DNA from: Geothrix sp. | Lineage (GTDB): Bacteria > Acidobacteriota > Holophagae > Holophagales > Holophagaceae | Direction of reading: 5' to 3' | NCBI GenBank assembly: GCA_030681515.1 | Contig: JAUXSE010000053.1 | Location: 62,001 to 126,000 of the forward strand | DNA: 64,000 nucleotides | Program-made: the position numbers and the translations under genes | The notes under the pieces: model-generated | The model's input: only the letters and a program-made list of their open reading frames with translations | Database searches by the model: none | What the model was told of the DNA's origin: nothing | Shown here: piece by piece, positions 1 to 64,000 of the stretch | How positions within the stretch are numbered: position 1 is the first letter of the stretch | Layout of the letters: each line of letters starts with the position of its first letter

Positions 1-158
1 CGCTCATGGCCGGGTTGCAGCTTCGACTCCAGCTCCAGCAGGGGCCCCAGCAGGCGCGGCGGGACATTGTCCAGGGCCGTGCAACCGCTGTCCTCCAGGG
101 CCCCCATGACCGAGTGGCGGCCGGCGCCCGACAATCCCGTCACGACGATGAGTTCCAT
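1..158 (-). CDS. rapZ: RapZ/YvcJ-family nucleotide-binding protein, N-terminal part (gene runs off the window)
   Basis: Only the first 52 codons are present; the gene continues beyond base 1. The N-terminus MELIVVTGLSGAG, followed by ALEDSG and LDNVPP, matches the start of the RapZ/YvcJ P-loop family, which in Enterobacteria is an RNase adaptor controlling glmS through small RNAs and in Bacillus binds nucleotides. The Walker A segment reads GLSGAGRHS where the family normally has GxSGxGKS, so the invariant Lys and the following Ser are replaced by Arg and His. The start at 158 fits the family N-terminus. It lies downstream of secA in the same direction, separated by heptamer repeats. The role in this organism is unknown. 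Confidence 0.8.
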   Translation of the reverse strand, partial: MELIVVTGLSGAGRHSVMGALEDSGCTALDNVPPRLLGPLLELESKLQPGHE

Positions 159-169
159 GCATCTAGAAG

Positions 170-197
170 CTATCAGCTGTCAGCTATCAGATGTCAG
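170..197. repeat. Array of four degenerate heptamers
   Basis: CTATCAG, CTGTCAG, CTATCAG and ATGTCAG lie head to tail at 170-176, 177-183, 184-190 and 191-197, ending 12 bases from the rapZ start codon. The seven-base phase is continuous. A second array of the related heptamer CCGATAG follows at 217-258. Confidence 0.85.
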
Positions 198-216
198 TAA
201 AAACAGCAGGGCCCCA

Positions 217-258
217 CCGATAGCCGATAGCCGATAGCCGATAGCCGATAGCCGATAG
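217..258. repeat. Six perfect tandem copies of heptamer CCGATAG
   Basis: Six exact seven-base units fill 217-258 and touch the secA stop codon (259-261). Read on the minus strand they are CTATCGG units directly after the secA stop. They are unlike the surrounding coding sequence and resemble short tandem heptamer repeats found in other bacterial genomes. Copy number is likely variable (inference). Confidence 0.95.
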
Positions 259-2877
259 CTAGTCTTCCAAACCACCGGCCGTGAAGCGCAGGACGCGCTG
301 GATGCCTTCGGGGGGGTTGCCCTGCTCGTCGGGGCCCAGCTCGAAGGTCTCCGAGGGGCCGCGGAAGAAGTCATCATCCGGCACATAGGCGGGCTGGGGC
401 TCGACGCGATAGAGGTACGAAATGATCTCGTCCTCGAACCCGAAGCGCATCTGCTCGAAGTATTCGTAGCTTTCGCGCTTGTACTCCACCAGGGGATCTT
501 TCTGCCCGTAGCCGCGGAAGCCGATGGCCTCCTTCAGGTGGTCCATGACCAGCAGGTGGCGCTTCCAGGCCGCGTCAATGATCTGGAGGATGGACCAGCG
601 CTCGTAGCTGCGCATGCCATCGCCACCCAGCCGCTCGTCCTTGCCCTCGTAGAACCGCTTCACCAGGGCGGCCAGGGCCTCGGTGCCCTGAGCCTGGGGC
701 TTCTGGCCCACGGCGTCCACTTCCTCGCCGGTGAGGGTGAAGAGCTGCTCCACACGCTCCCGGAAACCGGGCAGATCGCGTTCGCCCTTGTCCGGCAGGA
801 AATCGTGGGCGATGCCTTCGGCGATCTCGCCCGCCACCTGGAGCACGTAGTCCCTGGTATTCCCCTTCAGGATCTCCGTGCGCAGCCCGTAGAAGAAGAT
901 GCGCTGCTTGTTCATCACATCGTCGTACTCGAGCAGGTGCTTGCGGATCTCGAAGTGGTGCGTTTCCACGCGCTTCTGGCTGCGCTCGATGGCGCGGGTG
1001 ACCATGCCCGCCTCGATGGGCTCGTCGTCGTTCATGCCCATGGCGCCCATGAGGTTCTTGATGCGGTCGCCCCCGAAGATCCGCATGAGGTCGTCCTCAA
1101 GGGACAGGTAGAAGCGGCTGGAGCCCGGATCGCCCTGGCGGCCGGCGCGGCCGCGCAGCTGATTGTCTATGCGGCGGCTTTCGTGTCGTTCGGTGCCCAG
1201 GATGTGCAGACCGCCGAGGGAGACCACTTCCTCGTGCTCAGCCGCGGTCTGCTCGCCGATCTGGTCCACGAGGGCGGTGAACTCGGCCGTTTCGCGGCCC
1301 TCCTCGTCGTAGAGGGTGATGCCCTTCTTCTTGGCTTCGATCCGGGCCAGTCCCTCGGGATTGCCGCCCAGGATGATGTCCGTGCCGCGGCCCGCCATGT
1401 TGGTGGCGATGGTGACGGCGCCCTTGCGGCCCGCCTGGGCCACAATCTCGGCCTCCCGCTCATGATGCTTCGCGTTCAGCACCACGTGGGGGATCCGGGC
1501 CGCCTTGAGCGATTCGGCCAGGTCCTCGCTGCTTTCGATGCTGGCGGTGCCCACCAGGACCGGCTGGCCCTTGATGTGCAGTTCCTTGATCTCCTCCACG
1601 ATGGCCTTCTTCTTCCCGGCGCGGGTGGAATACACCGTGTCGGCGAAATCCTTGCGGATCATCGGCATGTTCGTGGGAACGATGATCACATCCAGTTTGT
1701 AGATGGAATGCAGTTCCGTGGCCTCCGTCTCCGCCGTGCCGGTCATGCCGGCCAGCTTGGCGTACATGCGGAAGAAGTTCTGGAAGGTCACCGTGGCGAG
1801 GGTCTGGTTCTCGGCGTTGACCTCCACGCCTTCCTTGGCCTCGATGGCCTGGTGCAGGCCGTTGGACCAGCGGCGTCCCGGCATGAGGCGGCCCGTGAAC
1901 TCGTCCACGATGACCACTTCCTTGCCCTTGCCGTCCTCCTTGTCGCGGACCATGTAGTCCACGTCCAGCCGGTAGAGATTGTGGGCCAGCAGGGCCTGGT
2001 TGAGGCCGTGAAGGGTCTCGATGCTCGTGGGCTCGTAGAGGTTCGCCACGCCCAGCAGCTGCTCGGCGTGGTGGATGCCATCATCCGTCAGCGTCACCTG
2101 GCGGTCCTTCTCATCCACCTTGAAATCCACATCCTGCTTGAGCTTGGGGACGATGGCATCAATGCGGAAGTACTTGGAGGTGTCCTCCTCGCTGCTTCCC
2201 GCGATGATGAGCGGCGTGCGGGCCTCGTCAATGAGGATGCTGTCCACCTCGTCCACGATGGCGAAGTGGAAGCCGCGCTGCGTGAATTCCTCCAGGTCCC
2301 ACTTCATGTTGTCCCGGAGGTAGTCGAAGCCCACCTCGTTGTTGGTGGCATAGGTGATGTCGCAGGCATAGGCTTCGCGGCGCTGCTGGTCATCCAGGCC
2401 ATGCTGGATGATGCCGATGCTGAGGCCCAGCCAGGAATACAGGCGGCCCATCCACTCGGCGTCGCGCCGGGCCAGGTAGTCGTTCACCGTGACCAGTTGG
2501 GCACCCTTGCCCGCCAGGGCATTCAGGTACAGGGGCAGCGTGGCGGTCAGGGTCTTCCCTTCACCCGTGCGCATCTCGGCGACCTTGCCTTCGTGCAGCG
2601 CCATGCCGCCCACGAGCTGCACGTCGAAGTGGCGCATCTTGAGCACGCGCCTGCTGGCCTCGCGCACGACCGCGAAGGCCTCCGGCAGGATGTCCTCCAG
2701 CGTGGCGCCATTCGCCAGCTTCTCCTTGAGATGCGGGGTCCTGGCCTTCAGGGCCTCGTCGCTGAGGGCCGAGATCTCCGGCTCCAGGACATTGATGGCC
2801 TGGACCTTGGCCCACAGGCGCTTCAGCTCCCGGTCGTTCTTGGAGCCGACGAGTTTCTTCAGGATGTTGTCGAGCAT
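259..2877 (-). CDS. secA: Protein translocase ATPase SecA
   Basis: SecA is the cytosolic motor that drives unfolded preproteins through the SecYEG channel. The 872-residue product has the expected order: N-terminal MLDNILKK, Walker A RTGEGKT near residue 104, the [14 protein letters not shown] Walker B/helicase region, [10 protein letters not shown], the [11 protein letters not shown] motif and the [14 protein letters not shown] arginine-finger region. The start at 2877 was chosen because MLDNILKK is the usual SecA beginning; an upstream in-frame extension to 3153 has no family match and would overlap ndk. The C-terminus ends without the Cys-x-Cys...His-Cys zinc motif used by many SecA proteins to bind SecB. 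It is divergent from ndk, and rapZ follows on the same strand. Confidence 0.98.
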
Positions 2878-3016
2878 GGAGCCGTCCAGTCGCGTAAACC
2901 ATGGATTGTAGCGCGATGGGTCCCCGTTTCCCAGCGGCAGAAGCTGGTGCCAAGCATCCGTGGTTGCCGAAGTTACCCCGCCAGGGCACACTGATCGTTT
3001 GGATTCTGGAGGAATC

Positions 3017-3436
3017 ATGGCCCTTGAGCGCACCTTTGCCATCGTCAAGCCTGATGCCGTCAAGGACGGCCACATCGGTGAGATCGTCACCGCCATCGAG
3101 CAGAGCGGCCTCAGGATCGTGGGCCTCAAGATGGCCCGCCTCACACCCGCCATCTGCCAGGGTTTCTACCATGAGCACGTGGGCAAGGGCTTCTACCCGG
3201 AGCTGGAGGCCTTCATGACCGAGGGCCCCGTGGCGCTCATGGTGCTGGAGGGTGAGAACGCCATCCTGCGCTGGCGCGACCTCATGGGCGCCACGAACCC
3301 CGCCAACGCCGCCGAAGGCACCCTTCGCAAACGCTTCGGCGCCAGCATCGGCCGCAACGCCTCCCACGGCAGCGACCAGCCCGAAAGCGCCAGCTTCGAG
3401 GTGCGCTACTTCTTCAACGCGTTCGAGCAGATGTGA
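3017..3436 (+). CDS. ndk: Nucleoside diphosphate kinase
   Basis: Transfers the gamma phosphate of ATP to nucleoside diphosphates through a phosphohistidine. The 139-residue product is the normal length. It starts [15 protein letters not shown] and carries the active-site motif GRNASHGSD, giving the catalytic His at residue 117. A strong Shine-Dalgarno GGAGGA at 3008-3013 fixes the start at 3017. It stands alone on the plus strand, divergent from secA over about 140 bases that must hold both promoters, and a strong hairpin follows. Confidence 0.98.
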
Positions 3437-3457
3437 TCTTTTGGGGCGCAGGCCCTG

Positions 3458-3489
3458 CGAAAATCGGCGCCGTATGGCGCCGATTTTCG
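3458..3489. terminator. Bidirectional terminator hairpin between ndk and the minus-strand gene at 3512
   Basis: A perfect 14-bp stem CGAAAATCGGCGCC / GGCGCCGATTTTCG with loop GTAT. The A-run and T-run at the outer ends make it plausible as a rho-independent terminator in both directions, between two convergent genes. Confidence 0.85.
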
Positions 3490-3511
3490 TTGGAACAAAA
3501 TATGGGCGAAC

Positions 3512-3985
3512 CTACCCCTCCAATATCGCCTGGAGCGCGGACTGGCAGAGGCGGCGGACACCGGGGAGCAGGTCGGCGCTCTGGAGGCCCTTGTCACCGA
3601 ACCACTGGCCTCCGGGGGGCGGGGGCGGAAGCAGTTCTTCGGCCGCCTTGGTGCGCAGCAGGTGGCTCAGGTAGAGGCGCTGCTGGCCTTCGAGCCCCTC
3701 CAGGCGCAGCAGCCACGGCGTCGGCAGGCGGCTGGTGCGCTCGTCGAACACCACGGGCAGCACCGAATTGTCCACGAACCGGAAGGGCATGCCCCAGGCC
3801 ACTTCGATCTGCGCGTTCAGCAGGGCCGTCGGCAGGAAGCCCGGTGACCAGGGGATCTGGGCGGGCATGAGCAGGCCACGGTGGGGGCTGTGGGGAGAGG
3901 GCACGAGCAGGACCAAGGGTGTCTGCCGGCCATGGACCAGCACGCCCTCGATGAAGGTGGTGAGGTGAACCCGGCCTTCGGCCAT
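3512..3985 (-). CDS. Hypothetical protein translationally coupled to proS
   Basis: A 157-residue protein I do not recognise. It has a hydrophobic stretch near residues 23-29, a WGMPFRFVDNSVLPVVFDE segment in the middle and a proline run before GGQWFGDKG. No signal peptide or metal motif is evident. Its ATG shares one base with the proS stop (TGATG at 3983-3987), so it is almost certainly translated together with prolyl-tRNA synthetase. Codon use matches its neighbours. It could be a small cytosolic accessory or regulatory protein, but nothing in the sequence says which. Confidence 0.75.
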   Translation of the reverse strand: MAEGRVHLTTFIEGVLVHGRQTPLVLLVPSPHSPHRGLLMPAQIPWSPGFLPTALLNAQIEVAWGMPFRFVDNSVLPVVFDERTSRLPTPWLLRLEGLEGQQRLYLSHLLRTKAAEELLPPPPPGGQWFGDKGLQSADLLPGVRRLCQSALQAILEG

Positions 3986-5823
3986 CAGCGCCCTCCCGCG
4001 GTTTCCAGTTCCTGCATGATGCGATCGCGGGCCACCGAAACCTCGGCCACGGCGGTCTCGGGCTTGAGCTTGACGACCTCCTTGGTGCGGCGGTCGCGCA
4101 GTTCCACGATGCCGTCCTTCAGGCCCCTCGCGCCCACGGTGAGGCGCAGGGGAAATCCAAGCAGATCCGCATCCTTGAACTTGGCGCCGGGGCTCAGGCC
4201 TTCCCGGTCGTCGTGCAGCACCTCGAAGCCTGCCGCCTCCAGGTCCTTCTCCACCTGGGAGGCGATGCTGGCAACCTCCGGACTGCCGGGATCCAGGCAG
4301 ACCACATGCACCTGGTACGGGGCGATGGGCCAGGGCCAGATGATGCCGTCGGCATCGTAGTTCTGCTCGATGGCGGCCGCCACGGTGCGGGTGATCCCGA
4401 TCCCATAGCAGCCCATCACCATGGGGTTCTCCTTGCCCTGCTCGTCCAGGAAGGTGCAGCCCATGCTCTTGGAATACTTCACCCCGAGCTTGAAGACCTG
4501 CCCCACCTCGATGCCCCGGAAGGACTGGTAGTTCCCCTTTCCGCAGCGGGTGCAGGTATCGCCTTCGGCGGCCATGCGCAGATCCGCGAAGGTGCAGCCC
4601 GGCAGATCGCGGGCTGGATCCAGGCCGAAGTGGTGGTAGTTGGTACGATTCGCGCCGCAGGTGAGATTCACGGCGCCTTCGAGGCTGCGGTCCACAAGAA
4701 TGGTCACATCCTGCAAGCCCACAGGGCCCATGAAGCCGGTCTTGGCGCCGGTCAGGGCCTCGGCCTCCTCCAGGGGCATCAACTCCAGCTCGGCAGCGCC
4801 GATGAGGTTCTTCACCTTCACGGGATTGACCTCGTGGTCACCCCGCAGCACCGCGCCCACCAGCCTGGTGCCGCCATCCGCGAACGTGGCGCGGTAGAGG
4901 AAGAACTTGCTGGTCTGGGTGATGGGCATGCCGTCGTGTTCCGCATCCTTCATCCCCGCCGCCTGTTCCACCTGCCCGACCACGCCAGGCGTGACGAAGT
5001 GATCCCGCTTCAACTCGAACGCTTTTCCCTTATCTCCGGCGTGCAGCGCCGGAGCCTCGGTCTTCTCGATGTTGGAGGTGTACTCACACCCATCACAACT
5101 GAGGATGGCATCCTCGCCGCTGCCGGCCAGCACGTGGAATTCATGGGTGAAGCTGCCGCCGATGGCGCCACTGTCGGCCTCCACGGGACGGAATTTCACG
5201 CCCAGGCGCGAAAAGATGCGCTTGTAGGCGTTGAACATGGCCCAGTACTCGCGGTCGGCGCAGGCATCGTCCGCGTGGAAGGAGTAGCCGTCCTTCATGG
5301 TGAACTCGCGGCCCCGCATGAGGCCGAAGCGGGGGCGGCGCTCGTCCCGGAACTTGGTCTGGATCTGGAAGAGGTTCATGGGCAGCTGTTTGTAGCTGCG
5401 CACGTTCTTCCGGACGATGTCGGTGATCACTTCCTCATGGGTGGGCCCCAGGCAGAAGTTGTAGAAGTCCCGTTCGTCGGGCGTTTCGCCCCGCTGGCGC
5501 CGTTCTGCCAGGTCGGCCTTGGCCTTGCGGTCGCAGAACCGGAGCAGCTCGTCGCCGTAGAATTTCCAGCGCCCGCTTTCCTGCCACAGGTCGGCGGGCA
5601 GCACGGCGGGCATGAGCAGCTCCTGGCAGCCGTCCTTGGCCAGTTCCTCGCGGGTGATCTCCTCGAACTTGCGGATGCTCCGGAGGGCCAGGGGCAGGTA
5701 GCTGTAGATGCCCGCGGCCACCTTCTGGATCATCCCGGCCCGCATCATGAGCTGCTGGCTCACCACATCGGCATCGCGCGGCGTCTCGCGGAGGGTCTGG
5801 ATCAGGAGCTTCGACTGCTTCAT
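3985..5823 (-). CDS. proS: Prolyl-tRNA synthetase, bacterial type with editing insertion
   Basis: Charges tRNA-Pro with proline and, through the inserted domain, clears misacylated Ala-tRNA-Pro. The 612-residue length is that of the bacterial form. The N-terminus MKQSKLLIQTLRETPRDAD, the class II motif 2 region FRDERRPRFGLMRGREFTMKD, a large middle domain between motifs 2 and 3 (roughly residues 230-400) and motif 3 GCYGIGITRTVAA are all visible. A GAGG Shine-Dalgarno sits six bases before the ATG. The gene overlaps the next one downstream by one base. Confidence 0.97.
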   Translation of the reverse strand: MKQSKLLIQTLRETPRDADVVSQQLMMRAGMIQKVAAGIYSYLPLALRSIRKFEEITREELAKDGCQELLMPAVLPADLWQESGRWKFYGDELLRFCDRKAKADLAERRQRGETPDERDFYNFCLGPTHEEVITDIVRKNVRSYKQLPMNLFQIQTKFRDERRPRFGLMRGREFTMKDGYSFHADDACADREYWAMFNAYKRIFSRLGVKFRPVEADSGAIGGSFTHEFHVLAGSGEDAILSCDGCEYTSNIEKTEAPALHAGDKGKAFELKRDHFVTPGVVGQVEQAAGMKDAEHDGMPITQTSKFFLYRATFADGGTRLVGAVLRGDHEVNPVKVKNLIGAAELELMPLEEAEALTGAKTGFMGPVGLQDVTILVDRSLEGAVNLTCGANRTNYHHFGLDPARDLPGCTFADLRMAAEGDTCTRCGKGNYQSFRGIEVGQVFKLGVKYSKSMGCTFLDEQGKENPMVMGCYGIGITRTVAAAIEQNYDADGIIWPWPIAPYQVHVVCLDPGSPEVASIASQVEKDLEAAGFEVLHDDREGLSPGAKFKDADLLGFPLRLTVGARGLKDGIVELRDRRTKEVVKLKPETAVAEVSVARDRIMQELETAGGR

Positions 5824-5882
5824 GGGGGCCTCGAACCTTCAAGTCTAGCCCAGGAGCGCACCTTGTCCCGTTTGGGAATCAG

Positions 5883-5915
5883 ATCACGCAGCCAGGCTCT
5901 GCCTGACTGCGTGAT
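5883..5915. terminator. Hairpin upstream of proS
   Basis: ATCACGCAGCCAGGC pairs with GCCTGACTGCGTGAT across a TCT loop, 15 bp with one mismatch. It lies between the GatB/YqeY gene and proS, both on the minus strand. No U-run is visible, so it could be a terminator, a processing site or a structured repeat. Confidence 0.5.
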
Positions 5916-5922
5916 GGGGGCT

Positions 5923-5965
5923 CCGGGGGGACATCGTGAGCGAAGCGAGCAGGCGGTCCCCCCGG
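5923..5965. repeat. Inverted repeat with 10-bp perfect arms
   Basis: CCGGGGGGAC at 5923-5932 and GTCCCCCCGG at 5956-5965 flank a 23-base loop. The loop contains the near-repetitive GAGCGAAGCGAGCAG. It lies seven bases from the end of the GatB/YqeY gene and could be its terminator or a small dispersed palindromic element. Confidence 0.6.
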
Positions 5966-5971
5966 ACTACG

Positions 5972-6421
5972 TCACCCCAGGAGGCTCTGCACCAAGGCGC
6001 TCGCGGCCTTTCCATCCATGGCGCCGCCATGGGTCGCCTGGAGGGCCTTCATGACCAGGCCCATGTCCTTCTTCGCGGTGGCGCCGGTCTGGGCGATGGC
6101 GGCCCTGACCGCGGCCTCCAGGGCCGGCCCCTCGATCATCGCCGGGAGGTAGGGCTTCAGCAGCTCGATCTCGGCCCGCTCCTGGGCCGCCCGATCAGCC
6201 TGCCCCACCTTTTCGAACTGGGCGATGCTGTCCTCCCGGGACTTCACCAGGCGTTTGAGAACGGCCAAAGCGTCCGCCTCGGCGAGGATTCCCTGGGGAC
6301 TCAAGCCCTTGGCCACGGCCTCATTCTTGTAGGCCGCCAGGGCCATGCGGATCACCTGGGTACGCACCGCATCCCGCGCCAGCATGGAGGTTTTCAGATC
6401 GGCCTGCAGTCGAGTGAGCAT
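5972..6421 (-). CDS. GatB/YqeY domain protein
   Basis: A 149-residue stand-alone YqeY-type protein, related to the C-terminal tRNA-contacting domain of the GatB amidotransferase subunit. It shows the family pattern: N-terminal helix LTRLQADLKTSM, a KNEAVAKG segment, a VLKRLVKSREDSIAQF helix, LKPYLPAM, then a C-terminal KKDMGLVMKAL block. The start at 6421 follows GGAGGTCCC; an ATG 24 bases further upstream has no such site. The cellular role of YqeY proteins is still poorly defined. The start region faces the divergent cheX gene. Confidence 0.9.
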   Translation of the reverse strand: MLTRLQADLKTSMLARDAVRTQVIRMALAAYKNEAVAKGLSPQGILAEADALAVLKRLVKSREDSIAQFEKVGQADRAAQERAEIELLKPYLPAMIEGPALEAAVRAAIAQTGATAKKDMGLVMKALQATHGGAMDGKAASALVQSLLG

Positions 6422-6539
6422 GGGACCTCCGAAGGGAGGCTTCATCGTGACAGGTCAACCCGGAACCCCGCCAACGCCAGAAGTCATATCGGATCAGGAC
6501 TTGGCCGAAACAGCCTCCAATCACATTGCCCGGGGCCCC

Positions 6540-7001
6540 ATGAACGTCGCCTTCATCAATCCCTTCATCGAATCCACCCTCCGCAGCCTGGAGATGATGG
6601 CCAGCATCGCCGCCGAAAAGATCGGCCTGTCGGTGAAGGAGGATCTCATCACCACCTACGACATATCGGCCATCATCGGCATCACGGGAGACACCTCCGG
6701 CTCCGTCATCCTCAGCTTCCCCGCGCCCCTGGCCTGCCGCATCGCCAGCAACATGCTCACGGAGGAGATCCCAGCCCTGGACAAGAACGTGGAAGACGCC
6801 ATCGGCGAGATCGGCAACATCGTGGTGGGCGATGCCCGGCGCCTGCTCATCCAGGACGGCTTCAGCCTGTCCATCTCCGTGCCCACGGTGGTGGTCGGCA
6901 AGGGCCACCGAATCAGCCGCAGCGGCGATGTCCCCTGCATCGCCATCCCCTTCAGGACCGAGTTCGGGGAATTTGAAGTGAATGTGGGATTGAAAGAATA
7001 G
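6540..7001 (+). CDS. cheX: CheX-like chemotaxis phosphatase
   Basis: CheX/CheC/FliY proteins dephosphorylate CheY-P using an ExxN pair. The 153-residue product begins MNVAFINPFIESTL, the usual CheX opening, and has the single catalytic helix with DAIGEIGNIVVGDA, which supplies E and N. The start at 6540 fits the family. A GTG at 6447 is in frame behind an AGGGAGG site, but the intervening 31 codons have poor third-position GC and look like leader sequence. No other chemotaxis gene lies in the window, so its partner CheY must be encoded elsewhere. Confidence 0.85.
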   Translation: MNVAFINPFIESTLRSLEMMASIAAEKIGLSVKEDLITTYDISAIIGITGDTSGSVILSFPAPLACRIASNMLTEEIPALDKNVEDAIGEIGNIVVGDARRLLIQDGFSLSISVPTVVVGKGHRISRSGDVPCIAIPFRTEFGEFEVNVGLKE

Positions 7002-7090
7002 TCTTCAGTCCGCTCAGCGCTGCCAGGACCGCAAGCAACTCGAGTGGTGCCGGAGGCCGCGCTGAGATTGAAAAAGGAAGCTGGAATGCA

Positions 7091-7116
7091 GAACGGGCGC
7101 CTCTTGGCGCCCGTTC
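7091..7116. terminator. Terminator hairpin after cheX
   Basis: GAACGGGCGCC pairs perfectly with GGCGCCCGTTC across a TCTT loop, 11 bp, between the convergent cheX and ferredoxin genes. Confidence 0.8.
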
Positions 7117-7120
7117 CCAT

Positions 7121-7143
7121 CTGAAACGGCGAAGCCGTTTCAG
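7121..7143. terminator. Hairpin overlapping the ferredoxin stop
   Basis: CTGAAACGGC / GCCGTTTCAG with a GAA loop. It includes the stop codon of the minus-strand ferredoxin gene and probably forms its terminator together with the 7091-7116 hairpin. Confidence 0.65.
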
Positions 7144-7394
7144 ACCTTGTCGAACTTGATGACTTCCACGGGGCAGCTGGCGGCGGCGGCCTCGATGCTG
7201 GCCTCCAGCGAGGTCTGGAGATCGTCGTTCAGCTCGCTCATCTCGTCGCGGTTCTCGCTGTCCACGCCGTCCTTGCGGACGCTGCCGTTGACGTTGCAGC
7301 TCGTGTCGGTGACATGGAATACGTCGGGGCACTCGGCCTCGCAGGCATTGCACACGATGCAGCCTTCTTCGATCCAGACTTTGGTGATGGCCAT
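7140..7394 (-). CDS. 4Fe-4S ferredoxin
   Basis: An 84-residue soluble electron carrier. CIVCNACEAECP at residues 12-23 gives the CxxCxxC half of a cluster site, and ASCPVE near the C-terminus supplies the fourth Cys-Pro. A further Cys at 22 and one at 33 are not needed for a single cluster. The acidic linker with NRDEMSELNDDLQ separates the two halves. The start at 7394 follows AAGGAG. It stands alone on the minus strand, divergent from thiL. Partner enzymes are not nearby. Confidence 0.9.
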   Translation of the reverse strand: MAITKVWIEEGCIVCNACEAECPDVFHVTDTSCNVNGSVRKDGVDSENRDEMSELNDDLQTSLEASIEAAAASCPVEVIKFDKV

Positions 7395-7529
7395 GGTCGT
7401 CTCCTTGAGATTCACTGGGGGCCCGGCGACGGGCGAACCCAACCAAACTAGCATCGCCAGCGCCTCGGACCAAGCCTCGCCTGGCCCTCCGGGGACATGG
7501 GAGACTGGAGTTGTGACGGAGGTCCACCC

Positions 7530-8447
7530 ATGCACCTGAAGGAGACGGGAATCCTTGCCCGGATCCGGGATCTGCTCCCCGGGGGCGGCGACCTCATGGA
7601 CGACTGCGGAGCCCTGCCCCCCACGCCGAAGGGCCAGACGCTGCTGGTGACCACGGATCTCATGGAATCCGGCCAGCACTTCCGCCTCGACTGGCACCCG
7701 CCGGCCCTGCTGGCCCGCAAGCTGCTGGCGGTGAACCTGTCGGACCTGGACGCTTCCGGCGCCCGGCCCTTCGGCTTCACCCTCACCCTGGCCCTGGGCC
7801 CAGAAATTGATGGTTCCTGGCTCGACACCTTCCTGGAAGGCCTGGCGGCGGCCTCCCGCGAGGCCCAGGTCCAGGTCCTGGGCGGCGACACAGTGGGACG
7901 GCCCGCAGGCCTGGGCCTGGGCCTCACCGCCTTCGGCTTCGCGACCCGCTGGCTGCGGCGGGACGGCCTGCGGCCCGGCGACCGGCTCTTCGTGGACCAG
8001 CGGCCCGGCGCCAGCCTGCGGGGGCTGCGGAAGCTCCAGGCGGGGCAGCGCTGGGATCCGGCGCGGCCCGATGCCGATCTGGCGGCCCACCTGGCCCCCA
8101 GTCCCCATCTGGGCCTGGGCCCGCGGCTGGCCGCGATGCCCGAGGTGCATGCCTGCCTGGATCTGTCGGACGGCCTCAGCCGCGACCTCCGAAATCTGGC
8201 CGAGGCCTCGAACCTCAGCATCGCCGTGGATCCAGGGCTGGACGAGGATGCCCTCCGGGGCGGCGAGGACTTTGCCCGCTGCTTCGGAAGTGCCCTGTCC
8301 CAGGCGGAGCTGGAGGCCCGGCTCGGCCTGCCCCTCATCCCGGTGGGGGAGGCCCTGCCCCGCGGGGAATCGCCGCTGCTGGCCTATGATGGAAGTTCGC
8401 TCCGCCCCCTGCCCGACCTCAGCTTCGATCACTTCGGACCTCCATGA
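7530..8447 (+). CDS. thiL: Thiamine-monophosphate kinase
   Basis: Phosphorylates thiamine monophosphate to the diphosphate cofactor. The 305-residue length suits ThiL. Recognisable blocks are LVTTDLMESGQHF, KLLAVNLSDLDASGARP, VLGGDTVG, CLDLSDGLSRDL and LRGGEDFARCF, which correspond to the Mg-ATP and substrate loops of the PurM-like fold. GGAGGT at 7518-7523 sets the start at 7530. No thiamine riboswitch is visible upstream. It overlaps the next gene by ATGA, starting a four-gene plus-strand run. Confidence 0.95.
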   Translation: MHLKETGILARIRDLLPGGGDLMDDCGALPPTPKGQTLLVTTDLMESGQHFRLDWHPPALLARKLLAVNLSDLDASGARPFGFTLTLALGPEIDGSWLDTFLEGLAAASREAQVQVLGGDTVGRPAGLGLGLTAFGFATRWLRRDGLRPGDRLFVDQRPGASLRGLRKLQAGQRWDPARPDADLAAHLAPSPHLGLGPRLAAMPEVHACLDLSDGLSRDLRNLAEASNLSIAVDPGLDEDALRGGEDFARCFGSALSQAELEARLGLPLIPVGEALPRGESPLLAYDGSSLRPLPDLSFDHFGPP

Positions 8448-8956
8448 CGCATCAGGACAAGACCCACATCTGGGCCCGCACCAAGCGGTTCCTGGCCGAT
8501 CCTGAGCTGGAGCCCCACCACCTGGCATGGAGCTTCGCCCTGGGGCTGAGCATCGCCTGGAACCCGCTGCTGGGAACCCACACTGGCCTGGTGCTGATCT
8601 CCTGCGCCCTGGTGAGGAAGCTCCATCGTCCCCTGGCGTTCCTGGGCGCCTTCACGAACAATCCCTGGACCATGGTGCCCTTCGCCACCGCCTCGGCCCT
8701 CTTCGGCAACCTGCTGCTGGGGCGCGGCCTGCGCCTGGACCTGGGCGGCGTGGACTGGAAGAGCCTCGGGTGGCAAAGCCTCTCCTCCCGCGAAGGCTTC
8801 GAGGTCGCCGCGGCCATGCTCAAGCCCATCCTGGCCCCCTACCTCCTGGGCGGCTTCGTGCTGAGCGCCGTGGCCATTCCCGTGGGATATTTCCTGATGC
8901 TGCGCTTGGCCCACCGGCTGCGCTGCCCCAAGCCTCGACCCCTTCCCGGAGACTGA
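8444..8956 (+). CDS. DUF2062 membrane protein
   Basis: A 170-residue protein with two or three hydrophobic stretches (about residues 28-55, 60-92 and 125-155). The early WSFALGLSIAWNPLLGTHT segment and the FTNNPWTMVPF block are characteristic of the DUF2062 family, whose function is unknown and which is sometimes fused to glycosyltransferases. It overlaps thiL by four bases (ATGA) and is followed one base later by ybaB, so all are probably co-transcribed. Confidence 0.85.
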   Translation: MTHQDKTHIWARTKRFLADPELEPHHLAWSFALGLSIAWNPLLGTHTGLVLISCALVRKLHRPLAFLGAFTNNPWTMVPFATASALFGNLLLGRGLRLDLGGVDWKSLGWQSLSSREGFEVAAAMLKPILAPYLLGGFVLSAVAIPVGYFLMLRLAHRLRCPKPRPLPGD

Positions 8957-8957
8957 C

Positions 8958-9260
8958 ATGGACATGCGCTTCCTGATGAAACAGGCCCAGCAGATGCAGG
9001 CGAAGCTGGCGGAGACCCAGGCCAACCTGCGGGTCGAGGGCACCGCCGGGGGCGAGCTGGTGAAGATCACCCTCAACGGATCGAAGGAACTGGTGGGCAT
9101 CTCCATCGCCAGGGACGCCATGGATCCCGAGGATCCCTCCATGCTCGAGGATCTGCTGGTGGCGGCCTTCCGCGATGCCGCCGCCAAGGCCGACGCGGCC
9201 ATGAAGCAGCAGATGGGCGGCATGGGCGCCGGCCTCAACCTGCCGGGCCTCGGGCTTTGA
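8958..9260 (+). CDS. ybaB: YbaB/EbfC nucleoid-associated protein
   Basis: A 100-residue DNA-binding protein that typically dimerises and is encoded next to recR. The N-terminal helix LMKQAQQMQAKLAETQ, the core GTAGGELVKITLNG and the acidic DPEDPSMLEDLLVAAF segment are the family hallmarks. A Gly/Met-rich tail ends it. The ybaB-recR pairing is conserved across bacteria. Confidence 0.95.
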   Translation: MDMRFLMKQAQQMQAKLAETQANLRVEGTAGGELVKITLNGSKELVGISIARDAMDPEDPSMLEDLLVAAFRDAAAKADAAMKQQMGGMGAGLNLPGLGL

Positions 9261-9267
9261 GGCAACC

Positions 9268-9867
9268 ATGAAGCTGCCGCCGCCGCTCGAAGCCGTGGTG
9301 GAAAGCCTCCAGAAGCTGCCGGGGGTGGGCGCCAAGTCCGCCCAGCGCATGGCCCTGCACCTGCTGAAGGAAGGCCCCGAGGCCATGGCCCACCTGGCCC
9401 ACCAGTTGCAGCAAGCTGCCGAGAAGGTGGGGTTCTGCGAGGTCTGCGGCGCCTTCACGGATCAGCCCACCTGCCCCATCTGTCTCGATCCCCGCCGGGA
9501 TCCCGCCAGCCTGGTCCTCGTCGCCGAGGCTTCCAACGTGCTGAGCTTCGAGCGCAGCGGCCATTTCCGGGGCCGCTACCACGTGCTGGGGGGCCTCATC
9601 TCGCCTCTGCGCGGCGTGGGGCCCGACCAGTTGCGCATCCGTGAGCTGCTGAAGCGCCTGGAGGATCGCGCCATCCAGGAAGTCATCCTGGCCACCAATC
9701 CCACCGTGGACGGCGAGGCCACCGCCAGCTGGCTGGCCCGCCTGCTCCAACCCATCGGCGTCCGCACCACCCGCATCGGGTTGGGTCTGCCGATCGGCAG
9801 CGACCTCGAATATGCGGACGAGCTCACCCTGGATCGCGCCATGGAGGGGCGTCGGCCCGTCGGTTAG
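9268..9867 (+). CDS. recR: Recombination protein RecR
   Basis: Works with RecO (and RecF) to load RecA at gaps. The 199-residue product has the N-terminal helix-hairpin-helix (LQKLPGVGAKSAQRMA), a four-Cys zinc finger at C57, C60, C69 and C72, and a Toprim domain starting LVLVAEASNVLSFE. It follows ybaB by seven bases and ends the operon begun by thiL. Confidence 0.97.
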   Translation: MKLPPPLEAVVESLQKLPGVGAKSAQRMALHLLKEGPEAMAHLAHQLQQAAEKVGFCEVCGAFTDQPTCPICLDPRRDPASLVLVAEASNVLSFERSGHFRGRYHVLGGLISPLRGVGPDQLRIRELLKRLEDRAIQEVILATNPTVDGEATASWLARLLQPIGVRTTRIGLGLPIGSDLEYADELTLDRAMEGRRPVG

Positions 9868-9874
9868 CCCGCCG

Positions 9875-10156
9875 TTAGTACTTCACGCTCACGTCCCCCC
9901 GGGCCCAGGTCTGACAGGCGAGGCGCTGATCGGGGTTCGCCTTCAACGCCAGAAGGACGCGGGTTTCAGCTGCCCCCTTTTCGCTGAGGTGCTCGGCGCC
10001 CTCGACGACGGTGACGAGGCAGGTGCCGCAGCGGGCATGGCCCCCGCAGCGGTGGGGCAGCGGCACGGCGGCCTTGATGCTGGCGGCGAGGAGCGCCGTC
10101 TCCCGATCGCATTCCGCCGCGCCTGGGGTCTTGCCGTCGAATCGGATGGTGTGCAT
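9875..10156 (-). CDS. 2Fe-2S ferredoxin
   Basis: A 93-residue plant-type ferredoxin with the signature HRCGGHARCGTCLV (C-x5-C-x2-C) and a distal Cys in RLACQTWA. It is convergent with recR, with only seven bases between the stops. The preceding 98 bases up to dodecin hold no other gene and are AT-richer than average, so a promoter is likely there. Its redox partner is not evident. Confidence 0.92.
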   Translation of the reverse strand: MHTIRFDGKTPGAAECDRETALLAASIKAAVPLPHRCGGHARCGTCLVTVVEGAEHLSEKGAAETRVLLALKANPDQRLACQTWARGDVSVKY

Positions 10157-10254
10157 GGATTACCCGTAAGTCAATAAAGCAGAAGAAATAGAAACACGCT
10201 TCCCCCACTCTATCAGGGCGTCATCCATCCGAGATGCCTTGGTGGAAATCAGTA

Positions 10255-10461
10255 TCAGCGCTCCAGCTTGAAGCCGATGCTGATCGTGACCTGGAACTCG
10301 GCCACCTTCCCCTCCTGGATCCGGCCGCGCTGCTCGACGACCTCGAACCACGCCATGTGGCGGATGGACTTCCCAGCTTCTTCCACCGCGTTCTTCACGG
10401 CTTCGGTGAGGCTCGTTTCCGAGGTTCCTACGATTTCGACCTTCTTGTAGATACCGGCCAT
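10255..10461 (-). CDS. Dodecin flavin-binding protein
   Basis: Dodecins form hollow dodecamers that store flavins. The 68-residue product matches the family along its whole length: YKKVEIVGTSETS, AVKNAVEEAGK, then HMAWFEVVEQRG with the Trp that stacks on the flavin, and GKVAEFQVTISIGFKLER. An AAGGAG site precedes the ATG at 10461. It follows the AlgH-family gene on the same strand. Confidence 0.95.
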   Translation of the reverse strand: MAGIYKKVEIVGTSETSLTEAVKNAVEEAGKSIRHMAWFEVVEQRGRIQEGKVAEFQVTISIGFKLER

Positions 10462-10502
10462 GGCTGTCTCCTTGTGGTTGGTGGGATGTCGGGATGCCGG
10501 GC

Positions 10503-11015
10503 TCACCCGCTGGTTTCGCTGCCCAGGGCCACCTGCCAGAGGCCCGTGGGATCGGGGTGCAGCAGCCATTCGGAAACCAGGGGACGGCGCGTCCAGGCGC
10601 CCATCTCCAGTTCCTGGTCCAGCTGGCCGGAACCCCAGCCTGCGTACCCCAGGAACAGGCGGTAGCGGGCCATCGGATCCCCCAGCAGGGCCTCGAGCAG
10701 GTCCTTGCGGTGGCTCACGAAATGGGTGAGGTCCACCACCGTATCGTCCTGCTCGGGCAGGCCGCCCTGCATCAGGAGAATGCCCCGCTGGGGATCCACG
10801 GGGCCTCCCCGCCAGGCCGTGGCCTCGTCGGATCCGCGGTAGTCCATGCCGCCCTCCACACTCACCTGGGCCAGGGCCAGGGGCAGCGGGCGGTTGAGGA
10901 TGAGCCCCAGGGCGCCCTCCTCGTCGTGCTCCACGATGAGGACCACGCTGTGGAGGAAGTTGGGATCCAGCAGCGCGGGGCTGGCCACCAGGAGGCAAGG
11001 GGCTTCGTACAACAT
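10503..11015 (-). CDS. AlgH/YqgE (UPF0301) family protein
   Basis: A 170-residue protein with the family pattern PCLLVASPALLDPNF, VVLIVEHDEEGALGLILNRP, WRGGPVDPQRG and FLGYAGWGSGQLDQE. The family is widespread in Gram-negative bacteria, but its biochemical role is not settled. It lies upstream of dodecin on the same strand and is divergent from the membrane protein at 11077. Confidence 0.93.
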   Translation of the reverse strand: MLYEAPCLLVASPALLDPNFLHSVVLIVEHDEEGALGLILNRPLPLALAQVSVEGGMDYRGSDEATAWRGGPVDPQRGILLMQGGLPEQDDTVVDLTHFVSHRKDLLEALLGDPMARYRLFLGYAGWGSGQLDQELEMGAWTRRPLVSEWLLHPDPTGLWQVALGSETSG

Positions 11016-11076
11016 GATGCCGATGATGATAGCCCAGCGGCCAAGCCCGGCGCGGTGACCCCGCTAGACTGGAAGG

Positions 11077-11826
11077 ATGCGGACCCTTTTGCCCTCCCAC
11101 CTCGGCGCCCTTCGCGAGGGGCTCGCCTTGCTTCGCCGCCATCCGGCCCACGCCCTGGCGCTCGCCGTGCTGGCCATGGGACTGGCCCAGTCCGGCCCGG
11201 CCCTGGAACTGGCCGCGGGGGTGGGCCCCAGCCTCATGCTCCAGCCCATCTTCGGTTTCGCGGGCCTCCTGCCCCTGGAGATGTACTTCCTCCCCCGCCT
11301 GCAGGCCCAGCTGGATGCGGAAACCCTGGACACCGGGGGCAACCCGCGGGAGGGCTGGCGCGAGGCCTTCGACGGGCGCTGGCTGCGGGCCTTCCTCGCC
11401 CGCCTCGGCCTCAGCGTGGCCATCGGCCTGGGTCTGCTGCTGTTCCTGGTGCCCGGCATCGTGATCCTCACCCTGTTCGGATGGGCGCCCCTGCGCATGC
11501 TGCTCCGCGGCGATGGCCTGCTGGCGGCCCTGCGGTGGAGCCAAACCGCCATGGCCCGGCACTGGCCCCGGATCGTCCAGACAGTGCTGGCCCTGATGCT
11601 GGTGGCCCTGGTCTACCAGGTGGCAGCCAGCTGGGCCCTGGACCGGCTGCTCCCGGCTTCGGATCCCGATCTGGGCCCGGGCGCCCTGTTGCGTCTGAAG
11701 CACCCGGCCTTCTGGGTCTTCAACCTGCTGGGTGGAGCGCTGAACCTCTGGCTCAGCTGTTCCCTCTTGGCGCTCTACCAGCGGCTGGAAGCCTCCCTGG
11801 CCGGACGCGGCGGCACCGAGCCCTGA
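11077..11826 (+). CDS. Integral membrane protein of unknown function
   Basis: A 249-residue protein with hydrophobic segments near residues 25-45, 55-65, 105-135, 165-190 and 210-235, consistent with a polytopic inner-membrane protein. It contains FLVPGIVILTLFGWAPL, a motif seen in several uncharacterised membrane families related to the membrane domain of glycerophosphodiester phosphodiesterases. No signal peptide or enzymatic motif is visible. Its stop lies three bases from the end of the convergent small gene at 11830. Confidence 0.8.
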   Translation: MRTLLPSHLGALREGLALLRRHPAHALALAVLAMGLAQSGPALELAAGVGPSLMLQPIFGFAGLLPLEMYFLPRLQAQLDAETLDTGGNPREGWREAFDGRWLRAFLARLGLSVAIGLGLLLFLVPGIVILTLFGWAPLRMLLRGDGLLAALRWSQTAMARHWPRIVQTVLALMLVALVYQVAASWALDRLLPASDPDLGPGALLRLKHPAFWVFNLLGGALNLWLSCSLLALYQRLEASLAGRGGTEP

Positions 11827-11829
11827 GTT

Positions 11830-12045
11830 TCAATCCTCGTCGTCGAAGTAGCCCGGATCCTCGATCTCGACGAGTTCGCCGGCCTTCAGGCCCCGGCCTT
11901 GTTCCGGCGTCAGGGCCGCCTGGATCCAGCGCGGATCGGTGCGACCGTTGAGAAAGTGGACCGAGGGCTCGGCGCCGTCGAAATCCTCCCGGCAGCGCCA
12001 GAGATGCACCCAGCCCACATGGTTGACACGTGCCCAGACCTTCAT
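11830..12045 (-). CDS. Small hypothetical protein downstream of mogA
   Basis: A 71-residue protein rich in Trp and acidic residues, with MKVWARVNHVGWVHLWRC at the start and an EIEDPGYFDDED tail. I do not recognise the family. It follows mogA by 16 bases on the same strand, so it is likely co-transcribed, and its codon use matches its neighbours. Confidence 0.65.
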   Translation of the reverse strand: MKVWARVNHVGWVHLWRCREDFDGAEPSVHFLNGRTDPRWIQAALTPEQGRGLKAGELVEIEDPGYFDDED

Positions 12046-12061
12046 GATCGGCCCGCCGGGT

Positions 12062-12547
12062 TCATGTGCAGGGTCCTCCGGCCTCGCCTTCCTTGCGCAG
12101 GACGGCCACGCCGTGGGTGAGCAGGGGCCAGGCCAGCTGGATCTGCTCCAGGGCCGCCGCGGGCCGGCCCGACAGGTTCAGGATCACCGTGCGCCCGGCG
12201 ATGCCGCAGACCGCGCGGCTGGCATAGGCCAGGGGATGGCCGCCCTTGGCGCGGATCAGCTCGCAGATGCCCGGGGCCTCCCGCTCGATGACGCGGCGCG
12301 TGGCCTCGGGCGTGGTATCCCGGGATCCGAACCCCGTACCCCCGCAGGTGAGCACGAGCGGTGCGCCATCCGCCACGGCCCTTTGGAGATCCTGCTCCAG
12401 CAGATCCGGATCGTCCGGCATCAGGGCCGCGGTCACGGTCTTCACGCCCTGGCCCTTGAGCCAGGAGGTCAGCAGGGGCGTGGACTGATCCTGGTATTCG
12501 CCCCGGGAAGCCCGGTCCGACAGGGTGATGAGGTGCACATGGTCCAT
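12062..12547 (-). CDS. mogA: Molybdopterin adenylyltransferase (MogA/MoaB family)
   Basis: Adenylates molybdopterin before molybdenum insertion. The 161-residue product begins VHLITLSDRASRGEYQDQS and contains the MPT-binding CGGTGFGSRDTTPEAT loop and LNLSGRPAAALEQI, all typical of MogA/MoaB. It is divergent from purK across about 50 bases. No other molybdenum cofactor genes lie in the window. Confidence 0.92.
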   Translation of the reverse strand: MDHVHLITLSDRASRGEYQDQSTPLLTSWLKGQGVKTVTAALMPDDPDLLEQDLQRAVADGAPLVLTCGGTGFGSRDTTPEATRRVIEREAPGICELIRAKGGHPLAYASRAVCGIAGRTVILNLSGRPAAALEQIQLAWPLLTHGVAVLRKEGEAGGPCT

Positions 12548-12599
12548 TCAGCGTCCTCTGCTCGGGAACAGTCTCCCTCCGAGGATGCCACAATGGGCC

Positions 12600-13751
12600 A
12601 TGGCCGACGCGTCCCTGTCCACTCCCATCCGCCCCGGGGCCGCCCTGGGCCTGCTCGGCGGCGGCCAGCTGGGGCGCATGTTCACCCTGGCGGCCCGCAA
12701 CCTGGGCTTCCGCGTGCACGCCCTGGATCCCGGCCACGACTGCCCGGCGGGCCAGGTGGCCGATCTGGAAATCCGCGCCGCCTACAACGATGTCTACGCC
12801 GCCCAGGCCCTGGCCCGGGGGGTGGACGTGGTGACCGTCGAGTTCGAGAACATCCCCGCCGAAACCCTGGAGGCCGTCGCCAGACTGCGTCCCATGCACC
12901 CCGGCGCCCATGTGCTGCACACGATCCAGCACCGGCTCCGGGAGAAGCGGTTCCTGTCGGAGCAGGGCTTTCCCGTCACGCCCTTCCGCGAGATCAACAG
13001 CGAGGCCGATCTGCGCGAAGCGGCCGCGGCCCTGGGATTCCCATCCGTCCTCAAGACCGCCAGCTTCGGCTACGACGGCAAGGGGCAGAAGAAGCTGCTA
13101 TCCGTCGCCGATATCGCCCCGGCCTTCGCCGCGCTCGGCGGGCAGCAGGGCATCCTCGAGGCCTGGGTGCCCTTCGAGCTGGAGTGCAGCGTGGTCTGCG
13201 CCCGATCCGCCGCCGGCGAGACCAGCGTGTGGCCCGTGGCCGAGAACGCCCACCAGAACCGCATCCTCGACACCACGGTCTTCCCCGCCCGCATCCCTTC
13301 CGAAGTGGCCGATCGGGCCCAGGCCATGGCCCTGGACATCGCGGCGGCCCTGGGCGTCATCGGCATGTTGACCGTGGAGTTCTTCCTCAAGCCCGGCGGC
13401 GAGCTGCTGGTGAACGAGCTGGCGCCGCGCCCCCACAACAGCGGCCACGCCACCATTGACGCCTGCACCACCAGCCAGTTCGAGCAGCAGGTGCGCGCCG
13501 TCTGCGGCCTGCCCCTGGGCGACACCGCCCTGCTCCGCCCCGCCGCCATGGCCAACCTGCTGGGCGACCTGTGGCCCGCCAGCGGCGAACCCGCCTGGGA
13601 GCGCCTGCTCGCCCATCGCGATGTGAAGCTGCACCTCTACGGCAAGACCGAAGCCCGCCCCGGCCGCAAGATGGGCCACCTCACCGCCCTGGCCGACACG
13701 CCCGAGGCGGCCCTGGCCAAGGTCTGGGCGGCCAGGATGGATCTGCGTTGA
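12600..13751 (+). CDS. purK: N5-carboxyaminoimidazole ribonucleotide synthase
   Basis: ATP-grasp enzyme of purine synthesis that carboxylates AIR. The 383-residue product starts with the LGLLGGGQLGRMF nucleotide-fold motif, has the ATP-grasp lysine region LKTASFGYDGKGQ, and ends with the metal site LVNELAPRPHNSGH. The start at 12600 gives the standard N-terminus. No purE lies adjacent. It overlaps the following ATP-grasp gene by four bases (TTGA). Confidence 0.96.
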   Translation: MADASLSTPIRPGAALGLLGGGQLGRMFTLAARNLGFRVHALDPGHDCPAGQVADLEIRAAYNDVYAAQALARGVDVVTVEFENIPAETLEAVARLRPMHPGAHVLHTIQHRLREKRFLSEQGFPVTPFREINSEADLREAAAALGFPSVLKTASFGYDGKGQKKLLSVADIAPAFAALGGQQGILEAWVPFELECSVVCARSAAGETSVWPVAENAHQNRILDTTVFPARIPSEVADRAQAMALDIAAALGVIGMLTVEFFLKPGGELLVNELAPRPHNSGHATIDACTTSQFEQQVRAVCGLPLGDTALLRPAAMANLLGDLWPASGEPAWERLLAHRDVKLHLYGKTEARPGRKMGHLTALADTPEAALAKVWAARMDLR

Positions 13752-14920
13752 TCATCCTCGAAGAACCCTACGTCTCCGGCTTCCTCCAGCGGACCATCCT
13801 GGAGCTGGGCACACCCGTGCTGGATACGCCCAAGGCCCGGCAGACCTTCGCCGGCACCGGACCGGCCCTGCTGACTGATCAGGAAGCGGAAGCGGCCGGC
13901 CGGTCGGGCCAGTCGCCCCGGATCTACGCGAACTCCGAGAACGCGCTCGAATGGATCGCGATCCATCTCGCCGGCACGCAGGTCCATCACGGCGTCCGCC
14001 TGTTCAAGGACAAGGTCCTGTTCCGGCAGCTCCTCGCCGACCTCTACCCCGACTACCGGTTCCAGGCCATCTCCTTCGAGGGGCTGAGCGCCTTCGATCC
14101 CACCGCCCTGCGCCTGCCCTTCGTCGTCAAACCCGCGGTGGGCTTCTTCAGCCTCGGCGTGCACGTGGTGACCCGCTATGAGGACTGGCCCGGGATCGCC
14201 GAGACGCTGCGCCAGGAATCGTCCAGCCAGGGACACCTGTATCCCGGCCACGTGCTCGGCTTCGATCAGTTCATCGCGGAAGAATCCATCCCGGGCGAGG
14301 AGTTCGCCGTGGATGCGTACTTCGACCATGAGGGCCGCGCCGTCATCCTGAACATCCTGGGGCACCTGTTCGCCTCCCCCGAGGATGTCAGTGACCGGGT
14401 GTACTACACCTCCCCGGATCTCGTCCGGCAGTGGCACGACCCCTTCGTCGCCTTCCTGGAAGAGGTGGGCCGCAGGGCCGGGCTCCGCCATTTCCCCTTC
14501 CATGCGGAACTGCGGGTGGATCCGGCGGGCCGCATCGCGCCCATCGAGGTGAACCCCCTGCGCTTCGCCGGCTGGTGCGTGACCGACCTCGCCCACCACG
14601 CCTACGGGATCAACCCCTACGCCGCCTTCCTGCTGGACCAGCCGCCCGACTGGGACCGCATCCTGGCCGAGCGCCAGGGCCGGGTGTTCGCCGTGGTGGT
14701 GGCGGACCTGCCCTCCACCGTGGATCTCGAAAACATCGAATCCGTGGACTACGAGGCCTTCCTCGCCCGGTTTTCAAATACGCTCGAACTGCGCCGCGTG
14801 GATTTCAACCGCTATCCCGTCTTCGCCTTCCTGTTCGTGGAAACCGCCAGCCCGGACAGCCCCGAACTCCTGGATATCCTCGGCGCCGATCTGACCCGCT
14901 TCCTGACCCTGCGGCGCTGA
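13748..14920 (+). CDS. Uncharacterised ATP-grasp ligase coupled to purK
   Basis: About 390 residues from a TTG start that overlaps the purK stop (TTGA at 13748-13751); an AGGATGG sits just upstream. The ATP-grasp fold is indicated by LPFVVKPAVGFFSLGV, EEFAVDAYFDHEG and the Mg-binding AELRVDPAGRIAPIEVNPLRF. The first 60 residues (EEPYVSGFLQRTILELG...) look like a small pre-grasp domain. Such proteins join a carboxylate to an amine or thiol, but the substrate is unknown. Coupling to purK suggests shared expression, not necessarily a role in purine synthesis. Confidence 0.85.
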   Translation: MIILEEPYVSGFLQRTILELGTPVLDTPKARQTFAGTGPALLTDQEAEAAGRSGQSPRIYANSENALEWIAIHLAGTQVHHGVRLFKDKVLFRQLLADLYPDYRFQAISFEGLSAFDPTALRLPFVVKPAVGFFSLGVHVVTRYEDWPGIAETLRQESSSQGHLYPGHVLGFDQFIAEESIPGEEFAVDAYFDHEGRAVILNILGHLFASPEDVSDRVYYTSPDLVRQWHDPFVAFLEEVGRRAGLRHFPFHAELRVDPAGRIAPIEVNPLRFAGWCVTDLAHHAYGINPYAAFLLDQPPDWDRILAERQGRVFAVVVADLPSTVDLENIESVDYEAFLARFSNTLELRRVDFNRYPVFAFLFVETASPDSPELLDILGADLTRFLTLRR

Positions 14921-14938
14921 AGGGCGGAGGGCTCGGCG

Positions 14939-15328
14939 TCAGCGCATGGCCGCCTGGGCCGCCTGGGCCAGGAAGGCGCTGCGGCTCAGCCCGTGGGCCT
15001 TGGCATAGCGATCCACGCGGTCGAGGATCCCCTTGGGCATGGTGATGTTGGCACGCACGGTGGGCTCGTCGTAGGGAACATCCACCAGGAAAGCCACCGC
15101 ATTCCTGTTCATGGCGTCCGACTCCAGCGCGGATTCGAGCTTCATGGGATCGGGAATCGCCTCCCCATCCTCCAGCAGCCCCTGGATATGGAAAGGCAAG
15201 GCTTCCCGGGCCATGTCCTTGGCCTCGTCCAGACTGCCGCCCGCCGTGAGACACCCCTGGAAATCCGGAAAGGTGACGGTGTAATCGCTGTGGGAATCCT
15301 TGTGGATGAAGGCAAGGTAGTGGCGCAT
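14939..15328 (-). CDS. hicB: HicB-family antitoxin
   Basis: A 129-residue antitoxin with two parts. The N-terminal HicB fold (FIHKDSHSDYTVTFPDFQGC, then EAKDMAREALPFHI) neutralises HicA, and a C-terminal ribbon-helix-helix-like segment (NITMPKGILDRVDRYAKAHG) should bind DNA for autoregulation. It lies nine bases after hicA in the usual toxin-first order. It is convergent with the ATP-grasp gene. Confidence 0.95.
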   Translation of the reverse strand: MRHYLAFIHKDSHSDYTVTFPDFQGCLTAGGSLDEAKDMAREALPFHIQGLLEDGEAIPDPMKLESALESDAMNRNAVAFLVDVPYDEPTVRANITMPKGILDRVDRYAKAHGLSRSAFLAQAAQAAMR

Positions 15329-15337
15329 GACATTCTC

Positions 15338-15520
15338 CTAGCTGAGCCCGGCCTGTTTGAGGATCGCCCTTTCAGTGCCCTGCTTCAGATCCTTCTTTGG
15401 ATGGGGCACCGTGACTCGTCCGGGTTTCTCGGGATGCTTGAACTGGTGGTGGGAGCCCTTTACCGCCACCCGCACCCAGCCGTCGCCTTCCAGGATCTTG
15501 ATGAGCGTCCGGCTATCCAC
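15338..15520 (-). CDS. hicA: HicA mRNA interferase toxin
   Basis: A 60-residue double-stranded-RNA-binding-like toxin that cleaves mRNA. It has the catalytic His context VAVKGSHHQFKHPEKPGR and the tail VPHPKKDLKQGT. The GTG at 15520 was chosen because it gives the family N-terminus (VDSRTLIKILEGDGW) and standard length. An ATG at 15538 and a TTG at 15565 are in-frame alternatives. A promoter with -10 at 15530-15525 would start transcripts almost at this GTG, implying a leaderless or nearly leaderless message. It lies about 50 bases after res on the same strand. Confidence 0.9.
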   Translation of the reverse strand: MDSRTLIKILEGDGWVRVAVKGSHHQFKHPEKPGRVTVPHPKKDLKQGTERAILKQAGLS

Positions 15521-15524
15521 CCCC

Positions 15525-15555
15525 CTAATAGTGCGCATTCCGTGCGCATCGTCAA
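15525..15555 (-). promoter_or_regulatory. Putative hicAB promoter with direct-repeat operator in the spacer
   Basis: On the minus strand TTGACG (15555-15550) and TATTAG (15530-15525) are separated by 19 bases. That spacer is exactly two copies of an eight-base word (GTGCGCAT on the plus strand, 15531-15538 and 15542-15549) three bases apart. A repressor such as the HicB ribbon-helix-helix could bind there and block the polymerase. The box matches and the long spacer make this a moderate-strength prediction. Confidence 0.55.
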
Positions 15556-15572
15556 GGCAAAACAAGGGAATA

Positions 15573-18500
15573 TCAGATGGTTGAAATCGCCCCGTGCAGA
15601 TCCCTCAACAATGTCTGGACATCCCGACACACCAGGAAGTCCCACCGTCCCATGTCGCCCCAACGGGTCACAGCCCGCACCCAACGACGGGCCGCCTCAT
15701 GCTTGGCCCGGTCCACATCGTCCTCCTCTCCTTTGATCTCCAGGATCAGGATCCGGCCCGGCGCGATCTGCACCAGGAAATCCGGCTGGTAGCTGTGGCC
15801 GAGACCGTCGTACTCGTAGGGGATGTTGAACTCCAGCCGCTCATTGCGGGCATAGCAGCGGATGAGCCCCTGGCCGGCCGCCTGCTCCAGAGCGAAGGCC
15901 GCGCTCTGCTCCCACTGGATCGTATCCATGGCGGCCTGGTTGATGTGGCTGGCCACGGTGGGCTTGCAGGGCTTCGTGGTCTTGAAGTCCACCCGGGCCG
16001 TGCTGCCCTTGGGCTGGTAGCGGTTCAGGATGGGCACCAGAGCCTGCTCGCCCTGGGCCTCATCCGGCTCGATGGCAGTAAGGAAGCGGCTCGTGAGGCG
16101 CTCCATGTACCGCTCCAGGCCCAGCTCTGCGGGGTGGCAACCATTCCACTGGACCTTGGTGACGGTGTAGGCCTTCACCATCCACAGCACCTGCGGGAAA
16201 AGCTGCTGACGGCCCTGCGTTCGGGCACTGAGGCGACGGTCCCCCTTCCCTTCCAGCAACCCTGACACGATGCGGCGGGCCAACTCGAACTCCAGGGTCT
16301 GGAGGTGCGTGCTGCCGTAGTACTGCTCGCGGTTCTGCTCCTGGGCCGGGAACTGCCCCAGGCCACTGGGATTTCCTTCTGCGTAACCCACCTGGGGCGC
16401 CACGAATACCGCCGTGGGTTCCTGGAGGGGCTCCAGGGCCAGGGATTCCATGGCCGCCACCTCCGCCTTGATGACGTTCCGCTTCAGCTCGAAGGCATAG
16501 CCCTCCACGTTGGGGAACTCGATTTCGAAGGCCTGCCGCTCCGGCAGGGCCTTCACATGGTTCTTGGGCTTGTCCTCGGGGGCCGGTTTGTTGACTGGCC
16601 TGCCTTTGAAGGGGATCACCGAGAAGGGCACGCCATAGACATCCACATATTCCTCGTGGAGCTTCCAGCGACCCTGCGCATCACGGTAGGGCGTGTAGTC
16701 CAGGCGCCGCAGGCCCCGACCCACCACCTGCTCGCAGAGCAGCTGGCTGCCGAAGGCCCGGAGGCCCAGGATGTGAGTCACGGAGTTGGCGTCCCAGCCT
16801 TCGCTGAGCATCTGCACGCTTACCACGCAGCGAACCTGCTCGCCGGGCTCGCCCTTCACGCCCACGGTGGAGACGATCTTCCGCAGTTCCTCGGCGGCGT
16901 CCTTGCGCGACCCGGTGGCACTCTCCGCTTCGGCCAGCAGCTTGGAGTCGATGCGCAGGGTGGCGCGGCGCTGCTCCGTGTTGGCGAAGGCTTCATTCAA
17001 GGCGCTGGGGCCATAGGCCACGGTGCGCTTCTTCTTCCCGCGCTTTGGGGCCTCGTCGTCGTCATCTTCAACTTCGACTTCCTTCAGCACGGTCTCACCG
17101 CTGATGCGCTCGAAGAAGAGCCGCGCGATATCCGTGTTATCGCAAACGACGATGAGCACGGGCGGCACACATTCCTGGCCCGGCGCGGCGGCTTCCATCT
17201 GCTGGAAGCGTTCCAGCCACTGATCCGCCAGCGTGCGCAGGGCGCCTTCGGCTTCGCGCCAGACCACCTCCGGCTTGGGTTTGCCGCCGGATAGCTTGTC
17301 GCCCGCCCGCAGGTTCTCCATGATCTCGCGCCACAGGCGGAAGTACTTGGGATCCGGCCGTCCCGTCGTATCCGCCACCGGCAGGCGCGGAATCTTGGTG
17401 ATGCCGCTCTCGATGGCGTCCACCAGCCCGAAGTCCGAAATCAGCCACGGAAAGGGCGACCCCTCGGGATGCCCCGAGCCCTTGAGGTAGAAGGGCGTAG
17501 CGGACAGGTCCACACAAAAGCGCACACCCACGGACCGGTTCAGACGATCCAGTCCCTGTACCCAAAGGGTCGCCTCTTCAAGGTCGGCCTTTTCTTCGGC
17601 GCTGAGGTGTTCACCTTCCGCCACGGGCGCGGGACGATAAGCATGGTGAGCCTCGTCGTTCATCACGAGGATGGGCCCCCGGCCATAGAGTTCTCCCAGG
17701 AAGCGGCGGGCGAAGGTATCGGGATCCTCCTCGCCCTTGTCCACCACCCGGAAGGTGGCCCCTGCCTCCGCGTGGGGACTCTCCAGGCCCATCTGGTGCC
17801 AGTTGTCCACCTTCACCCGGCCCTTGCGCAGGTCGGGCAGCAGCGCCGCGGGCACGAGATCAAAGGCCTGATAGTAGTTCTTGGCATAGTCCGGCCGCAG
17901 CACCTGCAGCCGCTCCTTGATGGTGAGGTTCGGGCAGGCCACGAAGACCGCACCGGGGAAGCGCTCGCTGTTCGGCATGCGGGCCCGGTTGCAAAGGGTC
18001 CAGGCGATGAGCATGGCCATCACCACAGTCTTGCCACTGCCCGTGGCCATCTTGCAGCCGTAGCGGCGGAGGGCCTGCAGTCCGGCCTCCGAGGGGAAAT
18101 CCAACAGGGCCGGGGGCACCGTGAGCCCCTCCGTGAAGCGGGGTGCCTCGCCTCGCAGCAGGGCCTGGAAGTCCTCCGGACGCAGCCACTCGCCCTTGAT
18201 GGGGCGGCCCTGCGCATCCTGGGGATGGCGTACCCGCTGGTTCTGCTCCAGCACCTCGGTGAGGTAGATGATCGTTTCCACTGCCTCCAGCTGGCAGAAG
18301 AAGAGGCGGCGGGCCCGATCTTCCCGGCCCCAATGCAGCAGCAGCTGGCGCGTGACCGCGGTGACATGGGGATAGCCCTCGGCCCGCCAGTCCCGCACAT
18401 TGGCCCGCAGGAGGTTCACCAGGGGCAGATCGTCCTCGTCCTCTTCCATGAAGAGGCTGCGCTGCTTGCTGCCCGTGAGGCTGCCCTGATGCCAGTAGCG

Positions 18501-18638
18501 GCTGGTCCTGCGGCCGCTCACTTCCACATGGTGGTGGCTGTCGCGGTCGTATTGCCAGTGCCGGTCCGGCTCCTCGTAGGGGCTGCAGAGGATCGGCTCG
18601 GCGACAGGCTGGATGGGGAGCGGCGCCAGCTCGGTCAT
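15573..18638 (-). CDS. res: Type III-like restriction enzyme Res subunit (BPTD_3080-type)
   Basis: A 1021-residue DNA translocase and nuclease. Walker A MATGSGKT lies at about 197-204 and the DEAH box NDEAHH near 327-332. The superfamily 2 C-terminal helicase region includes QMLSEGWDANSVTHI and QVVGRGLRR. A PD-(D/E)xK nuclease core follows at the C-terminus (PDFLVQI at 952, E967-x-K969 in ILEIKG). The fold and order fit type III Res subunits. It overlaps mod by ATGA (18635-18638), so both are translated together, and hicAB follows on the same strand. Confidence 0.92.
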   Translation of the reverse strand: MTELAPLPIQPVAEPILCSPYEEPDRHWQYDRDSHHHVEVSGRRTSRYWHQGSLTGSKQRSLFMEEDEDDLPLVNLLRANVRDWRAEGYPHVTAVTRQLLLHWGREDRARRLFFCQLEAVETIIYLTEVLEQNQRVRHPQDAQGRPIKGEWLRPEDFQALLRGEAPRFTEGLTVPPALLDFPSEAGLQALRRYGCKMATGSGKTVVMAMLIAWTLCNRARMPNSERFPGAVFVACPNLTIKERLQVLRPDYAKNYYQAFDLVPAALLPDLRKGRVKVDNWHQMGLESPHAEAGATFRVVDKGEEDPDTFARRFLGELYGRGPILVMNDEAHHAYRPAPVAEGEHLSAEEKADLEEATLWVQGLDRLNRSVGVRFCVDLSATPFYLKGSGHPEGSPFPWLISDFGLVDAIESGITKIPRLPVADTTGRPDPKYFRLWREIMENLRAGDKLSGGKPKPEVVWREAEGALRTLADQWLERFQQMEAAAPGQECVPPVLIVVCDNTDIARLFFERISGETVLKEVEVEDDDDEAPKRGKKKRTVAYGPSALNEAFANTEQRRATLRIDSKLLAEAESATGSRKDAAEELRKIVSTVGVKGEPGEQVRCVVSVQMLSEGWDANSVTHILGLRAFGSQLLCEQVVGRGLRRLDYTPYRDAQGRWKLHEEYVDVYGVPFSVIPFKGRPVNKPAPEDKPKNHVKALPERQAFEIEFPNVEGYAFELKRNVIKAEVAAMESLALEPLQEPTAVFVAPQVGYAEGNPSGLGQFPAQEQNREQYYGSTHLQTLEFELARRIVSGLLEGKGDRRLSARTQGRQQLFPQVLWMVKAYTVTKVQWNGCHPAELGLERYMERLTSRFLTAIEPDEAQGEQALVPILNRYQPKGSTARVDFKTTKPCKPTVASHINQAAMDTIQWEQSAAFALEQAAGQGLIRCYARNERLEFNIPYEYDGLGHSYQPDFLVQIAPGRILILEIKGEEDDVDRAKHEAARRWVRAVTRWGDMGRWDFLVCRDVQTLLRDLHGAISTI

Positions 18639-21600
18639 GCCTGATCCAGCCGATGCGTGGTCATCACTTCGTTGCCTCGGGGATCAATCACCTTCACGGC
18701 GCAGCGCGCGTGCTTGCCGGCCGCGAAGGGCAGGCTTTCAGTGCCCGCGAAGGCCTTGAAGCGATCGGCATCCGCGCTCTTGAGGGCCTTGGCCAGCTTC
18801 TCCCAGGCGGTCTTGTCGGGGAAGAAGGCCTGGGTGATGCAGAAGGCGCGCCCGTCGTAATCCTGATCCAGGAACCAGGCTGCCACCTTGTCGGCGCCGG
18901 TGGGAACGAGGCTGTGGTCCACGGGGTTGTAGATGTCCACGCCCTCCATATGGACGCGGAATTCGCCGTGCTTCAGGCGCTCCAGGCGCGTGCGCGGCAG
19001 GCCCATGGCCGTGAAGAGCTGGGCGCCGGGACCATCCTTCAGCAGGCCCGCCATGGTGGCATCGGGGCGGATGAGCAGCAGGTGGGTGCGCACCTGGCCG
19101 CCATCCTCGGCGTGCTGCTGGATGGCGCCCTGGGCCACGGCGTCGAAGCCGAAGCCCGCGAAGACCAGCTCCTCGAAGCCACGCTGATAGGCCTGGCGCA
19201 GGGCCTGACCCACCTGGAACTCCGACACATTGCCGATGCGGGGACCGATGCTCAGGGCCACGCGGCGGGCGGGCTCGCCCCATTCACCCTGGCCATGCAG
19301 TACGGGGCTGCCGGTCAGGGGTTCCAGTCGCGAGAAGGCCTGGCGCTTGTTGTCGAGGAAATCCACGCCCTGCTGTCGCAGCCAGCCCAGCACCTGCTCC
19401 TGGAAGGCCTCGGCGTTCCGCGGTGCATTGGAGGGATCGAAGGCGGGCAGATCACCCTCGATGCCTTCGATGGGCGAATCCTCATCAAGGCTTTCCAGCG
19501 CGGGCAGCACGGATTCCACCGTGAAAGGGCCGCTCACCCGCGTGATGCTGCGCACCACCTTGGGCTGGTCCACCAGCTCCTCCTGGGCCGCCCGCGCCGC
19601 AATGCAGGCATTCACTTCATCCATCTTGGCCCGCCAGGCGGCACGGTAGGCCGTAACGGCCTCGCGCAGGGGTTTGGGCCAATCCTCGTCGGTGTCGAAG
19701 GGCACTTCCCAGGCATACCAGCCGCCGAAGTCGAGATCGACGGTGGCACGCTTGCGGGCCACCGCATCGCGCTCCCGGCCGTCCGGCGGCAGCAGCCAAC
19801 GGCGGCGATCCGCGTCCGTGATGGCCCGCTGGCCCCCGGCCTTCGCCTTGGCCGTCAACTTGGCGCGCAGCTGGTCCCGCAGGGCCGGAGTGACTGCGGT
19901 GAGCGCGGCGTTGCAGGCCGCCAGCGCCGCCTCCAGCAGGGGCTCGTGCTTGGCGAAGATGGGATCGAGATCCGCGTTCTGGGCGATGCTGCGCAGGGTC
20001 ACATGGGGCACGGTCTTGCAGTCCAGGGTGCGGGGCTCCCCGCTGGTGGGCTCCTTCAGCCAGGTACCCTCGGGATGGCGCTGCCGGTCTTCGTCATTCA
20101 ATTCGCGCAGCGCATAGTAGTCGAACTTCGCCGTCATGAGCCGCTGTCGCGCCAGGGACAGCGCCACGCGGCTGGTGTCGCAGGTGATCCAACGCCGCCC
20201 CCACTGCTCTGCGACATAGGCCGTCGTGCCCGATCCGCAGGTGGGATCCAGGACGAGATCGCCGGGATCGGTGGTCATGAGGAGGCAGCGTTCGATAACC
20301 TTTTCCGAGGTCTGAACCACATAGCGTTTTTCAGAAGCACCCTGGGTGTCTTGCCAAATATTCGTTAACTCGAAGACTGGATAGTCTTCTTGAAAAAAGA
20401 CATAGGCAGGGGCATCTGAAGGTGACGACACGCGGCCTTCACGAACCAATCGAGCCATGCCACCTGTATTTGTCTTCCAGCTTTTACTCCCGGTTGGGGC
20501 GAACCTCCTTCCATTCAGCTCAAACTCGAATAGACATGATTCTGTTCGCCCCGCTGAGACTAGATCCGTTAACCGGAATGGCTTTGAACCATCAGGTAGA
20601 GGCACACTGCCGCCCTTCTCGCTGTCTGTCATGCGCCTTCGTTCACCACTTGAGAGTTCAATCCATGTGAACTGCGAATCCCCGCCAATTTCCCGATCAG
20701 AAAAGACCTTTCGAAATTTCAGCTTTTTGAGATCCTTCGCAAACCAGATGAGTGAGTCGTTAGTGGACGCAAGAAAAGTAGCCCGAAGCGGAATTTTTGT
20801 GCGGAAAGAAATCTGGGTTACGAAATTATCGGCGCCGAATACTTCCTCCATCACCATCCGCACCCGGTGCAGGTTCTCGTCGCTGATCTGCACGAAGATG
20901 CTGCCGCTGTCGGCCAGCAGTTCTCTGGCGAGCATCAGGCGATCGCGCAGGTAGGCCAGGTAGGAGTGGACGCCCAGGGTCCAGGTGTCGCGGTAGGCCT
21001 TGATCATCTCGGGTTCGCGGGTGAGGTCGCTGTCCCGGTCCTTCACATCCCGCTTGCCTACCTCGGACTGGAAATTGCCGCCGAACTTGATGCCGTAGGG
21101 TGGATCCAGGTAGATCATCTGCACCTGCCCGGCCAGGTTCTCGCGCCGCGCCAACGAGGCCATCACCTGCAGGGAATCTCCCAGCACCATGCGGTTGGCC
21201 CACTCGATGGGGTACTTGTAGAACTGCAGTTCCTTGGCGGGATCCAGATCGGGATCGGCGAAGAGGCTGCGGGGCGAGTCCTGGCGCCGCACAGCGTTGA
21301 GGATCGCCTGGGTGCTCACCCGCTCGTGGATGTGCAGCGCCACGGGATCCACCTCGAAACCGGCCTTCTCCCGCTTGCCCGCCCACTCGATCCAGGGCTC
21401 GTGGACGCTGAGGAGGGTCTGCAACTCGGCGCCTTCCTCCGCCGTGAGGGCCCGCTGGGTAGCCGCAGCTACCAACTCGGCGGCACGATCCGCGCGACCC
21501 GAAGGATCGAAGCGCAACTCCGGCGGCCGGTGGGGGTTGTAGGCATAGGCCAGACGCGGAGGTTCCGCCGCACGGCCTTCCGCCGCCAGCCCCGCAGGCG

Positions 21601-21781
21601 GGTTGTTGAGCCGCTTGGCGCGGTGCAGGTAGTTGGCGCTCTCCGACTCCGATAGTTCCAATTCCGGCGCGACCGCTGTGGGCACTTTGGAACCAGTGTC
21701 CTTCCCGGTGCCTTTGGGCCGGCCCCGCTTGGGTTTGGGGGCATCCTCCGCCCGGAGCTCGAACTCAGCGTCGCCGTTCAC
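18635..21781 (-). CDS. mod: Type III-like DNA methyltransferase Mod subunit
   Basis: From GTG 21781 the product is 1048 residues. Motif IV YLDPPYG (about 224) precedes motif I LDPTCGSGTT (about 512), the beta-class order of adenine or cytosine-N4 methyltransferases. Residues about 316-487 between them, the target recognition region, are encoded by markedly AT-richer DNA (about 20320-20835). A C-terminal extension of nearly 500 residues exceeds ordinary Mod proteins. GTG 21781 was chosen because GGAG lies five bases upstream; ATG 21823 lacks a ribosome site and would place the palindromic operator inside the coding region. Confidence 0.9.
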   Translation of the reverse strand: MNGDAEFELRAEDAPKPKRGRPKGTGKDTGSKVPTAVAPELELSESESANYLHRAKRLNNPPAGLAAEGRAAEPPRLAYAYNPHRPPELRFDPSGRADRAAELVAAATQRALTAEEGAELQTLLSVHEPWIEWAGKREKAGFEVDPVALHIHERVSTQAILNAVRRQDSPRSLFADPDLDPAKELQFYKYPIEWANRMVLGDSLQVMASLARRENLAGQVQMIYLDPPYGIKFGGNFQSEVGKRDVKDRDSDLTREPEMIKAYRDTWTLGVHSYLAYLRDRLMLARELLADSGSIFVQISDENLHRVRMVMEEVFGADNFVTQISFRTKIPLRATFLASTNDSLIWFAKDLKKLKFRKVFSDREIGGDSQFTWIELSSGERRRMTDSEKGGSVPLPDGSKPFRLTDLVSAGRTESCLFEFELNGRRFAPTGSKSWKTNTGGMARLVREGRVSSPSDAPAYVFFQEDYPVFELTNIWQDTQGASEKRYVVQTSEKVIERCLLMTTDPGDLVLDPTCGSGTTAYVAEQWGRRWITCDTSRVALSLARQRLMTAKFDYYALRELNDEDRQRHPEGTWLKEPTSGEPRTLDCKTVPHVTLRSIAQNADLDPIFAKHEPLLEAALAACNAALTAVTPALRDQLRAKLTAKAKAGGQRAITDADRRRWLLPPDGRERDAVARKRATVDLDFGGWYAWEVPFDTDEDWPKPLREAVTAYRAAWRAKMDEVNACIAARAAQEELVDQPKVVRSITRVSGPFTVESVLPALESLDEDSPIEGIEGDLPAFDPSNAPRNAEAFQEQVLGWLRQQGVDFLDNKRQAFSRLEPLTGSPVLHGQGEWGEPARRVALSIGPRIGNVSEFQVGQALRQAYQRGFEELVFAGFGFDAVAQGAIQQHAEDGGQVRTHLLLIRPDATMAGLLKDGPGAQLFTAMGLPRTRLERLKHGEFRVHMEGVDIYNPVDHSLVPTGADKVAAWFLDQDYDGRAFCITQAFFPDKTAWEKLAKALKSADADRFKAFAGTESLPFAAGKHARCAVKVIDPRGNEVMTTHRLDQA

Positions 21782-21789
21782 ACCGACTC

Positions 21790-21810
21790 CAATACAAACT
21801 ATTTGTGTTG
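21790..21810. promoter_or_regulatory. Operator palindrome upstream of mod
   Basis: CAATACAA-ACTAT-TTGTGTTG: eight-base arms, five-base spacer, one mismatch. It abuts the mod Shine-Dalgarno and ends eight bases before the GTG start. A near-identical copy precedes the divergent XRE gene at 21931-21951. Confidence 0.7.
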
Positions 21811-21930
21811 CATCAGTTTGCATCCCGAGAGGCCGCTACTCAAAGAGAAAAAACTTGGGTTAACCTCTTGGCATGGCGCAGTGCCGGCTGTCTCGCTCCT
21901 GGATCTGGAGCGAACGGGCCGAAGAAATAT

Positions 21931-21951
21931 CAACACAAATTGATTGTGTTG
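21931..21951. promoter_or_regulatory. Operator palindrome upstream of the XRE regulator
   Basis: CAACACAA-ATTGA-TTGTGTTG: perfect eight-base arms with a five-base spacer, ending 13 bases before the regulator ATG. With the copy at 21790-21810 it brackets the divergent promoter region (21811-21930), which is relatively AT-rich. Confidence 0.75.
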
Positions 21952-21964
21952 CAAGGCAACTGCC

Positions 21965-22411
21965 ATGAAGGGCCACGAGCGCCCGCCCCGGCAGCGATCC
22001 CCTCGCCATCCCAAGTCTCTAGGTCAGCGGATCTGGGTGGCAAGGGAAAGGCTGGGCCTTACGCAGCGTGCCCTTGGCGAGGAAGTGGGCGTGGGTCAGG
22101 CGGCAGTCTCCGCCTGGGAGAAGGGAACATCCCAGCCCCGGGAAAGCTTGTGGCCCCTGCTCTGCAAGACCCTCGCGCAGACCCGCCGTGCGCTGGAAAC
22201 CGGAATCGGCTTTCCGGTCAAGGAGACGGAACCCCGGGTTTCGGAGGGCCGCGCGCCCAGTGTGGTGCTGCCCAGAATTCCCAAGGGTGCGGAAACGCTC
22301 CTGCTTTCGGAGAAGGGCTTGGCCCAGGAATCCATGACCGCCGCGCAGGCCGCGAAGGCCCTGCGGGAAGCCGTGAAATCGGGCCGTCCAGTGTGGATCG
22401 TGGTGGGTTGA
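21965..22411 (+). CDS. XRE-family regulator, probable controller of the restriction-modification operon
   Basis: A 148-residue protein with a basic N-terminus and a Cro/CI helix-turn-helix at about residues 20-60 (GLTQRALGEEVGVGQAAVSAW). The C-terminal half, including KGAETLLLSEKGLAQESM and the ending PVWIVVG, is unassigned. It is divergent from mod and has a perfect palindrome immediately upstream matched by one in front of mod, the arrangement of a restriction-modification controller (C) protein. Activation or repression cannot be told from sequence. The ribosome site is weak. Confidence 0.82.
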   Translation: MKGHERPPRQRSPRHPKSLGQRIWVARERLGLTQRALGEEVGVGQAAVSAWEKGTSQPRESLWPLLCKTLAQTRRALETGIGFPVKETEPRVSEGRAPSVVLPRIPKGAETLLLSEKGLAQESMTAAQAAKALREAVKSGRPVWIVVG

Positions 22412-22461
22412 CCTTTTCCTTTGGCCCCAAAAGACCGATACTTCCGGTCTGAAGGAATTCC

Positions 22462-22674
22462 ATGTCCCCTCACGAACTGATCTTCCAGGTGGAGGAAGCC
22501 CCCGAGGGTGGCTTCACGGCCCAGGCCCTGGGCGAAAGCATCTACACCCAGGCCGAGACCTACGATGCCCTGAAGGATGCCGTGCGCGAGGCGGTGGCGT
22601 GCTACTTCGACGAGGGCCAAGGACCGAAAATGATCCGGCTGCACCTGGTGCGGGACGAACTCCTGGCTATATGA
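22462..22674 (+). CDS. HicB-like antitoxin (orphan)
   Basis: A 70-residue protein of the short HicB-like type: LIFQVEEAPEGGFTAQALGESIYTQ, then TYDALKDAVREAVACYF and an IRLHLVRDELLAI tail. It lacks a DNA-binding extension. GAAGGAATTCC before the ATG gives a good ribosome site. Its stop overlaps the ATG of a hicA remnant by ATGA, the usual coupling for this antitoxin-first subtype. The toxin partner is truncated, so this is an orphan antitoxin. Confidence 0.85.
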   Translation: MSPHELIFQVEEAPEGGFTAQALGESIYTQAETYDALKDAVREAVACYFDEGQGPKMIRLHLVRDELLAI

Positions 22675-22742
22675 CGCCTCGTCTCCCCCGGGACTTGAGT
22701 GGTCTGGAACTGATCCAGGTTCTGCGGCGTTTGTTGGGCTGA
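22671..22742 (+). pseudogene. Truncated HicA-like toxin
   Basis: Starting at the ATGA overlap, 23 codons read MTPRLPRDLSGLELIQVLRRLLG and then stop. This matches only the first helix of HicA/YcfA-type toxins, which normally continue with the GSHxxxxH catalytic region for another 40-60 residues. No continuation is visible in other frames, and the stop of the convergent lipoprotein gene comes two bases later. The catalytic histidine is therefore missing. Confidence 0.7.
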
Positions 22743-22744
22743 GG

Positions 22745-23158
22745 TCAGCGCCTGACCCAGCTCAGCGCCCACAACACACCCAGGAGGGCGAGGGCATCGC
22801 GCTCGTCTGGGTCCATGCGCTGGTTCCTGAGTTCCAGTTCTTCGGGGCCGGGGCCGCGCATGATGACGCGGTGGGTGTCCTGGGTGGGATCCTCCAGCAG
22901 CACCCAGTCGGGAGCGGTGCGGCCCACCACGGCGGCACCCATGCGCGGGAGGCCTGGCTTCCAGCGGATTTCCAGGGGTTCCCACCGGCCCGCGTTCATG
23001 AGGCGCCAGAGGCCTTCGACGGGCACGGCGCCCAGGTCCAGCACCGCGTCCCGGTCCAGGAACCGCACGATGAGCCGCGCCTGGGGTGGCGCCGCGGGCT
23101 CAGGTTTCCGGCAGCCAAAGCCAGTCAGCAGAAGCAGCGCCACCAGCAGGTATCGCAT
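22745..23158 (-). CDS. Probable small lipoprotein
   Basis: A 137-residue product starting MRYLLVALLLLTGFGC, a short signal peptide with a Cys where lipidation would occur, though the residues before the Cys are not a textbook lipobox. The rest contains RFLDRDAVLDLGAVPVEGLW and WVLLEDPTQDTHRVIM, which I cannot assign. The start at 23158 follows GGAGGAGGGG. It lies downstream of the amidase on the same strand, separated by a hairpin. Confidence 0.75.
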   Translation of the reverse strand: MRYLLVALLLLTGFGCRKPEPAAPPQARLIVRFLDRDAVLDLGAVPVEGLWRLMNAGRWEPLEIRWKPGLPRMGAAVVGRTAPDWVLLEDPTQDTHRVIMRGPGPEELELRNQRMDPDERDALALLGVLWALSWVRR

Positions 23159-23204
23159 CGGCCCCTCCTCCCCCATTCTGATCCCAACCCACATCTTTTT
23201 CTAA

Positions 23205-23229
23205 CGGCACAAAGGGCACCTTTGTGCCG
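23205..23229. terminator. Hairpin between amidase and lipoprotein genes
   Basis: CGGCACAAAGG / CCTTTGTGCCG, a perfect 11-bp stem with a GCA loop, 26 bases after the amidase stop on the minus strand. There is no clear U-run, so termination may be partial. Confidence 0.55.
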
Positions 23230-23255
23230 CCCTGCGACTGCCACCGGTGGAACCC

Positions 23256-24923
23256 CTACTTCCGATAGTACGCCCGGACCGCGTTCACCACCGCCGCCGC
23301 GTACCGCTCGCGGAAACCGGGATCGCGCAGGTTGGCGGCATCATCCTGGTTGGTGAGGTTGGCCACCTCGATGAGGGCCTTGGTGGCGCCCGTGCTGTAC
23401 CGGATGACGGCGGGCACCCATTTTCCTCCGCCGCGGTGGATGACGTTGCGGATGGGGCGATTGGCGTGGACGGGGATGCGGTCCTTGTGCAGGGCCTTCA
23501 GCAGGGCCTCGGAGAACTGGCGGCTGCGGGCCTCGCCCTGCAGCTTCTCCTTGCCTGTGAAGGCCACGCGGGCGGAGCGCTTCGCCTCGGCCACGCGGCC
23601 CGGCATGGCGCCACTCAGCGCGAAGGTACTGGGCACAAGAGAAGCTCCCGGCACATAGATCATCGAGCCCCGGGCCGAGGGGTGCAGGCTGTCCGCGTGG
23701 AAGCTGAGGAACAGGGTCTTCTGGGCGTCCCCCCTGGCCTTGCGGAAGGCCGCGAAGAGATCATTGGCCAGCACCCAGCGCAGGTGGACATTCACGGCCG
23801 AGGGGCTTTCGCCATCCACCGCGAAGGGGGGCGTGGTGAGGATCTCCGCCGCGCGGCTGGGGGCGTGGATCTCCTCACGGCTCCTGAAACCCAGGCCAGG
23901 GTAGCGGATGGTGCTGCTCACCTGGGCGTCCGTCTCCTGTTCGAGGAGGCGGCGCACGCGCATGGCGATGTCGTAGACGAAGTCGGATTCCCAGATGCCG
24001 TTGGCCCGGGCGCCGGGATCCACGCCGCCGTGGCCCGCATCCAGGACGATCCGCACGCCCTTGAGCCTGGGGCCGGCCTCCACGCGCACGGTGCGGCGCA
24101 CCTCGGCCCGGACCTGGCGCTCCTCCGCCAGTTCCGAACTGCCTTCGGACTGGAAGGGATCGGCGAGGACGGCGAGGGGAATCTTGATGAGTTGGCCGGG
24201 TTGGATGCCGCGCACGTTCGCGATATCGCTCCGCCTCGCGATCTGTTCCGCCAGCTCGTTCACGCCCCTGGGATCCACCCGGTCCGTGTAGCGGAGGACC
24301 ACGCTCGAATACAGTGCCTCGCCCTTGCGCATCCGATAGGCGGCGAACCTGCCCTGGGCATCCTCGCCGAAGGAGAGCATCCCCCGGTAGGCCGCCACCC
24401 GGGCCTCGTCGTCGAGGTCGTCCTCGGGCTGGGAGCGGTCCGGCCCCCGGCTGGTGCCGCCGAGATCCGCCGACAGGAGGCTGCGCGGGATGCGCCAGGA
24501 GTCCCCCTCCCGCAGCTTCTCGGGCAGGTCTGGATTCTCGGCCATCAGCCGGTCGTAGTTCTGTCCGTGGCCCGTGAACAGCGCCGCGAGGGTCCACACG
24601 GATTCAACCTCCGGATGGCGCACGGTGTGGCGGACCTCCTCCTGGCGCCACTGGTCCTCCGGAAACAGCGCGGCCAGGGCCCAGCGCTTGCCCTCGGGAC
24701 TCAGGCTTTCGAAGGGGACCCAGCCGCCGGTATCTGCGCCCTTGGCGAGGAAGGCCCGGGGGAGGGCCTTCCCTTCGGCGCTGAGGCCCTTCCTGAACTG
24801 CAGGCGCAGGAGGATCTCCCGGCCCTCGGGGGTGCGGGCGTGGGCCACGACCGGCGCGGGTTCCTGCGCCGCGGGGGCGGCGAGAACCGCCGGAAGAAGC
24901 AGGAGGTTCAGGCCTGCCGGCAT
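23256..24923 (-). CDS. N-acetylmuramoyl-L-alanine amidase (Amidase_3, AmiC-type)
   Basis: Cleaves the amide bond between MurNAc and the stem peptide, acting outside the cytoplasm. From 24923 it is 555 residues: signal peptide (GLNLLLLPAVLAAPAAQ), an unassigned N-terminal half, a LysM-like section containing NVRGIQPGQLIKIPLAVL, then the zinc amidase with VLDAGHGGVDPGA, the ESDF glutamate, LSFHADS and the catalytic EVANLTN. Three in-frame ATGs (24923, 24947, 24971) lie in a 24-bp tandem repeat, so the true start is uncertain. It follows the RdgC-like pair on the same strand. Confidence 0.9.
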   Translation of the reverse strand: MPAGLNLLLLPAVLAAPAAQEPAPVVAHARTPEGREILLRLQFRKGLSAEGKALPRAFLAKGADTGGWVPFESLSPEGKRWALAALFPEDQWRQEEVRHTVRHPEVESVWTLAALFTGHGQNYDRLMAENPDLPEKLREGDSWRIPRSLLSADLGGTSRGPDRSQPEDDLDDEARVAAYRGMLSFGEDAQGRFAAYRMRKGEALYSSVVLRYTDRVDPRGVNELAEQIARRSDIANVRGIQPGQLIKIPLAVLADPFQSEGSSELAEERQVRAEVRRTVRVEAGPRLKGVRIVLDAGHGGVDPGARANGIWESDFVYDIAMRVRRLLEQETDAQVSSTIRYPGLGFRSREEIHAPSRAAEILTTPPFAVDGESPSAVNVHLRWVLANDLFAAFRKARGDAQKTLFLSFHADSLHPSARGSMIYVPGASLVPSTFALSGAMPGRVAEAKRSARVAFTGKEKLQGEARSRQFSEALLKALHKDRIPVHANRPIRNVIHRGGGKWVPAVIRYSTGATKALIEVANLTNQDDAANLRDPGFRERYAAAVVNAVRAYYRK

Positions 24924-24992
24924 GAAACGGCTCACGCCTGCCGACATGAGGAGGCTCACGCCTCCCGGCATGAAACGGCTCACGCCTCCCAC
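24921..24992. repeat. Three tandem 24-bp units at the amidase start
   Basis: Units 24921-24944, 24945-24968 and 24969-24992 each begin CATGA and share GGCTCACGCCT. On the minus strand every unit contributes an in-frame ATG to the amidase gene and encodes an eight-residue repeat. The last unit overlaps the stop of the preceding gene (24980-24982). Confidence 0.9.
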
Positions 24993-25528
24993 GGGGCCTC
25001 GCCCGTGGGCAATGCCTCGCCGGAGCGCCCGGCCCGGACCCAGGCGCGCATGGATTCCTGCAGATTCCCCGGCTCGTCGGCGCGGACTCGGAGGAAGCGC
25101 TTCAGGCGCCGCTCCAGGTGGCCCGCGCCCTCCTCCAGCAGGAAGATGCGGTCGTGGAGCCGCTCGTGGGGTGCCTTTCCCGTGCTGGGCGGCAGCTTGA
25201 GGGTGCCCATATCCAGCGTGGCGGCGTTGAGGGTGAATACCCACTCCAGGTCGCCGGACAGAATGCGCAGCTTCACCTTCGCGGGCCGCATGCCGCGGCT
25301 GAGGGACTCGAAGGCCTCCCGGCTTTCCGAAGGATTGCCCTTGCGCAGGGAGATCTCCTTCACTTCGCCGCGCTCGGACACCAGCTGGATGGCGTCGTCC
25401 ACGAAGCAGCCGGAACCGTCGCCGTCCGCGCCGCTGGCGCCACCTTCGGTCATGCTGCGCATCCAGAGCCACAGCAGGAATTCCTCACCGAGGAAACGGC
25501 CCTGTTCCACGAGTTCGAGCGGCTTCAC
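24980..25528 (-). CDS. RdgC-like protein, C-terminal half
   Basis: A 182-residue product resembling the C-terminal half of RdgC, the ring-shaped recombination-associated DNA-binding protein: EQGRFLGEEFLLWLWMRS, CFVDDAIQLVSERGEVKE and a DLEWVFTLNAATLDMG block. The GTG at 25528 was chosen because GAGGAGG lies six bases upstream and only one base separates it from the stop of the N-terminal partner; a TTG at 25543 is also in frame. The assignment as half of an RdgC-like protein is inference from motif order and neighbour. Confidence 0.65.
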   Translation of the reverse strand: MKPLELVEQGRFLGEEFLLWLWMRSMTEGGASGADGDGSGCFVDDAIQLVSERGEVKEISLRKGNPSESREAFESLSRGMRPAKVKLRILSGDLEWVFTLNAATLDMGTLKLPPSTGKAPHERLHDRIFLLEEGAGHLERRLKRFLRVRADEPGNLQESMRAWVRAGRSGEALPTGEAPWEA

Positions 25529-25529
25529 C

Positions 25530-26141
25530 TCAGGCCTCCTCAAGTTCGAGATCCAGCGGATCCAGGGCCATCAGTGATTCCACGGACAGGTCCGGGCAGA
25601 GCCGACCCGACAGCACCAGGGGCGCCAGGGGATGGATCTCGCAGCCGAAGGACTTGATGAAGAGGCTCGTGAGCGCGCCCTGGGCCTTGCTGGACGAGGC
25701 CGTGGTCCAGAGGAGGCCGCCCTTGAGATCCCAGGCCACTTCCACCACCCTGGGCGAGGGCAGGACCTTGCGCAGCAGCTCGACCTTCACTTCGTCCGCC
25801 AGCGAGATGCGGGCCTCCTTGCCGATGAAGGCCAGATCCTTCTCTTTTTGCAGGCTCTGCAGGCGCAGGTCCACATGGGCCTTCAGCAGCGCGGGCGGCA
25901 CGCGGCGGGTGTCAATGCGCAGCCCGAATACGGCGAAGCGCTCCTGGCTGACCCAGTCGGCATCCGGTGGCGTGATGAGCGGGTTGCGCCAATCGCACCA
26001 GCCCATGCGCTCTTCCTCCAGCCCATCCTGGAAGGGGCGAAACTGGTCCTGTTCGAGACCAGCCTGAAGGTCGTTTTCATCGGGCACGGGGCCCATGACC
26101 AGGAAGCGTTTGAGGGACACGGTCCCCTGAAGGATGCTCAT
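25530..26141 (-). CDS. RdgC-like protein, N-terminal half
   Basis: A 203-residue product with RdgC-like blocks: GWCDWRNPL, a FGLRIDTRRVPPALLKAHVD segment, ISLADEVKVELLRKVLPSPR and AWDLKGGLLWTTASSS. Together with the next gene it spans the layout of one RdgC polypeptide. It overlaps the upstream PP2C gene by ATGA and is followed one base later by its partner, so the three are one translational unit. Confidence 0.68.
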   Translation of the reverse strand: MSILQGTVSLKRFLVMGPVPDENDLQAGLEQDQFRPFQDGLEEERMGWCDWRNPLITPPDADWVSQERFAVFGLRIDTRRVPPALLKAHVDLRLQSLQKEKDLAFIGKEARISLADEVKVELLRKVLPSPRVVEVAWDLKGGLLWTTASSSKAQGALTSLFIKSFGCEIHPLAPLVLSGRLCPDLSVESLMALDPLDLELEEA

Positions 26142-27058
26142 GGGGCATCACCTCCGAAAAGCCCGCGGAGCCGCTCCCAGAACCCCCGGCCGCGGATGGG
26201 CGCTCCGGGATGGGCCAGATCGAGGGCCTCCCCCGCCGCCGGCAGGGGCAGGCCTGGATCGTTGAGGAGGAGGATGACGCCGGTGATGTTGTCCCGGCCC
26301 CCGTGGGCGAGGGCCTCGTCCACCAGCAGTTCCAGGCTGCGCCGGGGGCTGAGGCCCTGGCCCATCACCTCCTGGATGCAGGCATCGGCCACCTCGCCGT
26401 GCAGTCCATCGGAACAGCAGAGCAGCTGGTCGCCCTGGCGGAGGGAGAGGCGCGAGAGGGCCACCCGCAGCGGCTGGGGCGAGCCCAGGGCCTGGGTGAT
26501 CATGTTGCGCTGGGGATGGGTGCGGGCCTGCTCGCGCGTGAGGCTGCCCTGGGCCACGAGGTCGTTCACCAGTGTCTGGTCCTCGGTGATCTGGTGCAGC
26601 ACTCCCCGTCTCAGCAGGTAGGCCCTGGAATCGCCGATCTGCGCGAAGTAGGCGCAACCGTTCCAGATGACGGCCGCGGTCAGCGTGGAGCCCATGCCCC
26701 GGGCCGTGCGGTCGTCGTCTGAATAGCGCAGCACCGCGTCGCTGGCCTGCTCCACGGCGGTTTCCAGCGTCTTGAGAAGCTCCATCTCCCGGGCCTTGCC
26801 GGGCGCCAGGCGCCCCCAGTGGCCGAACAGGAACAGCGACACCGCGGCCAGTCCCTCGCGACTCGCCACCTCGCCGGCGGCGGCGCCGCCCATGCCGTCC
26901 GCCACCGCCACCAGCAGACCGGAGTCCCCCACCTGCAGGGATCGGGCGGGGCCGTTGATGATGGGCTCCTCGCCGTCCAGCGCGCTCAGTAGGTAGGCGT
27001 CCTCGTTATTCTTCCGGACCTTGCCCGGATGCGTGATGGCGGCGTAATCGATAAGCAT
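26138..27058 (-). CDS. PP2C-family serine/threonine phosphatase
   Basis: A 306-residue Mg/Mn-dependent phosphatase. The metal-binding and structural motifs are all present: KNNEDAYL, VADGMGGAAAGE, GMGSTLTAAV, QIGDSRAYLLR, CSDGLHGEV and GGRDNITGVIL. No transmembrane segment is visible. The C-terminal 40 residues, ending GFWERLRGLFGGD, are an extension. It heads an operon with the RdgC-like pair and probably the amidase. No cognate kinase lies nearby. Confidence 0.93.
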   Translation of the reverse strand: MLIDYAAITHPGKVRKNNEDAYLLSALDGEEPIINGPARSLQVGDSGLLVAVADGMGGAAAGEVASREGLAAVSLFLFGHWGRLAPGKAREMELLKTLETAVEQASDAVLRYSDDDRTARGMGSTLTAAVIWNGCAYFAQIGDSRAYLLRRGVLHQITEDQTLVNDLVAQGSLTREQARTHPQRNMITQALGSPQPLRVALSRLSLRQGDQLLCCSDGLHGEVADACIQEVMGQGLSPRRSLELLVDEALAHGGRDNITGVILLLNDPGLPLPAAGEALDLAHPGAPIRGRGFWERLRGLFGGDAP

Positions 27059-27153
27059 GACATGAGGGGAGATGGCCCGGGTGGGGTGGGCTGGGTTGCG
27101 GTGAGGTACGGGAGGCCCGTTCCGTTCATCATAGCGGGTGGAGGCTCAAATCC

Positions 27154-27252
27154 ATGACCGAAGGGGCCGTTGATACGGATCTTCTCGACCTGCTCGTCCC
27201 GCGCGGGGCATTCCCATCACCCGGGCAGGTTCCTGCCGGGAGGCGGACATGA
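27154..27252 (+). CDS. Possible 32-residue small protein upstream of the small membrane protein
   Basis: ATG at 27154 with GGAGG at 27140-27144 opens a 32-codon frame (starts MTEGAVDTDLLDLLVPRG) whose TGA overlaps the ATG of the next small gene by ATGA. The overlap and ribosome site suggest real coupled translation, but codon bias is only moderate and no family is known to me. It may instead be a regulatory leader peptide. Confidence 0.3.
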   Translation: MTEGAVDTDLLDLLVPRGAFPSPGQVPAGRRT

Positions 27253-27401
27253 CGGCCCCTGTCCTCATCCTCGGCATCCTGGCGGCGCTCTTCGTGATCT
27301 ATGTCGCATATCGGATCGGCAAGGTGCTGCTGCGGGTCTTCGTCGGCCTCGCCGCGCTGGCTCTGATAAGCTGGGGCCTCTGGACCCTATTCCATTCCTG
27401 A
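27249..27401 (+). CDS. Small one- or two-span membrane protein
   Basis: A 50-residue hydrophobic protein: APVLILGILAALFVIYVAY forms one membrane span, and a second hydrophobic stretch VLLRVFVGLAALALISWG follows after a short basic turn (RIGK). GGGAGG at 27238-27243 sits five bases before the ATG. It ends 25 bases before the zinc-ribbon gene and may be co-transcribed. Function unknown. Confidence 0.7.
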   Translation: MTAPVLILGILAALFVIYVAYRIGKVLLRVFVGLAALALISWGLWTLFHS

Positions 27402-27426
27402 TTCCCAGCCTTCCCGAGGAGCAATC

Positions 27427-27627
27427 ATGGCCGCGATCTCATGCACCCACTGCGGCGCCGATCTGACCGCCCCCCAGAGCGTGCGCATCGCCGAGTATCA
27501 TTTCGGCCGCATGGAGAAGGTCGCCGAGGATCCCGGCTTCAAGTACCACTTCGAGCAGGCGGACAACTTCACCATCCTCTGCAACAGCTGCAAGCGATTG
27601 GTCCGCACCCTGCCCATCGCGAAGTAG
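27427..27627 (+). CDS. Small zinc-ribbon-like protein
   Basis: A 66-residue protein with two CxxC pairs (SCTHCGADL near the start and LCNSCKRLV near the end), likely binding one zinc. The middle contains RIAEYHFGRMEKVAEDPGF. GAGGAGCAATC before the ATG supplies the ribosome site. A strong terminator follows at 27651. Function unknown. Confidence 0.8.
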   Translation: MAAISCTHCGADLTAPQSVRIAEYHFGRMEKVAEDPGFKYHFEQADNFTILCNSCKRLVRTLPIAK

Positions 27628-27650
27628 TCCCAGTCCCCTTCCCTTCATAA

Positions 27651-27678
27651 AGAGACGGCCCCAAGCGGGGCCGTCTCT
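27651..27678. terminator. Terminator between the zinc-ribbon gene and pilQ
   Basis: AGAGACGGCCCC / GGGGCCGTCTCT, a perfect 12-bp stem with an AAGC loop, between two convergent genes. Confidence 0.85.
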
Positions 27679-27693
27679 CGTGACCGGTGCGGA

Positions 27694-29739
27694 CTACTGG
27701 CGGATCACCCGCGGTGTGATGAAGATCAGCAGTTCGGTATTCTTTTCGGCCTTGGTGTCCTTGCGGAAGAGGAAGCCGATGAGGGGGATCTTCGAAAGGA
27801 AGGGGACTCCGGCCGTGCCGACCGAGGAGTTGGTGACGTAGACACCGCCCAGTACCGCCGTCCCGCCGTCCCGCACCAGCATTTGCGTCTCGATGGCCTT
27901 GCGAAGGATCGTGGGTGTGCCGTTCACTTGGCGGCTGAAGTCGGCCTCTGCCTTCTCCAGTTTGATGTCCATGATGATGGTGCCCTCGTTGGTGACCTGG
28001 GGCGTGACATCAAGCTGAAGGTTCGCGTCAATGAAGGCCACGGTGATGGCGCCGCCCGCAGCCCCGCCCTGCTGGGTCGGATAGGGGATCTTTTCGCCGC
28101 TGAGGATGGTGGCCTTCTTGTTGTTCTGGGTGACGACCTTGGGGGACGACACGATCTTCACCGTGCCTTCGCTCTCCAGGGCCTGAAGCACGGCATTGAT
28201 GCTGAAACGGTTGCTGAGGAAGGAAACCCACAGCTCGCCCGCGGGGGCGGCCAGGGAGGTCACGCCGGCATTGCCCGGGGACCAGGCCACGGCACCCTGC
28301 TGCCCGGAGGCCGGACGGTTGAAGCCGGTGGTGCCGTTCCAGAAGGGGGACACGGGTCCAACCCAGGGTGTGCTGGTCGTGCCGGTGCCGCCGGTGATGG
28401 CGACATTTCCGGAATTGGACTGGGGCCATTTCACCCCGAACTCGCGCTGCCAGTTCTTGTTGGCTTCCACCACGCGGGCCTCGATCTGCACCTGCTGGAT
28501 CTGGACGTCCAGCGTCTGGAGCAGATCGTCCACGACCGCGATGTTGCGGGGCAGGTCCGTGATGATGAGGGTGTTCGTGCGCTCATCCAGGATGGCGGAG
28601 CCGCGCTTGGTGAGCATCTCCTTGAGGATCTTCTGGACCTCGCCCACCTTCGCGTACGAAAGGGGACGCGTGATGGTCTGGAGTTCGCCGGAAAGGGCCT
28701 TGGTCTCCTCCAGCTTCTTGCGCTCCTCCTCTTCCTTCTGGAGCTTGTCCACCTTGGCGACGCGCAGCACGCCGTTCTGGATCTCCTTGCCGAGCCCGGC
28801 ATTCTTCAGGACCACATCCAGGACCTGATCCCAGGGCGTATCGGTGAACCTGAAGCCGAAGGAACCCTGGACATCGGGATCCATGACCAGGTTCAGCTTG
28901 CCCGTGTCCGCCAGGATCTGCAGGAATTCGCGGATATCGGTATTGGAGAGGGCAATGGTGATCTTGGAGCCCGAGTATTTGGTGGCACCCTCGCCGAGGG
29001 TCCGCCCCACCAGGCGCCCCGGCTGGGCCGCGGGGGCATGGGGCTTTTCAGCCTCGGGAACCTGCACCGCTTCCGGGCTCGCCACCGGCAGCGCGGTGGC
29101 GGCGGCCAGCTGCGGGAGCACCTGGAAGGCTCCGCCCACCATGGGCAGGGAAGCCAGGGGCTTCACGGCCACGGGGGTCGAGACCGGGGTTTCCGTGGGG
29201 AGCTGGATCGGCGCGGACGGAATCGAGGCGGTCTCCATGACGGGTGCCGCGGGAAGAGGCATGGGCTGGTAGGCGCCCTCCAGCCGGGCCTGAACGCGGC
29301 CTTCACCGGGAGTCAGCAGGAGCTGTACGCCGTCAGGACCTGATCCGACCACGACCTGGGTCCCAGGGGCGACTTCGAGCACCAGCCGGGTCACCGGCTT
29401 GGGCTCGGGGGCGAACTGGGCGACACGGGCCTTCTGGATCAGCGGATGGGCCAGTTGGGCCAGATCCTTCTTCGTCACGGCGGTGCCGCGATCCACGCCA
29501 GGCAGGTCCACCACCACGCGGAGGGGGCCGGAGAGGACCTGTACACCGGGCTGGGTGGCGAGTCCGGGGATCCGGAGAAGAACCTTGGCGCCGGTCCCGA
29601 CGGATTCGAGCGCCGCCGACGACAGGGTGGCCTTCCGGGGGGTGGCTTCCAAGGGCGGCGACGCGTGGAGGGATCCCGTGTGGATCCCCGCCAGGACCAC
29701 GCCCCCTGCGACCAGCAAGGAACTCAGGCGAGCATTCAT
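27694..29739 (-). CDS. pilQ: Type IV pilus secretin PilQ
   Basis: Forms the outer-membrane ring through which the pilus passes. The 681-residue product has a signal peptide, an N-terminal AMIN-type domain (VLSGPLRVVVDLPGV), a Pro/Ala-rich linker at about 150-240, an STN-like domain beginning KITIALSNTDIREFLQI, N-domains (RNIAVVDDLLQTLDVQ) and the secretin core with SSPKVVTQNNKKATI and VPFLSKIPLIGFLF. The Gly/Ser/Thr-rich insert near 450-500 is typical of the secretin gate region. It is the last gene of pilMNOPQ and overlaps pilP by ATGA. Confidence 0.96.
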   Translation of the reverse strand: MNARLSSLLVAGGVVLAGIHTGSLHASPPLEATPRKATLSSAALESVGTGAKVLLRIPGLATQPGVQVLSGPLRVVVDLPGVDRGTAVTKKDLAQLAHPLIQKARVAQFAPEPKPVTRLVLEVAPGTQVVVGSGPDGVQLLLTPGEGRVQARLEGAYQPMPLPAAPVMETASIPSAPIQLPTETPVSTPVAVKPLASLPMVGGAFQVLPQLAAATALPVASPEAVQVPEAEKPHAPAAQPGRLVGRTLGEGATKYSGSKITIALSNTDIREFLQILADTGKLNLVMDPDVQGSFGFRFTDTPWDQVLDVVLKNAGLGKEIQNGVLRVAKVDKLQKEEEERKKLEETKALSGELQTITRPLSYAKVGEVQKILKEMLTKRGSAILDERTNTLIITDLPRNIAVVDDLLQTLDVQIQQVQIEARVVEANKNWQREFGVKWPQSNSGNVAITGGTGTTSTPWVGPVSPFWNGTTGFNRPASGQQGAVAWSPGNAGVTSLAAPAGELWVSFLSNRFSINAVLQALESEGTVKIVSSPKVVTQNNKKATILSGEKIPYPTQQGGAAGGAITVAFIDANLQLDVTPQVTNEGTIIMDIKLEKAEADFSRQVNGTPTILRKAIETQMLVRDGGTAVLGGVYVTNSSVGTAGVPFLSKIPLIGFLFRKDTKAEKNTELLIFITPRVIRQ

Positions 29740-30179
29740 CGTTTACCCTCCTCACGTTTGAACGTCTTCGTGATGGTTCGGAATGTGGAACGGTTGGTGG
29801 TGTTCACTTCCCATTGATGGAAGATCACGGCCTTGTCTGTGACGGCGGTGATCTCTCCGTCCTTGAACCGGTGCCCGACGGGCAGCCACCGGACATTTCC
29901 CCGGCTGTCGGAAACAACAGCGAAATTCTTGCCATCCTTCTTGATCATGCCCTTCACCGAGATGTCGTCGAGGACGTCGAGGGCATCGGCGAGACGCTCC
30001 TCCCTTGGCGCGGAGAACGGATCCCGCTGGATGGTGGGCTTGTAGGGCGTGATCTTGATGATGGCGACATCTTCTGGCGTGGCCGATGGAACGGCGGGCG
30101 CCTCGGTCGTCTTGCCGGGCCCCTGCGCCACAAGCGCGGTTCCCGCAAGCAGGGTGATGGAAACAAGTCGTTGGATCAT
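29736..30179 (-). CDS. pilP: Type IV pilus assembly lipoprotein/periplasmic protein PilP
   Basis: Links the inner-membrane PilN-PilO complex to PilQ. The 147-residue product begins MIQRLVSITLLAGTALVAQG (signal peptide) and has a C-terminal beta domain with DISVKGMIKKDGKNFAVV and VRWLPVGHRFKDGEI. No lipobox Cys is visible, unlike some PilP proteins. The start at 30179 was chosen for the signal peptide. It overlaps pilQ by ATGA and follows pilO by eight bases. Confidence 0.9.
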   Translation of the reverse strand: MIQRLVSITLLAGTALVAQGPGKTTEAPAVPSATPEDVAIIKITPYKPTIQRDPFSAPREERLADALDVLDDISVKGMIKKDGKNFAVVSDSRGNVRWLPVGHRFKDGEITAVTDKAVIFHQWEVNTTNRSTFRTITKTFKREEGKR

Positions 30180-30187
30180 GGGGTACC

Positions 30188-30799
30188 TCAATCCTCCTTG
30201 GCGCCGGCCTTGGGGGCTGGTGCCGCAGCCGGCTTCTTCTCTGGTTCGACCGGAGGAGGCTCGGGATTGTAGATGAAGGCGCTGATGGTGCATTTCACGG
30301 TGGCCGGATAGACGCTGCGGTTGTCCGTCTTCCGGATGAACTCGATGTTCGAGATGTTGATGATCTTGTCGTAACCCGAGACCAGGGACGCGAACTGGCC
30401 GAATGAGTGGTACCCCACCCGGAACTCGAACTCGACGGGCTTTTCGGTATAGTAGGCGCCCTTCTTCTCCGGCTTGAGGGAGAAGGCCACCTGGTCAATG
30501 CCCGCGTCGTCCGCGATCTTCTTGATGCGGTAGGGGATCTCGCCGTAGTCCGTCTCGGAGGGCATGATCTTGATCAGCTCTTCGATGCGCTTGTCCTGCT
30601 TGGCCACTTCTTCCCGGAGCTTTTCGTAGCTGGCCTTCAGGAGCTTGCCCTTGTCCACTTCGGCCTGGATGGTCTTGATGTCGGCATTGATGGCCTCGAG
30701 CTCCGTCCGCTTGCCTCCGAGGAGGAAGTAGACCAGACCCGCCAGGATGATTCCCGCCAGCGCGCCCACACCAATCTGTTTCTGAAGTTGGGGATTCAT
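30188..30799 (-). CDS. pilO: Type IV pilus inner-membrane protein PilO
   Basis: A 203-residue bitopic protein with one membrane span near residues 10-27 (VGALAGIILAGLVYFLLGG), a coiled-coil at about 30-75 and a ferredoxin-like periplasmic domain (YHSFGQFASLVSGYDKII). The tail is rich in Pro, Ala and Lys. It heterodimerises with PilN in the alignment complex. It sits nine bases after pilN. Confidence 0.94.
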   Translation of the reverse strand: MNPQLQKQIGVGALAGIILAGLVYFLLGGKRTELEAINADIKTIQAEVDKGKLLKASYEKLREEVAKQDKRIEELIKIMPSETDYGEIPYRIKKIADDAGIDQVAFSLKPEKKGAYYTEKPVEFEFRVGYHSFGQFASLVSGYDKIINISNIEFIRKTDNRSVYPATVKCTISAFIYNPEPPPVEPEKKPAAAPAPKAGAKED

Positions 30800-30808
30800 G
30801 GCCTGCCC

Positions 30809-31408
30809 TCAGACGGCGTTCTGGAGTTCGAAGGAGATGCTGAATTCAAAGGCCCCGGTCGTCCCTCGCTTGGCCCCGGGATAGTTGATCTTCTTGAACC
30901 ACCGGGTGCGGGATTGCAGGTTGCCGTAGAAGGCGTTGATGGCCTCGAAGTTCCGGCCCTCGCCCTCGATGGTGATGATCATGCCCTTCTGGGCGACCTT
31001 CTTGAACCACACATCGTCCGGCAGACTGTTCGCAAGCTCCTCGATGAAATGCACGGGCAGGGCCTGCTGGCGCTTGAGGGTGGTCATCACCTCCTCCTTC
31101 TTCTGGAGGGCGGCCTTCTTTTCGCGGAACTTCTTCTCCAGGGCGATGTAGGGCTCGTACTGCTTCTTGTCGCGCTCGAGGTCGGCCTTCTTCTGTTCTG
31201 CCTTGGCGAATTGATTGTTCAGGATCAGGTAATAGACGCCACCGAGGGAAGCCAGCACGAGGCCCACGACCACACCGGCGATGGGCAGGCTGGAGCGTCC
31301 GGCGCCTTCGCCCGTATAGATCTGGACGGGCTCGGCCGAAGCCTTGTCCCCGCCCTTCTTGGCCCCGGACTGGGCCAGCGCGTCACCGAGCAGGTTGATC
31401 TTGATCAT
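30809..31408 (-). CDS. pilN: Type IV pilus inner-membrane protein PilN
   Basis: A 199-residue protein with the conserved cytoplasmic start IKINLLGDALAQ that binds PilM, a membrane span near residues 38-58 (VVVGLVLASLGGVYYLIL), a coiled-coil and a small periplasmic domain. It overlaps pilM by ATGA. Confidence 0.94.
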   Translation of the reverse strand: MIKINLLGDALAQSGAKKGGDKASAEPVQIYTGEGAGRSSLPIAGVVVGLVLASLGGVYYLILNNQFAKAEQKKADLERDKKQYEPYIALEKKFREKKAALQKKEEVMTTLKRQQALPVHFIEELANSLPDDVWFKKVAQKGMIITIEGEGRNFEAINAFYGNLQSRTRWFKKINYPGAKRGTTGAFEFSISFELQNAV

Positions 31409-32487
31409 CGGTCCCCCACTTGGCGCATGGCCAGTCCGACGACGACGGCTGCGCCGCCGCCGATCTCACGGACCGTCACGGGATCCTCGGTGCGGCCATC
31501 CACCTCGATGAGCTGGAAGGGATTGAACCGGTCCACGGACACGCGGAGACGGTCCCCCAGCACATCCAACAGGCCGTGAATCATGGCCCCGCCCCCGCAA
31601 ACCAGCACGCGGTCCAGGCGGTCCACCTTGAAGCTGCTCTTGAAGAAGTCCAGGGTCCGGGTGAGCTCGTCCGCGAAGGCATCCGATACGGCATTGATGG
31701 ACGGCTGGATCTCCTCGGGCTCGCGGCCCTCCGAGGCCTGGTTCCGCTTCAGCCGCTCGGCCGCTTCGCGACTGACACCCCAGTCCTCCATGAGCTTCTC
31801 GGAATAACGGCCACTGCCCCAGGCCATGTCGCGCCAGAAGACCGACTTGCCTCCGACCATCATGGTGAGGTTGGTGAACGTGGCGCCCATGTTCACCAGG
31901 GCCACGACTTCATCCCGGCCTCCGCCGAGGGTGTTGATCTCATAGGCGTTCTGGACGGCGAACACATCCACGTCCACGACCTTGGGACTGCATCCGGCCT
32001 GGGCGACGCAACTGACATACGCTTCCAGCTTGTCCTTCCGGCAGGCCACTAGGACGACATCCATGTTGCCTTCGCCCGCCCGCTCTTCAATGAGGTAGTA
32101 GTCCAGGGCGTAGGAGTCCAGACCCTGGCCCGCGGGGAAGAAGCTTTCGGCTTCCCACCGGACCGATTCCGCCAATTCGGCCTGGCTCATCAGTGGAAAT
32201 GTCACTTTTTTGACCATCACCTGCTGGCCCGACACCGAGATGGCCACTTCTTTGGCTTTGATTTTCTGTTCTGCCAGAACCTGGCGGATAGCTGACGCCA
32301 CAGCGTTGCTATCCATGATGTCTCCGTCCACGATGGCGTCGGCCGGAAGAGCCACCTGCCCCAGTTTCTGGAGCCGGTAACGGATGTTGCTTCCCTTCCC
32401 CATCTGCTGGAGTTCGCAGACTTTCACAGAGCTGGAACCAATATCCAAGCCGACAAGACTTTTGGTTTTGCTTCCGAAAAGACCCAC
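31405..32487 (-). CDS. pilM: Type IV pilus actin-like protein PilM
   Basis: A 360-residue FtsA/actin-like ATPase of the pilus alignment complex. It shows SLVGLDIGSSSVKVCEL near the start, the phosphate-2 region VNMGATFTNLTMM and VLVCGGGAMIHGL. GTG at 32487 was preferred over an in-frame GTG at 32499 because TGAGG lies six bases upstream and the product then starts MGLFGSKTK, the usual beginning. It heads the pilMNOPQ operon; the 80 bases upstream to the PP2C gene are AT-richer and probably hold its promoter. Confidence 0.94.
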   Translation of the reverse strand: MGLFGSKTKSLVGLDIGSSSVKVCELQQMGKGSNIRYRLQKLGQVALPADAIVDGDIMDSNAVASAIRQVLAEQKIKAKEVAISVSGQQVMVKKVTFPLMSQAELAESVRWEAESFFPAGQGLDSYALDYYLIEERAGEGNMDVVLVACRKDKLEAYVSCVAQAGCSPKVVDVDVFAVQNAYEINTLGGGRDEVVALVNMGATFTNLTMMVGGKSVFWRDMAWGSGRYSEKLMEDWGVSREAAERLKRNQASEGREPEEIQPSINAVSDAFADELTRTLDFFKSSFKVDRLDRVLVCGGGAMIHGLLDVLGDRLRVSVDRFNPFQLIEVDGRTEDPVTVREIGGGAAVVVGLAMRQVGDR

Positions 32488-32566
32488 CGGACGCCTCACT
32501 TGGAGAAATTAGGTAAAGGAAATGGTACCGCTGGAATGGATTAGGTCAAGGTTAACTATGCTTGCG

Positions 32567-33334
32567 TCAGACTTTCTCAGGTTCCCAGCTGACAAGGATG
32601 GCCGTGATATTGTCCTCGCCACCGTGTTCCCTTGCTATAGAAATCAATGATTCTACAGCACTTTGAATATCTGTGGACTGTTCCACGATGTCCCAGATCT
32701 GTTTGTCGCCGATCATTCCTGACAGGCCATCGGAGCAAAGCAAGAGTCGCTCCGATTTTGAAAGTTCCAGCGCCTGAACCTCCACATCCAGTTCCCCCCC
32801 ATTGCCCAGAGCCTGGGTGATGACATTCCGGAAGGGGTGGACCCGGGCCTCCGAGGGGGTCAGGATCCCGCTGGCGACCTGCTCGGCCACCCAGCTGTGA
32901 TCCCGGGTCACCTGGCGGATGCCTTCCGGTCCCAGAATGTAGGCTCGGCTGTCTCCCACATGGGCCAGGGTGATCTTCGGGCCGTGGAAAAGACCCGCAA
33001 CCACCGTGGATCCCATGGTTTCGCGCTCAGGGTTGTGCCGGATGTCCTCCGCGATGGCCTGGTCCGACAGAAGCAGGGCCACCTTCAGGCGGTTCGCGTC
33101 ATAACTCAGGGAAGGGTCATATTCCACGGGCCAGGTGCGGTCCTTTTCGAGGGTCTCCCCCACGAACCGGGCTACGGTCTCCACCACGATCCGGCTGGCG
33201 ACCTCCCCGGCGGCATGACCGCCCAGACCGTCCGCCACCACGAACAGGCCGATTTCAGGGTCCGCCAAATAACTGTCCTCATTGTGTTTCCGGACACAGC
33301 CGATGTCGGTGCTGCCTGCGGCACGAATCCCCAT
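32567..33334 (-). CDS. PP2C-family serine/threonine phosphatase
   Basis: The second PP2C-type phosphatase in the window, 255 residues: KHNEDSYLADPE, VVADGLGGHAAGE, ETMGSTVVAG, HVGDSRAYIL, CSDGLSGMIG and GGEDNITAILV give the full motif set. It resembles the Stp/PrpC type. The start at 33334 follows AAAGGG. It lies between the DnaJ-TPR gene and pilMNOPQ, all on the same strand, so it may act on pilus or envelope signalling, but that is only positional inference. Confidence 0.93.
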   Translation of the reverse strand: MGIRAAGSTDIGCVRKHNEDSYLADPEIGLFVVADGLGGHAAGEVASRIVVETVARFVGETLEKDRTWPVEYDPSLSYDANRLKVALLLSDQAIAEDIRHNPERETMGSTVVAGLFHGPKITLAHVGDSRAYILGPEGIRQVTRDHSWVAEQVASGILTPSEARVHPFRNVITQALGNGGELDVEVQALELSKSERLLLCSDGLSGMIGDKQIWDIVEQSTDIQSAVESLISIAREHGGEDNITAILVSWEPEKV

Positions 33335-33336
33335 GA

Positions 33337-34071
33337 TCAACCCTTTCCCGTCAATCGGCCCCACAGGTCCCTCAGTTGATCCAATAGGCCCGCCGGCGGA
33401 TCGGGAACCTTCCCTTTCTTGCCGGACCCGGCCGAGCCTTTCACCCCCTTCGCGCCTTTGGCTCCCTTGGGTACCGGGGTCCGAAGTTTAGGGTGGTTGG
33501 GAGAGATCTCCCGGGCCAGCTGGAGATGCCGCTGGGCCCGGGCCGCCATGCCCAATGCCTGGAAATGAACGGCCAAGCGGATGTGGCTTTCCACATCCCG
33601 GGGAGCCAGCTTCACAGCCGTTTCGAGCGCCTTCACCACGGCCCGCGGATCACTGCCCTCCCGTTCCAGGATGGAGGCCAGCAGTGCGTGGTACCGGTGT
33701 TTTTCACTGTCCAGCCGGATGGCGTAGTGGATGAGCGCGCGGGCCTGGTCCACCTTGCCTTCATCAAAGGCGGTCTTCGCCAGGGCCGCCCAGTCCTCGG
33801 CTGAGCGTTCCTGGGCCGATTCGGATTCGATGGCGGCAGCAGCGGTGGCGGGCTGAGCCTTCGGCATCTGCTGCTGGAGCGTGAGCCGCTTGCCCGGATC
33901 CTTCAACATGCTGAAAGCCTCGGCCAGCTCTCGGAATTTCGATTCCGCCTCGCTCTTTTCGGCCCCGGTATACCGATCCGGATGCCACCGCTTGGCGAGC
34001 CGATGGTAGGCGGCTTTGATGTCCTCGGGCGAGGCATCCGGTGGAATTTCCAGGATATTGAAGGGGTTCAT
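33337..34071 (-). CDS. DnaJ-domain protein with TPR-like repeats
   Basis: A 244-residue protein with an N-terminal J domain (FNILEIPPDASPEDIKAAY, HPD at residues 30-32) that would stimulate an Hsp70 ATPase, followed by TPR-like helices (WAALAKTAFDEGKVDQARA and HIRLAVHFQALGMAARAQ) and a Lys/Gly/Ala-rich tail. The start at 34071 gives a canonical J domain; an ATG at 34155 would add an unrelated 28-residue extension. It ends two bases before the PP2C start and is divergent from gatA. Confidence 0.85.
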   Translation of the reverse strand: MNPFNILEIPPDASPEDIKAAYHRLAKRWHPDRYTGAEKSEAESKFRELAEAFSMLKDPGKRLTLQQQMPKAQPATAAAAIESESAQERSAEDWAALAKTAFDEGKVDQARALIHYAIRLDSEKHRYHALLASILEREGSDPRAVVKALETAVKLAPRDVESHIRLAVHFQALGMAARAQRHLQLAREISPNHPKLRTPVPKGAKGAKGVKGSAGSGKKGKVPDPPAGLLDQLRDLWGRLTGKG

Positions 34072-34209
34072 GAGGTTCCAGAAAGGGCCCGCGACCAGCG
34101 CATCGAACGGGATGGAAGGACAGGGCTTGAGCAGAGGATGGTAGCCTATTTCCATCCTGAGTGCAGGCCCTGTGCTTCGGAACAGGGTTGATTCCCTCCT
34201 GGAGATACA

Positions 34210-34231
34210 CCCGGGTCACCTCTGACCCGGG
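34210..34231. other. Hairpin in the gatA leader
   Basis: CCCGGGTCA / TGACCCGGG, a nine-bp perfect stem with loop CCTC, about 50 bases upstream of the gatA start. It could be a leader structure or the terminator end of an upstream transcript. No T-box features are visible. Confidence 0.5.
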
Positions 34232-34283
34232 CTGGAAGGGCCTCCGGCTCGATGGCACAGTAGAAGGCTCTGGAGGCACAGGC

Positions 34284-35738
34284 ATGACGGTGAGCACGGC
34301 GGCGGATTGGCGCGAAGGCCTCGATGCCGGCGACCTCTCCTCCGAGGCTCTGGTCAGGGCCTCTTTCGACCGGATGAGGCGCCTGGATGGCCGGCTCCAC
34401 GCGATCCTGGCCATGGACGAGGACCGGAGCCTCCAACTTGCCCGGAGGGCCGATGCGCGGTTGCGGGCCGGAGAACGCTCCCCGGTGCTCGGCCTGCCCA
34501 TCGTTTTCAAGGACAACCTGCACTGGTCCGGTCTTCAGGTCTCCTGCGGTTCCCGGATCCTGGCGGGATACCAGGCCCCCTATGACGCCACCGTGGTGGA
34601 ACGGCTGCTCGCCGCCGGGGCGGTGCCCGTGGCCAAGGCCAACCTGGATGAGTTCGCCATGGGCTCCAGCGGCGAGTACAGCGCCTTCGGTTCCACCCGC
34701 AATCCCTGGGACACAGATCGGGTTCCGGGTGGCAGCAGCAGCGGGTCCGTGGTCGCCGTATCCGCCGGCTACGCGCCCTTGGCCCTGGGCAGCGATACCG
34801 GAGGCTCCGTGCGCCTGCCGGCCAGCTTCTGCAATGTGACCGCCCTGCGGCCCACGTACGGCGTGCTGAGCCGGTATGGCCTGACCGCCATGGCCTCCAG
34901 CCTGGACCAGGTCGGCCCCATCGCCGCCACCGCGGCGGATATCGCCCTGACCCTCGGCGCCATGGCGGGCCGGGATCCCCGGGACAGCACCTCCGTGGAT
35001 CTTCCTGGCATGGACCGCCTGGCCCCCCTGCGACCGGGGAACCTCAGGGGCCTCCGCATCGGGCTGCCCGTGGAATATTTCGGGGACGGACTCGAGCCGG
35101 GCGTGCGGGATCTGCTCGATGCGGCGCTCCAGGTGTTCGCTGCTCAGGGCGCCGAGATCCGGGAAGTCAGCCTTCCCCACACGCGATATGCCATTGACAC
35201 CTACTACCTGCTTTGCACCAGCGAGGTCTCCAGCAACCTGAGCCGTTTCGACGGGGTCCGTTTCGGACATCGCGCCGCGGCCGGGAGCCTGCCGGAGATG
35301 ATCGCCGAGACCCGGGACCAGGGCCTGGGGATGGAGGTCAAGCGCCGGATCCTTCTGGGCGCCTTCTGTCTGTCCAGGGGCTACTACGACGCCTTCTACC
35401 TGAAGGCCCTGAAGGCCCGCACCCTCATCGCCGAGGACTTCCGGCGGGCCTTCGAATCCGTGGACATCCTGGCCACACCCGTCAGCCCGGGCATCGCCTT
35501 CCCGTTCGGGGCCAAGACGGATGATCCCCTGGCCATGTACCTGGCCGATGCCTTCACGGTGACCGCCCCTCTGGCCGGGATCCCCTGCCTCTCCATGCCC
35601 GCGGGATTCACCGCCGGCCTGCCTGCCGGCATCCAACTCATCGGGCCGGCTTTTTCAGATGTCATGCTGCTGGAGACGGCTCACGCCTTCCAGTCGCTCA
35701 CCCGCCATCACCTCGAGACCCCATCCCTTTCCGCCTAG
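34284..35738 (+). CDS. gatA: Glutamyl-tRNA(Gln)/Asp-tRNA(Asn) amidotransferase subunit A
   Basis: Hydrolyses glutamine to supply ammonia for transamidation of misacylated tRNA. The 484-residue product has the amidase-signature triad in the expected spacing: Lys76 in VFKDNL, Ser151 in GGSSSGS and Ser175 in GSDTGGSVRLPA. GGAGG at 34272-34276 sets the start. gatB and gatC are not adjacent. It precedes the E2 gene by nine bases, so the two may be co-transcribed although functionally unrelated. Confidence 0.92.
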   Translation: MTVSTAADWREGLDAGDLSSEALVRASFDRMRRLDGRLHAILAMDEDRSLQLARRADARLRAGERSPVLGLPIVFKDNLHWSGLQVSCGSRILAGYQAPYDATVVERLLAAGAVPVAKANLDEFAMGSSGEYSAFGSTRNPWDTDRVPGGSSSGSVVAVSAGYAPLALGSDTGGSVRLPASFCNVTALRPTYGVLSRYGLTAMASSLDQVGPIAATAADIALTLGAMAGRDPRDSTSVDLPGMDRLAPLRPGNLRGLRIGLPVEYFGDGLEPGVRDLLDAALQVFAAQGAEIREVSLPHTRYAIDTYYLLCTSEVSSNLSRFDGVRFGHRAAAGSLPEMIAETRDQGLGMEVKRRILLGAFCLSRGYYDAFYLKALKARTLIAEDFRRAFESVDILATPVSPGIAFPFGAKTDDPLAMYLADAFTVTAPLAGIPCLSMPAGFTAGLPAGIQLIGPAFSDVMLLETAHAFQSLTRHHLETPSLSA

Positions 35739-35747
35739 GAGCGAATC

Positions 35748-37082
35748 ATGGCCTTTGACGTCGTCATGCCCCAGATGGGCGAAAGCATCGCCGAGGCCAC
35801 CGTTCTGAAGTGGCACAAGCAGGTGGGCGATGTCATCGCCAAGGACGAGACCCTCTACGAGATCAGCACGGACAAGGTGGACGCGGAGATCCCCGCCCCG
35901 GCGGCCGGAACGCTGATCGAGATCCTCGTGGACGTGAACCTCACCGTTCCCGTGGGCACGGTGGTGGCCCGCATCGGTGACGCCTCCGAAAAGCCCAGCG
36001 GAGGTGGAGCCCAGGCCATCCTGGCCGCGGCCACTCCCGCCGCGGGGCCCATGGACGCGCCAATCCCCCCGATGATTCCCGAGGACGAGAACAGCCTCGA
36101 AGGCCGGCTGAGGTCCAAGAGCAGTCCCCTGGTCCGCGAAATGGCCCGGCAGCACGGCATTGACCTCACCCGGGTCCAGGGTTCCGGCCAGGCCGGCCGC
36201 GTCACCAAGGAGGATCTGGAGGCCCACCTCGCCCAGGGCCCGGAGGCCCCCCCCGCCCCTGCCTCCATCGCCCCGTCCCTCCCCGCCGTCCATGATCCCT
36301 CCGCGCCGACCATGGGTCTCATGCCCGCTCTGGCGGTGCCCCCGGCGCCCGCCGCGCCCACCTTCGCCGCGGGCGAGCGGGTCAAGGTCGAGCCCATGAG
36401 CCGCATGAGGAAGATCATCGCCGACAACATGGTGGCCAGCCACCGCACCTCAGCCCACGTCTACACGGTCTTCGAGATTGACATGACCCACGTGGCCCAG
36501 TTGCGGAACAAGCACAAGAAAGCCTTCGAGGCCCAGTCCGGCACCAAGCTCAGCTTCATGCCCTTCGTGATGATGGCCGCCTGCAAGGCCCTGCGCGCCT
36601 ACCCCATCGTCAACGCCTCCGTGGACGGTGACAATGTCGTCTACAAGCAGGACATCAACCTGGGCATCGCCGTGAGCCTGGACTGGGGCCTCATCGTGCC
36701 CGTGGTGAAGAACGCCGACATGATGAACCTGGGGGGCCTCGCCCGCAGCCTCAACGACCTGGCCGAGCGCGCCCGCGCCAAGCAGCTCAAGCCCGACGAG
36801 ATCAGCGGCGGCACCTTCACCATCACCAACCCCGGCGTCTACGGCGATGTCTTCGGCCTGCCCATCATCAACCAGCCCCAGGTGGCCATCCAGGGCGTGG
36901 GCGCCATCGTGAAGCGCCCCGTGGTCATCACCGGCCCCGATGGCACCGATTTCATCGCCATCCGCCAGATGATGTTCAGCAGCCTGGGCTTCGACCACCG
37001 GATCATTGATGGCGCCATCGGCGACTTGTTCATGGCCTTTGTCAAGAAGGAGCTGGAGACCTCGACCTTCGGCCTGGAGTAG
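35748..37082 (+). CDS. 2-oxoacid dehydrogenase E2 (dihydrolipoamide acyltransferase)
   Basis: Core enzyme of a pyruvate, 2-oxoglutarate or branched-chain 2-oxoacid dehydrogenase complex. The 444-residue product has a lipoyl domain with the modified Lys43 in ISTDKVDAEI, a Pro/Ala linker, a peripheral-subunit-binding domain (SSPLVREMARQHGIDL), a second Pro/Ala linker and the catalytic domain ending with FDHRIIDGAIGD (HxxxDG). Substrate specificity cannot be told from sequence alone, and E1 and E3 are not in the window. Its last 36 bases plus the stop and eight more are duplicated downstream. Confidence 0.95.
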   Translation: MAFDVVMPQMGESIAEATVLKWHKQVGDVIAKDETLYEISTDKVDAEIPAPAAGTLIEILVDVNLTVPVGTVVARIGDASEKPSGGGAQAILAAATPAAGPMDAPIPPMIPEDENSLEGRLRSKSSPLVREMARQHGIDLTRVQGSGQAGRVTKEDLEAHLAQGPEAPPAPASIAPSLPAVHDPSAPTMGLMPALAVPPAPAAPTFAAGERVKVEPMSRMRKIIADNMVASHRTSAHVYTVFEIDMTHVAQLRNKHKKAFEAQSGTKLSFMPFVMMAACKALRAYPIVNASVDGDNVVYKQDINLGIAVSLDWGLIVPVVKNADMMNLGGLARSLNDLAERARAKQLKPDEISGGTFTITNPGVYGDVFGLPIINQPQVAIQGVGAIVKRPVVITGPDGTDFIAIRQMMFSSLGFDHRIIDGAIGDLFMAFVKKELETSTFGLE

Positions 37083-37195
37083 AACGCCGGATCATCCGAC
37101 ACGATCAGCGGAGAGGTCTCGCGTATCGCCCCGCCAGGGGTGATACCGAGAAGAAGGAGCTGGAGACCTCGACCTTCGGCCTGGAGTAGAACGCC
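37044..37195 (+). repeat. Exact 45-bp duplication of the E2 gene 3' end
   Basis: Bases 37044-37088 (last codons, TAG stop and eight following bases) recur identically at 37151-37195. The 62 bases between contain the hairpin GTATCGCCCC / GGGGTGATAC at 37123-37146. Sequence after the two copies diverges immediately. Confidence 0.97.
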
Positions 37196-37210
37196 CGCAA
37201 CGCGGGCTAT

Positions 37211-37240
37211 CGGAAAAGTGGCCGAAAGGCCGCTTTTCCG
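37211..37240. terminator. Bidirectional terminator between the E2 gene and dnaB
   Basis: CGGAAAAG-T-GGCC pairs with GGCC-G-CTTTTCCG across a GAAA tetraloop, one G-U type mismatch. A and T runs on both sides fit rho-independent termination for both convergent genes. Confidence 0.85.
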
Positions 37241-38629
37241 TCAGGCGTAACTCGCTGTCTCCCGCACCATCTCCCTGTACATGGCGAACTCGCCCTGGAA
37301 ATGCAGTGGGATGACGGCGGTAGGGCCATTCCGGTGCTTGGCCACGATCAGCTCGGCTGTGTTGAGCTCGTCAGAATTGTCTGAATCCTGGTTGGCCGAG
37401 GGCACCATCTTCCGGTGGATGAAGGCCACCATGTCCGCGTCCTGTTCGATGGCGCCGGAATCGCGCAGGTCGCTGAGCTGGGGACGCCCACCTTGACGGT
37501 GTTCGACTTCACGATTCAGCTGGGAAAGCACCACCACGGGGATGCCGAAATCCTTGGCCATGAGCTTGAGGCCCCGGCTGATCTCGCCTATGCGGACGGC
37601 CTCGTTCTGTTTCATGCCGCGGCTGCCCTCGGGGCTGCTCAGCAGCTGCAGGTAGTCCACGATGACGAACTCCACCCGCCGGTTGCTCTGGCTGCCCTGC
37701 TTCACGATCATGTTCTGGATCTGGGGCACGGTGATCGAGGCCCGGTCGCAGATGAACAGCGGCATCTGGACCAGTTCATCCCGCGACTTCATCACCTGGT
37801 CGAGCCTCCCGCTGGCCCGGCCCGACTGCAGATCCTTCATGTTTGTCTGGCTTTGCGCCGCCAGCAGACGCATGAAGACCTCCTCGTGACTCATCTCCAG
37901 ACTGAAGAAGGCGCCGCAATGTCCGGGACGGCCGTCGCGCTCCTGGGCGGCCCTCAGAACCCAGTTCAGCGCCAGCGCCGTCTTGCCGATGCCCGGCCGG
38001 GCGGCCAGCACGATGAGGTTGCCGGGCTGGAATCCCTGGGTCAGTTCGTCGAAGCGGGTGAATCCCACGCGGACGCCCGGAGAGAGACGGCCTTCCATCC
38101 GATCCGCCAGGCGCTCCATGGTGTCGTCCGCGACGGCCTGGATGGACAGCAGCCCCTTTGCCTTGGCGTCCCCCTGGGCGAGGTGGAAGAGGCTTTGCGC
38201 GGTCTGGTCCACCAGGACTTCCGGCGACTCGTCCTCCTCGGCGGCCTGGCGCACCAGCTGGGCGCCCAGATGCACGAGCCGCCGCAGCTTGGCCTTGCGA
38301 CGGATCACGTCCGCCAGGATTTGCGGCCGTTCCACATCCTCGCCCGCCAGCAGTTCCACCAGGCCCGGGTAGCCGCCCACCTTGTTCAGGCTGTCGTCCT
38401 GGTCCAGCGCGTCCTTCAGGGTGAGGGAGTTGACCTCGACCTGGGCCTCGATGAGGGTTTTCAGCGCCCGGAAGACCGCCCGGTGGGCCGGATGGACGAA
38501 GTCCTCCTCAGTCAGGGTGAAGACGGCCTCGCTGGCCACGAAGCCCGCCCCCGGCGCACAGCAGGTGGCCAGGAAGGATCGCTCCGCGTCAATATCCTCC
38601 GGAAGCCGTTCCGGAAGCCAATCCGCCAT
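37241..38629 (-). CDS. dnaB: Replicative DNA helicase DnaB
   Basis: Hexameric fork helicase, 462 residues. The N-terminal domain begins DIDAERSFLATCC, followed by the RecA-like motor with Walker A ARPGIGKTALAL, FFSLEMSHEEV, VIVDYLQLL and VLSQLNREVE, and RDSGAIEQDAD. AGGAG lies six bases before the ATG. It overlaps neither neighbour; the large lipoprotein gene lies upstream on the same strand. Confidence 0.97.
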   Translation of the reverse strand: MADWLPERLPEDIDAERSFLATCCAPGAGFVASEAVFTLTEEDFVHPAHRAVFRALKTLIEAQVEVNSLTLKDALDQDDSLNKVGGYPGLVELLAGEDVERPQILADVIRRKAKLRRLVHLGAQLVRQAAEEDESPEVLVDQTAQSLFHLAQGDAKAKGLLSIQAVADDTMERLADRMEGRLSPGVRVGFTRFDELTQGFQPGNLIVLAARPGIGKTALALNWVLRAAQERDGRPGHCGAFFSLEMSHEEVFMRLLAAQSQTNMKDLQSGRASGRLDQVMKSRDELVQMPLFICDRASITVPQIQNMIVKQGSQSNRRVEFVIVDYLQLLSSPEGSRGMKQNEAVRIGEISRGLKLMAKDFGIPVVVLSQLNREVEHRQGGRPQLSDLRDSGAIEQDADMVAFIHRKMVPSANQDSDNSDELNTAELIVAKHRNGPTAVIPLHFQGEFAMYREMVRETASYA

Positions 38630-38647
38630 CGCCGCTCCTGCCGAAAA

Positions 38648-41600
38648 CTAGAGTCCCGGAGGAGTGTACCCGCCGCCGTTCGCATCCACAAAGATCGGGT
38701 TGGTCACGGCGATGGGGTAGATGCCCTTCATGATCTTGTTCCAGGGGGTGCCAGGCAGGTAGGCGCCCGCGGTGCCCAGGGGCACGCCCGCCTCGACGAC
38801 GACCCAGGCATCGGCGCCGCCCGAAGGCATGGGCACCGTCACCGTGGCCGTCCAGAGACGGAAATCCGTGCTGGAGGCCGTGAAGCTCCCCATGGGGACC
38901 AGAATGGGCGTGGTTGAACCGTTGACCACCACCCGTACCTCGTCCACGGGAACCCAATCGGGGCGGTAGAGGGAGATGGCCAGGGTCACGCTGGAGGCAG
39001 GTCCGGAAACCAATCCCCCGGGGCCCACGCCGTTGATGGACACATCGAGCATGGGCCCCGTGGACGCCACCGCCGCACCGCTGCGCAAGGCGTTCAGCAC
39101 CGGGCTCAGGGTGTTCTGATCAATGCTGGATCCCAGTTTCAGGTAGGTGCGGGCCAGCCCCACGGGCGTATCGAGACTGAACCGGGCCGAGGACAGGCCC
39201 AGGGCCTTGGTGAAGGCGGCTGGCGTCTGCTGCTTCAGGATCGCGAACCAGTCGGCCCGGACGGCCTTGAATTCCGTGAACCAGGCGCTGGGATCCGCGG
39301 GATCGCAACCCTCGGCCCGGATCAGTTCGATGGCATCGAAATCCCCCTGGCGCTTGCCGAGGGACACCGGACCCGTCTGAGTCCACCAGGCATTGACGCC
39401 CGTTCCAAGGGCCACCGTGCGATCCAACCCCCGCACGGTGAAGAGGCCCCTGGGACCGCGCGGGTGATGGATGACCGTGAAGCCACCTTCGGCCTGGGCG
39501 ATGAAGTCCGCGAGGGTCCAACCCTTGGACGGGCGGGCCCCGCCATTGCGGTCCATCGTGGGGGCGGGGGTGAAAAGGGCCGTGGTGAACCCGTCGGCCA
39601 GGTCGGAGCTCCGTGCCCCGACCACGAAGGGGTCGTTCCCGATGGGAGCACGCTGGGCGTCGGTGATCAGCGGGATGTCTATCTCGGCCCGGAACTCGGC
39701 GCGGAGGGCTGACGCGTCCGTGTGGACATCCTCCTCGGTGCGGGCCACGACCTGGACTCCCTCGGCCACTGCCGAACTCAGCATCTCGCCCGGATTGAAC
39801 CCGCCGGAGGTGGCCTGGGTGGGGCCCGGAACATCAAAGCTGGTCCACCCGATAGGCAGGCTCGCCGGAGTCACGACGAAGCCGTGCAGGACATCCTGCT
39901 GGCCATCGTGGGCCTTGACCGGCAGCGAATCCAGGTAGGAAAGCGGCCCGCGGGTAGCGTAGGCCAGATAGTCCCCGGGGGCGAAGTACATCACGGCCGT
40001 GGAAGCCATGGCCCCGAAGGCGCCCCCGAAGACCTGGTTTCCCGCCGTGTAGTGGTAGGCGCCATAGTTCGCCGAGACGCCGGATTTTGCCTTGTAGACC
40101 TCGCTGTAGATGCTCGACAGCCGGCGGATGCGCTGCATGTTCGGATCGGCGATCCCGCCGAGCCCCTGGAAGGTGAGCCGGAGGGGGTTCAGGCCGCCAT
40201 ATTCAAGCGTTCCCGACTGGCGGGCATGGAAGCCATGCGCGGTCAGCTTGCCCCGGACCACGTTTCCCGCCGCGTCCGTCACCTCCGCCCGTTCGGGGCT
40301 CAACGCCTCCGCCACACTCCATATCTGGGTCGTGGAGGGCGTGATGGGGGTGGGCAGGAGGGGCCTGGAGGCATCCAGGACATTGGTGCCGAGATACAGC
40401 GGGGCGCCCTGCTGGGCCGCGTTCCGGACTGACAGGCGGTAGCGCTGGCTCTGACCGGTGACCAGGTCGGGAATCACGGGGAGCAGCAGTCCCACCGGGG
40501 AAATCCCCGCGGCGATATCGCTCGGCTCCCCCCACTCCACCCGCTCCAGGCGCCAGTTGGCCGGGTCGCTGGCGGGATTGGCGGCATCCGCGGGGTCGAA
40601 GACCGTGACGGGACCGGGGTAGGTGTACCGCTCGAACTTGAACTCAGTCTGGAGGGGGCCGCCGCGCAGGGCCGTTCCAAAGGAGCTGAAGGCCAGGTAC
40701 CCGATATTCTCGCCCCGGAAGCCGGCCCTGGCCGCGACCATCTCGCTGAAGACCGTGGTGGTCTGGGCCGGGAGCAGCCCATCGTAGCTGCGGCCACTCA
40801 CCACGTAGAGCCGGCGCCGGTAGGTGAGGGACTGGCCCGCCGGCAGGCTGGCCGCGGCGGGACTTCCCACCACGAGGCGTCCGGGAAAACGGGGACGGCT
40901 TTCCGACAGGGCCTGCTGGGGATCCGATGCCACCAGCACGGAATCCACATCCAGCGGCAGGAGGCCCAGGGTCGCGTGGGAATCCAGGGTATTGCCCGCC
41001 GATTCGGCGCCCATGAGGGCCACCATGGGGGCGATCACGCTGCTGGTGAGGGGAGCCGTGAAGTCCGATCCCGGGATCTCCACCCCCCAGGTGTTGAGGG
41101 GTGTGCCCGTGAACGTCGAGACGGCGGGCACCACGAACCGGAATCCACCCCCGCGCTGGGAAAGGAAATCGCCCACGCTCCGCAGGGGAAGGACCGCCCC
41201 GCCGTCATTGGCCAGGGTGGTTTCCAGCGTGAAGAAGGTTTCCCCTTTGTTCAGGGAGATCCGGTGGACCACGGACACCCCGGTCACGCGGCCCTGGGTG
41301 TCGGTGGCCACCCCCAGTTTCCCTTTGGGATCGAGCAGGTAGCCCCGCATCTCGAGATGGGCGGAATTGATGCCGGTACCGGGGAGGAACCGGTCGAAGA
41401 CCAGGGGCAGGTCGGGATCCTGGTTCGCCACGGGCCCGAACCGCTCCACCATGTCCATGGGCATGGAAACCCGCTTGAAGCTCTGGTCGAGCACGATGCT
41501 GCCCACATCGAGCACGGCGCCACCCGAAGCCGCGCCGAACTGGCCCTCCCGGTCGCCGAAGGCCGCGCCATCCACGGCCAGCTGGACGGAATCGTTGCCC

Positions 41601-41824
41601 AGGTAGAAGTCTCCGGGCCCCGCGGTGGCCTTCAGGCCCGCGACACGATCGCCTCCGATCGCCGGAATCTCCTCCACGGCGACGATGGGCCGGGCCACGC
41701 CCGTGGCCCGGAAGCAACCGGCCCCGCCTGCCGCCAGAACCAGGGCCAGGGGGGCCAGGATCCGCGCGGCGCGGGGTGAGGAGCTCACGAATGGAGCGGC
41801 TGAAGGGTCAAGGCTCAGGTTCAT
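38648..41824 (-). CDS. Very large secreted lipoprotein, C-terminal half resembling CehA/McbA-type PHP domains
   Basis: About 1058 residues with a lipoprotein signal peptide ending LVLAAGGAGC. The N-terminal half is beta-rich (FYLGNDSVQLAVDGAAFGD...). The C-terminal half has the layout of CehA/McbA-like PHP-fold hydrolases: MLSSAVAEGVQVVARTEEDV, GGFTVIHHPRGP and the ending NPIFVDANGGGYTPPGL. The positions normally holding HxH and DHD metal ligands read VPGPTQ and EED, so the site may be inactive. The start is uncertain (41824 or 41854). It precedes dnaB on the same strand; no partner is evident. Confidence 0.6.
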   Translation of the reverse strand: MNLSLDPSAAPFVSSSPRAARILAPLALVLAAGGAGCFRATGVARPIVAVEEIPAIGGDRVAGLKATAGPGDFYLGNDSVQLAVDGAAFGDREGQFGAASGGAVLDVGSIVLDQSFKRVSMPMDMVERFGPVANQDPDLPLVFDRFLPGTGINSAHLEMRGYLLDPKGKLGVATDTQGRVTGVSVVHRISLNKGETFFTLETTLANDGGAVLPLRSVGDFLSQRGGGFRFVVPAVSTFTGTPLNTWGVEIPGSDFTAPLTSSVIAPMVALMGAESAGNTLDSHATLGLLPLDVDSVLVASDPQQALSESRPRFPGRLVVGSPAAASLPAGQSLTYRRRLYVVSGRSYDGLLPAQTTTVFSEMVAARAGFRGENIGYLAFSSFGTALRGGPLQTEFKFERYTYPGPVTVFDPADAANPASDPANWRLERVEWGEPSDIAAGISPVGLLLPVIPDLVTGQSQRYRLSVRNAAQQGAPLYLGTNVLDASRPLLPTPITPSTTQIWSVAEALSPERAEVTDAAGNVVRGKLTAHGFHARQSGTLEYGGLNPLRLTFQGLGGIADPNMQRIRRLSSIYSEVYKAKSGVSANYGAYHYTAGNQVFGGAFGAMASTAVMYFAPGDYLAYATRGPLSYLDSLPVKAHDGQQDVLHGFVVTPASLPIGWTSFDVPGPTQATSGGFNPGEMLSSAVAEGVQVVARTEEDVHTDASALRAEFRAEIDIPLITDAQRAPIGNDPFVVGARSSDLADGFTTALFTPAPTMDRNGGARPSKGWTLADFIAQAEGGFTVIHHPRGPRGLFTVRGLDRTVALGTGVNAWWTQTGPVSLGKRQGDFDAIELIRAEGCDPADPSAWFTEFKAVRADWFAILKQQTPAAFTKALGLSSARFSLDTPVGLARTYLKLGSSIDQNTLSPVLNALRSGAAVASTGPMLDVSINGVGPGGLVSGPASSVTLAISLYRPDWVPVDEVRVVVNGSTTPILVPMGSFTASSTDFRLWTATVTVPMPSGGADAWVVVEAGVPLGTAGAYLPGTPWNKIMKGIYPIAVTNPIFVDANGGGYTPPGL

Positions 41825-41892
41825 CAAGGCGTCTCGTTCTGGGCGGGGGTCCATGGGGTCCGGGGCGGGCGAAAGGTCTATGCTAACTCACG

Positions 41893-42615
41893 ATGCCGAT
41901 CTCCGCCTTCCTTCATCGCTGCTGGCAGCACCGGTGGCCCCTCATCCTGGTTCCGGCACTGGCCCTCCTGGGAGATTTGCTGTGGACGCTCGGAAGGTTC
42001 CCCGCCATGCACCGCCTCCAGATCTACCAGGCCGACCGGCTCCCGGCCGTGGGCGGAGCCGTGCTGGTGCTGGGCGCAGGCGTCTACGGGGACGGTGAAC
42101 CCACCGGCATCCTGGAGGGACGCCTCCGCACGGCCCTGGATCTCTACAAGAGCGGGAAGGTGCGGTGGTTCCTGGTGTCCGGGGACAACCGCCACCCCAC
42201 CTACAACGAGCCCCAGGCCATGCGGCGCTGGCTCGTCAGGCAGGGCGTCCCCCCCATGCACATCGTCAGCGACTATGCCGGACTCCGCACCTGGGACAGC
42301 CTTCGGCGCGCCCAGGCCGTGTTCGGCCAGCGGCAGATCGTGATCGTGACCTCGGATTTCCACCTTCCGAGGGCCCTCTACCTGGCGGACCGCATGAAAC
42401 TCATGGCCTGGGGCGTCCCTGCCCCCACGGACGATCGCCCAAGGGCCTCCCGCCTCCGGTTCTGGACCCGCGAGTACATCGCCCGGCACCTGGCCCTCTG
42501 GGACGCCTGGTTCCCGCCGGACGTCCGCCTCGGACCCCGGGAACCGACCCCCGACGACTGGGAACCCGCTCCCCCAGCCCAGGGTCGCGGTGGAGGACCG
42601 GGGCTGGCCGGGTGA
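41893..42615 (+). CDS. SanA/YdcF-like DUF218 membrane-anchored protein
   Basis: A 240-residue protein with one N-terminal membrane span ([20 protein letters not shown]) and a DUF218 domain: [58 protein letters not shown] and [11 protein letters not shown]. SanA in E. coli affects envelope permeability to vancomycin. The C-terminal 30 residues are Pro/Gly-rich. It is divergent from the large lipoprotein gene. Confidence 0.88.
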
Positions 42616-42686
42616 AACCTCCTAAACCGCCTTGGGCACATCTGCGAAGATGGACCAGGGCCCCCCGGCGGCCCTTCGAGGATTCC

Positions 42687-43418
42687 ATGACCGACGCGCC
42701 CCTGATCCGGCTTACCAACATCACCAAGATCTACCAGATGGGCGATATGGAAGTGCGGGCCCTGGACGGCGTGTCCATGGAGATCGGCCGGGGCGAATAC
42801 GTGGCCATCATGGGCCCCTCCGGATCCGGCAAGTCCACGATGATGAACGTCATCGGCTGCCTCGACACGCCCACCAGCGGCACCTATGGGCTGAACGGCA
42901 AGCTGGCCTCGGCCATGAGCGACGACGAACTGGCCCAGATCCGCAACGAGGAGATCGGCTTCGTCTTCCAGACCTTCAACCTGCTGGCCCGCACCACCTC
43001 GCTGCAGAATGTGGAACTGCCCCTGATCTACGCGGGCAAGACCCCCGTCGAACGCCATCAGATGGCGCAGAAGGCCCTGGAGAACGTGGGGCTCGGAACC
43101 CGCAGCGACCACATGCCCAACCAGCTCTCCGGCGGCCAGCGGCAGCGCGTGGCCATCGCCCGGGCCCTGGTGAACGACCCCTCCATCCTGCTGGCGGATG
43201 AACCCACCGGCGCCCTCGATTCCAAGACCAGCATCGAGATCATGGCCCTCTTCGAGGAGCTGTACCAGAAGGGCAATACCATCATCCTCGTCACCCACGA
43301 AGAGGACATCGCCCGGCACGCCCATCGCATCGTGAAGCTGCGCGATGGCAAGGTCATCCATGACGAGCCGAACACCCCCATCACTTCCGAAGAGCACCTG
43401 GCCCATCTGAGCCTCTGA
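42687..43418 (+). CDS. MacB/LolD-type ABC transporter ATPase
   Basis: A 243-residue ATPase: Walker [11 protein letters not shown]-loop FVFQTFNLL, signature [15 protein letters not shown], Walker [13 protein letters not shown] and the H-loop [11 protein letters not shown]. The sequence is of the MacB/LolD/FtsE type. GAGGA precedes the ATG. No permease or membrane-fusion gene is next to it; carbonic anhydrase follows 31 bases later, so its partner must be elsewhere. Confidence 0.93.
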
Positions 43419-43449
43419 TCCCGGGATCGGTCTTCGGTAGACTGGACGG

Positions 43450-44118
43450 ATGCAGAGACTCGTCCAGGGCATCCACCACTTCCAGACCCAGATCTTCAGC
43501 TCCCACAAGGATCTCTTCGAGCGCCTGAACCAGGATCAGACGCCCGACACGCTCTTCATCACCTGCTCCGACTCCCGCATCAGTCCGAACCTGATCACCC
43601 AGACCGAGCCGGGAGAACTGTTCATCCTGCGCAATGTCGGGAACCTGGTGCCGCCCTACGAAAACATGGGCGGCATGGCCGCCGGCATCGAGTTCGCCGT
43701 GGCCAGCCTGCGGGTGAAAGACATCATCGTCTGCGGACACTCCAACTGCGGCGCCATGCGCGCCCTGCTGGAGCCGGAGCAGCTCGGCGAACTGCCCGCC
43801 ACCCGGGCCTGGCTGGCCCATGCCCGCGCCACTGAACGGATCATGTGGGAGAGCTATGGCCACTTGAAGGGCCATGAACTGCTCCACGCCACGGTCGAGG
43901 AGAACGTGCTCGTCCAGCTGGAAAACCTGCGGGGCCACCCCGCCGTGGCCAAGGCCGTGGCGAACGGCATGCTGCACCTGCACGCCTGGGTCTACAAGAT
44001 CGAGACGGGCGAGGTCTTCGCCTTCGACCCTGGCCGCGGGCAGTATGTGTCCGTCACGGGCACCGATGGACTGGCCCCGCTGGATGCGGATCACCGCGCA
44101 ACGGATCTCTCCATCTAG
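43450..44118 (+). CDS. can: Beta-class carbonic anhydrase
   Basis: Interconverts CO2 and bicarbonate. The 222-residue product has the zinc ligands C39, H97 and C100 with D41 (motifs TCSDSR and CGHSNCGA) and the FILRNVGNLVP segment. No signal peptide. It follows the ABC ATPase on the same strand and is followed by a 200-base palindrome-rich gap. Confidence 0.96.
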   Translation: MQRLVQGIHHFQTQIFSSHKDLFERLNQDQTPDTLFITCSDSRISPNLITQTEPGELFILRNVGNLVPPYENMGGMAAGIEFAVASLRVKDIIVCGHSNCGAMRALLEPEQLGELPATRAWLAHARATERIMWESYGHLKGHELLHATVEENVLVQLENLRGHPAVAKAVANGMLHLHAWVYKIETGEVFAFDPGRGQYVSVTGTDGLAPLDADHRATDLSI

Positions 44119-44319
44119 TGCGACATCCCCTAAGCTCCTTGAATTAACTTCTTGCTGGGGATGTCGCACTTCCATGGGGGCAAGCCCCCTTTGGCGCCCG
44201 AAAAGCCATGCTTTTCGGGCTGTCACCCCTCGGGGGCGCCATGCCGCGCCCCCGAACCCCCGGCAAGTGGCGCGTCACCGGCGGCCGGGAAGATCCAAGA
44301 CACTTCGGGGACGCGCCAC
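44118..44319. repeat. Palindrome-rich intergenic region
   Basis: Two hundred bases between carbonic anhydrase and era carry no gene but five inverted repeats: GTGCGACATCCCC (44118-44130) with GGGGATGTCGCAC (44157-44169); GGGGG/CCCCC (44176-44189); GCCCGAAAAGC/GCTTTTCGGGC (44196-44220); GGGGGCGC/GCGCCCCC (44232-44253); GTGGCGCGTC/GACGCGCCAC (44267-44319). Some are terminators between the convergent genes, but the density suggests a composite repeat. Confidence 0.8.
44196..44220. terminator. Terminator hairpin after carbonic anhydrase
   Basis: A perfect 11-bp stem GCCCGAAAAGC / GCTTTTCGGGC with loop CAT. Internal A and T runs fit a rho-independent terminator usable in both directions. Confidence 0.75.
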
Positions 44320-45233
44320 TAGATCGAAAGCCGGTCCAGCCGCTCGGGCCGGTCGCGCCAGCCCTCGTCCACCTTCACGAACAGCTCCAGGCGCACGGGG
44401 CGCTGAAGCAGCTTCTTCAGTTCGCGCTGGGCGCTCTGGCGGATGTCCTTGATCATCTCGCCCTGGCTTCCCAGGAGGATCTTCCGATGGCCATCGCGGT
44501 CCACCAGGATCTGGGCGGCGATGAAGACGCCCTCCGGGCCCAGATCCTCCGGATAGTCCTCGTGGCCGGGTTCCAGCCACTGCTCGATGAGCACCGCCAC
44601 GCCGTGGGGCACCTCCTCGCGGGTCTTGCGGAGCACCTTCTCCCGGATGAACTCCGAGGCCAGGGACCGTTCGGTCTGGTCCGTGAAGACCGCCTCGTCG
44701 TAGGGCCAGCCGGGCTGGGTGGCATCCCGCTCCAGGATCGTCCAGAGGGGGTCCAGGTTCAGGCCCATCTTGGCGCCGATGGGGACGATCTCCTTGAAGG
44801 GCAGCAGGTCCTTGTAGGTGGCGATCTTTTCGAGCAGACGGCCCTTGGACAAGAGGTCAATCTTGTTCAGCAGGAGGTAGGTGGGACGGCCCAGCCTGCG
44901 GAGGCGCTTGGCCAGGGCGTGTTCCCCGGTGCCCAGGTAGTCGTCCGCATCCACCACCCATAGGATCATGCCGGCTTCTTCCAGGGCCTGCTCCACATGG
45001 GCCATCATGCGCTCGTTGAGGGCGTGCTTCGGCAAGTGGATGCCCGGCGTATCGAGGAAGGCCAGCTGCACATCGCCGCGATCCACCACGCCCAGGACCC
45101 GGGTCCGGGTGGTCTGGGGGATCTGGCTCGTGGCCGCCAGCTTCTGGCCCAGCAGGGCGTTCAGCAGGGTGGACTTGCCGGCGTTGGGAAGGCCGATGAT
45201 GGCGAGGGTGGCGTGACGCCTGGTTTCACTCAT
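44319..45233 (-). CDS. era: Ribosome-assembly GTPase Era
   Basis: A 304-residue GTPase for 30S maturation: G1 GLPNAGKST, G3 FLDTPGIHLP, G4 LLNKIDLL, then a KH RNA-binding domain with REKVLRKTREEVPHG and KILLGSQGEMIKDI. It ends the HD-GYP/fabZ/lpxA/era run, nine bases after lpxA. Confidence 0.97.
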   Translation of the reverse strand: MSETRRHATLAIIGLPNAGKSTLLNALLGQKLAATSQIPQTTRTRVLGVVDRGDVQLAFLDTPGIHLPKHALNERMMAHVEQALEEAGMILWVVDADDYLGTGEHALAKRLRRLGRPTYLLLNKIDLLSKGRLLEKIATYKDLLPFKEIVPIGAKMGLNLDPLWTILERDATQPGWPYDEAVFTDQTERSLASEFIREKVLRKTREEVPHGVAVLIEQWLEPGHEDYPEDLGPEGVFIAAQILVDRDGHRKILLGSQGEMIKDIRQSAQRELKKLLQRPVRLELFVKVDEGWRDRPERLDRLSI

Positions 45234-45242
45234 GTCAGTCCT

Positions 45243-46028
45243 TCAGCCACGGTGCACGCCCCGCTTGGCCTCGCGGATGAAGGTCAGAAGGTAGGCCACT
45301 TCGGCGATGTGGCCCACTTCCTTCTCGGCCTGGGACATGGCGTCCTCCCGCAGTAGGCCGGAATGGAACAGCAGGCGGTAGGCCTTCTTCAGGCCCTCGA
45401 CCACTTCCATGGAAAAGCCCTTGCGCTGAAGGCCGATGGTGTTCACCCCGTAGCTCTTGGTATCCCGCGCGCCCGCGGTCTTCATGAAGGGCAGCACATC
45501 CTGGGTGGCCACGGTGAAACCGCCCATGAAGGCGTGATCGCCCACGCGGCAGAACTGGTGGACCGCGGAGAAGGCGCCGATGTTGCAACCATCGCCCACC
45601 TCGACATGGCCCGCCAGGGTGGCGCAATTCGCGAAGATGTTCTTGTTCCCCACATGGCAGTCGTGGGCGATGTGGGAACCCGTCATCAGGAAGTTGTCGT
45701 CGCCCAGGGTGGTCAGGCCGCCTCCGCCCTCGGTACCCCGGTGAAAGGTGCAGCTCTCGCGGATCACGTTGCGGTGGCCCACCTGGAGCCGCGTCGGGGC
45801 GCCCTTGAACTTCAGGTCCTGGGGCCCCATGCCCAGGGTGGCATGGGAGTAGATGTCGTTGTCCTCGCCGATCTCGGTGTGGGGGCCGATGACCACGTGG
45901 CTGCGGAGCTGAGTGCGGGCGCCGATGACGGCATTGCCCTCGATGAAACAGAAGGGCCCCACGACCACGCCCTCGCCCAGCCGGGCCTCAGGGCTCACCA
46001 CGCTGCTCGGATGGATCTGCGCGCTCAT
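45243..46028 (-). CDS. lpxA: UDP-N-acetylglucosamine acyltransferase
   Basis: First enzyme of lipid A synthesis. The 261-residue product is a left-handed beta-helix of hexapeptide repeats (VVGPFCFIEGNAVIGA and many more) with the catalytic His in AFSAVHQFCRVG and a C-terminal helical domain. It overlaps fabZ by ATGA, a common pairing. Its presence shows an LPS outer membrane. Confidence 0.97.
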   Translation of the reverse strand: MSAQIHPSSVVSPEARLGEGVVVGPFCFIEGNAVIGARTQLRSHVVIGPHTEIGEDNDIYSHATLGMGPQDLKFKGAPTRLQVGHRNVIRESCTFHRGTEGGGGLTTLGDDNFLMTGSHIAHDCHVGNKNIFANCATLAGHVEVGDGCNIGAFSAVHQFCRVGDHAFMGGFTVATQDVLPFMKTAGARDTKSYGVNTIGLQRKGFSMEVVEGLKKAYRLLFHSGLLREDAMSQAEKEVGHIAEVAYLLTFIREAKRGVHRG

Positions 46029-46495
46029 TTTCCCTCTCCCTCCGCCAGGTCCATCAGCATGGACATGAATTCAGCCTCGGCGACCTTCTGGCCCTCCACG
46101 AAGGCCTCGCCCCGCATCTTGCAGATGCGCCCCTTGAACTGGACCACCTTCACTTCCATGACCAGCTGGTCGCCGGGAAGCACCGGCTTGCGGAACTTCA
46201 CCGCGTCAATGCCCATGAAGTAGATCACCTTCCGGGCGCGATCCTCGTACTCCCGCATGAGCAGGCAGCCGCCGGTCTGGGCCATGGCCTCCACGATGTA
46301 GACGCCCGGAAGCACCGGGCGGCTGGGGAAGTGGCCCTGGAAGACCGCTTCGTTGAAGCTGACGTTCTTCAGGCCGCGGATCCATTCCCTGGGTTCGAAA
46401 TCAAGGATCCGGTCCACCAGCAGGATGGGATAGCGGTGGGGCAGCAGGTCCATGATCCCCTGCAGATCAATCGTGCGTGGTTCGCGTGCGGACAT
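46025..46495 (-). CDS. fabZ: 3-hydroxyacyl-ACP dehydratase FabZ
   Basis: Dehydrates 3-hydroxyacyl-ACP in fatty-acid synthesis. From ATG 46495 (GGAG five bases upstream) it is 156 residues with the hot-dog-fold active site VFQGHFPSRPVLPG, His55, and Glu69 in YIVEAMAQTGG. A GTG at 46501 is also in frame. It is coupled to lpxA, which competes for the same 3-hydroxyacyl-ACP substrate. Confidence 0.95.
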   Translation of the reverse strand: MSAREPRTIDLQGIMDLLPHRYPILLVDRILDFEPREWIRGLKNVSFNEAVFQGHFPSRPVLPGVYIVEAMAQTGGCLLMREYEDRARKVIYFMGIDAVKFRKPVLPGDQLVMEVKVVQFKGRICKMRGEAFVEGQKVAEAEFMSMLMDLAEGEGK

Positions 46496-46544
46496 GGACA
46501 CTCCAATCCTCTAGCCTACCGCCTCAGGGCCTCCATCTCCAGCC

Positions 46545-48341
46545 TCAGGTCCTGGGGACGGTCCGCTCGAATACCTTCGCCTCGATGAACAGATCCAGCA
46601 GGGGGCGGTCGAGGGCCCCATCGCGGGCCTCCTCCTCCAGGATGGCCAGGCTGCGGTCCAGGGGCACCGCGCCCTTGTAGGGCCGATCCCGGGCCGTGAG
46701 GGCGTCGAACACATCCGCGATGGCCATGGCCCGGCTCTGGACGGGGATCTCGGGCGCGCCCAGTTGGCGCGGATAGCCCCGGCCGCTGAGCCGTTCATGG
46801 TGGGCATAGGCGATTTCAGGGATGCCCGCCAGATCCCGCGTCCAGGGGATGCGCTCCAGGAACCGGAACGTGTGGGTCACGTGGCTTTCGATCTCGAGCC
46901 GCTCGGCCTCGGAAAGGCTGCCCCGGCGGATCCGCAGGCTGGCCAGGTCCACGGGCGCGACCACCTCCCGGCGCTCGCCGCTCCAGTGGGTGAAGGTCAG
47001 ATCCTCCAGCAAGCCCAGACCCTCGGCCACCTCCTGGGCCAGCACCGTGGGTTCGTTGTTCTGGCGGACCAGATGCATGAGCCGCTCGGTCTCGGCCTGC
47101 CGGTCCCGCACCACCTGTTCCCAGCGCGATCCCTCGAACCGCTCCCCTCCCCGCCAGGCCTGGGACAGCAAGTCCAGGGCCTCCTCCAATTCGCGCTGGC
47201 GGAGGCGCTGCAGGATGATCTCCAGCTGGCTCGGATCGAGTTTCTTGGCCTTCACCAGCACCTGCTCGCGGACGCCCACCTTGCCGAAATCGTGCAGCAG
47301 GCTCGCGTAGCGGATCTCGCGCAGCTGGCGGTCCGAGAAGACCAGGCCGCCATAGGTGCCATGGGGGGTCGCGTTGACAGCCTCCGCGAGCCCCACGGTC
47401 AGATCGGCCACCCGGCCCGAATGGCCGCTGGTGACCGGATCCCGCGCCTCGATGGCCGTCACGGAGGCGGCCACGAACCCCTCGAACAGCTGCTCGATCT
47501 CCTCGCGCAGCTGGGCGTTCTTCACGGCCACCGCCGCCTGGCCCGCGAGACTCTGGGCCAGATCCTGGTCCGCGATGGAAAAGACTCCGGAGCGCCCGTT
47601 CTCCTCATCCTGGCGGTTGATCAGCTGGAGTACCCCCAGCACCTGGCCCTCGGTGTCCAGCATGGGCACCACGAGCATCGAGGCCGTCCGGTAGCCCGCC
47701 TGCCGGTCGAAGCTGTCGTTGAACCTGTAGGGAGCGTCCGAAGGGATCTGATAGACGTCTTGCAGGTTCAGCGTCTCCCGGGTGAGGGCCACGAAGCCCG
47801 CCAGGGCCTCCCGGGACACGGGCATCGAGATCCGGTGGAAGGGCAGATTCACGAGGGCGTTCTGGGTGTGCGCGAAGAGCAGCTCCCGCTGATCACCTTC
47901 GCCCGTCAGAAGGTAGATGGATCCCGCCTCGGCCTTCAGCAGTTCCCGGGCCTTGGTGAGGATCAGATCCAGCAGCCGATCGAGGTTCTGCTCCGAAACC
48001 AGGGACCGCCCCACCTCGTGGAGCCGGGTCATGGACAGCCGGTCCTTCGCCCGCTCCCACCCCGCCTTCATGAGCGCCAGGGCCGCCTCGCGGCCGGGCC
48101 AGGATGGGCAGGCCGCGAACACGCCCACCCCGGGAACCCCGAGGACCACATCCGCCGGGGCCCCATCCACGAACACCAAGGCCCGGCCCATCTCGCCGGG
48201 CGAGAGATCCTGGAGGGTGCTACGGTGCTCTGGGGGGACGGCGACCGTGAATCGCAAGGCGGAATCAGGCTCCAGGAAGGCGAAAGTCTCGCCAGCATAT
48301 CGGAATTCCCCTGCCCGGACTGAAAGCTGGCGGGGCCCCAT
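46545..48341 (-). CDS. GAF and HD-GYP domain protein, probable cyclic di-GMP phosphodiesterase
   Basis: About 598 residues. A GAF-like domain (NLDRLLDLILTKARELL to VLGVLQLINRQDEENG) is followed by an HD-GYP domain: TSGHSGRVADLT, YASLLHDFGKVGV with the HD pair, and AHHERLSGRGYPRQLG. A long insertion of about 130 residues separates the HD from the GYP motif. No membrane segment is seen. The start at 48341 overlaps the divergent rlmD-like gene and has no clear ribosome site, so it is tentative. fabZ follows 49 bases downstream. Confidence 0.82.
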   Translation of the reverse strand: MGPRQLSVRAGEFRYAGETFAFLEPDSALRFTVAVPPEHRSTLQDLSPGEMGRALVFVDGAPADVVLGVPGVGVFAACPSWPGREAALALMKAGWERAKDRLSMTRLHEVGRSLVSEQNLDRLLDLILTKARELLKAEAGSIYLLTGEGDQRELLFAHTQNALVNLPFHRISMPVSREALAGFVALTRETLNLQDVYQIPSDAPYRFNDSFDRQAGYRTASMLVVPMLDTEGQVLGVLQLINRQDEENGRSGVFSIADQDLAQSLAGQAAVAVKNAQLREEIEQLFEGFVAASVTAIEARDPVTSGHSGRVADLTVGLAEAVNATPHGTYGGLVFSDRQLREIRYASLLHDFGKVGVREQVLVKAKKLDPSQLEIILQRLRQRELEEALDLLSQAWRGGERFEGSRWEQVVRDRQAETERLMHLVRQNNEPTVLAQEVAEGLGLLEDLTFTHWSGERREVVAPVDLASLRIRRGSLSEAERLEIESHVTHTFRFLERIPWTRDLAGIPEIAYAHHERLSGRGYPRQLGAPEIPVQSRAMAIADVFDALTARDRPYKGAVPLDRSLAILEEEARDGALDRPLLDLFIEAKVFERTVPRT

Positions 48342-49512
48342 CGAGCGGCTGGCCTGGGGCGGCAAGGGCGTGGGCCGATCCGAGGACGGCCGCCTGCTGC
48401 TGCTGGAGGCTCCCCTCGCCCTGTTCCCGGGGGAGGTCGTGGAGGCCACCGTCATCTGGAAGTCCCGCCATGGCGAGGGCCGCGTCACCCGCTGGATCAC
48501 CCGCGACCCGCGAAGGGCCCAGGCCGCCTGCCCCGTCGCGGAGACCTGCGGCGGGTGCGAGTTGTGGGAGGCCGGCCACCACGCGTCCGGCCTCAAACGC
48601 CAGATGGCGACGGATCTGCTGCGCCGCCAGCTGGGCGAAGGCGTGCCCTGGACCTGGCATCCCGCTCCGGAGACGGCCCGCCGCCACCGGATCCAGCTGC
48701 ACTGGGACGGCACCGGCCTCGGCTACTTCCGGCGGCACAGCCACGCCCTGGTGCCCGTCTCGGCCTGTCCCGCCGCGGCCGATCCGCTCTCCGACGCCAT
48801 TCCCCGGCTCCAGGAGGCCCTGGCCGGCCAGGCCCTGCCTTTCCGTCCCGGGCGATGGGAGTTGTCCACGGGAACCCCCGCCGAAACGGTATGGGCCGCC
48901 GATGAGCGCGGGCGGATCTGGACCCTGGAGCCCGATGGCTGGCACCGCGGCACCGAACCCATCCGCCACCGGCTCGGCGATGCCACGCTGCTGCACGAAC
49001 CCGGCGCCTTCTTCCAGATCAGCCCGCCCTGGGCGGCGGAAGCCTTCGGCGGCCTGCTGCGGTCCTGGGATCTGAAGGGCGGCACCCTGTACGACCTCTA
49101 CGGCGGCGTGGGGCTCTTCTCCGCGCTGCTGGGCGACCGCTTCCGGCATCGCATCCTCGTGGAATCCGGCGAAACGGCCGTGGTCTGGGCCCGGCGCAAC
49201 CTCGAATCCGCCGGGCTTCCCTCGGAGTGTCTGGTGGCGGATGTGGCAGCCTGGGTGCCCGAAGGCCTCGGCGGTGCCGAGGATGTGATCCTGCTGGATC
49301 CGCCGCGGGCGGGGCTCGAACCCTCCCTTTGCGACCGTCTGGTGGGCGCAGGCGCCGGCAGGCTCGTGCTGGTGGGTTGCGATGGCGCGGCCTTCTGCCG
49401 GGATGTGAAGCGCCTGGGCGCCGCATGGGACCTGGACCAGCTCGCCGTGCTCGACCTCTTCCCCCTCACCAGCCACGTGGAATGCGTGGCCCTGATGACG
49501 AAGCGCCCGTGA
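48247..49512 (+). CDS. RlmD/TrmA-family RNA m5U methyltransferase
   Basis: About 421 residues. A short RNA-binding segment (RLAWGGKGVGRSEDG), a Fe-S cluster motif CPVAETCGGCELW with a further Cys in VSACPAAAD, the SAM site LYDLYGGVGLFSALLGD, LLDPPRAG and the catalytic Cys in LVGCDGAAFCRD mark an RlmD-like uridine-C5 methyltransferase. The start is uncertain: GTG 48247 has GGGGGGA upstream but overlaps the divergent gene. It is coupled to speD by GTGA. Confidence 0.83.
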   Translation: MNRKAESGSRKAKVSPAYRNSPARTESWRGPIERLAWGGKGVGRSEDGRLLLLEAPLALFPGEVVEATVIWKSRHGEGRVTRWITRDPRRAQAACPVAETCGGCELWEAGHHASGLKRQMATDLLRRQLGEGVPWTWHPAPETARRHRIQLHWDGTGLGYFRRHSHALVPVSACPAAADPLSDAIPRLQEALAGQALPFRPGRWELSTGTPAETVWAADERGRIWTLEPDGWHRGTEPIRHRLGDATLLHEPGAFFQISPPWAAEAFGGLLRSWDLKGGTLYDLYGGVGLFSALLGDRFRHRILVESGETAVVWARRNLESAGLPSECLVADVAAWVPEGLGGAEDVILLDPPRAGLEPSLCDRLVGAGAGRLVLVGCDGAAFCRDVKRLGAAWDLDQLAVLDLFPLTSHVECVALMTKRP

Positions 49513-49865
49513 CCGCGCTGGGACATCATCTGCTCGCCGAATTCACCGGTTGCGATGCCGCCTCCCTGGCGGATCTGAAGGGAGTCACCTCCGCCATGCT
49601 GGAGGCCGCCCGCGCCTCCGGCGCCACCATCGTCACCCACAGCTTCCACCACTTCAGCCCCCATGGCGTGAGCGGCGCCGTGATCATCGCGGAAAGCCAT
49701 CTGGCCGTCCACACCTGGCCCGAGCACGGTTTCGCCGCCGTGGACTACTTCTCCTGCGGATTCGTGGATACGGGCGCGGCCATGGCAGTCCTCCGGGTGG
49801 CCTTCGGAGCCACGGCCATGGAGACCCTGAATCTCACCCGCGGCCCCCTGGGGCATCCCGGCTGA
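49509..49865 (+). CDS. speD: S-adenosylmethionine decarboxylase proenzyme
   Basis: Makes decarboxylated SAM for spermidine synthesis. The 118-residue proenzyme self-cleaves before Ser63 in AESHLAVHTWPE to form the pyruvoyl group. His68 and Cys83 are in the expected places for the class 1B enzyme. GTG start overlaps the rlmD-like stop (GTGA), and its stop overlaps the next ATG (TGATG). No speE is adjacent. Confidence 0.95.
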   Translation: MTALGHHLLAEFTGCDAASLADLKGVTSAMLEAARASGATIVTHSFHHFSPHGVSGAVIIAESHLAVHTWPEHGFAAVDYFSCGFVDTGAAMAVLRVAFGATAMETLNLTRGPLGHPG

Positions 49866-50257
49866 TGAGGCGGCCGTTCCGCCCCTGGCTGCGCCCCATC
49901 CTCGTCACGGCGGGCCTTCTCTGCCTGATCCTGGCGGTCCTGGGTGTCTTCCTTCCCCTGCTGCCCGCCACGCCCTTCCTGCTGCTGGCCGCCGCCTGTT
50001 TCGCCCGCTCCTCGGAGCGCCTCCACGCCTGGATGCTGCGGCACCCGCGCTTCGGCCCCATCCTCGGGGACTGGGAATCGCAGGGCGCCATCCGGCCCGG
50101 CGCCAAGCGGGCCGCCACGGTGGCGATCCTGATCAGCGCCGCCCTCACCCTCGCGCTGACGCACATGCCCCGCGTGAGCCAAGCGGCCATGGCCGCCAGC
50201 CTGGTGGGCGTCCTCGCCTTCATCTGGACGCGGCCGGACGGGACGCCGGACGCCTGA
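49865..50257 (+). CDS. DUF454 (YbaN-like) membrane protein
   Basis: A 130-residue inner-membrane protein: a first span PILVTAGLLCLILAVLGVF followed by LPLLPATPFLLLAAACFARSS, the DUF454 hallmark, and two more hydrophobic segments near 85-120. The function of the family is unknown. It is coupled to speD by a one-base overlap (TGATG). Confidence 0.88.
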   Translation: MRRPFRPWLRPILVTAGLLCLILAVLGVFLPLLPATPFLLLAAACFARSSERLHAWMLRHPRFGPILGDWESQGAIRPGAKRAATVAILISAALTLALTHMPRVSQAAMAASLVGVLAFIWTRPDGTPDA

Positions 50258-50265
50258 GGGGCTGC

Positions 50266-50711
50266 TCAGGCAGGTGTCCCCTTCAGGCTGGCCCACAGGT
50301 GGAAGGTGGCGAGGCTGCGATGGGGCGCGAAGGGGGCCATGAGCCGGAGTGTTTCGGGGCCATCCGGGCGCGTGTCGAGTCCGAACCATCGCTGAAGCGC
50401 CAGCGTGAGCCCAGCAGACGCAGGGCGGCATCGCGGGCCCTGGCCATGGCCGCGGGGCCGGTCGGGCCGGTGAGGGACGCCTCGACCGCCTGCTCGCGGA
50501 AGGCCAGGGTGAGGACGGAGGCCCGGCCTTCGCACATGAAGGCCTTGTGCAGACGGCTCCCCTCCACCCGTTCGGAGACGCTCTGGCCATCGCGGCCGTG
50601 GAAGGCCAGGACATCCTGGATACGCAACCCGGCCGGCATCGGCAGGGTGAACCCGGCGGATCCGTGGCTGGCCCCGGCGGCCCTCTCGTCAGGAAGGATG
50701 GGCCTGACCAA
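50266..50711 (-). pseudogene. alkA: Broken AlkA-type DNA-3-methyladenine glycosylase
   Basis: The first about 98 codons (DVLAFHGRDGQSVSERVEG to ARDAALRLLG) match the N-terminal domain of AlkA. A shift of frame near 50400-50420 then opens directly into AlkA's last about 45 residues (LALQRWFGLD, then FAPHRSLATFHLW). The helix-hairpin-helix core with the catalytic Asp, roughly 150 residues, is absent, so an internal deletion that also changed frame is likely. It begins two bases after the methyltransferase stop on the same strand, as in a repair operon. Confidence 0.62.
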
Positions 50712-50712
50712 G

Positions 50713-51237
50713 TCAGTCCCAGACCAGGGGCAGCCTCGGCGGCGGGGGGGCCTTCGGCAGCACGCCTTCGAGGCGGAGGAGGAATTCCTTCATGTCCAGG
50801 CCGCCGCCATAGCCCACGAGGGAGCCGTCCGAACCGATCACGCGATGGCAGGGGATGAGAATGACGATGGGATTGGCGCCGTTGGCCCGGGCCGCGGCCC
50901 GGATGCATTTCTCGTCCCCCAGGCGGCGCGACAGTTCCAGGTACGAAATGGCCTGGCCGTAGGGAATTTTCAGCAGTTCTTTCCAGACCCGCCGCTGGAA
51001 GTCCGTGCCCGCGGCCACCATGGGGATGTTGAAGTCCCGGAGGTTGCCGGAGAAGTAGGATTCCAGCTGCCGCTTGAGATAGGGCAGACTCTTGGGCGCC
51101 GGGCCCGGGGGCGGTACCGGCGGAGCGCCATGGAACCGGACCAGCTGCACCAGCCTCCCCTCGGTATCGAACGCCGCGCCCAGATCCCCCAGGGGCGTGG
51201 CCAGCGGATGGAAGGCGGCAGGCATGCGACCAAGCAT
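50713..51237 (-). CDS. ogt: Methylated-DNA-protein-cysteine methyltransferase
   Basis: Repairs O6-alkylguanine by transfer to Cys. The 174-residue product has a small N-terminal domain and the C-terminal DNA-binding domain with FQRRVWKELLKIPYGQ, the arginine-finger region RAAARANGANP and the active site IPCHRVIGSDGSLVGYGGG (Cys130). ATG 51237 or 51225 could be the start. It lies between a Cys-less homologue upstream and the broken alkA downstream. Confidence 0.93.
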   Translation of the reverse strand: MLGRMPAAFHPLATPLGDLGAAFDTEGRLVQLVRFHGAPPVPPPGPAPKSLPYLKRQLESYFSGNLRDFNIPMVAAGTDFQRRVWKELLKIPYGQAISYLELSRRLGDEKCIRAAARANGANPIVILIPCHRVIGSDGSLVGYGGGLDMKEFLLRLEGVLPKAPPPPRLPLVWD

Positions 51238-51260
51238 GGCAGAATCACTGATTTTTGATA

Positions 51261-51725
51261 TCAGGGCTTCCGCCAGCCCCGACCGGTTTCGAGGTCCCGC
51301 AGCGCCTTCGGGAGGGGGCCCTCCCCCGGCAGGACCACCCGGTGGGCGGGAATCAGAAGCGCGATGGGATTCGCCGCGCAGACCATCACCACCACCTCCT
51401 CGTCGAGCCCCAGCCAGGCGGCGAGGTCGGCGGACGTGCGGATCTGGCCATAGGGGATCGTGCCCACCGCGTCCCAGATCCGGATCTGGGTGTAGGTCCC
51501 CTGCGGATCCAGCGGCACGGTGAAGGTCCGCAGGGTGCCCGCCAGATAGGCCTCCAACTGGCGGTCCAGGAAGCGCTTGGCCTCTCGCTGCTCCTTCGGC
51601 GGCAGGGGACTGGTCTTGCGGGGGTCGAGGCCTTCCAGCACCAGTTCCCGCAGCCGGCCCCGGCCGTCGAAGGCCGCCCGCGCGGGCCCCATCGGGGTAT
51701 TCAGTTCGTAGTGCCAGAGGACCAT
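51261..51725 (-). CDS. Alkyltransferase-like protein without the active Cys
   Basis: A 154-residue homologue of the preceding enzyme with both domains. The active-site motif reads IPAHRV instead of PCHRV (Ala127 for Cys) and the helix before it, VVVMVCAANP, has lost the usual arginine finger. Alkyltransferase-like proteins with PAHR or PWHR bind alkylated guanine and recruit excision repair but cannot transfer the alkyl group. Here the unusual N-terminal domain is kept. Its stop is 23 bases upstream of the intact gene, so they form one operon. Confidence 0.85.
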   Translation of the reverse strand: MVLWHYELNTPMGPARAAFDGRGRLRELVLEGLDPRKTSPLPPKEQREAKRFLDRQLEAYLAGTLRTFTVPLDPQGTYTQIRIWDAVGTIPYGQIRTSADLAAWLGLDEEVVVMVCAANPIALLIPAHRVVLPGEGPLPKALRDLETGRGWRKP

Positions 51726-51786
51726 GGCGTCATGATGGCAGGCCCGCCGGGAGCCTGTGCAGGTATTCGAGCGGTAGACTCATGCC

Positions 51787-52596
51787 ATGGCCGCTGCTCC
51801 CTTCCGCCTATCCATCATTGACTACCTCAACGCCGCGCCCCTGAACCAGGGGTTCAAGCACGGACTGGGCTGGGAGCACTTCCACCTGAAGTTCCACTAC
51901 CCCTCCGCCTGCGCCGACCGCCTGCGGACAGGGGAAGTGGACGCTGGCATCGTCAGCTCCATCGAGTACCTGAGGATCCCCGGCCTCCGCATCGTGCCGG
52001 GCCTGTGCATCGCCTCGCCGAAACGGGTGCGCAGCGTGGTGGTCCTCTCCAAGGTGCCGCCGGAGCAGATCCGCAGCCTGGCCCTGGACACCTCCAGCCG
52101 CACCAGCGTGGTGCTGGCCCAGCTGCTGCTGCGGGGACGCTACGGCGTGAACCCCGCGGTGATGGACATGGGCCCCGACCTGCCCGCCATGCTGGAGGCG
52201 AACGACGCGGCCCTGATGATCGGCGATGCCGCCATGCGCGCCCCGCGCCAGGGACTCTTCGTGCTGGATCTGGCCGAGGAATGGCACGCCTGGACCGGCC
52301 TGCCCTTCGTGTTCGCGCTCTGGATGGTCCGCCAGGAGGCGCCCGACCTGCCCGTTCCCGGCGGCGTGGCGCCCTTCTTCCACAAGAGCCTGGAGATCGG
52401 CCTGGCCCAGCTCCCCGCCATCGTGGAGGAGGCCCGGCGCACCATTGGCTGGACCAAGATCGAGCTGCACGAGTACCTCACGGAGAACATCAGCTACACC
52501 CTGGGCGAGGCCGAACGGGAAAGCCTGGCCCTCTTCTTCGAGAAGGCCGTGCGCCACGGTTTCGCGCCGGAGGAGAAACCGCTCCATTTCCTATGA
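51787..52596 (+). CDS. mqnA: Chorismate dehydratase MqnA (futalosine pathway)
   Basis: Converts chorismate to 3-enolpyruvylbenzoate, the first step of the futalosine route to menaquinone. The 269-residue periplasmic-binding-protein-like fold has IIDYLNAAPLNQGF, EVDAGIVSSIEYLRIPG, LALDTSSRTSVVLAQ and LMIGDAAMRAP. It is cytosolic (no signal peptide). No other mqn gene is in the window. Confidence 0.95.
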   Translation: MAAAPFRLSIIDYLNAAPLNQGFKHGLGWEHFHLKFHYPSACADRLRTGEVDAGIVSSIEYLRIPGLRIVPGLCIASPKRVRSVVVLSKVPPEQIRSLALDTSSRTSVVLAQLLLRGRYGVNPAVMDMGPDLPAMLEANDAALMIGDAAMRAPRQGLFVLDLAEEWHAWTGLPFVFALWMVRQEAPDLPVPGGVAPFFHKSLEIGLAQLPAIVEEARRTIGWTKIELHEYLTENISYTLGEAERESLALFFEKAVRHGFAPEEKPLHFL

Positions 52597-52674
52597 CCGG
52601 CCTGGTGGGATGGGCAAGGCCCCTTCTCCTGGTCCCGATCCTCTGACACCCTGAACCCCTGCCTGGATGCCTCC

Positions 52675-53985
52675 ATGACCGACTTCTCCGCCCTCTTCCA
52701 CGCCCACATCGCCGAACGCCTGCGCACCGCGGCCGAAGCCCTGGCCCAGACGGGCTACGACGCGCTGGTGATCTCCAGCGGCAGGGTCTACACCCATTTC
52801 GCCGATGACCAGGACGCTCCCTTCCATCCCACGCCCCACTTCGCCCACTGGTGCCCCATGGCCGGGCCCCACCACGTGCTGGTGGTGCGTCCCGGCCAGC
52901 GCCCCCGGCTGATCCGCCACGCGCCCGAGGACTTCTGGTACGAACAGGCCCCCCTTGGCCATCCCTTCTGGGCCTCCGCCTTCGAGATCGAGGAGGCCGG
53001 CAATGTGGAGGATGTCTGGAAGCAGCTGGGCACCCTGAGCCGCGCCGCCTACATCGGCAATGAGACCGACCGGGCCGGGACGGCCGGCCTCGACGTGAAC
53101 CCCACCCTGCTGACCGCCCACCTCGACTGGCACCGCACCACCAAGTCCGCCTACGAAGTGGCGTGCGTGGAGGAGGCCACCGTCATCGCCGCCCGGGGCC
53201 ACCACGCCGCCCGGTCCGCCTTCCTGTCCGGAGCCAGCGAACTGGAGATCCACCACGCCTATGTGCAGGCCGCGGGGATCGTGGATCACGAGATGCCCTA
53301 CGGCAGCATTGTGGCCCTCGACGAGAAGGGCGCCATCCTCCACTACGAGGGCAAGCGCGGCGTGAAGCACGGCGCCGTGCTGCTCATGGACGCCGGCGCC
53401 CAGGTGCGCGGCTACGCCGCCGACATCACCCGCACCCTGATCGCGCCCCACTGCGACCGCCGCTTCGCGGCCCTCGTCGCCGGCATGGAGCAGATCGAAC
53501 TGCAACTCTGTGACATGGTGAAGCCGAAGATGCCCTATGGCGATCTCCATCATCAGGGCCACCTGCTCATCGCGGGACTCCTGAATGAGGCCGGCATCCT
53601 GGACGCGACCCCGGAGGAGGCCGTGGAGAAGGGCCTGAGCCGCCCCTTCTTCCCCCATGGGCTGGGACACCACCTGGGCATCCAGGTACATGACGTGGCG
53701 GGCAAGCAGGGATCTCCCGATGGCACGCTCGAACCCCCGCCGCCCCAGCATCCCACCCTGCGCACCACCCGCACCATTGACGCGGGCCAGGTGTTTACCG
53801 TGGAGCCGGGCCTCTACTTCATCCCCATGCTGCTCCGTCCCTTCCGCGAGAACGGGCACGCGGCGAAGTTCAACTGGACACTGATTGACGAATTGACCCC
53901 CTGCGGCGGGATCCGCATCGAGGACAACCTGCTGGTGACCGCCACCGGCCACCGCAACCTCACCCGTCCCCATCTCCCCCACTGA
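52675..53985 (+). CDS. pepQ: Xaa-Pro dipeptidase (PepQ-like, M24B)
   Basis: A 436-residue dimetal peptidase. The creatinase-like N-domain is followed by the pita-bread fold: MPYGSIVALDEKG, metal ligands Asp in LMDAGAQV and AADITRT, His in GLGHHLGIQVHDV, Glu in VFTVEPGLY and Glu in IRIEDN. The MPYG segment resembles PepQ more than PepP. Its last codons are duplicated downstream (54075-54149). Confidence 0.92.
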   Translation: MTDFSALFHAHIAERLRTAAEALAQTGYDALVISSGRVYTHFADDQDAPFHPTPHFAHWCPMAGPHHVLVVRPGQRPRLIRHAPEDFWYEQAPLGHPFWASAFEIEEAGNVEDVWKQLGTLSRAAYIGNETDRAGTAGLDVNPTLLTAHLDWHRTTKSAYEVACVEEATVIAARGHHAARSAFLSGASELEIHHAYVQAAGIVDHEMPYGSIVALDEKGAILHYEGKRGVKHGAVLLMDAGAQVRGYAADITRTLIAPHCDRRFAALVAGMEQIELQLCDMVKPKMPYGDLHHQGHLLIAGLLNEAGILDATPEEAVEKGLSRPFFPHGLGHHLGIQVHDVAGKQGSPDGTLEPPPPQHPTLRTTRTIDAGQVFTVEPGLYFIPMLLRPFRENGHAAKFNWTLIDELTPCGGIRIEDNLLVTATGHRNLTRPHLPH

Positions 53986-54149
53986 GACCATGCGGATCTG
54001 GACTACCCCCCGATCGCACAGCGCCCCGCGCTGTGCTCCCGCTCAGCCTCCGGCATCGCGGAGGGGGCCCCGTTGCATCGAGGACAACCTGCTCGTAACC
54101 GCCACCGGCCACCGCAACCTCACCCGTCCCCATCTCCCCCACTGAGACC
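53915..54149 (+). repeat. 75-bp duplication of the pepQ 3' end around a hairpin insert
   Basis: Bases 53915-53989 (last 23 codons, stop and four more bases) recur at 54075-54149 with two substitutions. The 85-base insert between has a perfect stem GCACAGCGC / GCGCTGTGC (54016-54036). Confidence 0.95.
53990..54145 (+). CDS. Possible 51-residue ORF fused to the duplicated pepQ tail
   Basis: An ATG four bases after the pepQ stop opens a frame across the 85-base insert and into the second pepQ tail copy, in the pepQ frame, ending with the same PHLPH and stop. The first 29 residues are Arg/Pro/Ser-rich (starts MRIWTTPRSHSAP). No ribosome site is evident. It may be chance, or a remnant of the rearrangement that made the duplication. 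Confidence 0.25.
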   Translation: MRIWTTPRSHSAPRCAPAQPPASRRGPRCIEDNLLVTATGHRNLTRPHLPH

Positions 54150-54181
54150 CTTCCCCCGCATGACCCAACCAGGAGCCTCGC

Positions 54182-54511
54182 ATGTCCGACGCCTTCGACC
54201 CCACCCGCGACCACCGCATCACCTGCGAGGAGGCCTCCAGCCTCATCCGGCGCTTCCAGACCAAGGCCAAAAAAGGCGCGCATCGCGCCTCAGCCTTCAA
54301 CCGCGGCGCCTTCGAGCAGCTCCTTGCCCAGGCCGGTGCCGCCGGCATCCGGATCTACCGCGCCCGGCACAAGGATGGGTCGCCCACCATGGTGATGGTG
54401 GCGGTGGATGCCAAGGGCGTGGATATGGATGGCGCGGAGGCGATCTGCATCCAGAACGCCCATGACTGCCCACCTTTCTGCGCAGGATCACGACTCTCGA
54501 AGAATCGCTGA
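54182..54511 (+). CDS. Conserved hypothetical protein
   Basis: A 109-residue soluble protein: HRITCEEASSLIRRFQTKAK, AFNRGAFEQLLAQAGAAGIRI and a TMVMVAVDAKGVDM segment, ending with a CPPFC pair that might bind metal or form a disulfide. I recall similar unnamed proteins in other bacteria but no function. AGGAG lies six bases upstream of the ATG. Confidence 0.7.
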   Translation: MSDAFDPTRDHRITCEEASSLIRRFQTKAKKGAHRASAFNRGAFEQLLAQAGAAGIRIYRARHKDGSPTMVMVAVDAKGVDMDGAEAICIQNAHDCPPFCAGSRLSKNR

Positions 54512-54529
54512 CCCCTCGGGCGGCAGCCA

Positions 54530-55204
54530 ATGGTGCCGAAGTCCGTCTATCACTGGATTCTTGTCTGGGTCATCGATCCATCCATCCTGATTCCATTGAC
54601 GGCCTATGCATGGAGTCGGTTACGGGGGGGGTACCAGCATCCGCAATGGCTGCGCCCTTTTCTCTGGGTGCAGATCCTCGACTTGGCTCAGGGCATCGTC
54701 TTCATCGCTATGGCGCTATCACATCGGAACAACCAATGGTTCCGCCACCTGATACAGCCATTCATCTTCACAGGCCTGTTATGGGTGCTCGCCAAGGCCG
54801 CGCAAGACTCACCCCAACGCAGGCGTATCTACATCTCTTGCGTTGGGGTGGGAATCCTGGCTGCCTTGGCGGGAGTCTTCGTAAACGGGATTCGCTGGCG
54901 AAATGCACTGTTCACGACCACCCAGAGCTTTGTCTTCATGAGTTTAGGAACTTATGAACTCCAGAGACTTTTCACCCAGGAGAACGACGAAATCCTCACC
55001 GACAAACCCGAATTCTGGCTCAACACCGCGATCCTCATCTACGGCTCGGTCACCCTGATCTTCAGCGCCAGTTCAAACTACTTCCTTCGCAACTTGCCGC
55101 CGCACCTGCTTCCCCTGCCCTGGATCATTCACGGATTGATCTTGGTCTTCTATCAACTATTCCTTGCCAAGGTGTTCTTATGCAGGAGGCCCACTTCTTC
55201 CTGA
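54530..55204 (+). CDS. Polytopic membrane protein overlapping a sensor kinase
   Basis: A 224-residue protein with about six hydrophobic segments (near 8-25, 42-62, 73-90, 100-120, 165-185 and 195-217). DNA of this gene is clearly AT-richer than its neighbours, pointing to separate origin. Its 3' end overlaps the histidine kinase start by 25 bases, so it is probably a membrane sensory partner of that kinase. Family not recognised. Confidence 0.75.
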   Translation: MVPKSVYHWILVWVIDPSILIPLTAYAWSRLRGGYQHPQWLRPFLWVQILDLAQGIVFIAMALSHRNNQWFRHLIQPFIFTGLLWVLAKAAQDSPQRRRIYISCVGVGILAALAGVFVNGIRWRNALFTTTQSFVFMSLGTYELQRLFTQENDEILTDKPEFWLNTAILIYGSVTLIFSASSNYFLRNLPPHLLPLPWIIHGLILVFYQLFLAKVFLCRRPTSS

Positions 55205-56019
55205 TCTTCGTGCTCGCCACGATCCTCGTGGCCGCGCTCGCCTGGCTCGCGCTCTTCAGCGTGGTGTCGGCGAAGTCCCGCATCATCCGCGAGCAGCGCC
55301 GGTCCCTGGAGGCGGAGCAGCGCCTTCGCCGCGTCCAGGAGGCCTTCACGGACAACGCGCACCACGAGCTGCGCACCCCCGTGCAGATCCTGTCGGGGCA
55401 CCTGCAGATGCTGCAGGACCTCGACCCCAGGCCCGAGCAGGAGGAGATCCTGTCCCGGGCGCGGGAATCCGCCACCCACCTAGGCCACCTGGTGCAGGGC
55501 CTGCTCGACCTCTCCAGCCTGGCCCAGGGCACCTTCACCACGAGCCCAGCCCTGGCGGACCTGGGCGCGCACCTGGCTGGCCTGGCCCAGCGCTTCGAGG
55601 CCCGTGCCCGGGCCAAGGGACTGGAAGCCCGCGTGGCCCTGGATCCCCTGCCCCAGCCCCTGGTCTGCGACGCGCCCCGGCTTGCCCAGGCCCTGGAGGC
55701 CCTGCTGGACAACGCCCTGGGCTTCACCGAACGCGGTGCCGTGGGTTTCCGCATGACGGCCCGGCCGGAGGGCCGCGCCTGGCACCTGCGCTTCGAGATC
55801 GAGGATCAGGGCCCGGGCCTGCCGCCGGACTGGGAGCGCCTGCTGCGCCCCTTCGAGCAGGAGGAGCGCAGCCTTCGCCGCCGCCGCGGGGGCCTGGGCA
55901 TCGGCCTGCCCCTGGCCGCCGGCATCGTCGAGTTGCTCGGGGGAAGGATGGGCCTGCAACCCCTGGCTGCCGGCACCCTGGCCTGGGTGGAGCTCCGGCT
56001 GGTGGAGACGGAACTCTGA
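55180..56019 (+). CDS. Membrane-anchored sensor histidine kinase
   Basis: A 279-residue kinase with one N-terminal span (FFLIFVLATILVAALAWLAL), a HisKA helix with the phospho-acceptor His62 in AHHELRTPVQIL, and an HATPase domain (ALEALLDNALGF, DQGPGLPP and GLGIGLPLAAGI). No response regulator is adjacent. It overlaps the membrane protein gene by 25 bases. Confidence 0.9.
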   Translation: MQEAHFFLIFVLATILVAALAWLALFSVVSAKSRIIREQRRSLEAEQRLRRVQEAFTDNAHHELRTPVQILSGHLQMLQDLDPRPEQEEILSRARESATHLGHLVQGLLDLSSLAQGTFTTSPALADLGAHLAGLAQRFEARARAKGLEARVALDPLPQPLVCDAPRLAQALEALLDNALGFTERGAVGFRMTARPEGRAWHLRFEIEDQGPGLPPDWERLLRPFEQEERSLRRRRGGLGIGLPLAAGIVELLGGRMGLQPLAAGTLAWVELRLVETEL

Positions 56020-56074
56020 ACGCGAAGAAGGCCCCCGCTTCGCGATATACATAAGGTCATCTCCCGGAGCTGTC

Positions 56075-58237
56075 ATGTCCCTCCGCGCCAACCTGGCCTG
56101 CCTGTTCCTCGCTTCCTGCCTTCTGGGGCAGGGCACGGAACGACTCACCCTCGAAGCCCTCGCCCATCCCACCCTGAAGAAGACCTACGCGGAGATGCCC
56201 GCCACCCGCCTGGACTGGCTGCCGGACGGTGCCCTGGTCCAGACCCGGCGGGAGGGGGACCCGGTGACCCTGCTCCGCGTGGATCCCGTCACGTGGAATT
56301 CGAAGCCCCTGATCGAGGCCGCCCGCCTCCTCTCCGCCCTGGTGGCCGCGGGAGCGCCTGAGACCGCCGCGAAGGCTGCCCTGGGCCGGGCCAGCTTCAC
56401 CTGGAATGAGGGGCGCGGCGCCTTCCTGCTCGACGTGGCTGACGATCTCTTCCTGGTGGACGTGACGACGGCCGCGGCGAAGCGCCTCGCCAGCGGGAAG
56501 CCGGATGAACCCACCTTCAGTCCTGACAGCCGCCAGGTGGCCTATCTGCGCGGGAACGATCTGTACCGGGTGGAGGTGGCCACGGGCAGGGAGACCCGGC
56601 TCACCACCGGCGGCAGCGAGACCGTGTTCAACGGACGCCTGGACTGGGTGTACCAGGAGGAGGTCTTCACGCGAGGCACCTTCAAGGCCTTTTGGTGGTC
56701 ACCGGATTCGAAGCGCCTCGCCTACCTCAGCCTGGATGAAACGAAGGTCCCGGTCTTCACCCTCCTGGACGACCGCTTCCAGCCCCAGAAGACCCTGGCG
56801 GCGCGCTATCCCAAGGCCGGTGATCCCAACCCCATCGCCCGGCTGGGCGTGGTGGACCTGGCGGGGCGCACCACCTGGATGGAGGATCCCTACCCCGGCC
56901 AGGAGACCCTCATCGTGCGCGTGGGCTGGGATCCCGCCGGGCGGCTGCTCGCCAACCATCAGGACCGGATCCAGAGTTGGCTGGACCTCCGCCGCTACGA
57001 AGGCAGCTCCTCCAGCGTGCTCCTCCGCGAGAACGGCCGGGCCTGGCAGGAGATCCTGCCCCTGCCCCACTTCCTGCCGGACGGCGGCTTCCTGTGGGAA
57101 TCCGAACGCAGCGGCCATCGCCATGTCTATCGCCACGGAAAGGACGGGCGCCTGGCCGGAGCCGTCACCACGGGCGCCTGGGATGTGAAGAAGGTTCACG
57201 GCGTGGACGCCCAGGGACGGACCCTGTATTTTGACGCCACGGAACGCAGCCCCATCGGCCTGGATGCCTACCGCATCGGTCTGGACGGCAAGAGCCTCGC
57301 CCGTCTCACGGAAAGGCCCGGCACCCATCGCGTGCGCTTCAACGCCGCCTTCACCGCCTTCCTCGATACCTGGAGCGATATCCGCACGCCGCCCCAGCAG
57401 GCCCTGCACGATGGATCCGGGAAACAGCTCCGCCTCATTGACGCCAATCCCGGCGACAAGCTCAAGGCCCTGAAACTGGGCGAAGTCCGCTTCCAGCAGG
57501 TCAAGACCCGCGACGGCTTCCCCATGGAGACCCTGCTGGTGCTGCCCGTGGACTTCGATCCCGCGAAGCAGTACCCCGTGTTCCAGCACATCTACGGCGG
57601 ACCGGCCACGCCCCTGGTGCGCAACGCCTGGGGCCGCGACATGCTCTGGTTCCAGTTCCTGGCCCAGCAGGGCATCGCGACCTGGATCTGCGACAACCGC
57701 AGCGCCTCCGCCAAGGGCCTGGCCAGCGCCTACGGCATCCACCGCGACCTGGGCGCCCGGGAACTTCAGGATCAGCTGGACGGCCATGTCTGGCTGAAGG
57801 CCCAGGGCTGGGCCGACATGGACCGCCTCTGCCTGGACGGCTGGAGCTACGGCGGCTTCATGGTCACCTACGCCCTCACCCACAGCCGGGCCTGGAAGCT
57901 GGGCATCGCTGGCGCGCCGGTGGTGGACTGGAGCCTCTACGACAGCATCTACACCGAGCGCTACATGGGCCTGCCCTCCGATAACAAGGCCGGGTACGAA
58001 TCCAGCTCCGTGCTGAAGGCGGCCGGCAACCTCTCGGGCAGGCTGCTGCTGCTCCACGGCACCCTGGACGACAATGTGCATCCCCAGAACAGCGTCATGC
58101 TCATGGATGCCCTGCAGAAGGCCGGCCATCCCGTCCAGATCGTGCTGCTGCCGGGCTCGGACCACAGCCCTCGCGCCCCCCAGCACGCCTGGGCGCGCTA
58201 CCAGGCCATGTGGGACTTCATCTCGAAGAACCTGTAG
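56075..58237 (+). CDS. Dipeptidyl-peptidase IV-type serine peptidase (S9B)
   Basis: A 720-residue exported peptidase that releases Xaa-Pro dipeptides. A signal peptide (ACLFLASCLLGQG, possibly lipidated at LASC) precedes an eight-bladed propeller region (WVYQEEVFTRGTFKAFWWSPDS) and the alpha/beta hydrolase with Ser591 in GWSYGG, Asp665 in HGTLDDNVH and His697 in GSDHSP. The double-Glu of DPP IV is seen in VYQEEVF. Together with pepQ and the MFS/POT transporter downstream it suggests growth on peptides. Confidence 0.94.
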   Translation: MSLRANLACLFLASCLLGQGTERLTLEALAHPTLKKTYAEMPATRLDWLPDGALVQTRREGDPVTLLRVDPVTWNSKPLIEAARLLSALVAAGAPETAAKAALGRASFTWNEGRGAFLLDVADDLFLVDVTTAAAKRLASGKPDEPTFSPDSRQVAYLRGNDLYRVEVATGRETRLTTGGSETVFNGRLDWVYQEEVFTRGTFKAFWWSPDSKRLAYLSLDETKVPVFTLLDDRFQPQKTLAARYPKAGDPNPIARLGVVDLAGRTTWMEDPYPGQETLIVRVGWDPAGRLLANHQDRIQSWLDLRRYEGSSSSVLLRENGRAWQEILPLPHFLPDGGFLWESERSGHRHVYRHGKDGRLAGAVTTGAWDVKKVHGVDAQGRTLYFDATERSPIGLDAYRIGLDGKSLARLTERPGTHRVRFNAAFTAFLDTWSDIRTPPQQALHDGSGKQLRLIDANPGDKLKALKLGEVRFQQVKTRDGFPMETLLVLPVDFDPAKQYPVFQHIYGGPATPLVRNAWGRDMLWFQFLAQQGIATWICDNRSASAKGLASAYGIHRDLGARELQDQLDGHVWLKAQGWADMDRLCLDGWSYGGFMVTYALTHSRAWKLGIAGAPVVDWSLYDSIYTERYMGLPSDNKAGYESSSVLKAAGNLSGRLLLLHGTLDDNVHPQNSVMLMDALQKAGHPVQIVLLPGSDHSPRAPQHAWARYQAMWDFISKNL

Positions 58238-58238
58238 G

Positions 58239-58259
58239 GGGTCAGCTGCCGGCTATCAG
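58239..58259. repeat. Three heptamer-like units at the DPP IV/MFS junction
   Basis: GGGTCAG, CTGCCGG and CTATCAG lie at 58239-58245, 58246-58252 and 58253-58259, in phase and with the same consensus as the arrays at 170-197 and 217-258. They overlap the MFS stop codon. Confidence 0.6.
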
Positions 58260-59515
58260 GCCGGTTGCGGATGCCGGGCCACGAAGCGGTCGTAGAGCAG
58301 CATGAGGACCGTGGAGACACCGCCGATGGCGGAGAGGGTGAACCACATCATCCCGGGGCGGTGGGACTGCTTCAGGAAGGTCTCCACAAGGAAACCACCA
58401 AGGTAGCCGGCCACCAGGGCACCGATGGCCACCGGCAGGAAGGCGAAACCCATGTAGGTCCCCACCTGGTCCTTCGGCGCCAGATCCGCGACGTATTCAT
58501 AGAAGCGGGGGGCCTGCATGGCCTCGCCCACGGCGAAGATCATGATGCCGGCCACGGCGGCGCCCAGGGTGGGCACGGCGCCGATGAGGAGCCAGCCGAG
58601 ACTCGCCACGGCGAAACCCGACGACATGGCCAGGATGGGGCGGACCTTCCTCATCATGGCCGTCACCGGGACCGTGAGCACGATGATGGCCAGGGAATCC
58701 ACGATCTCGATGAGCTCGAAGCGCGGATAGTGGAGGACATCCCGCACATAGAAAGGCAGGCTGTAGAAGATCTGCCAGAACATGATCCAGAAACCCGAGA
58801 AGATCACGAGGAAGGCCATGAACCGCAGGTTTCCGAAGACCAGCCCCATGTCCCGGAACACCTGGGGGAGGGTCCGGGGAGCCTCATCCAAGGATGCCCG
58901 GTCCGGTTCCCTGAAGAACACGAGCGTGCCCAGGAGGTTCAACAGCGAGGTCACCGCCGACATCACCAGGACATACTCGATGCCCAGGCCTTCCCGCACC
59001 TGCAGGCCCAGGACCGGCCCCATGGCGCCCCCGAGGTTCACCAGGGTGTAGTAGATGGAGTAGCCCAGGGACTTCGTCGCCGGGGTGGTGGTCCGGGCCA
59101 CGGTCCCCACCACGCAGGGCTTGATGAGCGATCCCCCGATGGCCGTCAGCAGCAGCGCCCCGATGATGTAGGGCGTGGTGCCCACGGAGGCCACGAAGGC
59201 CTGGCCCATGGGCAGCCCCGCGAGCCCGATGGCGAAGTACCCCAGGCTGAAGATGGAGAAACAGGCGATCAGGCTGCGCCGGAATCCGTAGCGATCCACG
59301 AGGGGCCCGGCCAGGGTGGGCAGGAAGAATACCGCGAAGCCGTAGAGACCGACCAGGGCGCTGCCGGTACGGCCCAGCCCCACCTTCTCCACCAGGTACA
59401 CCGCCAGCACGGCCTTGGATCCGTAGAAGGCCAGGCGCTCGAAGAGCTCCAGGACATTGGCGACCCAGAAGGACCGGGTGAACCCGGTACGCAGGTGTTG
59501 AATGCGATCAGCCAT
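58256..59515 (-). CDS. MFS/POT-family transporter, probable peptide permease
   Basis: About 419 residues with twelve hydrophobic segments. The first helix has LELFERLAFYG, the ExxER motif of proton-dependent oligopeptide transporters, and VNLGGAMGPVLGLQV matches a later POT motif. The start at 59515 is chosen over an ATG at 59554 because the extension is polar and unconserved; GGAGG lies about 12 bases upstream. It is convergent with the DPP IV gene. Confidence 0.85.
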   Translation of the reverse strand: MADRIQHLRTGFTRSFWVANVLELFERLAFYGSKAVLAVYLVEKVGLGRTGSALVGLYGFAVFFLPTLAGPLVDRYGFRRSLIACFSIFSLGYFAIGLAGLPMGQAFVASVGTTPYIIGALLLTAIGGSLIKPCVVGTVARTTTPATKSLGYSIYYTLVNLGGAMGPVLGLQVREGLGIEYVLVMSAVTSLLNLLGTLVFFREPDRASLDEAPRTLPQVFRDMGLVFGNLRFMAFLVIFSGFWIMFWQIFYSLPFYVRDVLHYPRFELIEIVDSLAIIVLTVPVTAMMRKVRPILAMSSGFAVASLGWLLIGAVPTLGAAVAGIMIFAVGEAMQAPRFYEYVADLAPKDQVGTYMGFAFLPVAIGALVAGYLGGFLVETFLKQSHRPGMMWFTLSAIGGVSTVLMLLYDRFVARHPQPA

Positions 59516-59599
59516 GGCCAAGAGGTGCCTCCGAGTGGGGTGGTTGTTGATCATCCCGGGGATGGTCGAGGATGGTCAACCACGAACGGCCGCGCCAAG

Positions 59600-59637
59600 C
59601 GGGAGAAGGCGGACCAGGACCGGTCCGCCTTCTCCCG
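59600..59637. terminator. Terminator between the CBS gene and the MFS gene
   Basis: A 16-bp perfect stem CGGGAGAAGGCGGACC / GGTCCGCCTTCTCCCG with loop AGGACC, downstream of the minus-strand CBS gene. Confidence 0.85.
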
Positions 59638-59651
59638 TGACGCCGCCTTGG

Positions 59652-60074
59652 CTACTTGCCGGCCCTGGCGAATTCCACCACGGCGCGCAGCATGTCGCCC
59701 ACGGACATGATGCCCACCAGGTCGCCCTTGGCATCCACGACGCACAGGCCGTAGAGCTTGTGGTCCAGGATGGCCTGGGCGGCGGTCGCGAGATCGGTTT
59801 CGGGCGTGACTGTGTGGGGGTGGGCGTTCATCACCTCCTTCACCGCGGTCTTGGACAGCAGGTAATGGACCTCCCAGGTATCCAGGGAGGTCGCCTTGCC
59901 CGGCGAATAGTCCTTGATCATCCGATCCGTGATGATGCCCACGAAGCGGTCCTTGGCCATGACGGGAAGGCGCCGGATGCCCTTCTCCTTCATGAGGTGG
60001 ATGGCCTCGATGATCGAGGCGTCCTCGAGGATCGTGATGGGATTCCTGGTCATCCACTCGCGAACACAGCTCAT
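59652..60074 (-). CDS. CBS-domain pair protein
   Basis: A 140-residue protein of two CBS domains (VREWMTRNPITILEDASI and KEVMNAHPHTVTPETDL, each ending with a GIIT/GIMS motif). Such proteins sense adenine nucleotides. AGGAGGAG before the ATG at 60074 fixes the start; the upstream sequence is divergent promoter space for livK. No effector domain is fused. Confidence 0.92.
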   Translation of the reverse strand: MSCVREWMTRNPITILEDASIIEAIHLMKEKGIRRLPVMAKDRFVGIITDRMIKDYSPGKATSLDTWEVHYLLSKTAVKEVMNAHPHTVTPETDLATAAQAILDHKLYGLCVVDAKGDLVGIMSVGDMLRAVVEFARAGK

Positions 60075-60193
60075 GAAATGCTCCTCCTGGGTGGAGGGTA
60101 TTGTATCCCCTTGGCCATCGAAACGCTTTGGGTCCTGGATACCCCGTGCCAAGATGAGCCTACCCATCACCATCACCTATCGAGGAGGATCTC

Positions 60194-61387
60194 ATGAGAT
60201 GTCCCACACTCGTCTTGCGAGCCGCATTCGCAGTAAGCATTTGCGGCGCTTCGCTCCTTCAGGGGGCCGACCCCCTGAACCTTTCCATCCCCCTTCCCCT
60301 GACGGGCGGCCAGGCCAAATTCGGCGAGATGATGAAGCGCTCGTACGAGATGGCCACCGACGAGATCAATGCCAAGGGAGGCGTGAAGGGACGGAAAGTG
60401 ATCCTGGCCTTCGAGGACTCCCAGGCCAAGGCCGATTCCGCCCGGGCCATCGTCGAAAAGCTCATTGACGTCAAGAAGCAGCCGATCATCATTGGCGAGT
60501 ACACCTCCGCCTGCGCCAAGGCCGTGGCAGCGGTGGCCAACGAACGGAAGACACCCTACCTCATCGTGGCCTCCGCCGATGACGCGATCACCCAGCAGAA
60601 CTACAAGTATGTGTTCCGGCAGAATGTACCGAATGCCTACTACGCGCAGGGCCTGGTGTCCTTCTTCAAGGATGTGGTGAAGCCGCAAAGCATCGCCATC
60701 CTCTTCGAGAGTTCGGATTTCGGAACCTCAGGGGCTGCCGACATGGAAAAGCACGCCCAGCGCATGGGCATGAAGGTCGTGCTGAAGGAGAAGTACGAAA
60801 AGGGCGCCGTGGACTTCAAGCCCATCCTTTCCAAGGTCAAGCAGGCCGCCCCCGACGTGATCTTCATGGTGTCCTACGTGATGGACGCTTCCCTGCTCAT
60901 GAAGCAGCTCAAGGAGCTCCGCGTCGACGCCAAGCTGTTTGCCGGTGGCGCGGCCGGGTTCGCCCTGCCGGAATTCGTGGACAACGCCAAGGACGCGGCG
61001 GAGTACGTGGTCACCGCCACCCTCTGGACCCCCCAGGTGAAATACAAGGGCGCCAAGGAATATGCAGACAAGTACAAGGCCAAGTTCGGTGACTTCCCCT
61101 CCTACCATGGCGCGTCGGCCTATTCGGCGATGTATGTGGTGCAGGATGTCCTCACCCGGGCCAAGTCCCTGTCGCAGGAAGACATCACCGCCGCGATGAA
61201 GAAGACGGATCTCCAGACGGCCTACGGCCACATCAAGTTCGAGGACAGGGACGGGTACCAGAACCAGTGCTTCTCGGAGACCTTCGTCCTGCAGGTGCAG
61301 AAGGGTGAACACCAGACGGTCTGGCCCGCCACCTACGCGAACCAGAAGTACCTCTTTCCCATTCCCAAGTGGAGGGATCGTAAGTAG
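60194..61387 (+). CDS. livK: Branched-chain amino acid-type ABC transporter substrate-binding protein
   Basis: A 397-residue exported binding protein: signal peptide (RAAFAVSICGASLLQGA), then LSIPLPLTGGQAKFGEM, NAKGGVKGRKVILAFEDSQ and ASLLMKQLKELRVDAKLFAG. The fold is the LivJ/LivK type-I periplasmic-binding family, but the ligand may be another amino acid or an aromatic acid. GAGGAGG precedes the ATG. It heads the operon livKHMG. Confidence 0.93.
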   Translation: MRCPTLVLRAAFAVSICGASLLQGADPLNLSIPLPLTGGQAKFGEMMKRSYEMATDEINAKGGVKGRKVILAFEDSQAKADSARAIVEKLIDVKKQPIIIGEYTSACAKAVAAVANERKTPYLIVASADDAITQQNYKYVFRQNVPNAYYAQGLVSFFKDVVKPQSIAILFESSDFGTSGAADMEKHAQRMGMKVVLKEKYEKGAVDFKPILSKVKQAAPDVIFMVSYVMDASLLMKQLKELRVDAKLFAGGAAGFALPEFVDNAKDAAEYVVTATLWTPQVKYKGAKEYADKYKAKFGDFPSYHGASAYSAMYVVQDVLTRAKSLSQEDITAAMKKTDLQTAYGHIKFEDRDGYQNQCFSETFVLQVQKGEHQTVWPATYANQKYLFPIPKWRDRK

Positions 61388-61453
61388 CCCTTTCCAACCG
61401 CGGGCGGGCCGGTCCCAGGGATCAGCCCGCCCGCCCCACATCCAGGTGGACAC

Positions 61454-62383
61454 ATGGGTTCAGCACAACTCGAGGTCCTGCTCCAGACTCTCATTTCCGG
61501 GCTCCTGCTCGGGGGCCTCTACGCCCTGATCGGTCTCGGCATGACCCTGATCATGGGCGTCATGAAGATCATCAACCTGGCCCATGGCGAACTCATGATG
61601 GTGGGGATGTATATCGCCTTCTGGATGTTCACCCTGTTCGGCGTGGACCCCTACCTTTCGGTCTTCATCGCGGGACCGGTTCTCTTCTTTCTGGGTATCG
61701 CAATCCAGAAGTTCCTGGTCAACCCCGTCCTCAAGGTGGACAGTATCCTCCCCGAGAACCAGGTGATCCTCACCGTCGGCATCGGCATGGTGCTCTCAAG
61801 CGCGGCCACCATCGCGTTCAAGAGCGACTACCGCTCCACCCCGGTGAGTTACGGGACCAGTGCCTTCTACCTTTCCGACATCTGGAAGGGTTCCCCCATC
61901 GAGCTTTCCCTTTCCATTCCCTGGAGCGTCAGTTTCGTGTTCGCCCTGGCCATCACCGGTGCTCTCTGGTTCTTCCTCCAGAAGACCGATATGGGGAAAT
62001 CCATCCGGGCCACTTCACAGGATCTCGACGCGGCCCTTCTCATGGGCGTCAATGTCCAGCGGATGAGGGTCGTCACCTTCGGCCTTGGCTCGGGCCTGGT
62101 GGGGGCGGCCGGGTGCCTGTTCATTCCCATCTACTATCTCTATCCCGCCCTGGGGGGCCAGTTCACCCTGATCGCCTTCGTCATCACCATCCTCGGGGGC
62201 CTGGGTTCCAACGTTGGGGCCATTCTGGGAGGCCTCATCCTGGGCCTCTTCGAGTCGCTGACCGCGACTTATGTCGGCATGGGCTGGGCCCCCGTGGGCC
62301 GCTTCTTGATATTCATCGCCGCCCTGCTGTTCCTTCCGGGTGGAGTCGCCTCGCTGCTGAGGAGAAGGACGTTCGGGAAATGA
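61454..62383 (+). CDS. livH: Branched-chain amino acid ABC permease LivH
   Basis: A 309-residue membrane permease: LISGLLLGGLYALIGLGMTL and VMKIINLAHGELMMVGMY near the start, then GLGSNVGAILGGLILGLFES close to the end, all LivH hallmarks. AGGTGG precedes the ATG. It overlaps livM by ATGA. Confidence 0.96.
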   Translation: MGSAQLEVLLQTLISGLLLGGLYALIGLGMTLIMGVMKIINLAHGELMMVGMYIAFWMFTLFGVDPYLSVFIAGPVLFFLGIAIQKFLVNPVLKVDSILPENQVILTVGIGMVLSSAATIAFKSDYRSTPVSYGTSAFYLSDIWKGSPIELSLSIPWSVSFVFALAITGALWFFLQKTDMGKSIRATSQDLDAALLMGVNVQRMRVVTFGLGSGLVGAAGCLFIPIYYLYPALGGQFTLIAFVITILGGLGSNVGAILGGLILGLFESLTATYVGMGWAPVGRFLIFIAALLFLPGGVASLLRRRTFGK

Positions 62384-63318
62384 ATAGAGTCGCCATCCCC
62401 CTCGCCGTTTTCGGTGCGCTCCTGGCGCTCCCCCTGATCGGCCTCAGTTCCTACACCATGCACATCCTGGTCCTGGTGCTCATGTGGACCACCATCGGCA
62501 TGGCCTGGAACCTGCTCGGAGGATACTGCGGGCAGGTCTCCTTCGGCCACGCCGCCTACTTCGGCGTCGGCGCCTACACCGCCGGCATCCTCTACTTCAA
62601 GCTCCAGATCTCCGCCTGGTGGGGCATTCCGCTCAGCGTCGCCGTGGTGTCGGTTTTCGCCTTCCTGCTCGGCTACATCGTGCTCAAGCTTCGCGGTCCC
62701 TTCTTCGCTCTGGCCACCCTCGCCTCGGGCGAAGTTCTCCGGATCACCACGGAAAACATGGGCGAGTTCACCAACGGGACCCTTGGCATCCTCATCCAGC
62801 AGCGCACCTGGATCGAGAAGACCTGGTACTACTACATCATCCTGGCCATCGCCGCCCTGACCTTCGTGGTGATCCGGAAGCTCGTCGCATCCAAGTGGGG
62901 CTACTATTTCGTCGCCATCCGCGAGGATCAGGATGCCGCCGAATCCCTGGGCATCGACACCACGCGCTACAAGACGATCGCCCTGGTCATCAGCGCCATC
63001 CTGACCGGCATCTGTGGAGCCTTCTACACGAACTACATGGGATACATTGATCCCCACATCGTCTTCGCCCTGCACGACATCAGCATCATCACCATCATGA
63101 TCGTGATGGTCGGCGGCGTCGCGACCGAATGGGGGGCCCTGATCGGGGCGGGCATCATGGTGCTGCTCGCCGAATGGATCCGGGCGATTCCGGGCCTCGG
63201 GGCCTCGCATCAGGCCTTCTTCGGCATCCTGCTGATCGCGATCATCATCTTCCTCCCCAACGGGATCGTAGGGGATCTGCCCAAGATCACGCGATTGTTC
63301 AGGAGGGCACGCGCATGA
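62380..63318 (+). CDS. livM: Branched-chain amino acid ABC permease LivM
   Basis: A 312-residue permease: NLLGGYCGQVSFGHAAYFGV, LRGPFFALATLASGEVL and AIREDQDAAESLGIDTTRYK are LivM motifs. Its TGA overlaps the ATG of a micro-ORF (63315-63318) rather than livG, which is 246 bases further on. Confidence 0.96.
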   Translation: MNRVAIPLAVFGALLALPLIGLSSYTMHILVLVLMWTTIGMAWNLLGGYCGQVSFGHAAYFGVGAYTAGILYFKLQISAWWGIPLSVAVVSVFAFLLGYIVLKLRGPFFALATLASGEVLRITTENMGEFTNGTLGILIQQRTWIEKTWYYYIILAIAALTFVVIRKLVASKWGYYFVAIREDQDAAESLGIDTTRYKTIALVISAILTGICGAFYTNYMGYIDPHIVFALHDISIITIMIVMVGGVATEWGALIGAGIMVLLAEWIRAIPGLGASHQAFFGILLIAIIIFLPNGIVGDLPKITRLFRRARA

Positions 63319-63377
63319 GCACGCAGCAGGAGCGGAGTGCCACCGGGCGCAGCACGACCCCACAGGGGTGGCGCACA
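63313..63377 (+). repeat. 65-bp repeat, copy 1 (between livM and livG)
   Basis: Matches copy 2 (63489-63553) at about 60 of 65 positions. Begins GCATGAGCACGCAGCAGGAG and ends GGGGTGGCGCACA. Includes the ATGA junction of livM. Confidence 0.95.
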
Positions 63378-63494
63378 AAAATCCACCCTGGGCCCGGAAA
63401 CCCGGAAAGGATGATTCCCTCCGCGCCGGGTCCCGGCTTCACGGGCTCCACAGGAGCCCGCTCCGCCACCCGGCGGTCGGGAGGTGCGGCATGA
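63315..63494 (+). CDS. Micro-ORF 1 between livM and livG
   Basis: A 59-residue frame starting MSTQQERSATGRSTTPQGW at an ATGA overlap with livM and ending with an ATGA overlap with micro-ORF 2. The tail, RSGGAA after a Pro/Gly/Ser-rich middle, repeats the ending of micro-ORF 2. The livM end supplies AGGAGG upstream. The chain of overlaps argues that ribosomes pass through it, but whether the peptide has a role is unknown. It may be a repeat tolerated because it stays open. Confidence 0.5.
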   Translation: MSTQQERSATGRSTTPQGWRTKIHPGPGNPERMIPSAPGPGFTGSTGARSATRRSGGAA

Positions 63495-63553
63495 GCACGC
63501 AGCAGGAGCGGAGTGCCACCGCGCGCAGCGCGGCCCCCAAGGGGTGGCGCACA
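63489..63553 (+). repeat. 65-bp repeat, copy 2
   Basis: Second copy of the livM-livG repeat; five substitutions from copy 1. Contains internal palindromes (CGCGC/GCGCG and a GTGCCACC/GGTGGCGCAC arm pair), reminiscent of small palindromic repeats. Confidence 0.95.
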
Positions 63554-63568
63554 GGAGGTGCGGCATGA
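63491..63568 (+). CDS. Micro-ORF 2 directly upstream of livG
   Basis: A 25-residue frame starting MSTQQERSATARSAAPKGW, paralogous to the first 20 residues of micro-ORF 1. Its start overlaps the stop of micro-ORF 1 and its stop overlaps the livG ATG (both ATGA). GGAGGTGCGGC lies directly before its ATG and again before livG. Likely maintains translational coupling to livG. Confidence 0.5.
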   Translation: MSTQQERSATARSAAPKGWRTGGAA

Positions 63569-64000
63569 GCCTCCTCCAGGTGCAGAACGCATACAAATTC
63601 TTCGGCGGGCTCGCCGCTGTCACCGATGTGAGTTTCGAGATCGAGCCAGGCGAGATCCTGGCCCTCATTGGGCCCAACGGGGCCGGCAAGACCACCGTGT
63701 TCAACGTGGTGAACGGTTTCTACAAGCCTTCCAAGGGCAGGATCTCGTTCAAGGGCGTGGACATTTCCGGGATGAAGCCCCACAAGATCTGCAAGATGGG
63801 GATGGCCCGCACCTTCCAGGTCGTGAAGCCCCTCCAGCGGATGTCCGTCCTCGACAATGTGATCGCCTCGGCCTACCTGCGCACCGACTCGAAAGAGAAG
63901 GCGACGGCCATCGCCATGGAGACCCTGAAGTTCACCGGGCTCTACGAGGATCGGGATGTGATTTCCAAGGGCCTGCCCCTGGGCAAACGCAAGCGGCTTG
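63565..64000 (+). CDS. livG: Branched-chain amino acid ABC ATPase LivG, N-terminal part
   Basis: The window ends inside the gene after 145 codons. Visible: LQVQNAYKFFGGLAAVTDV, Walker A GPNGAGKTT, the Q-loop ARTFQVVKPL and LPLGKRKRL at the degenerate signature motif that LivG-type ATPases carry. GGAGG lies eight bases before the ATG. LivF is expected beyond the window. Confidence 0.95.
   Translation, partial: MSLLQVQNAYKFFGGLAAVTDVSFEIEPGEILALIGPNGAGKTTVFNVVNGFYKPSKGRISFKGVDISGMKPHKICKMGMARTFQVVKPLQRMSVLDNVIASAYLRTDSKEKATAIAMETLKFTGLYEDRDVISKGLPLGKRKRL

Follow-up and report, generated by a model that had tools for sequence, protein, structure and literature searches.

Two palindromes lie in the intergenic region between a type III-like mod–res pair and a divergent XRE-family regulator gene in the window, i.e. 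the whole 64,000-nt stretch of DNA analysed here, which comes from the soil bacterium Geothrix. Data from this locus and its relatives make it rather probable that both palindromes are operators of a dedicated dimeric XRE repressor, which would limit mod–res expression and, by a transcriptional roadblock, its own synthesis. The sequences themselves show the palindromes, their conservation, their pairing, their exact position and their class-wise change together with the regulator; binding by XRE, repression, the start sites, the roadblock and the timing of control are what we infer.

Both restriction–modification (R-M) genes are on the minus strand. The res gene (15573–18638) encodes a 1021-aa type III-like restriction helicase-nuclease of the BPTD_3080 family (NCBIfam NF046055, E 4e-277; Pfam ResIII), and mod (18635–21781) encodes a type III N6-adenine methyltransferase of 1048 aa when read from GTG 21781 (Pfam N6_N4_Mtase, 1e-30; PADLOC MTase_III, 2e-164). 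Mod with its N6_N4 methylase domain is thus next to Res with its ResIII helicase, as in a type III system. The mod stop overlaps the res start by 4 nt (ATGA) in the same direction, and the two genes are probably one operon. On the plus strand, 21965–22411 encodes the 148-aa XRE-family regulator, which consists of a P22-C2-like helix–turn–helix (HTH) (Pfam HTH_3, 1e-9) and a C-terminal region. By sequence (PDB) and fold matches the HTH is closest to the P22 C2 repressor; C.BclI and C.AhdI were also matched by profile and fold, weakly and in the HTH only. The predicted structure is good for the HTH only (mean pLDDT 82.7, poor at 87–97). The C-terminal region is conserved across 23 homologues (LP...VWxV), and family and fold searches found no relative of it. 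A HicB/HicA toxin–antitoxin pair lies directly downstream of res (14939–15565, minus strand; HicA_toxin 1e-24, HicB_lk_antitox 3e-32), and a 70-aa frame right after the XRE gene (22462–22674, plus strand) looks HicB-like by eye, with no family match.

The mod-side palindrome is CAATACAAACTATTTGTGTTG (21790–21810, centre 21800) and the regulator-side palindrome is CAACACAAATTGATTGTGTTG (21931–21951, centre 21941). An earlier note on this DNA had described them as twin operators near the starts of both genes, and both were recovered exactly, 21 bp each, with GTG 21781 8 nt past the first and ATG 21965 13 nt past the second. When up to three mismatches were allowed, the genome-wide motif search that the note had called for returned only these two sites in 3.2 Mb, and a reversed control pattern gave 6–7 matches; the same threshold in the window returned only the two palindromes, where shuffles gave a mean of 0.06 and none of 100 reached four strand hits. 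Both palindromes are kept in all four Geothrix loci in which mod–res is divergent from the XRE gene, namely the window, G010:C38 (L033), G010:C65 (L024/L078) and G007:C2 (L039), of which the two G010 loci may stem from two strains because G010 is a 72% complete MAG. Across 47 Geothrix genomes, all operator matches with 0–1 mismatches sit in these four loci, and the remaining matches have two mismatches and are not clean palindromes. The spacing of the two operators is 141 bp in the window and 175, 137 and 137 bp in the other loci, with no helical phasing. DNA looping with fixed phasing was therefore rejected, and looping of any kind between the two operators seems unlikely at unphased spacings of 137–175 bp.

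The mod start proposed in the earlier note, GTG 21781 rather than ATG 21823, is supported because orthologues align both the start codon and the GGAG preceding it. Two more distant orthologues (G. oryzisoli and G010:C65) have an ATG exactly at the position of GTG 21781, 8 nt past the palindrome, and G010:C38 likewise has a GTG there; the mod/XRE loci do not share ATG 21823, which is upstream of the palindrome. The GGAG (21787–21790, minus strand), which is the probable mod ribosome-binding site 5 nt before the GTG, is conserved in the four loci, and the operator centre is always 20 nt from the mod start codon. A possible mod -10, CAAACT (21815–21820, minus strand), is conserved 4–5 nt before the palindrome in the four-locus alignment and might, on slender grounds, put the mod start site within the operator. 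No -35 box could be recognised and the mod promoter could not be placed firmly; a scan found no sigma-70 consensus promoter.

Among named organisms, G. oryzisoli SG189 has the closest relative of the locus, with a Mod 72% identical to that of the window, and a Mod from a Geothrix MAG is 82% identical. Next to mod homologues outside Geothrix, no XRE of this family was found nearby (some contigs were short). The XRE as a general part of the mod/res family was thus rejected, and the switch was probably added within the genus Geothrix. Searching 60 related genomes with the XRE protein gave about twenty more Geothrix members, and the family was split into group A, the 17 loci studied below, and group B, with seven loci. 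In six of the latter (L061, L062, L070, L072, L073 and L076) the gene is divergent from genes of ~850–1050 aa, and the products of these neighbours were read as kinase-plus-TPR proteins (Ser/Thr kinase); group B loci have no leader, and the -10 box spacing is absent in six of the seven.

Group A loci have a common upstream design, i.e. a -10 box, a leader ATG, a hairpin at +31 and a palindrome at +69. The -10-like box of the window, TAACCT (21861–21866, plus strand), is 6 nt before the leader ATG, and TANNNT ends 6–7 nt before this codon in 16 of the 17 loci, which is the position expected of a -10 box in a leaderless transcript; in the 15 loci for which all offsets 0–39 were profiled, no other offset has the box. 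The XRE transcript is thus predicted to be leaderless, with its start at ATG 21873. Leaderless genes seem to be used in Geothrix, since among 157 long reading frames taken from Geothrix loci L060–L079 and the window, TANNNT was enriched at offset 6 before the first start codon (8 frames, vs ~0.7 elsewhere).

A 31-codon leader reading frame (21873–21968, plus strand) stands at the predicted 5′ end of the transcript, and its TGA overlaps the XRE ATG as ATGA. The overlap, as ATGA or GTGA, is found in 15 of the 17 loci, the exceptions being L069, where the leader is fused in frame to XRE, and L077, where the frame stops early; the L069 fusion, from position 9136 onwards, yields a 185-aa product. 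The frame was rejected as a conserved peptide, as its substitutions are even over codon positions (65, 55 and 54), unlike the XRE gene, which shows a third-position excess. The first 15 loci align gap-free for 52 nt from the leader ATG. Within this stretch, the hairpin CGCTCC-N7-GGAGCG (21894–21912, plus strand; +22 to +40, centre +31) has compensatory changes across the 15 loci, its pairing being kept through two-sided changes. A covariance model of the leader gave one good-scoring site in the genome of the window, and genus-wide its confident matches were XRE loci only, with no other above chance level. Two loci found by the model and absent from its building (L091 and L095) served as an out-of-sample test: each precedes an XRE of this family, and both carry the TANNNT box, the ATGA-type overlap and the +69 palindrome. 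Outside Geothrix the model gave two weak matches in one genome, not beside such an XRE, and Rfam matches were at chance level only, so that no known RNA family was found for the leader. In predicted folds of window 21873–21967 and of L033, the 5′ AUGGC pairs with GCCAU at the XRE start codon and could mask it; this pairing was not seen in other classes.

The earlier note had missed that the second palindrome is inside the probable regulator transcript, 69 nt from the predicted start. In nearly all 17 loci the symmetry centre of a palindrome is at exactly +69 from the leader ATG, a constant position relative to the predicted XRE start, and the sequences differ. Mean symmetry over the 17 loci was 0.69 at +69, vs 0.26 (sd 0.057) at other positions. 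Because loci within one class are related, the 17 loci were counted as about nine independent classes, six of which score at least 7 of 10 symmetric pairs at +69 (background 0.0072 per site; binomial P about 1e-11); elsewhere in -300 to +120, at best two classes reach at least 7 of 10. In two classes, L069 and L077, the symmetry at +69 is weak.

The +69 palindrome is CAACACAAA/TTTGTGTTG in the mod loci, AAAATCAAA/TTTGATTTT in L064, L075 and L091, ATATCGG/CCGATAT in L065, L071 and L095, ATACTCAT/ATGAGTAT in L063 and L066, GACAACT/AGTTGTC in L060 and ATTACA/TGTAAT in L067. The recognition helix of the regulator varies with these operator classes: QAA[VI]SAW is found with CAACACAAA, KATVSAW with AAAATCAAA, Q[NS]xx[IV]S[DE]W with ATATCGG and QK[TS]LSRW with ATACTCAT. 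Regulator specificity and operator would thus have changed together several times, which offers a natural set for working out XRE recognition rules.

Using the +69 half-site of each locus as the query for its own upstream region, we found a partner site in 11 of 11 loci with a divergent R-M or nuclease gene (corrected p ≤0.022 each), compared with two of six loci with other neighbours (hypergeometric 0.006, with orthologues that are not independent). This copy of the class sequence on the divergent side is at a variable distance. The 11 neighbours are type III mod genes of two kinds (five loci), HARE/Mrr (two), Mrr PDC-S02 (two), an N6 methylase of type IIG kind (one) and a PDC-S26 nuclease (one).

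In the mechanism that we propose, an XRE dimer would bind 21790–21810 and repress the mod–res operon. The operator on this side is in contact with the ribosome-binding site of mod, and the promoter or start site of that gene probably falls at least partly within it; both overlapping genes, mod and res, are downstream of this one operator, so that both would be lowered together. On the other side, XRE bound at 21931–21951, centred 69 nt past the predicted leaderless start at ATG 21873, would block elongating RNA polymerase and thus lower the amount of XRE; if the start is as predicted, the operator is downstream of it, and hence its effect in the leader could only be a roadblock or one at the RNA level. 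The edge of the operator is at +58, which would halt polymerase near +40, where the hairpin ends, and the ATGA overlap would couple leader translation to the regulator.

A wider proposal, which we make tentatively and consider somewhat short of probable, is that the design is a modular cassette which was combined with restriction systems unrelated to one another, in each case with an operator class of its own that recurs towards the divergent gene, and that the +69 site represents an undescribed distance-dependent roadblock or hairpin-assisted control. The parts of such a cassette would be the predicted leaderless start, the covarying hairpin at +31, the operator at +69, the coupled leader frame and the XRE repressor, and its partners two kinds of type III mod, a type IIG-like methylase, Mrr nucleases and a PDC-S26 nuclease. 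If one genus-wide controller has an operator class for every defence gene, a single kind of switch would be seen to tame several restriction types. The position of the operator, exactly +69 in loci that have diverged in sequence, makes the roadblock mechanism directly testable.

The earlier note had read the region as a controller-protein switch. Its paired operators of a dedicated XRE regulator are supported; the delay of restriction is not, since mod and res overlap and would be controlled together, and under joint control restriction would not obviously lag behind modification. A classical C-protein switch, in which XRE activates first and represses later so that restriction appears after methylation, is on the whole unlikely, even with an XRE-type HTH, HTH-only matches to C.BclI and C.AhdI and an R-M system alongside. 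Gene order, protein size and operator layout all differ: mod and res are overlapping and codirectional, with no separate control of res visible; the regulator is divergent, where a C gene would precede res and be co-transcribed with it; at 148 aa, with its extra C-terminal region, it is not a small one-domain protein of about 80–100 aa; and the palindromes are isolated, 137–175 bp apart and one of them at +69 in the predicted transcript, rather than a tandem C-box upstream of the regulator's own promoter. A site downstream of the predicted XRE start is what one would expect of a repressor or roadblock rather than of a classical activator.

It is also improbable that the palindromes are RNA hairpins or attenuators in both 5′ leaders instead of protein operators. 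The near palindrome is within the predicted transcript, as is the covarying hairpin at +31, and in predicted folds, where the palindromes could form weak RNA hairpins, both stems are formed in most loci; however, the stems are short and AT-rich, the class sequence has a second copy towards the divergent gene at a distance that varies, and it differs with the HTH recognition helix, all as one would expect if they were DNA operators. We give equally little weight to XRE binding both sites, activating mod–res (e.g. under phage attack) and repressing itself. XRE proteins are capable of both roles, and a mod activator is conceivable because the mod promoter is without a clear -35, but the mod-side operator, 8 nt from the mod start codon, is too close for the usual activator position. 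That another protein uses the palindromes is very improbable: the sites are confined to loci encoding this XRE and the +69 palindrome switches class with the XRE paralogue.

The dimeric XRE repressor preferred here can be compared with several known regulators. P22 C2 and lambda-type repressors act as dimers on palindromes at divergent promoters. They provide the closest solved HTH by sequence and fold; they are phage immunity repressors, and the C-terminal region of XRE has no found relation to them. Like C.PvuII, C.AhdI, C.Esp1396I and C.BclI, the regulator has an XRE-type HTH dedicated to an R-M system and symmetric sites. Classical C genes typically precede res and are co-transcribed with it, and their products occupy a pair of neighbouring dimer sites at the promoter of the C gene itself (PMC6237814). 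As res co-transcription and adjacent dimer sites are absent here, we do not file the XRE as a C protein, and it may play a similar part.

In the type III system EcoP15I, mod and res are transcribed simultaneously and res translation is delayed (PMC12707154). The same review names controllers for type II systems and one type I system, presents type III control as post-transcriptional and describes no dedicated transcriptional controller of a type III system. The type I case is the hsd locus of Mycoplasma gallisepticum, whose C-type regulator, according to the passage of PMC12707154 that cites it, is thought to repress the whole operon; it is likewise a controller outside type II systems, and as presented in that passage it is upstream in the same direction, unlike the Geothrix XRE. 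Type I R-M islands have a dedicated repressor, RptR, also tied to restriction systems and with palindromic operators near the promoter (PMC12255303). Encoded by the first gene of the island and not divergent from it, RptR has a mass of 9 kDa and a different fold and binds TAGCTA direct repeats (PMC12255303); it is an example of a dedicated R-M repressor that is not built on the fold seen here.

C.Kpn2I autoregulates by a roadblock, through a binding site in the regulator's own transcribed region (Klimuk 2018, PMC6237814). Both here and in Kpn2I, the regulator gene diverges from that of the methyltransferase, which C.Kpn2I limits (PMC6237814) and the Geothrix XRE would limit; the candidate counterpart of the C.Kpn2I roadblock site is the +69 palindrome in the predicted XRE transcript. 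Kpn2I is a type II system with one C-box for both functions and a separate res promoter (PMC6237814), whereas the Geothrix locus combines a larger regulator with a type III-like mod–res pair and has two palindromes apart from each other and a hairpin in the leader frame of a transcript predicted to be leaderless.
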